Below, piece by piece: positions 1-22,008 of a stretch of 22,008 nt of DNA. The notes under the pieces were generated by a model. That model did not search any database. It was given only the letters and a program-made list of their open reading frames with translations, and had not been told where the DNA came from. Location of the stretch: positions 1 through 22,008 of IMG/VR virus record IMGVR_UViG_3300042556_001351; one strand, written 5' to 3'. The position numbers and the translations under genes are program-made. Origin of the DNA: a virus. Every line of letters starts with the position of its first letter. The stretch's first letter is position 1.

Positions 1-76
1 CGAGAACGCGCACCGTCGCAGTTCAGGAGTTTTCAGGGGCCGGCACGATAGAATCCAAACAAGGGGGAAAATATGA
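1..76 (+). other. Possible 3' end of an upstream gene (partial)
   Basis: The first 72 bases lie before the first clear gene. One reading frame (codons starting at base 2) is open from the window edge to a TGA at 74-76, which would overlap the next ATG at 73 in the ATGA arrangement common in this genome. Another frame closes at a TAG at 49-51. Neither short peptide is recognisable, so the tail of an upstream gene is possible but unproven. Confidence 0.2.
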
Positions 77-1398
77 TCAACGAAAGTCTGAAGAGCTTGG
101 CCACGCCAATCGACGACTTGCACACACTGCCCGGCAATCCACGCAGGGGCGACATCGCGGCCGTTGCCCGGTCGCTCGAGCGCTTCGGCCAGCGCAAGCC
201 GATCGTTGCCAAACACAGCGACGGAACCATCATCGCCGGCAACCACACATGGCAAGCAGCCAAGCAACTCGGCTGGAGTGAGATCGCCGTCGTTTGGACA
301 GACGACGATGACAACACAGCCCACGCATTCGCACTGGCCGATAACCGAACCGCCGAGCTTGGAACCTACGACGAAGACGCGCTTCGAGAGATGATCGCGC
401 AGCTCGTAAACGTTGACCCAGAATTAGTAAGCGACGCCGGCTACAGCCAGGAAGCGATCGCAGAGATTCTCAAGATTCCGGTCGAAGAGATTCCAATGGC
501 CGGCGACTTAGATGCAGCACCAGTAAAGTCAAGAACCGCGCACAGCATCGAAGGCGACACATGGATCCTCGGGCCGCATCGCCTCGTTGTTGGAGATTCA
601 ACAAACCCGGAAATTATAAACAAGGCACTCGGCGGCAAACTTGCAGATTGCATCTTCACCGATCCGCCATACAACGTCGCATACACCGGCGGAACAAACG
701 AGAACCTAACAATTCAGAACGACTCGATGAGCGACTTAGAATTCGAATCGTTTCTCCTTGCAACCTACGGAGCGATGTACGCAAACGCGAAAGAGGGCTG
801 CCCGATTTATGTCTGCCACGCAGATGGAAGCAGCGTCACATTCAGATCAGCGTTCAAGACTTCCGGATTTATGCTCAAGCAAATTCTTATCTGGGTGAAA
901 GACAACTTCACACTCAGCCGCCAGGATTACAACTGGCAGCATGAACCAATCATCTACGGATGGAAACCAGGAGCAGCACATCCCTGGTTTGGCCCATTCA
1001 ACGACTCAACCGTTCTCGACTTCGCAACGAAGGACTTGGACACATTGAGCAAGACAGAACTCGTAAAGATAATCGAAACAGCCAGAGAGTCTTCGACAAT
1101 TATCCGCGAGCCACGTCCACGCAGAAATTCAGAACACCCGACCATGAAGCCCATCAACCTCATCACTCGAATATTGAGCAACTCGGCGAATCGTGACTCG
1201 GTTGTTCTGGATCCATTTGGCGGATCAGGTTCCACACTTGTAGCAGCTCACACACTCGGAATGACCGCAGCACTTGTAGAATTGGATCCCATATACGCAG
1301 ACGTTATCTGCAAGCGCTGGCAAGAACTGACTGGAATTCTTCCAATCAATGAACTCACCGGCAAGCCTTACGATTTCATAGGAAGCGACAATGCCTAA
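73..1398 (+). CDS. ParB-like domain / DNA methyltransferase fusion
   Basis: This 441-residue protein probably methylates adenine-N6 or cytosine-N4 in DNA. Residues about 12-125 look like the ParB/sulfiredoxin-type nuclease-like domain (GNPR near 21, then IIAGNHTWQAAK). The methylase part carries the catalytic DPPYNV at 197-202 and the S-adenosylmethionine-binding DPFGGSGST at 380-388. The catalytic motif comes before the AdoMet motif, which is the beta-class order, with the target-recognition region between them. The ATG is preceded by AGGGGGAAA at 62-70. No cognate restriction enzyme is visible, so this looks like an orphan phage methylase of the kind often found next to terminase genes. It overlaps the small terminase by 8 bases. 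The specificity cannot be read from the sequence. Confidence 0.9.
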   Translation: MINESLKSLATPIDDLHTLPGNPRRGDIAAVARSLERFGQRKPIVAKHSDGTIIAGNHTWQAAKQLGWSEIAVVWTDDDDNTAHAFALADNRTAELGTYDEDALREMIAQLVNVDPELVSDAGYSQEAIAEILKIPVEEIPMAGDLDAAPVKSRTAHSIEGDTWILGPHRLVVGDSTNPEIINKALGGKLADCIFTDPPYNVAYTGGTNENLTIQNDSMSDLEFESFLLATYGAMYANAKEGCPIYVCHADGSSVTFRSAFKTSGFMLKQILIWVKDNFTLSRQDYNWQHEPIIYGWKPGAAHPWFGPFNDSTVLDFATKDLDTLSKTELVKIIETARESSTIIREPRPRRNSEHPTMKPINLITRILSNSANRDSVVLDPFGGSGSTLVAAHTLGMTAALVELDPIYADVICKRWQELTGILPINELTGKPYDFIGSDNA

Positions 1399-1828
1399 TC
1401 CCCCAAAGACAATCGAGCAGAAGCGCAAACTTGGTAACCCAGGAAAGCGACCACTTCCAGATAAAGCAAACCTGATCGCATTACCAATGGCGCAGCAAAC
1501 ACCAGAACCACTTCGCCCACTTGGATCAGAAGGCGAGAAGATGTGGGAACGAATCTGGCAAGCAGGACGCGCATGGATTTCTCCAACCACAGACATCGAA
1601 CACGTGATGATTCTCTGCGAAACGATGGATGAGCGCGTTCAACTTCGAGCGATAGTTTTCAGAGGTGGAGAATGGCGCGACCGCGTCGCATTGCGCCACC
1701 TCGATCACCAGATAACCGCAATGCTTTCATTGATCGCATTCAACCCGGTCGAGCGTTCGCGCCTCGGACTTGCAGAAGTGCAAGCACAGACTCGCATCCA
1801 GGAACTGATGACGCGAGCACGTGGCTAA
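1391..1828 (+). CDS. terS: Terminase small subunit, P27-like
   Basis: This 145-residue protein is probably the DNA-recognition subunit of the packaging motor. Its N-terminus has the GNPGKRPLP stretch typical of P27-family small terminases, followed by a largely helical body with a conserved-looking EGEKMWERIW segment. The length suits the family. It starts inside the end of the methylase gene and its stop overlaps the GTG start of the large terminase by 8 bases, indicating translational coupling. The family call is from remembered sequence features; the immediately following large subunit supports it strongly. Confidence 0.8.
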   Translation: MPNPPKTIEQKRKLGNPGKRPLPDKANLIALPMAQQTPEPLRPLGSEGEKMWERIWQAGRAWISPTTDIEHVMILCETMDERVQLRAIVFRGGEWRDRVALRHLDHQITAMLSLIAFNPVERSRLGLAEVQAQTRIQELMTRARG

Positions 1829-3356
1829 GAAGAAAATACAATCATGGCCGCCGCGTTGGATAACGCCGGTGGACTTGGCAGACCGCAAACGCGGTGACGG
1901 CCCTTTATATTCTGAATTTGCAGAAGCCGTATGCAGAGTAACCAAAGACTCCGTCGCAGCACCAGCCGGCGAACTTTTACACCTGCGCGATTGGCAGAAG
2001 GAACTTCTCAACTACGCACTAGCACGCAGGCCAGATGGCAGGATGAAACACAGAGTCGCCCTAATCGGCATGGCGAGAAAAAATGGAAAGAGCGCACTTG
2101 CAGCTTCGATGGGATTATCGGCGCTCACACTTGGCGGCAACGGCTCAGAAATTTATTCATGCGCAGCAGATCGAGATCAGGCTCGCATCGTATTCGGAAC
2201 AGCAAAGCGCATGGTTGAACTTGACCCGGAACTTTCTTCGATGTTCACCCTTTACCGCGACGTAATCGAATACAAAGACAAGGGATCCGTTTACCGAGCA
2301 CTTTCAGCAGAGGCATACACGAAAGAAGGACTCAACCCTTCACCGATCGTAATCTTTGACGAAGTCCACGCACAGCCAAACCGCGAACTCTGGGATGTTA
2401 TGTCGCTCGCAGGTGGCGCACGATCCGATTCACTTCTCCTCGGCATAACGACAGCAGGAGTAAAGACGCAAGCAAACGGCCAGGACAGCCTCGCCTATTC
2501 GTTATATCAATACGGACAGAAGCTCGTAAAGGGAGAACTTACAGATCCGTCGTTCTTCTTCGCCTGGTGGGAACCAAAGAACCCAGAAGCAGACCACCGA
2601 GATAAGCAGCTCTGGATTGAATCAAATCCCGGCTTCGCAGACATCGTCGATGCCGAAGATTTCGAGAGCGCAGTCTTGAGAACGCCAGAAGCAGAATTCA
2701 GAACCAAGCGCACGAATTGCTTCGTATCAACAGCAACCGCCTGGCTTCCAACAGGATCATGGGAAGCGTTGATCGACGCAGAGAGAATGCCAGAACCAGG
2801 CGAAGACGTAATCCTCGCATTTGATGGAGCGTTCTCAAACGACAGCACCGCGCTAATCGCCTGGCTGCTTGGCGGCGACAAACCGCACCTGATGGTTGTA
2901 GGAATCTGGGAGCGACCAGACGACGCAGAGCAGGGATGGCACGTGCCGGTGGCAGAAGTCGAACAGACGATCATCGACACATTCAGAAATAGCAACTTCC
3001 AAACCAAAGAGATCGTCTTCGACCCGGCGCGATGGCAGCGCACCTTTATGGTTCTAGATGAGCAAGGAATGCCAGTCGTTTCTTACCCGAACAGCGCAGA
3101 GCGCATGGTTCCAGCAACGCAAAAATTCTACGAAGCCGTAGTGAATCAAAGCTTCACCCACGATGGCGATGAAAGAATGGCAAGGCACATAACAAACTGC
3201 GTCACGAAGCAATCATCTCGGGGCGTTATGGTTGCGAAAGCAAGCTCGAAGCGGAAAGTCGATGCGGCCGTAGCAGCAATCTTCGGATACGACAGAGCAA
3301 CGCAACCACCAGAACCAAAGCCACCAGTGGCCAGGTTCTTCTCGGTTCAACTTTAG
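1821..3356 (+). CDS. terL: Terminase large subunit (ATPase/nuclease)
   Basis: This 511-residue protein is the packaging ATPase and headful or site-specific nuclease that moves DNA through the portal. The Walker A region is GMARKNGKS at residues 83-91, the HK97/Terminase_1 style. Walker B is IVIFDE at 176-181, with D180 and E181 as the metal and catalytic acids. The C-terminal nuclease begins around LAFDGAFSNDST, with D335 as a probable metal ligand of the RNase H-like fold. The start is a GTG overlapping the small-subunit stop; the next Met is far downstream. The length and domain order are normal and no disruption is seen. Confidence 0.95.
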   Translation: MAKKKIQSWPPRWITPVDLADRKRGDGPLYSEFAEAVCRVTKDSVAAPAGELLHLRDWQKELLNYALARRPDGRMKHRVALIGMARKNGKSALAASMGLSALTLGGNGSEIYSCAADRDQARIVFGTAKRMVELDPELSSMFTLYRDVIEYKDKGSVYRALSAEAYTKEGLNPSPIVIFDEVHAQPNRELWDVMSLAGGARSDSLLLGITTAGVKTQANGQDSLAYSLYQYGQKLVKGELTDPSFFFAWWEPKNPEADHRDKQLWIESNPGFADIVDAEDFESAVLRTPEAEFRTKRTNCFVSTATAWLPTGSWEALIDAERMPEPGEDVILAFDGAFSNDSTALIAWLLGGDKPHLMVVGIWERPDDAEQGWHVPVAEVEQTIIDTFRNSNFQTKEIVFDPARWQRTFMVLDEQGMPVVSYPNSAERMVPATQKFYEAVVNQSFTHDGDERMARHITNCVTKQSSRGVMVAKASSKRKVDAAVAAIFGYDRATQPPEPKPPVARFFSVQL

Positions 3357-3363
3357 GAGCGCA

Positions 3364-3504
3364 ATGAAAAAAATAGATTTCTCACTCGTCGCAGAAGTGA
3401 CTGGCGTAGCATTAGCAACCACAGGAATCGCAATGCTCTCATTGCCGATCGCATTAATTACACTAGGAACATTTCTAGTATGGATAACAGAAAAGGCTAA
3501 CTGA
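3364..3504 (+). CDS. Small membrane protein between terminase and portal
   Basis: This short gene encodes 46 residues starting MKKIDFSLVAEV. Residues about 13-41 are strongly hydrophobic, with a Pro at 28 that could kink one helix or make a hairpin, and a short charged tail EKAN. It has a good ribosome binding site (AGGAG at 3356-3360) and its TGA overlaps the ATG of the portal gene by one base, so it fits the operon spacing exactly. The function is unknown. A membrane-tethering or accessory role is possible but not shown. Confidence 0.65.
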   Translation: MKKIDFSLVAEVTGVALATTGIAMLSLPIALITLGTFLVWITEKAN

Positions 3505-4901
3505 TGAGTCTATCGAAGCGAATCAAAGCAGCAGAGCAGAAGCGCGTCAACACTAACCAAAGCCAATGGGTCGAACCACTTATCCCAGGACGCCCTGCTT
3601 TCATGGCCCCATCTGGAATCGATGTAAACGCAGACTCCGCAATTCGCATGTCGACAGTTTATGCATGCGTGCGATTGCTCGGCGATACGATTTCCTCTTT
3701 ACCACTTGCAGCCTACGTGCGACGCGGAAGAAACAGAATCTCATACGCTAACGTTTACGGAGAGCAACCAGCCTGGATCAACAAACCAAATCCAGAGGCA
3801 TCACGCCTAGAATTTTACGAGCAGATAATCGCTTCGCTTAACATTCATGGAAACGCTTTCATTCTTACAGTCCGCGACGACATGGACGAAGTACAAGAGG
3901 TCTACTGCATTCACCCGGACGACGTTCGCATTGAACGCCCACGTCCAGGAGAACCAATCATCTACAAGATGAAAGACCCAGAAGGAACCTTCTCGCGCAT
4001 TTTGACGTCACGCGATATGAAACACATTCCACTCTTCAGACTTCCTGGATCCCTTTACGGCCTCGGCCCAATCGGAGCAGCTCGACTCACAATCGGCGCA
4101 GCGATGGCAGCAGACACATACGCAGCCGCATACTTTGGCAACGCAGCAAACCCAGGCGGCGTCATTGAAGTGCCGGGCGAATTAACAGAAGAGCAGGCAG
4201 GCGACATCGGCCGCGATTGGAACATCACCCACACAGGGCCGTACCGCGCAGGCAAGATCGGAATCCTTTCAGGCGGCGCACAATTTAGACCGCTGACACT
4301 TAACGCAGCAGACGCGCAGCTCTTAGAAGCCAGAAGATTCAACGTCGAAGACATTGCCAGATTATTCAGAGTGCCAATCAGCCTGCTAGGACACCCAGTA
4401 GCAGGAGCGATGTCATTCGCCAGCGTTGAAGCGCAGAACCTTTCATTCGTGCAGCATTCACTTCGCCCATTATTGGAACGAATCGAACAATCAATGTCCG
4501 AATTACTTCCAGAGCCGGACGGCTTCATCAAATTTAATCTTGACGCATTGCTTCGAGGAACCACACTCGAGCGCTTCGACGCCTACACGAAGGGCCTTCG
4601 CGAAGGATTCCTATCATTAAATGACGTGCGAGCCGTCGAAGATTTAGCGCCACTCGGCGACGCCGGAGATCAATTCAGAGTGCCACTCCAGAACATCGAC
4701 GCATCAGATGCGCCAGATGTAGGACTCAAACTTCGAGCAGAGATCGCGGCGATGTTGATCCAGGTCGGCTTTGATCCAAAGGCCGTAACAGAAGCCGTCG
4801 GATTACCAGAGATGACCCACACAGGCCTACCTTCAACCCAGCTGCAACAGATCTCCACAATTGACCCAGGAGATCCAGCTTCAGTATATGAGGTCAAATA
4901 A
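3504..4901 (+). CDS. Portal protein, HK97 family
   Basis: This 465-residue protein forms the dodecameric ring at the capsid vertex through which DNA enters and leaves and to which the tail attaches. Typical HK97-portal features are the early segment STVYACVRLLGDTISSLPL around residues 50-68, the SLNIHGNAFIL region near 112-123, and the helical core around GLGPIGAARLTIGAAMAADTYAAAYFG. The C-terminal part is polar and variable, as is usual. The length is slightly above the roughly 420 residues of HK97 gp3. It lies directly between the terminase and protease genes, as expected. Confidence 0.93.
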   Translation: MSLSKRIKAAEQKRVNTNQSQWVEPLIPGRPAFMAPSGIDVNADSAIRMSTVYACVRLLGDTISSLPLAAYVRRGRNRISYANVYGEQPAWINKPNPEASRLEFYEQIIASLNIHGNAFILTVRDDMDEVQEVYCIHPDDVRIERPRPGEPIIYKMKDPEGTFSRILTSRDMKHIPLFRLPGSLYGLGPIGAARLTIGAAMAADTYAAAYFGNAANPGGVIEVPGELTEEQAGDIGRDWNITHTGPYRAGKIGILSGGAQFRPLTLNAADAQLLEARRFNVEDIARLFRVPISLLGHPVAGAMSFASVEAQNLSFVQHSLRPLLERIEQSMSELLPEPDGFIKFNLDALLRGTTLERFDAYTKGLREGFLSLNDVRAVEDLAPLGDAGDQFRVPLQNIDASDAPDVGLKLRAEIAAMLIQVGFDPKAVTEAVGLPEMTHTGLPSTQLQQISTIDPGDPASVYEVK

Positions 4902-6629
4902 ATGCCTTATTTCATAAGCGACAAGCAGAGCGACTGCGCAGGATGGGCAACCGTTAAAGAAGAAGCAGACGGCACATACACCACAATCGGATGCCACGAA
5001 AATAAGCAGGATGCAATTGACCAGATGGTGGCCACTTCGATCGCAGAAGAGATGCAGCCAGGCGGAGAAGTAAGCAAGCGGCAACTTCCCGACAATTACA
5101 GGCCAGCACTTTCAGAAGATGTACCAGAAGGAAGAGCATGCGGAAATTGTTTCTTCTACAATGAAGAAAAACAAAACACAGAAGGAACGAAAGCCTGGTG
5201 CGAGCGCTGGAATGATTATGTTGATGGAGCCTATTACTGCAACGCATGGCAATCAAAAACAGACAGCAGACAAGTAGACCTCAGCGTTCCAGAATTTATC
5301 CAAGCAAATGCAAAGCGTGGACTCCAGTATCTACGCGATGGACATGGCGGCGATGGGCTGACCGAAGGAACCAAGCGAGCAGCTCGCGACATGGCAGCAG
5401 GCAACATAACCGAAAACAAGATCAGGAAGATGGCCCCCTGGTTCGCAAGGCACAAAGTCGACGGCGAAGCGCCGAAGAACAGCAACCCATCCGATCCAGG
5501 ATACCCAGGCGCAGGATTAGTCGCCTGGCTTTTATGGGGCGGAGATTCAAACTTCAGCGACCGAGCACAAAACTGGGCGCAAAGGAAGATAGACGCACTC
5601 GACGCAGAAGAAGACTCAAGGAGCAAAATGACAAAGAAAATCGAACGCCGCACCTTTACGATCAAGAACGTAGAGGCACGCCAGGCAGAAGACGGAACCA
5701 TGCGCCTCTCAGGATACGCCGCCGTCTTCAATAACGACAGCGTGCCGCTTCCATTCATCGAAAGAATCGCACCCGGCGCATTCAGAAAGACCCTGGCGGA
5801 AACACCAGATGTACGCCTCTTGATCAATCACGAAGGCCTACCATTGGCACGCACGAAGAACGGAACCCTTCGCCTTAAAGAAGACGAAGCCGGACTTTAC
5901 ATGGACGCCGATCTACCAGACACCCAGGCAGCTCGCGACCTTTACACCCTGGTCGAGCGCGGCGACGTTGACCAGATGAGCTTCGCATTCCGAGTGATCC
6001 GCCAGAAATGGAACGATATGAGAACCGAGCGCACCCTTACAGAATTATCACTTGCAGATGGCGACGTTTCAGTCGTGACTTACCCGGCCTATCCAACCAC
6101 CACAGTAGAAGCCAGGGAACAATTAAAGGCAGCGATGCAAGCAGTCAAAGAAGGACGCGACATTAGTCCAGAAACGAAGATAGTTCTAGAAAATATTTTC
6201 TCCGATCTTTCAGAAGGCCACGAATACATTATGAAAGCAGCGCAGATTATGGCTGAATTTATGGCGATGGAAGATTCCACATACATGGACGAAGAAGAGG
6301 ATCGCGCAGTCGACACAGTCGGCAGCTTCGTATCCTGGGATTCTTCAGGCGGCACAGCACGCGGAAAGATTGAACGAGTTGTCCGCGAAGGCTCTCTCAA
6401 TGTTCCAGAAACAGATTTCACCATCAATGCAGAAGAAGACGATCCTGCTGTTTTGATTCGCCTCTATCGCGAATTGCGAGATGGCTACGTTGCGACCGAC
6501 ACATTGGTAGGACACAAGGCATCAACACTCACACTGATCGATGCGCTACCAGAACCAAGTCCAGAAGAAGAATCAGAGCGCAAGATTTCCCTGCGCCTTG
6601 CGCAAGCAATCGTCAACAATACAATCTAG
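4902..6629 (+). CDS. Multidomain prohead maturation protease
   Basis: This 575-residue protein carries the HK97-type prohead serine protease that removes the capsid scaffold domain, embedded in a longer chain. In order: residues 1-60, a DCAGWATVK-type small domain seen in phage morphogenesis proteins; 78-118, four cysteines (C80, C83, C100, C113) spaced like a high-potential iron-sulfur protein; 128-235, a helical domain with ARDMAAG, ARHKVD, PGYPGAG and AWLLWGGD; about 245-410, the protease, with H310 (LINHEG) and S360 (QMSFAF) as probable catalytic residues; 473-548, a small beta domain starting VGSFVSWDSSGG that resembles Tudor/SH3-like folds. A ribosome-binding-site-like AGGAG precedes an in-frame ATG at 5628, so a shorter protease of 333 residues may also be made. 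The protease identity is secure; the roles of the flanking domains are unknown. Confidence 0.88.
   Translation: MPYFISDKQSDCAGWATVKEEADGTYTTIGCHENKQDAIDQMVATSIAEEMQPGGEVSKRQLPDNYRPALSEDVPEGRACGNCFFYNEEKQNTEGTKAWCERWNDYVDGAYYCNAWQSKTDSRQVDLSVPEFIQANAKRGLQYLRDGHGGDGLTEGTKRAARDMAAGNITENKIRKMAPWFARHKVDGEAPKNSNPSDPGYPGAGLVAWLLWGGDSNFSDRAQNWAQRKIDALDAEEDSRSKMTKKIERRTFTIKNVEARQAEDGTMRLSGYAAVFNNDSVPLPFIERIAPGAFRKTLAETPDVRLLINHEGLPLARTKNGTLRLKEDEAGLYMDADLPDTQAARDLYTLVERGDVDQMSFAFRVIRQKWNDMRTERTLTELSLADGDVSVVTYPAYPTTTVEAREQLKAAMQAVKEGRDISPETKIVLENIFSDLSEGHEYIMKAAQIMAEFMAMEDSTYMDEEEDRAVDTVGSFVSWDSSGGTARGKIERVVREGSLNVPETDFTINAEEDDPAVLIRLYRELRDGYVATDTLVGHKASTLTLIDALPEPSPEEESERKISLRLAQAIVNNTI
5618..5630 (+). 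promoter_or_regulatory. Possible internal ribosome binding site and start
   Basis: An AAGGAG lies 4 bases upstream of the in-frame ATG at 5628-5630, which is codon 243 of the protease gene. It sits exactly at the boundary before the HK97 protease domain, where ordinary protease genes begin. Initiation here would give a 333-residue product without the Cys4 and helical domains. The spacing is a little short, so efficiency is uncertain. Confidence 0.45.
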
Positions 6630-6632
6630 AAT

Positions 6633-6650
6633 TCTGCTGCAATCAGCAGA
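6633..6650 (+). other. Short hairpin in the leader before the capsid gene
   Basis: A perfect 7-bp inverted repeat, TCTGCTG and CAGCAGA with a CAAT loop, starts 4 bases after the protease stop. No T-run follows, so it is a poor intrinsic terminator. It may be an mRNA stability or processing element ahead of the highly expressed capsid gene. The remaining leader to 6742 shows no convincing promoter. Confidence 0.35.
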
Positions 6651-6742
6651 TACAAAGCCGGAGCGCCTCTCGCACCCAACATGCGCCGCGAGATTAAGTG
6701 ACACCACTTTGATCCAAACCCTAATCAGAAGGAGATCAACAC

Positions 6743-8095
6743 ATGTCAAAGTCTTTCCTTGATAAGTTGATCGAGCGTCGTGATGCAGTCAAGTCAGAGA
6801 TGGACGCAGTTCTCGAAGCAGTAGCAGAAGAGAACCGCACTGACCTCACAGCAGAGGAAACCACAAAGGTGGATACACTCGTAGAAGAATCACGATCACT
6901 CGATACAAAAATCGAAAAGATGAAAGCGCAAGCAGATGCAGATGCAAAGGCATCAGAAATCCGCTCAGCAGTATCAGATGTCGCAATGCCACGCACTACA
7001 GGCAGCGCAACAGTTACACGCGAAGAGCGCACATACTCACCAGCATCAGATGCATCATTCGTAAAGGATGCATTTAACGCACAGTTCGCAAACGACTACT
7101 CAGCAAACGAGCGCCTCGCACGTCACATGCGTGAAGAGTCAATCGAGCGCCGCGATGTCGGAACCGCACAATTCGAAGGTCTTGTAATTCCACAATACCT
7201 CGTCGACCTTGCAGCTCCATTCGCACGCGCAGGACGTCCGTTCGCAGACTTCGCGACAAACAAGATGGCACTTCCACCAAGTGGAATGACCCTGAATATT
7301 TCTCGCATGACGACCGGAAGTTCGACTGCGGTACAAGTTACACAGAACGATGCAATCTCAGAAACAGATGTGGATGACACACTGCTCACGATTAATGTTC
7401 GTACAATCGCAGGCCAGCAAGATATTTCTCGCCAGGCAATCGAGCGCGGAACAGGCATCGACACATTCGTAATCGCTGACTTGATCAAGTCATGGCACAC
7501 AACACTCGACTCACAGATCCTCAATGGCGCAGGCACAGCCGGCACAATCAAGGGCCTTCGTGCATCAGGTGGCAACGCCGTAACATTCACATCAACAGCA
7601 CCAACAGTCGGATTGCTTTATCCAAAGCTTGCTGACGCGATCGCACAAATCCAGACAAACGCATTCGTTTCACCTACACACTGGGTACTTCACCCACGTC
7701 GCCTCGCTTTCTTGCTAGCAGCAGTGGACAGCACAAACCGTCCGCTTGTTGTTCCAGCAGCAAACGCACCGATGAACGCAGTAGGAGTTGGCGGAGCGCC
7801 AATCTACGGAAACTCCGGATACCAGATGCTCGGACTTCCAATCATCACCGATGCAAACATCGGAACAACATACGGAACAACAACAAACCAGGATGAGATT
7901 TATTGCGTATCAGCAAACGAATCACACCTCTGGGAGCAGCCAGGATCACCGTTCGCCCTTCGCTTCGATGCAACAGGCGCCGGAAACCTCACACTCAAGT
8001 CTGTCGTTTACGGCTACGCCGCATACACAGCAGAGCGCTACCCACTTGCAGCCTCGATCATTTCAGGCACAGGACTAGCAGCTCCAACCTTCTAA
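6743..8095 (+). CDS. Major capsid protein, HK97 fold
   Basis: This 450-residue protein is the main shell subunit. Residues 1 to about 80 form a charged heptad-like coiled coil (DKLIERRDAV, then ETTKVDTLVEESRSLDTKIEKM), the delta/scaffold domain normally removed by the prohead protease. The following linker (about 80-115) probably contains the cleavage site. The rest has the HK97-type core, including GLVIPQYLVDLAAPFARAGR, a long loop region, and the SWHTTLDSQILNGAGTAGTIKG and THWVLHPRRLAFL segments. A strong AAGGAG lies before the ATG. A 113-base leader and a downstream terminator isolate the gene, consistent with high expression as its own transcript. Confidence 0.95.
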   Translation: MSKSFLDKLIERRDAVKSEMDAVLEAVAEENRTDLTAEETTKVDTLVEESRSLDTKIEKMKAQADADAKASEIRSAVSDVAMPRTTGSATVTREERTYSPASDASFVKDAFNAQFANDYSANERLARHMREESIERRDVGTAQFEGLVIPQYLVDLAAPFARAGRPFADFATNKMALPPSGMTLNISRMTTGSSTAVQVTQNDAISETDVDDTLLTINVRTIAGQQDISRQAIERGTGIDTFVIADLIKSWHTTLDSQILNGAGTAGTIKGLRASGGNAVTFTSTAPTVGLLYPKLADAIAQIQTNAFVSPTHWVLHPRRLAFLLAAVDSTNRPLVVPAANAPMNAVGVGGAPIYGNSGYQMLGLPIITDANIGTTYGTTTNQDEIYCVSANESHLWEQPGSPFALRFDATGAGNLTLKSVVYGYAAYTAERYPLAASIISGTGLAAPTF

Positions 8096-8115
8096 ACGAA
8101 GGACAGCAATAAATT

Positions 8116-8158
8116 GTGCAGGGCGAGTGGCCCACCCCCCGAGTCACTCGCCCTGCAC
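8116..8158 (+). terminator. Strong hairpin terminator after the capsid gene
   Basis: A perfect 14-bp inverted repeat, 8116-8129 (GTGCAGGGCGAGTG) with 8145-8158, encloses a 15-base C-rich loop. It lies 21 bases after the capsid stop. Only two T residues follow, so it is a T-poor hairpin of a kind accepted as a terminator in GC-richer bacteria, or a transcript-end stabiliser. The GTG inside it is in frame with the next gene but has no ribosome binding site and is rejected as a start. Confidence 0.75.
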
Positions 8159-8178
8159 TTCTAAACAGGGGGAAACAA

Positions 8179-8862
8179 ATGAAGACAGGACACAAAGTAA
8201 CAATCGGCTCGTGCGATCCCGGATCCGTAAATGGATCCTTCGCTTTCAGATTAATACAGCTCGCGCAAGCAAGGAGCAGCAGACTAGGGCCATTCGTAAG
8301 AATTAAAGGCTCTGGACTTTTATCCAAGCAGCGCAACCGAGTGGTGAAACAATTTCTAGATAACACAGACAGCGACTGGCTTCTGATGTTGGACTCAGAT
8401 GAACAGATCACCGTTCCAGCATTTGACGCCTTGATCGACACAGCCCATGACAAAGAGCGGCCAATCGTCGCAGGCCTTGTCTTTGCAGGATTTGGAGTGC
8501 CAGGCAAGCCTTACCCAAAGCCAGTCCCGGCGATATTCCAGGACTCAGAGAAGGGCTTCCTTCCACTTTACAAATACGACAAGAACGCAGTCTTCGAAAT
8601 TGACGCAGCAGGAACAGGATGCCTGCTCGTTCACCGAAGCGTTCTGGAGAAGATGCGCGAAGTGGCAGATCCAAACCAGGGCAAAGAATGGTGCTGGTTC
8701 TGGGATGGGCCAGTAAACGGAGAATGGATCGGCGAGGATTTATTATTCTGCCGAAGGGCAAAGTCGCTCGGATTCAAGATCCACGTAAACACCGCCGCGA
8801 TATTGCCACACCAGAAGAGCTTCTGGATGGAAGAGATTCATCATGATATTTGGAAAGATTAA
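8179..8862 (+). CDS. Glycosyltransferase, GT-A/GT2-like, within head genes
   Basis: This 227-residue protein probably transfers a sugar from a nucleotide-sugar donor. It shows the GT-A pattern: an early beta strand VTIGSCDPGSV, a helix LLSKQRNRVVKQFL, then DWLLMLDSDEQI with the metal-binding D72-S73-D74. The later EIDAAGTGCLLVHRSVLEKM and NGEWIGEDLLFCRRAKSLGFKIHVN resemble the acceptor-site part of family 2 enzymes. The start chosen is the ATG at 8179, preceded by AGGGGGAAA (8167-8175); an in-frame GTG further up lies in the terminator. Its place between capsid and connector genes suggests that a virion protein is the acceptor, but that is inference. The donor and acceptor are unknown. Confidence 0.75.
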   Translation: MKTGHKVTIGSCDPGSVNGSFAFRLIQLAQARSSRLGPFVRIKGSGLLSKQRNRVVKQFLDNTDSDWLLMLDSDEQITVPAFDALIDTAHDKERPIVAGLVFAGFGVPGKPYPKPVPAIFQDSEKGFLPLYKYDKNAVFEIDAAGTGCLLVHRSVLEKMREVADPNQGKEWCWFWDGPVNGEWIGEDLLFCRRAKSLGFKIHVNTAAILPHQKSFWMEEIHHDIWKD

Positions 8863-8968
8863 GAAGACCCGGCGCAAGCCGGCAAAGGAAACAGCAACCG
8901 CCGATCCCAAACTAGAACGCGCAATGCTGCCGAAACCGGAAAGAAGGACGAAGCGTGGCCCTAACTAA
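8843..8968 (+). CDS. Small, highly basic protein
   Basis: A 41-residue reading frame starts at an ATG inside the end of the glycosyltransferase gene and ends 14 bases into the connector gene, filling the gap between them. The product begins MIFGKIKKTRRKPAKE and is rich in Lys, Arg and Pro throughout. It has no membrane segment and no recognised family. A GGAAGA about 10 bases before the ATG could serve as a ribosome binding site. Tight coupling on both sides supports a real gene; the short length and bias argue for caution. A nucleic-acid-binding role would fit the charge but is not shown. Confidence 0.5.
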   Translation: MIFGKIKKTRRKPAKETATADPKLERAMLPKPERRTKRGPN

Positions 8969-9563
8969 TGCCTATTGCACCCTGGCCGAATTAAAGGCCT
9001 CGCTTGCGATCACTGACAGCGTGGACGACACCCCACTGGAAGCAGCGATAACAGCAACCAGCCGAATGATTGACGACTACACAGGCCGCTTCTTTTACCG
9101 CAACGGAACGACGCAATCACCAGTGGCCCGTTATTACACCCCACTCGATCCCTGGACGATGAACATGGACGATAACGTTTCGATCACCGAAGTAGCCACA
9201 GACGACAACTTCAACCAGACATGGGATACCGTCTGGTCGACCAGCGACTACATGCTCGAACCAGTGAACAACCCACAGCGCGGATGGCCAGTAAACCGCA
9301 TCCTTGCAATCGGCCGATACGTTTGGCCTTATTATTTGCCACAGGCATGCCGAATCACCGGCGTCTGGGGATGGAACGCAGTACCAGCAGAGATCAACAT
9401 GGCAACCTTGATCCAATCAGCTCGATTATTTACACGCCGCCAGTCGCCATTCGGAATCGCAGGAAGCCCGGACTTAGGCACAGTGCGCCTCACAGCCAAA
9501 CTAGACGCAGACGTTGAAGCCTTGCTTCGACCATTCCGCAAGAACAATGGGCTGGCTAAATAA
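8955..9563 (+). CDS. Head-tail connector, gp6-like
   Basis: This 202-residue protein is probably the first adaptor ring under the portal. The N-terminus (YCTLAELKASLAI, then DDTPLEAAITATSRMIDDYTGR) is the helical pattern typical of HK97 gp6-like connectors, followed by a beta-rich middle with several Trp residues and a C-terminal helix. The start is a GTG at 8955 with AAGGA eight bases upstream; no suitable ATG exists nearby. Its position after the capsid gene and before tail genes supports the role. It overlaps the next gene by one base (TAATG). Confidence 0.7.
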   Translation: MALTNAYCTLAELKASLAITDSVDDTPLEAAITATSRMIDDYTGRFFYRNGTTQSPVARYYTPLDPWTMNMDDNVSITEVATDDNFNQTWDTVWSTSDYMLEPVNNPQRGWPVNRILAIGRYVWPYYLPQACRITGVWGWNAVPAEINMATLIQSARLFTRRQSPFGIAGSPDLGTVRLTAKLDADVEALLRPFRKNNGLAK

Positions 9564-9967
9564 TGCCGATGCAACCAAGCCAGGTGCGAGATGCACTAAA
9601 AACAAGACTTCAAACCATCTCAGGCCTTCGCGCCTACGATGTGATTCCAGAACCAGTAACACCGCCATGCGCGATCGTGGGCCAGCTCGACTTCACATTC
9701 GACATCGATAACGCCCGGGGATTAGACCAAGCAAACGTCGACATTTATGTGATCGTCCAGCGCTTCTCAGAGCGAGCAGGCCAGGACAAGCTCGATGGAT
9801 ACCTTGCAGGCACAGGAGCAACATCCATCAAAGCAGCGATAGAGGCAGATAGAACGCTCGGCGGAACATGCCAGACATTGCGAGTGATTGGCGCAGAGTC
9901 CGGAACATACGACTCGCAATCGAACACATTCCTCTCTTACCGATACCGCCTAACAATCTACGGATAA
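9563..9967 (+). CDS. Probable tail terminator / head-tail joining protein
   Basis: This 134-residue protein has an N-terminal helix (SQVRDALKTRLQTI), a central beta region ending VDIYVIVQRFSERAGQDKLDGYL, a helix and a C-terminal strand SYRYRLTIYG. This alternating layout and the slot between connector and tail tube fit the small tail terminator or tail-completion family. No motif is diagnostic, so the exact role is inferred mainly from context. It could instead be a head-closure protein. Its start overlaps the previous stop by one base. Confidence 0.5.
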   Translation: MPMQPSQVRDALKTRLQTISGLRAYDVIPEPVTPPCAIVGQLDFTFDIDNARGLDQANVDIYVIVQRFSERAGQDKLDGYLAGTGATSIKAAIEADRTLGGTCQTLRVIGAESGTYDSQSNTFLSYRYRLTIYG

Positions 9968-9976
9968 GGAACCGAC

Positions 9977-10168
9977 ATGACATACACAGTAACCTCAAAG
10001 CGAGAAGTCTGCGGCAAGACCACAGGCGACACAATCACCGCAAAAGAATTGCAAGATGCAGGAGTCAGCGCAGAAACTCTGATCGCCGGCAACCACATCA
10101 AAGCAAGCAACACAGCACCACAAATCCCATCCATCAAAACAGAAACAGAAGAAGGAGCGACAAAATAA
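9977..10168 (+). CDS. Small hypothetical protein before the tail tube
   Basis: This 63-residue protein starts MTYTVTSKREVCGKTTGDTITAKELQDAG and ends in a polar, disordered-looking tail rich in Thr, Lys and Glu. A ribosome binding site (AAGGA) precedes the ATG and its stop overlaps the tail-tube start by one base, so it is translated with the tail genes. It has one cysteine and no membrane segment. I do not recognise the family; a small tail or connector accessory protein is likely only from position. Confidence 0.6.
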   Translation: MTYTVTSKREVCGKTTGDTITAKELQDAGVSAETLIAGNHIKASNTAPQIPSIKTETEEGATK

Positions 10169-10578
10169 TGCCTCGCATAGTTCTCACTAACGCATTTATC
10201 TCCGTCGGCGGAGTGGATCTGAGCGATTTGGTCGCATCAGTAACACTCTCGGAAACATTCGACGTCGTCGAAACCACCGCATTCTCATCAACAGCCGCGA
10301 AGACACGTGTGGCTGGATTAGAAGACAATTCAATCACCCTGGAATTTCACCAGGACTACGCAACCAGCGAAGTGGAGCAGACAATCTATCCACTTCTCGG
10401 AACACCAGCAGCAGTGATCGTCAAGCCAAACGGCTCCGCCACTGGCGCATTCAATCCAAGTTATACCTGCTCTGCTATTATTTCAGAGTGGACTCCGATC
10501 AACGGATCCGTCGGTGAATTGGCAACAGCAAGTGTGACTTGGCCAGTAACCGGAGCAATCACAAAGGCGGTCGTATAA
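10168..10578 (+). CDS. Major tail (tube) protein, copy 1
   Basis: This 136-residue beta-rich protein is probably a tail-tube subunit. It begins MPRIVLTNAFISVGGVDLSDLVASV, carries a DVVETTAFSS segment and a central EFHQDY, and ends with WTPINGSVGELATASVTWPVTG, a layout common in small siphovirus tube proteins. The ATG at 10168 was chosen over upstream in-frame codons because it overlaps the preceding stop and has GAAGGAG about 12 bases upstream. The next gene is a close paralogue in tandem, about two-thirds identical by manual alignment. Its place before the chaperone and tape measure supports the role. Confidence 0.75.
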   Translation: MPRIVLTNAFISVGGVDLSDLVASVTLSETFDVVETTAFSSTAAKTRVAGLEDNSITLEFHQDYATSEVEQTIYPLLGTPAAVIVKPNGSATGAFNPSYTCSAIISEWTPINGSVGELATASVTWPVTGAITKAVV

Positions 10579-10811
10579 TGCCAAGACTTGTACTAACAAA
10601 CGCATCTGTTGTATTTGGAAGCACCGATCTCTCGGATTATATTTCGAGCATCTCTCTAAATTCAACATTTGATATCGTAGAAACCACTGCATTCGGAAAC
10701 ACCGCGAAGACACGTGTGGCCGGACTTGCAGACAATTCTGTGACGTTCGAATTTCACCAGGACTATGCAACAGGAGAAGTAGAACAAACAATCTATCCAC
10801 TTCTCGGAACA
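10381..10811 (+). repeat. Tandem duplication in tail-tube genes
   Basis: The two tail-tube genes share stretches of identical DNA. The longest noted is 24 bases, at 10381-10404 and again at 10788-10811, a spacing of 407 bases. Other matching blocks encode the AKTRVAGL and GSVGELATAS segments. The pattern indicates an ancestral tandem gene duplication that has since diverged mostly in the N-terminal half. Confidence 0.85.
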
Positions 10812-10985
10812 GCAGTCAGCGTGGTAGCAAAGCCAGTCGCAGGAACAACAACAACAATCAATCCGCAGTACGCATTCTCGGCGCTTGTTTCAGAATGGAC
10901 TCCTATAAATGGTTCCGTCGGTGAATTAGCGACAGCAAGTGTAACTTGGCCGATCTCCGGCGCAATTACGAAGACAACAACCTAA
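10578..10985 (+). CDS. Major tail (tube) protein, copy 2 (tandem paralogue)
   Basis: This 135-residue protein aligns end to end with the preceding one, with 92 identical positions by hand count and a single-residue gap near 42. Both share AKTRVAGL, the EFHQDYAT and VEQTIYPLLGT blocks and a nearly identical C-terminus. The start is the ATG at 10578, overlapping the previous stop by one base, rather than an in-frame ATG inside copy 1. It may form a mixed tube with copy 1, or be a specialised ring. Both copies look intact. Which one dominates in the tail cannot be told. Confidence 0.75.
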   Translation: MPRLVLTNASVVFGSTDLSDYISSISLNSTFDIVETTAFGNTAKTRVAGLADNSVTFEFHQDYATGEVEQTIYPLLGTAVSVVAKPVAGTTTTINPQYAFSALVSEWTPINGSVGELATASVTWPISGAITKTTT

Positions 10986-11003
10986 AGAAAGTAGGGGGAA
11001 AAG

Positions 11004-11282
11004 ATGGATGGATTAAATATCAAAGTCAAGACGACTGATGGCGTGGAAAAAACGTTCTCATTACGGCCACGCATCATCGTCGACTTCGAACAGAAGTACG
11101 GCAAAGGCCTAGCCAAACTCATCGGCGAAGAGCAGAAGCTCGAACATATCTATTATCTCGGATGGCTTGCACTTAGATCCAACGGAGTGGTTGTGAAACC
11201 ATTCGGGCCAGATTTTCTAGATACGCTCGAAGGAGTGCAACTAGATACAGACCCAAATTCCGAATCCACAGAGATAGCCTGA
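11004..11282 (+). CDS. Tail assembly chaperone, short form (gpG-like)
   Basis: This 92-residue protein is the unshifted product of the tail-chaperone gene. It begins MDGLNIKVKTTDGVEKTFSLRP, a beta-rich start, followed by a helical part IIVDFEQKYGKGLAKLIGEEQKLEHIYYLGWLALRSNG that is typical of this family in siphoviruses. AGGGGGAAA lies at 10993-11001. A slippery heptamer near the end lets some ribosomes move into the -1 frame and make a longer form. By analogy with lambda gpG/gpGT, it helps load tube protein around the tape measure and is absent from the virion. Confidence 0.8.
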   Translation: MDGLNIKVKTTDGVEKTFSLRPRIIVDFEQKYGKGLAKLIGEEQKLEHIYYLGWLALRSNGVVVKPFGPDFLDTLEGVQLDTDPNSESTEIA

Positions 11283-11419
11283 CCTATTCAATAGCAGCAG
11301 TTTCTGTGGAAACAGGACTAGATCCGATTTCATTATTGGATGCACCAGATGGCATCCTTGAAGCGATCGTGATTTATCTTAAAGAGAAAGCAAAGGCGGC
11401 AAACAAACATGGCAAATGA
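11004..11419 (+). CDS. Tail assembly chaperone, -1 frameshift fusion (gpGT-like)
   Basis: Ribosomes slipping at 11252-11258 would read on in the -1 frame to a TGA at 11417-11419, making about 138 residues: 85 from the first frame and 53 from the second. The second part, with SIAAVSVETGLDPISLLDAP and then ILEAIVIYLKEKAKAA, is the helical tail typical of the T part of siphovirus chaperones, and it has no start codon or ribosome binding site of its own. The -1 frame is open from 11177. Without the shift, about 125 bases before the next gene would be non-coding. The fusion overlaps the next ATG at 11409. Confidence 0.8.
11252..11258 (+). promoter_or_regulatory. -1 ribosomal frameshift slippery site
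   Basis: C CCA AAT matches the X XXY YYZ pattern exactly, in the correct zero-frame register (codons CCA at 11253 and AAT at 11256). Both tRNAs can re-pair on CCC and AAA. It lies 22 bases before the zero-frame stop. No obvious downstream stem-loop or pseudoknot was seen by eye. Confidence 0.75.
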
Positions 11420-11960
11420 CGTCGTAGTAATTAACGGCATCAAAGAAACCACCGCCGCCTTGAAGAAGTTCGACAAGGACGCAGCTCGTCGCCTGAACAA
11501 AGTAATCAACGACGAGCTGCGCCGAGCCGAAGGAGATGCCAAAGAGCAGATCCCAGACAAGCCGCCGATGAGTGGATGGCGAACAGTGGCCGCAAAGAAC
11601 CCCAAAAAGGGCGTCAGAGGTGGCCAGGGCTGGCCAGCATGGGATCCGCAAGCCATTCGCCAGGGCATCGTAAAGACGCGCTCAGAAGGCCGCGTGAGGT
11701 CGGATTACACCACCAGCGCCGGCGCACTCTTCAACAAGACCGCCTCGGGCGTTATCTTTGAAATTGCAGGACGCAGGACACCAGGGCAAGGAACAGGACG
11801 CCAGCTCATCACCGTCATGGAAGATCGCTTCCGCAAAGCCAGCCGAGGAATATGGGCCGTCATTGATCGCGATCGCCCTAGAATTCTTGCCAATGTAAGA
11901 GCCGCAATGAATGACGCACAGAAGACCCTGCAAGCCAATTTTAACAAAGAGAAGGGATAA
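11409..11960 (+). CDS. HK97 gp10-like protein (tentative)
   Basis: This 183-residue basic protein has an N-terminal helix region, IKETTAALKKFDKDAARRLNKVI, and a helix with EGDAKEQIPDKP. These resemble HK97 gp10-type head-tail proteins (GIKE...ALK..., then a helix rich in Arg and Ala). The middle is Gly and Pro rich and the C-terminus is a long helix. It begins within the end of the chaperone fusion and precedes the tape measure, an unusual place for a gp10-like protein, which normally sits with the connectors. It could instead be a tail component unrelated to gp10. No catalytic motif is visible. Confidence 0.45.
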   Translation: MANDVVVINGIKETTAALKKFDKDAARRLNKVINDELRRAEGDAKEQIPDKPPMSGWRTVAAKNPKKGVRGGQGWPAWDPQAIRQGIVKTRSEGRVRSDYTTSAGALFNKTASGVIFEIAGRRTPGQGTGRQLITVMEDRFRKASRGIWAVIDRDRPRILANVRAAMNDAQKTLQANFNKEKG

Positions 11961-11966
11961 CCGAGC

Positions 11967-14297
11967 ATGGCAATAGGCGCAGTAACCGCCCGGATTATCA
12001 CCCAATACTCAGACAAGGGCAGCAAGGCAGCAAGCCGCGATATCAACAAGCTCGGAAAATCTTTCGACAAATTCGCAGGCAAGGTAGGCAAGGCATTCGG
12101 CATAGCAGCAGCAGCCAGCGCCGCATTCGCAATCAAGATCGGCACAGATGCCGTCAAGGGCGCGATGGCAGATCAGAAACAGCAAGTCGCTCTCGCAACT
12201 GCGCTACGCAATACAACAGGAGCAACAAACGAAGCAATCGCTGCCACAGTCAAATACCTAGATGCTAAAGAATTATCAGTAGGCGTAGATAATGAAGAAT
12301 TGATCCCATCTCTTCAAACTTTGGTACAAGCAACCAAAGACGTCACGCAAGCACAGATACTACAAAATCTTGCCCTAGATATTTCTGCCGGAACCGGTAA
12401 AAATTTAGAAGCGGTTTCACTTGCCCTCGCCAAAGCACTCGGCGGTAACGTTGGCGCACTTACCAGACTCGGCGTGCCACTTGATGCAGCAGCAGTGAAG
12501 TCCAAAGACCTCAATGCAATTCTGGTATCACTCGGCGAAACTTTTGCAGGGCAGGCAGGCAAACGCGCTGAAACCTTCGAATTTAGAATGATGCGTTTAC
12601 AGTTAGCCTTTAACCAAGTCCTCGATCAACTGGGATACGCATTCATTCCAGTCTTGGAAAACTTCGCTCAAATTTTAATGACGAAAGTTATTCCGGCGGT
12701 TCAAACATTCATAAATGAGAATGGAGATAAACTCGTCGCCGCTTTAAGTAAAGCGCTCAAAGCGATCATCGGCTTTGGATTCATCATCTTCAAAATCTTT
12801 TCATTCGTAGCAAAGAATAAAGGATTATTCACATCGCTCGGTATTATCTTCGCGGCCACATTCGTAGCAGCCAAAGTGATGGCATTCGTCACAGCGATAC
12901 AGCAGCTGGTCAGGGCTTACCAAGCGATCCGAACAGCAGCTCTAGCAGCAGCAGGAGCGCAGGCAGTGGCAACAGGCGGAATTTCACTAACAGCCGCAGC
13001 CGCCGGCCTTGCCGCATTCGCTCTGACGGTTGGCGGCCTTACACTCGCCGTCAAAAAAGCAAATAGCGAGATGTCAAAGATGGAAGGCGCTGGCGAAGAT
13101 TTAGATTTCACATTCGACGGATTAGACGGAGCGAGTGACGGCTTTCTCAACAGCCTCAAGGGGCTTAACATTGATCTTGGCAAAGCAGGAAAGAACACGA
13201 AGGCGCTGACAGCGGCAGACCTTAAACTTATCCAGACACAGAAGGCGCTCGCAAAATTGCGCAAATTAGGTGTCACACCAACCACAGAAACAGATCCGAT
13301 CCAGCTCGAAGCCGCACGCCTAAATCTTGTAAAGCAAGCAAACTATCAAGAAGCAGAACGCGTCAAGGCCATCCTTGAAAATCTATCAGCGCAACTCAAG
13401 GCAAACGAAGCAATCAAGCGATACACAGACCTGCTCGGCGTTGTTGCAGATTCCAAAATTTCAGCAGAAGAAGTGATCGTCTTATCCCAGAAGTGGGGCA
13501 TCAGCAAAGAAGCAGTGGTCGCATACACCAGCGCAATCTTCGCAGTCAACGACGGCAAGATCACCACGAAGGAAGTCGACGCACTCGCAGCGCAATGGGG
13601 CGTCACAAAGGCGCAGGCGCAGGTTTATCTCGACTTCTTCGCAGCTCTCAACGACGGCAAACTTTCAGATGAAGAGATAAACAAACTCGCAACCAAGTGG
13701 GGGCTAACAAACAAAGAAGTCGCCGATTATGCAAAGAAAATTTCAGAAGGAGCAACCCCTTCGAGCCTTTGGCCTACACCCGGCAACCAGGCAGAACAAT
13801 CATGGAAGGACGCGCTCGCAGCTCTCAACGCCTACGTTAAAGCTTCAGGAGCGAAAATCGCAGCGCCGACCGTTCCAGCGCCAGTACCAGGCACGCCACT
13901 ACCGCCAGGATTCACGCCAGTAATACCTTCAACACCAGGAGCCAAGAAGCCAGGAGATCCAGGCTTTATCGGGCCAGTCGCTCCGAAGGCAACGCCAGCA
14001 CCGACACCAGCGCCGCAGACACAGTCAGATATTCAACGATTCCTCACGAGTAGAGGCTTGATCGCGATGGCCACCGGCGGCATCGTTACCAGCCCCACAG
14101 CAGCGCTGATCGGCGAAGCAGGGCCAGAGGCCGTGATTCCACTCGACCGGATGGGATCGATGGGCGGATCTACGATCAACATCGTTGTAAACGGCAGCGT
14201 GACAAGCGAAGGCGATCTCGTGAATTCAATTCGCAACGCCATTCTGCAAGGCCAGAATAACGGCCAGGCGATTACGAAGACAGCGATCCAACTCTGA
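11967..14297 (+). CDS. Tape measure protein
   Basis: This 776-residue protein sets tail length and is ejected with the DNA. It has an N-terminal amphipathic helical region, two hydrophobic stretches (about 266-311 and 324-362) likely to insert in a membrane, and three exact 34-residue repeats (486-519, 520-553, 554-587). A Pro-rich linker at about 633-690 follows, then a conserved C-terminus with GGIVTSPTAALIGEAGPEAVIPL (about 704-726), a signature seen in many tape measures. By the usual 1.5 angstrom per residue, the tail would be near 115 nm, an estimate only. AAGGG precedes the ATG; the end overlaps the minor tail gene by one base. Confidence 0.93.
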   Translation: MAIGAVTARIITQYSDKGSKAASRDINKLGKSFDKFAGKVGKAFGIAAAASAAFAIKIGTDAVKGAMADQKQQVALATALRNTTGATNEAIAATVKYLDAKELSVGVDNEELIPSLQTLVQATKDVTQAQILQNLALDISAGTGKNLEAVSLALAKALGGNVGALTRLGVPLDAAAVKSKDLNAILVSLGETFAGQAGKRAETFEFRMMRLQLAFNQVLDQLGYAFIPVLENFAQILMTKVIPAVQTFINENGDKLVAALSKALKAIIGFGFIIFKIFSFVAKNKGLFTSLGIIFAATFVAAKVMAFVTAIQQLVRAYQAIRTAALAAAGAQAVATGGISLTAAAAGLAAFALTVGGLTLAVKKANSEMSKMEGAGEDLDFTFDGLDGASDGFLNSLKGLNIDLGKAGKNTKALTAADLKLIQTQKALAKLRKLGVTPTTETDPIQLEAARLNLVKQANYQEAERVKAILENLSAQLKANEAIKRYTDLLGVVADSKISAEEVIVLSQKWGISKEAVVAYTSAIFAVNDGKITTKEVDALAAQWGVTKAQAQVYLDFFAALNDGKLSDEEINKLATKWGLTNKEVADYAKKISEGATPSSLWPTPGNQAEQSWKDALAALNAYVKASGAKIAAPTVPAPVPGTPLPPGFTPVIPSTPGAKKPGDPGFIGPVAPKATPAPTPAPQTQSDIQRFLTSRGLIAMATGGIVTSPTAALIGEAGPEAVIPLDRMGSMGGSTINIVVNGSVTSEGDLVNSIRNAILQGQNNGQAITKTAIQL
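13422..13727 (+). repeat. Three 34-residue repeats in the tape measure
   Basis: Three consecutive 102-base units encode 34-residue repeats with the pattern Y-x8-[DN]-D-[GS]-K-[IL]-[ST]-x2-E plus KWG[ILV][ST]. The Asp at position 10 falls at residues 495, 529 and 563. The loop DGKITTKE has the second half of an EF-hand loop but lacks the acids at loop positions 1 and 3, so calcium binding is doubtful. The units look like helix-loop-helix modules. Confidence 0.85.
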
Positions 14298-15553
14298 TGG
14301 CAGGCATTCCACAGCTCGGAGCCACGATCGACTTCACAAACGGCCCGGCATTTATCTCGGCAGCCTTCACCCTTGACGACCCAGTGAAGGGCCTACTAGG
14401 AACAGGGCAACTCGCAGATGCAGACGACTCGGTCGACATTTCGAGCATTATCCTTCGCTCTTCCATTCGAAGAGGACGCAACCGCATCCTGAATAAATTC
14501 GAAGCAGGAACGGCCGTCGTTGAGATCAAGGACGACACAGGCGACTGGAACCCGGCCAATACAGCAGGGCCATACTTCGGCAAGCTCGTACCCTTGCGCA
14601 AAATCCGAATCTTCGCAGATTACGAAGGCATCCGTTACTACTTATTTTCAGGCTTTATCACCAGCTACGACACCACCTTCGCACTTGGAGCCGATGAAGT
14701 TTCCAGAGTGATCCTGCAATGCGTCGACGGCTTCCGCCTTCTCAATAACGCAGCCATTACCACAGTGCCAGATTCAGGAGCAGGGCAACTAAGCGGAACG
14801 CGCATCAATAAACTTCTAGACGTCGTCGATTGGCCACTTTCACAAAGAGATATCAACGCCGGCGATAGCACCATGCAGGCAGATCCAGGAACAGCAGATA
14901 GAACCGTCCTCGAAGCGATTCAGACGGTAGAAAATAGCGAATTCGGTGGCTTCTTCCTAGACGCCGAAGGAAATGCAACCTTCTACTCAAGAACCACAGT
15001 CAGCCAATACGCAGACTCGACACCTGTGGTTTTCAGCGACGACGGCACAGGAATCGGATACGCCCAGATTGACCTGGCCTTCGATGACACTTTGATCGTA
15101 AATAACGTTTCAGTCCAAAGACTCAACGGCACAAACCAAGTGGTCAGCGACCAGACATCGATCGATGACTACTTTATCCATTCAGGAGCCAGAACCGGCA
15201 TTCTCGTGCAGACAGATGAAGAGGCACTGAACCAGGCGACGATGATCTTGGAATCACGCAAAGACGCAACCCTGCGCATTGACTCCATGACCCTGAACCT
15301 TGTCGACGACGGCCAGGAAGCAAGAAACATCGCAGGCCTTGATCTGGAGATATTCGACCTCGTCAACATCACGAAGGCGATGCCAGGATCGACATCGATC
15401 ACCAGAGAATTATTCGTGCAAGGCATGCAGCACGACATAACAAGGACAACTTTCACCACTAAGATACTGACAAGCGAACCGATCATCCAGGCGTTTATCC
15501 TAGACAGCACAGTGCAAGGCATTCTGGACGTCGCAGGCGTCTTAAGTTACTAA
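14297..15553 (+). CDS. Minor tail protein (tail tip / baseplate hub candidate)
   Basis: This 418-residue, mostly beta protein follows the tape measure directly, the normal slot for distal tail or tip proteins. Features include an N-terminal DFTNGPAFISAAFTLDDP and IIRSSIRRGRNRIL-like region, RYYLFSGFITSY, and a C-terminal half with DLVNITKAMPG and DITRTTFTTKIL. Such patterns are common in single-gene minor tail proteins of siphoviruses. No enzymatic motif is visible. Only this gene stands between the tape measure and the receptor-binding genes, so it may combine distal-tail and hub functions. Confidence 0.65.
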   Translation: MAGIPQLGATIDFTNGPAFISAAFTLDDPVKGLLGTGQLADADDSVDISSIILRSSIRRGRNRILNKFEAGTAVVEIKDDTGDWNPANTAGPYFGKLVPLRKIRIFADYEGIRYYLFSGFITSYDTTFALGADEVSRVILQCVDGFRLLNNAAITTVPDSGAGQLSGTRINKLLDVVDWPLSQRDINAGDSTMQADPGTADRTVLEAIQTVENSEFGGFFLDAEGNATFYSRTTVSQYADSTPVVFSDDGTGIGYAQIDLAFDDTLIVNNVSVQRLNGTNQVVSDQTSIDDYFIHSGARTGILVQTDEEALNQATMILESRKDATLRIDSMTLNLVDDGQEARNIAGLDLEIFDLVNITKAMPGSTSITRELFVQGMQHDITRTTFTTKILTSEPIIQAFILDSTVQGILDVAGVLSY

Positions 15554-15565
15554 CAAGGAGATATC

Positions 15566-16528
15566 ATGGCAGGAGCAGGCTACAAGTTATTCGCAACAGG
15601 AGATGTGCTCACAGCAGCTCAAGTGAACACTTTTCTGATGCAGCAGACGGTGATGGTATTTGCCGATTCAGCAGCTCGAACCACAGCCCTAAGCGGAGTA
15701 TTGGCAGAGGGCATGGTTTCATATCTCCAGGACACAAACAGCCTCGAAGTTTATGACGGATCAGGCTGGGTAGGAGCAACCGGCGATATCACAGCTCTGA
15801 CAGCAGGAACCGGAATTAGCATAACCAACCCCACTGGCCCAATTCCAACCGTTGCGATCGACACAGCCGTAACCGCAGACTTAACCACAGCGCAGACTTT
15901 GACCAACAAGACGCTGACGACCCCAGTCATTTCTTCGATCACAAACACCGGAACTTTGACCCTTCCGACTTCGACCGACACATTGGTAGGAAGAGCGACC
16001 ACAGATACGCTCACAAACAAGACGCTGACAGCCCCGGTCATTTCCACCATCGCAAACACCGGCACTTTGACCCTTCCGACTTCAACCGACACATTGGTAG
16101 GCCGCGCAACCGCAGACACGCTCACAAACAAAGTCCTTCTCAGCCCAGAAGAGCGAACCACAGTCACAGCCACAGCAGCGACAGGCACAATCGCCTACGA
16201 CGCCGTAACCCAGGGCGTCCTTTATTACACCAGCAACGCCACCGGGAACTGGACGCTAAATATTCGCGGCGATTCATCAACCACGCTCAGCTCGATATTG
16301 GCCGTAGGAGATGCGATCACAGTCACGCATCTCGTTACAAACGGCGCAACTCCGTACTACAATAACGTCTTGCAGATCGACGGATCGACAGTGACGCCGA
16401 AGTTTCAGGGCGGAACGGCATACACAGCCGGCAACGCCTCAAGCATTGACGCCTACGTTTATACCGTCGTCAAGACTGCGGCGACGCCGACCTACACAGT
16501 ATTCGCAAGCCAGACGAAATTTGCATAA
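15566..16528 (+). CDS. Tail fibre-like protein with 37-residue repeats
   Basis: This 320-residue protein is Thr, Ser and Ala rich and probably a trimeric receptor-binding fibre. The N-terminal part (YKLFATGDVLTAAQVNTFLMQQ) is a recurrent phage tail attachment motif. Residues about 116-189 hold two near-identical 37-residue repeats containing LTNKTL, PVIS, NTGTLTLPTSTDTLVGRAT. The C-terminal 120 residues are beta rich (NWTLNIRGDSSTTL, AVGDAITVTHLV) and may form the tip. A strong AAGGAG precedes the ATG. The repeat type is widely seen in aquatic phage fibres; the target receptor is unknown. Confidence 0.75.
   Translation: MAGAGYKLFATGDVLTAAQVNTFLMQQTVMVFADSAARTTALSGVLAEGMVSYLQDTNSLEVYDGSGWVGATGDITALTAGTGISITNPTGPIPTVAIDTAVTADLTTAQTLTNKTLTTPVISSITNTGTLTLPTSTDTLVGRATTDTLTNKTLTAPVISTIANTGTLTLPTSTDTLVGRATADTLTNKVLLSPEERTTVTATAATGTIAYDAVTQGVLYYTSNATGNWTLNIRGDSSTTLSSILAVGDAITVTHLVTNGATPYYNNVLQIDGSTVTPKFQGGTAYTAGNASSIDAYVYTVVKTAATPTYTVFASQTKFA
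15911..16132 (+). repeat. Two 111-base direct repeats in the fibre gene
   Basis: Units 15911-16021 and 16022-16132 are 111 bases each, encode the same 37-residue module with few differences, and are perfectly in frame. A partial third copy of the leading words lies just upstream. Unit gain or loss by recombination could change fibre length. Confidence 0.9.
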
Positions 16529-16537
16529 GGGGAATCA

Positions 16538-17398
16538 ATGTCACCGATACTTGGAGCAAGGGGTGGTCTTGCAGCTTCTGCTTACGGATTCACATCATCT
16601 AAACCAAAGCCAGTAGTAACGGGCGGAACTCTTCACACCTCAGGCGGATTTAATTATCGAGTATTTACAGGTAATGGCACTTTAGGAGTTACGGGCGGTA
16701 CTTTAATCGCTGACATCCTAGTAGTCGCAGGCGGCGGCTCAGGTGGATTTTCCTCACCCGGCGGTGGTGGCGCTGGTGGTTTATTAGGTTTTACATCGCA
16801 AAGTCTTACCCCCGCTAATTACAATATTACAATCGGCGGTGGTGGCCCATTTCCGACCACAGTAGGTGTAGGCAATGATGGAACATCCTCACAATTTGGC
16901 TCACTTACTTCAGCAGATGGCGGCGGCGGCGGTGGATTTCGATCTGGCGTTACTGGTTCCAATGGCAGAAATGGCGGTTCGGGGGGTGGTGGTGCCGAAA
17001 GTGTAAATACTAGTGGCGGCACAGGAACTAGCGGCCAAGGTAACAACGGTGGAAACTTTAACGGCGGCGGCGGTGGCGCCACTCAAGCAGGCGCAAATGG
17101 ATATGGATCAGGAGTAACCGCTTCAGGTAAAGGCGGAGATGGTTCATCTGCGTATTCATCTTGGGGCGTTGCAACTAGCACAGGCGAAAACGTGTCTGGC
17201 ACACATTGGTATGCAGGCGGCGGTGCCGGTTACGCATTTCCATTGGCAGGTGCATCAGGCGGCAACGGCGGCGGCGGAGATAACGTTTATCCTTCTACAC
17301 CTAATTTAGCCGGAAGTCCTAACACAGGCGGCGGCGGTTCTGCCGATCCATCAGGCGCAGGCGGTTCAGGAATTGTAATTGTGAGGTATCCGGTATGA
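16538..17398 (+). CDS. Glycine-rich tail adhesin
   Basis: This 286-residue protein is dominated from about residue 65 by runs such as GGGGAGG, GGGGGG and GGSGGGG separated by short polar or beta stretches, ending GAGGSGIVIVRYPV. That ending and the TADILVVAGGGSGG-like segment (IADILVVAGGG) are characteristic of glycine-rich phage tail proteins, thought to fold as sheets of polyglycine helices like the T-even-type gp38 adhesin. It probably contacts the receptor. AGGGGAA precedes the ATG; the stop overlaps the next gene in ATGA. Many GGT/GGC repeats make the DNA itself repetitive. Base use is more AT-rich in non-glycine codons than in neighbours. Confidence 0.75.
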   Translation: MSPILGARGGLAASAYGFTSSKPKPVVTGGTLHTSGGFNYRVFTGNGTLGVTGGTLIADILVVAGGGSGGFSSPGGGGAGGLLGFTSQSLTPANYNITIGGGGPFPTTVGVGNDGTSSQFGSLTSADGGGGGGFRSGVTGSNGRNGGSGGGGAESVNTSGGTGTSGQGNNGGNFNGGGGGATQAGANGYGSGVTASGKGGDGSSAYSSWGVATSTGENVSGTHWYAGGGAGYAFPLAGASGGNGGGGDNVYPSTPNLAGSPNTGGGGSADPSGAGGSGIVIVRYPV

Positions 17399-17739
17399 GT
17401 CACTGGGCAGAATTAGACGATGCAAATAAAGTGATTCGCGTACTTGTTGGAGATAACAATGATCCAGCAGGCGATGAAGGATATCAATGGCTTATTGATA
17501 ATCTCGGTGGCACTTGGATAAAAACTTCGTACAATTCCAACATACGCGGAACATATGCAGGAATTGGATATTTATACAATGAAGAAGAAGACATCTTCAT
17601 AACGCCGCAACCTTACCCATCATGGATAAGAAGCGGATCATTCTGGCAAGCGCCTACGCCGATGCTAGAAGATGGCAAACTTTATAGATGGGATGAGGAA
17701 TCCTTATCCTGGATCGAATTCGAGATCCCGACTTATTAA
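17395..17739 (+). CDS. Small tail-associated protein
   Basis: This 114-residue acidic, Trp- and Tyr-rich protein starts MSHWAELDDANKVIRVLVGDN and contains WIKTSYNSNIRGTYAGIGYLYNEE and the ending YRWDEESLSWIE. I recognise this as similar to a small protein found beside tail fibres in many marine phages, where its function is not established. It overlaps the adhesin gene in an ATGA junction and abuts the following glycosyltransferase, so it belongs to the receptor-binding block. Likely a fibre accessory or tip component; this rests on context. Confidence 0.6.
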   Translation: MSHWAELDDANKVIRVLVGDNNDPAGDEGYQWLIDNLGGTWIKTSYNSNIRGTYAGIGYLYNEEEDIFITPQPYPSWIRSGSFWQAPTPMLEDGKLYRWDEESLSWIEFEIPTY

Positions 17740-18327
17740 ATGAAACTAAACGACATAGTGGAAACCATTATTGTTAAGAACTTAAAGCGCAGAGATGATC
17801 GCCTTGAAGCTATAAGTAAACAGCTTGATGCTTTAGGTATAAATTGGATCAGATTTGATGTTATTGATCATCAAGGAACAAGAGCCAGCGCAACCTGGTG
17901 GAATGCCTTCAACGGACTTCAAGCCATCAGATATGCAAAACATGCAAAATTACCTTGTGTTTTAATTCTTGACGATGACTGCCTCTTCGTGGATGACTTT
18001 GCAGAAAGATTCGAAGAACTCTGGCCTCACATTCCACCGGATTGGGATTATGTTTCTTTCGGAGAAATCTTCGGTGATAAAAAAGAGATTTATCCAGGAA
18101 TCGTGGAAAGCCAAAATAGCTGGGGCGGTCACGCGAGCCTTGTTCGTGACACTCTCTATGATTTATTCTTAGAAAATATTGATGGTTCAGAATTTGCAGA
18201 TGAACAGATGAATCGCAAGATTAAACCTCACGCAAAATGTTATGTTTTCTCGCCTTACTTGATAACGCAAGCGGCAGGCTTTTCAGATCATTCAGGGGAT
18301 TATGCAACAAATCACTTGTTCGATTAA
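17740..18327 (+). CDS. Glycosyltransferase, GT25-like
   Basis: This 195-residue protein resembles family 25 (LPS/collagen-type) glycosyltransferases: an N-terminal VKNLKRRDDRLEAISKQLDAL segment, then the metal-binding acidic triplet D78-D79-D80 in VLILDDDCLF, and GGHASLVRDTLYDLF. It is shorter than typical family members by some tens of residues. The ATG directly follows the previous stop. The gene is clearly AT-richer than most of the window (17761-17820 has 21 of 60 G+C by hand count), suggesting acquisition with the receptor-binding genes. It could glycosylate tail proteins or alter the host surface; no acceptor is evident. Confidence 0.65.
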   Translation: MKLNDIVETIIVKNLKRRDDRLEAISKQLDALGINWIRFDVIDHQGTRASATWWNAFNGLQAIRYAKHAKLPCVLILDDDCLFVDDFAERFEELWPHIPPDWDYVSFGEIFGDKKEIYPGIVESQNSWGGHASLVRDTLYDLFLENIDGSEFADEQMNRKIKPHAKCYVFSPYLITQAAGFSDHSGDYATNHLFD

Positions 18328-18346
18328 ATAACTATAAAGGAGAGAA

Positions 18347-18607
18347 ATGGCTTCCTCAAAACAACTGCTCGTCAATTCAACCGCCCAGATTCTTATTGAA
18401 TCCTACGGAGAGAACCGCCGAGTCATTCTACGAAACAGCAACGACCATCCCTGCTTTCTCGGCGGAGCCGATGTCAACAGCAGCACAGGCATGCAATTCC
18501 AGAAAGACACCGGCCTAGATTTTCTGGTTCCGATTAAAAGCGTGATCTACGCCGTCACCGCCGGCAACCACACGACCACCGTATCCGTTCTCTATTTGGA
18601 GCCATAA
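18347..18607 (+). CDS. Small hypothetical beta-rich protein
   Basis: This 86-residue protein begins MASSKQLLVNSTAQILIESYGENRRVILRN and alternates short predicted strands with polar turns; a central CFLGGADVNSSTG and a C-terminal SVLYLEP follow. It has a strong AAAGGAG 4-5 bases before the ATG. It resembles small virion decoration-type proteins in length and strand content, but I do not recognise a family. It sits between the receptor-binding block and the lysis block. Base composition returns to the window norm here, so the AT-rich segment ends just before it. Confidence 0.55.
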   Translation: MASSKQLLVNSTAQILIESYGENRRVILRNSNDHPCFLGGADVNSSTGMQFQKDTGLDFLVPIKSVIYAVTAGNHTTTVSVLYLEP

Positions 18608-18608
18608 G

Positions 18609-18821
18609 ATGACCGCCCAGGATTACGCAGCTCTGGCCGTTTCACTTCTTACGATCGGCGGAGCCTTTATCGCGATGACCAGATGGCTCGTCAAGCATTA
18701 CCTACAAGAATTGAAACCAAACGGGGGCAGCTCAGTCAAAGACCAAGTCAACCGATTGGAAAAGCGCCTAGATGAAGTTTATAGCCTGCTTCTTAGCAAC
18801 AGCGATCGTTCTAAGCCTTAG
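18609..18821 (+). CDS. Small membrane protein with coiled coil (i-spanin- or holin-like)
   Basis: This 70-residue protein has one membrane segment at about residues 6-24 (YAALAVSLLTIGGAFIAM), a short basic stretch and a C-terminal coiled coil (VKDQVNRLEKRLDEVYSLL). A lipoprotein gene begins inside its 3' end in another frame. That topology and nesting match inner-membrane spanins, though at 70 residues it is much shorter than lambda Rz. A small holin or accessory lysis protein is the alternative. GGAG lies about 9 bases before the ATG. Confidence 0.6.
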   Translation: MTAQDYAALAVSLLTIGGAFIAMTRWLVKHYLQELKPNGGSSVKDQVNRLEKRLDEVYSLLLSNSDRSKP

Positions 18822-18966
18822 CGGATGCGGATACCAGGGATGGGTTCGATATCCTTGCCAGGAATATGAGAACTGGAGCAAACCAGAGTGCCAGCCGCCG
18901 CAATGCGAAGCGCTTGGCCAATGCACGAAAGACCTTCTCCCAGAAGTGGAAAACCAAAATGGCTAG
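18772..18966 (+). CDS. Small lipoprotein (o-spanin-like candidate)
   Basis: This 64-residue protein starts with a lipoprotein signal peptide: MKFIACFLATAIVLSLSGC, with lipobox LSGC and acylated C19. The mature 46 residues hold four more cysteines (C29, C40, C45, C51) in a compact Trp- and Pro-containing peptide (RYPCQEYENW and KPECQPPQC). The gene starts 50 bases inside the preceding membrane-protein gene in a different frame, as Rz1 nests with Rz. Similar Cys-rich lipopeptides occur in aquatic phages as far as I recall. An outer-membrane spanin would imply a host with two membranes; a monoderm lipoprotein role is possible too. Confidence 0.65.
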   Translation: MKFIACFLATAIVLSLSGCGYQGWVRYPCQEYENWSKPECQPPQCEALGQCTKDLLPEVENQNG

Positions 18967-19243
18967 GAAGCGTTTCACCCCCGAAGAACTTCACGCACGC
19001 CTGATCGTGAGCATCGGCATTATTCTGGCGATTGTCTTCGCCGGATCCGTTTTCAGCCTTCTATACGCCTTGCTTTTCATTACGCAGCCGATGGCACAGG
19101 CCCCCAACGATGCCGCATTTATCGATCTAGTTTCCACATTGTGCGTCTTTCTGACCGGCACGCTTGCAGGAATACTGAGTGCCAATGGGCTAAAATCTAA
19201 ACCGAAGCCACAAGAAGGGGAAGCAAGTGAGTCAATTAAATAA
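18959..19243 (+). CDS. Two-segment membrane protein, holin candidate
   Basis: This 94-residue protein starts MARKRFTPEELHARLIVSIG, with two hydrophobic segments at about residues 14-38 and 50-75 and a polar, Lys-rich C-terminus, a class II holin-like layout. The ATG at 18959 was preferred to an upstream in-frame ATG at 18866 because it overlaps the lipoprotein stop by 8 bases, begins the charged N-terminus immediately before the first membrane helix, and leaves normal spacing. Its end overlaps the endolysin GTG by 17 bases. No specific family is recognised. Confidence 0.65.
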   Translation: MARKRFTPEELHARLIVSIGIILAIVFAGSVFSLLYALLFITQPMAQAPNDAAFIDLVSTLCVFLTGTLAGILSANGLKSKPKPQEGEASESIK

Positions 19244-19736
19244 GTTTCTAGAAGTAGCCATAGCAGAACTCGGCTACATTGAAGGGCCAGCAGATAACCA
19301 AACGAAATACCAGAAGGCAAACCAAGCATGGTGCGGAGCATTCGTGAACTGGGTAGCAAAGCAAGCCGGCGTCAAGATTCCAAACTGCGTGTACACGCCA
19401 GCAGGAGCGACAGGCTTCATGGACAAGAAGGCCTGGACATTGGCAGAAGTAGCAGATCCACAGCCAGGGGATATCGCCTTCTTTGATTTCCCAGGAGATG
19501 CACTTGATCGCATTTCACACGTTGGAATCGTAATCAAAAATAACGGCAACGGAACAGTCACCACAATCGAAGGCAACACAGCCTCAGATAAGAAGGGCGA
19601 CCAGCGCAACGGCGGCGAAGTCTGCAAGAAGGTGCGTGCATTTAAGAAGAAGAATCGCGGCAAGGTTCAACCATCGCTGCCAGTCTTTATCGTAGGATTT
19701 GGCCGCCCTAAATTTAAGGAGATAACAAATGGATAA
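19227..19736 (+). CDS. CHAP-domain endolysin
   Basis: This 169-residue protein is probably the peptidoglycan hydrolase for host lysis, a cysteine amidase or endopeptidase. The CHAP triad is visible: C36 in QAWCGAFVNWVAKQAG, H98 in ISHVGIVI and E115 in TTIEGNT, with the PQPGDIAFF strand typical of the fold. The enzyme is close to a bare CHAP domain; the basic C-terminal 35 residues have no recognised wall-binding repeat. No signal peptide is present, so export needs a holin. The start is GTG with AGGGGAA upstream; overlapping membrane genes lie on both sides. Confidence 0.88.
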   Translation: MSQLNKFLEVAIAELGYIEGPADNQTKYQKANQAWCGAFVNWVAKQAGVKIPNCVYTPAGATGFMDKKAWTLAEVADPQPGDIAFFDFPGDALDRISHVGIVIKNNGNGTVTTIEGNTASDKKGDQRNGGEVCKKVRAFKKKNRGKVQPSLPVFIVGFGRPKFKEITNG

Positions 19737-19923
19737 GAAGAAGCTCGAAGCGATGGCGATGACATATCTGCGAGCAGGAGCAGCAGCAGTCGCAGCCCTT
19801 TACATGGCAGATCCAAACCGCCCACTCAAGGAATACCTTGCAGCAGGAATCGCAGCAGTCGCCGGCCCACTCTTGAAGGCCATCGATCCAAAGGCGATCG
19901 AATTCGGACGCGGAGCAAAGTAG
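19729..19923 (+). CDS. Small membrane protein, likely holin
   Basis: This 64-residue protein begins MDKKKLEAMAMTYLRAGAAAVAALYMAD, with one hydrophobic Ala-rich segment at about 12-27 and a second at about 36-52 (YLAAGIAAVAGPLLKAI), then a short charged end. This is the layout of small phage holins that follow endolysins, and I recall similar short proteins in phages. A strong AAGGAG lies before the ATG, within the end of the endolysin gene (8-base overlap). Which of the lysis-block membrane proteins is the true holin cannot be decided from sequence. Confidence 0.65.
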   Translation: MDKKKLEAMAMTYLRAGAAAVAALYMADPNRPLKEYLAAGIAAVAGPLLKAIDPKAIEFGRGAK

Positions 19924-19926
19924 TCG

Positions 19927-20193
19927 ATGAATCGGGGGGAAATTCTTCAAGAAGCAGCTCGACTCACAGCCAAAGATCGCCAGAAGATATACGGCGATCC
20001 AAGAACCAACCACTGCCGTATTGCAGACTTATGGACGATATATCTTGAGCACGAAGTAACACCGCAGCAGGCAGCGATCTGCATGGCGCTAGTCAAAGTC
20101 GCCCGATTGATGGAAACAGAAACCCTAGACTCCTTCGTAGATTTAGCGGCCTACGCCTGCATTGCTGGCGAGATTGCGACATGGCACGAATGA
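19927..20193 (+). CDS. Conserved phage protein, DUF6378-like
   Basis: This 88-residue protein has EILQEAARLTAKDRQKIYGDPRTNH, RIADLWTIYL, TPQQAAICMALVKVARL and DSFVDLAAYACIAGEI, which match a small phage family I recall as DUF6378, of unestablished function; its helical bundle has been likened to nucleotide-processing folds. The first codons after the ATG at 19927 include a GGGGGG run that looks like a misplaced ribosome binding site, so a downstream non-ATG start cannot be fully excluded. It overlaps the next glycosyltransferase gene by 13 bases. Confidence 0.7.
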   Translation: MNRGEILQEAARLTAKDRQKIYGDPRTNHCRIADLWTIYLEHEVTPQQAAICMALVKVARLMETETLDSFVDLAAYACIAGEIATWHE

Positions 20194-20867
20194 AAGAGAT
20201 GATCATCCTCGTACCAACCAGAGGACGCCCACGCAACGCAGTGGAACTATTGGCAGAGCACGACAAACTTTCCACACATTCGGACATCATCTTCGTCATT
20301 GACGCAAACGATCCAGAGCACGATGCCTACGAATACGAAGTAGGCGCAGACAAGTGCATGACGATCGAGAACGAAACCCGGGGCATGGCATACCCAATCA
20401 ACAAGGCAGCGAGCGCCATCGTAAAGAAGGGCGAATATAAATACTTCGCCTTCCTCGGCGATGACCACCGCCCACGCACCGCCGGGTGGGATTCACTTCT
20501 TATCCAGGCGATGCAGAAGCGACCGTCGATGGCCTACGGCAACGACTTGCTACAGAAGGAACGACTTCCAACCATGATCGCGATGACCTCGGACATCGTC
20601 AAAGCGCTCGATGGAATGGTTCCGCCAAAGATGAAACATTTATACCTTGATAACTTCTGGAAGAAACTAGGCCAGGATTTAGGAGCACTCACCTATCTCG
20701 ATCACGTGATCGTTGAGCACATGCATCCGATGGCAGGCAAAGCGGAATGGGATGAGGGATACAAGGAAGTCAACGCGACCGAAATATATTCATTCGACGC
20801 GCTCGCCTACCAGAACTACATTCAAAGCGAAGCCTACGAATTGCTCAGGCGCAAATTAAAGCCATGA
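20181..20867 (+). CDS. Glycosyltransferase-like protein, GT-A fold
   Basis: This 228-residue protein starts MARMKEMIILVPTRGRPRNAVELL, the classic first strand and loop of family 2-type glycosyltransferases, followed by DIIFVIDANDPEHDAY, and then FAFLGDDHRPRTAGWD with the acidic pair D94-D95 at the metal site. The C-terminal half (KKLGQDLGALTYLDHVIVEHMHP) is typical of the acceptor side. It starts within the preceding gene and ends in an ATGA junction with the next glycosyltransferase, so the two are translated together. Donor sugar and acceptor are unknown. Confidence 0.75.
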   Translation: MARMKEMIILVPTRGRPRNAVELLAEHDKLSTHSDIIFVIDANDPEHDAYEYEVGADKCMTIENETRGMAYPINKAASAIVKKGEYKYFAFLGDDHRPRTAGWDSLLIQAMQKRPSMAYGNDLLQKERLPTMIAMTSDIVKALDGMVPPKMKHLYLDNFWKKLGQDLGALTYLDHVIVEHMHPMAGKAEWDEGYKEVNATEIYSFDALAYQNYIQSEAYELLRRKLKP

Positions 20868-21577
20868 AGCAGCTCATCGCTTACTCTTTATACGGCAGCG
20901 AAGAGCGATACACGATCGGCGCGATCAAGAACGCAATTCTGGCGACCAGGCACTTCAAAGGATTCACCCTGCGCTTCTACACCGGGGCCAGCGTTCCAGA
21001 ATCAATCAAGCAAACCCTTCAGCTCTTCCCCCACGTGCAGCTCGTAGACCAGCCAGGGCCAGAAGACCACACAGCCAAACTCTGGAGATTTCAGGCTTTG
21101 GCAGACCAGGACTTCGACGTCGTTCTCAGCCGCGACGCAGACGCCAGGCTAACGCACCGGGAACGGATTGCGCACGAAGAGTTTCTAGCAAGCGGCCTCG
21201 ATTTCCACATTATGAAAGACCACCCCACAGGCCACAATTACCAGATCAGCGCCGGCATGTTTGCAGCTCGTACCTGGGCAATCCCGGCCGATTTGACGCC
21301 CCCAGAAGGCCAGAATTACTACACGCAAGACCAAGACTGGCTGGCGGCCCACATTTGGCCATTAATTAAGGACAGCACCCTGATCCACGATGAGAGCTAC
21401 CAAACCCCCACAGAAGGCCACAGCAAGCGCCGCCCATTCCCGATCGGCAAGAAGGCAACCCTGCACCACATAGGGGCGGCTTTGGAAGCAGACGACCGCT
21501 TCGTTTTCAGCATTGACCAGGCGATGGCAAAGGCCGAATCAGGAAGCGACAAATACCTGGCAGAATGGCTCATATGA
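20864..21577 (+). CDS. Glycosyltransferase-like protein with DAD motif
   Basis: This 237-residue protein starts MKQLIAYSLYGSEERYTIGAIKNAILA, continues with FTLRFYTGASVPESI, and then DFDVVLSRDADARLTHRE, where D91-A92-D93 is a DxD metal site. AGMFAARTWAIP follows, like the acceptor region of GT-A enzymes of the GT8/GT32-like kind. TQDQDWLAAHIWPL and LHHIGAALEADD near the end are plausible donor-site elements. It overlaps its neighbours by 4 bases on both sides in ATGA junctions. The exact family is uncertain; a sugar transfer role is the best reading. Confidence 0.7.
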   Translation: MKQLIAYSLYGSEERYTIGAIKNAILATRHFKGFTLRFYTGASVPESIKQTLQLFPHVQLVDQPGPEDHTAKLWRFQALADQDFDVVLSRDADARLTHRERIAHEEFLASGLDFHIMKDHPTGHNYQISAGMFAARTWAIPADLTPPEGQNYYTQDQDWLAAHIWPLIKDSTLIHDESYQTPTEGHSKRRPFPIGKKATLHHIGAALEADDRFVFSIDQAMAKAESGSDKYLAEWLI

Positions 21578-22008
21578 AAATTCTTATAACAGGAGATGCC
21601 GGCTTCGTTGGCCGCGCCTTCCACAGAGCACTAGACGACAAAGGCCATGAGATCACCGGCATCGACATCGCAAACGGCATCGATTGCAGGGATTTCTTCA
21701 AGAAGGACGACACCAGATACGACGTCGTTATTCACCTCGCCGCGATCGTCGGGGGCAGGGCCACGATCGAAGGGAACCCTTTGGCCGTTGCCAGCGACCT
21801 GGCGATCGACAGCGACATGTTTCAGTGGGCGGTAAGAACCAAGCCGAAGCACCTCGTCTATTACAGCAGCTCGGCGGCCTACCCGATCTATTTGCAGAGA
21901 GCCGCCTACCAGCAACGACTTCGAGAAGGCGACATCAATCTCGACCACATTCGAACCCCAGACTTGAGCTACGGATGGGCAAAATTGACCGGCGAAACTT
22001 TGGCCAGA
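21574..22008 (+). CDS. NAD-dependent sugar epimerase/dehydratase (3' truncated by window end)
   Basis: The first 145 codons of an extended short-chain dehydrogenase are present. MKILITGDAGFVGRAF gives the nucleotide-binding GxxGxxG (residues 7-13), VVIHLAAIVGG the following strand, YYSSSAAYP the catalytic Ser region (S98-S100), and YGWAK the YxxxK pair Y133 and K137. Such enzymes interconvert nucleotide sugars such as GDP- or UDP-linked sugars, supplying donors to glycosyltransferases, which matches the two preceding genes. The gene runs past the window end, so substrate class cannot be judged. It starts in an ATGA overlap. Confidence 0.9.
   Translation, partial: MKILITGDAGFVGRAFHRALDDKGHEITGIDIANGIDCRDFFKKDDTRYDVVIHLAAIVGGRATIEGNPLAVASDLAIDSDMFQWAVRTKPKHLVYYSSSAAYPIYLQRAAYQQRLREGDINLDHIRTPDLSYGWAKLTGETLAR

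Follow-up and report, generated by a model that had tools for sequence, protein, structure and literature searches.

To our knowledge, iron-sulfur sites in phage structural proteins have been described mainly in tail hubs, and in 2013 Tam reportedly found a [4Fe-4S] cluster in a lambda gpL-type tail-tip protein. Tail-tip or hub proteins of the lambda gpL type and the hub of RcGTA hold an iron-sulfur site with four cysteines (PMC7296036). High-potential iron-sulfur proteins (HiPIPs; PF01355) are free periplasmic electron carriers exported by the Tat pathway, and they gain their cluster in the cytoplasm before export (PMC7462912). One of them, the 54-residue PioC, has its cysteines at positions 22, 25, 34 and 47, lacks clear secondary structure and seems to fold under the influence of its cluster (PMC7462912). 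Closer to the capsid, a gene of the Actinomycetia phage DSL-LC01 (OQ999401) that adjoins capsid maturation protease genes is annotated ‘high potential iron-sulfur protein’ (WJZ48512); we set this annotation aside as evidence, as the protein had no Pfam match on scanning. A literature search for HiPIPs or iron-sulfur sites together with prohead proteases, capsids or phages brought up nothing on a capsid protease.

The stretch of DNA analysed here (the window), 22,008 bases long, comprises one IMG/VR virus record. At 4902-6629 on the plus strand, as are the portal and capsid genes described next, it holds an open reading frame for a head maturation (prohead) protease of 575 residues with accessory domains. 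This gene follows the portal gene (3504-4901; PF04860, E 3.8e-84) without a gap and lies upstream of the gene for an HK97-fold major capsid protein (6743-8095; PF05065, E 7e-14; PHROG 2263, major head protein), its presumed substrate. The NCBIfam model proheadase_HK97 matches the protein, as does PHROG 80 over residues 1-436 (E 3e-93), and Pfam Peptidase_S78 matches residues 256-407 (5667-6122) at E 1.4e-43, with 149 bits against a cut-off of 21. In its catalytic domain, its portal-protease-capsid gene order and its conserved histidine and serine (H310, invariant, and S360, near-invariant), the protein resembles the HK97 family of prohead proteases (S78, PF04586, TIGR01543, PHROG 80). Foldseek matched the T4 gp21 protease (E 1e-4), and a phmmer search of the whole protein against the PDB returned no match. 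Cleavage of the capsid protein is presumed from the conservation of His310 and Ser360.

Unlike the family at large, the protein carries extra N-terminal domains and a C-terminal Tudor-like domain. The first-pass annotation had described a five-part protein with some 240 residues ahead of the protease, and both descriptions hold for this reading frame. A small N-terminal domain (residues 1-56; 4902-5069) is predicted as a confident AlphaFold block (pLDDT 80-88); its C12 and C31 are invariant, but they belong to this domain and not to the four-cysteine (Cys4) module that follows. The Cys4 module itself occupies residues 59-121 (5076-5264), a region that the PHROG 80 profile already spans; the Pfam and NCBIfam matches for this protease bring no cluster-binding annotation to it. 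Next comes a helical domain (residues ~125-240; 5274-5621; pLDDT mostly 83-91) with similarity to PHROG 2859, which also occurs in other phage head and portal proteins; the first-pass annotation had linked it to other phage morphogenesis proteins. Behind the S78 domain lies the Hva1_TUDOR-like domain (PF11160) at residues 474-520 (6321-6461), which scored E 1.7e-7 in the whole protein and E 8.8e-9 as a fragment. In relatives this last domain takes other positions, standing N-terminally or occurring twice.

The annotation had also placed cysteines at C80, C83, C100 and C113, spaced x2, x16 and x12, and the reading frame bears this out. We searched IMG/VR with the protein, keeping the best 80 of 369 related stretches, and with the module, which gave at least 574 and at least 583 confirmed matches in two scans. 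All 130 distinct homologous modules, drawn from viral and metagenome-assembled (MAG) contigs, show the pattern C-x2-C-x(15/16/18)-C-x12-C-x2-W without exception, covering the first predicted ligand pair C80-x2-C83 (5139-5150), the third cysteine C100 (5199-5201) and the segment Y112-C113-N-A-W116 around the fourth (5235-5249). The tyrosine before the fourth cysteine and the tryptophan three residues after it are likewise present in all 130; a phenylalanine two residues after the second cysteine is found in 127 and an upstream tyrosine in 128. Even a looser version of the motif turned up in just one of 13,000 shuffled modules and in four of 1,990 other reading frames, all four on the minus strand. 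The Cys4 pattern is not a product of chance. Across 84 modules with identity to the window's module down to 50%, 18 columns are invariant, which indicates strong selection on the domain itself. Ordinary disulfide bonding of the four cysteines was considered and judged unlikely, on general grounds, in a protein assembled in the cytoplasm.

The same annotation had likened this spacing to that of HiPIPs, a likeness that extends beyond spacing. The order C-x2-C followed by C-x12/13-C is that of HiPIPs in all 130 modules, the last two cysteines of PioC are also 12 apart (PMC7462912), and module and HiPIPs (PioC, 1hpi, 3h31 and 1isu) share a core of ~50-65 residues and the upstream conserved tyrosine. 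Aromatic residues directly before the fourth cysteine and two or three positions after it are a well conserved feature of HiPIPs (PioC NMR paper, PMC7462912), a hallmark matched by the invariant tyrosine and tryptophan described above. The residue before the fourth cysteine is usually tryptophan in HiPIPs, and our sequence comparison found tyrosine there in 1isu and 3h31 too. The N-terminal sequence of the module (LPDNYRPA..DVPEG) is very unlike that of HiPIPs.

Profile comparisons agree with these residue-level likenesses. Aligned by hhalign with nine HiPIP sequences, taken from PDB alignments and plasmid records and from further sequences that matched PDB entries, the module profile reached a probability of 94.3% and a score of 40.2, figures whose E-values refer to a single pair and not to a database. 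Permuting the columns 300 times with the cysteines held fixed lowered the score to 12.5 ± 2.8 (s.d.; maximum 24.6), so the likeness lies beyond the cysteine spacing. Eleven of eleven sampled modules matched the Pfam HIPIP family (PF01355), whose curated cut-off is 22 bits. The window's own module scored ~9 bits (E about 2), below DUF7140, whereas seven modules more distant from the window's gave 16-25 bits; the only one over the cut-off belongs to relative L163, at 25.0 bits for the module alone, 23.3 in a genome scan and 18.5 within the full 603-residue protein. When two whole MAG assemblies were scanned with HIPIP, phage modules ranked first in both.

Structure-based searches lean the same way. 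A profile search of the PDB with the module returned a HiPIP (1hpi) as its top match and HiPIPs as 4 of its 11 matches (E 0.14-2.6), and Foldseek, run on an AlphaFold model of the module (pLDDT 64), placed HiPIPs at ranks 1, 2, 3 and 7 (E 3-7); VIA-align gave no Z of 2 or more. Confidence for the region, on which the annotation's test of whether the four cysteines come together depends, fell to pLDDT 36-58 in the full-length model. Such low values may reflect cluster-driven folding of the kind noted for PioC (PMC7462912). The profile search proposed earlier thus favours HiPIPs by family match and by profile-profile comparison, while no single database match is decisive and the window's own module scores low. 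Taken together, the tests of family, profile and hallmark residues support the original reading in part, as a relationship to HiPIPs at the level of the domain, and do so better than we had expected. They suggest, short of proof, that a capsid-assembly enzyme may hold an iron-sulfur cluster.

A structural Zn(II) ion is the main competitor for the four cysteines: the module would then be a zinc domain, derived from a HiPIP or convergent with it, that merely lends stability to one small domain of the enzyme. As a general matter, cytoplasmic and phage proteins often bind zinc through small domains of the Cys4 kind, a few members of the family have weak matches to Pfam zinc ribbons (DZR_2, Zn_ribbon_RRN7), and AlphaFold predicts no clear HiPIP fold for the module. 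Two closely spaced CxxC knuckles are usual in zinc ribbons, however, and the module has one, its second pair of cysteines lying 12 apart as in PioC. On the same sequences, zinc-ribbon families scored lower than HIPIP (a zinc-ribbon-like peptide, devised ad hoc, served as a crude positive control for the zinc families only), and rubredoxin and TFIIS, each represented by two sequences, gave hhalign scores of 10.0 and 11.4 against 40.2 for HiPIPs. With the flanking aromatics also matching HiPIPs, we regard zinc as unlikely, if the most serious of the alternatives.

A relationship to HiPIPs does not make the module a classical HiPIP. The protein begins MPYFISDKQSDC..., with no twin-arginine signal visible, and the module sits inside a phage capsid protease, so we describe it as HiPIP-like; classical HiPIPs are free, exported carriers, and the module is a domain of a phage capsid protein known from its sequence. 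An intracellular location is nonetheless plausible because HiPIPs themselves receive their cluster in the cytoplasm, ahead of Tat export (PMC7462912). The module differs in place from the lambda gpL-type and RcGTA sites, which belong to the tail hub, while here a cluster is predicted in a capsid protease.

The distribution of the module among relatives shows a unit that is present whole or missing altogether. Among the best 80 of the 369 related stretches, proteins have either a module with all four cysteines or a clean gap of 63 residues; most of those without the module keep the N-terminal domain, and in two further relatives both are missing. A tree built from the helical and protease domains requires at least four changes between presence and absence, at least three of them on well-supported branches. 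On this tree the sister of the window's protein is the module-less L029 (support 100/97), with which it shares 97% identity across the aligned protein and 98.9% over 1.5 kb of upstream DNA. We looked for the module as a separate gene on the contigs of eight relatives, six of which have a module-less protease; none of these six had it on their contigs, which are incomplete. Since close relatives, L029 included, do without it, the module is dispensable and not essential for maturation in this lineage: it is a swappable cassette outside catalysis, without which this protease can persist.

This pattern bears on a regulatory role for the module. The first-pass annotation had raised the prospect that assembly is tied to the state of the cell, and one version would have a redox-active HiPIP-type cluster switch the docking or activity of the protease in response to oxygen, nitric oxide or the redox state of the cell, and in this way couple maturation to the host. 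The conserved aromatics, which would shield a cluster, and the fusion of the module to a maturation enzyme in most carriers fit such a switch. The module is missing, though, from the nearest relative and from several sister lineages whose proteases are otherwise intact; the module also occurs on portals, where there is no protease to regulate; and the known iron-sulfur sites of tail hubs are four-cysteine clusters bound within a structural hub protein (PMC7296036). We consider a redox switch very improbable. We give just as little credence to a related scenario, in which aquatic actinobacterial phages recruited a HiPIP-type [4Fe-4S] domain that links maturation to host redox or iron supply and is swapped as need changes.

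Among the matches listed, which comprise 182 distinct reading frames (distinct sequences and not phages, as some loci repeat the same contig), the module lies upstream of an S78 protease in the same frame in 158, follows a protease of another family (PHROG 15531) in 6, ends a portal protein in 2 and forms part of a protease-capsid fusion in 1; in 15 it has only the N-terminal or helical domain as neighbours, at split genes or contig ends. In the loci read, all identified contexts are procapsid proteins, and the module is tied to them. The N-terminal, Tudor-like, Cys4 and helical domains occur in several orders among relatives.

Such reordering, with clean gain and loss, is what one would expect of a passive passenger: a linker or spacer domain, moved about by shuffling, that adds bulk and keeps its cysteines for folding only, with no part in assembly. 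Enrichment of R-[AQET] after an acidic linker at two kinds of seam between domains also fits (44 of 64 helical seams and 25 of 36 Tudor seams, against 70 of 240 interior windows). The enrichment is weaker at Cys4 seams (27 of 56) and absent at protease seams (14 of 55). Against a passenger stand the 18 invariant columns, a mark of strong selection on the domain, and the restriction to procapsid proteins, which suggests a role there; we find this account doubtful, and less credible than zinc.

We lean instead, with modest confidence, towards residues 59-121 being a HiPIP-related accessory domain whose four cysteines hold a metal centre, probably a [4Fe-4S] cluster, and which serves docking or assembly in the procapsid. 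What follows on the bound metal, the type of cluster and docking is inferred. The four cysteines would most likely hold one metal centre, gained, if it is a [4Fe-4S] cluster as is probable, while the protease folds in the host cytoplasm. The module would thus be a compact, cluster-stabilised unit on the non-catalytic side of procapsid proteins, and it may set the timing of assembly or else dock the protease (in other phages the portal or the protease-capsid fusion) into the procapsid. We favour a docking or assembly module since its carriers include proteases, portals and a protease-capsid fusion and it never lies within the catalytic domain. Should the cluster prove real, iron-sulfur chemistry would extend to the capsid-maturation machinery of tailed phages, and a HiPIP-like domain in a cytoplasmic phage protein would widen the known occurrence of the HiPIP fold. 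Natural pairs with and without the module, in which the protease is 97% identical, make its role directly testable.

The window's own locus and its relatives show further features of the domain architecture. Seams in the window's protein, L157, L120, L130 and others read as an acidic linker followed by R-[A/Q/E/T] (for example DEEEDR|AVDT, TDSR|QVDL and GGER|ALPD), and are possibly sites of self-processing or of shuffling. Relatives L120, L130, L171 and L173 carry another shuffled domain (PAPPKDQI..GSD...WA.ARVN.FLYLLRRG), which sits on portals or separates the Cys4 domain from the helical one and which in L173 overlaps a weak DUF5824 match. Other head proteins end, or nearly end, in a second, PioC-like motif, C-x2-C-x6/7-C-x12-C, seen in L171 (reading frame at 2731, residues ~450-480; 16.7 bits against HIPIP), in L263 (5501-5638) and in DSL-LC01, one of whose protease reading frames ends in C-x2-C-x7-C-x12-C; protease and module sequences of DSL-LC01 differ from those of the window.

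Small aquatic actinobacteria are the probable hosts, because a cultured relative, Pontimonas phage phiPsal1, shares the arrangement of the first four domains (44% identical across residues 1-436) and four of five GTDB genome matches fall in one Microbacteriaceae MAG assembly. L163, from a record titled as a Bacteroidetes MAG, has its module-bearing protease-capsid fusion on a Bacteroidetes-binned contig, which is probably a phage contig or mis-binned. Elsewhere in the window, glycosyltransferase-like reading frames are spread across the structural region (8116-8862, 17740-18327, 20181-20867 and 20864-21577), with Pfam support limited to two marginal matches, one GT25-like and one TET-associated (TAGT). 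At 73-1398, immediately upstream of the terminase genes, a ParB_N domain is fused to an N6/N4 DNA methylase.
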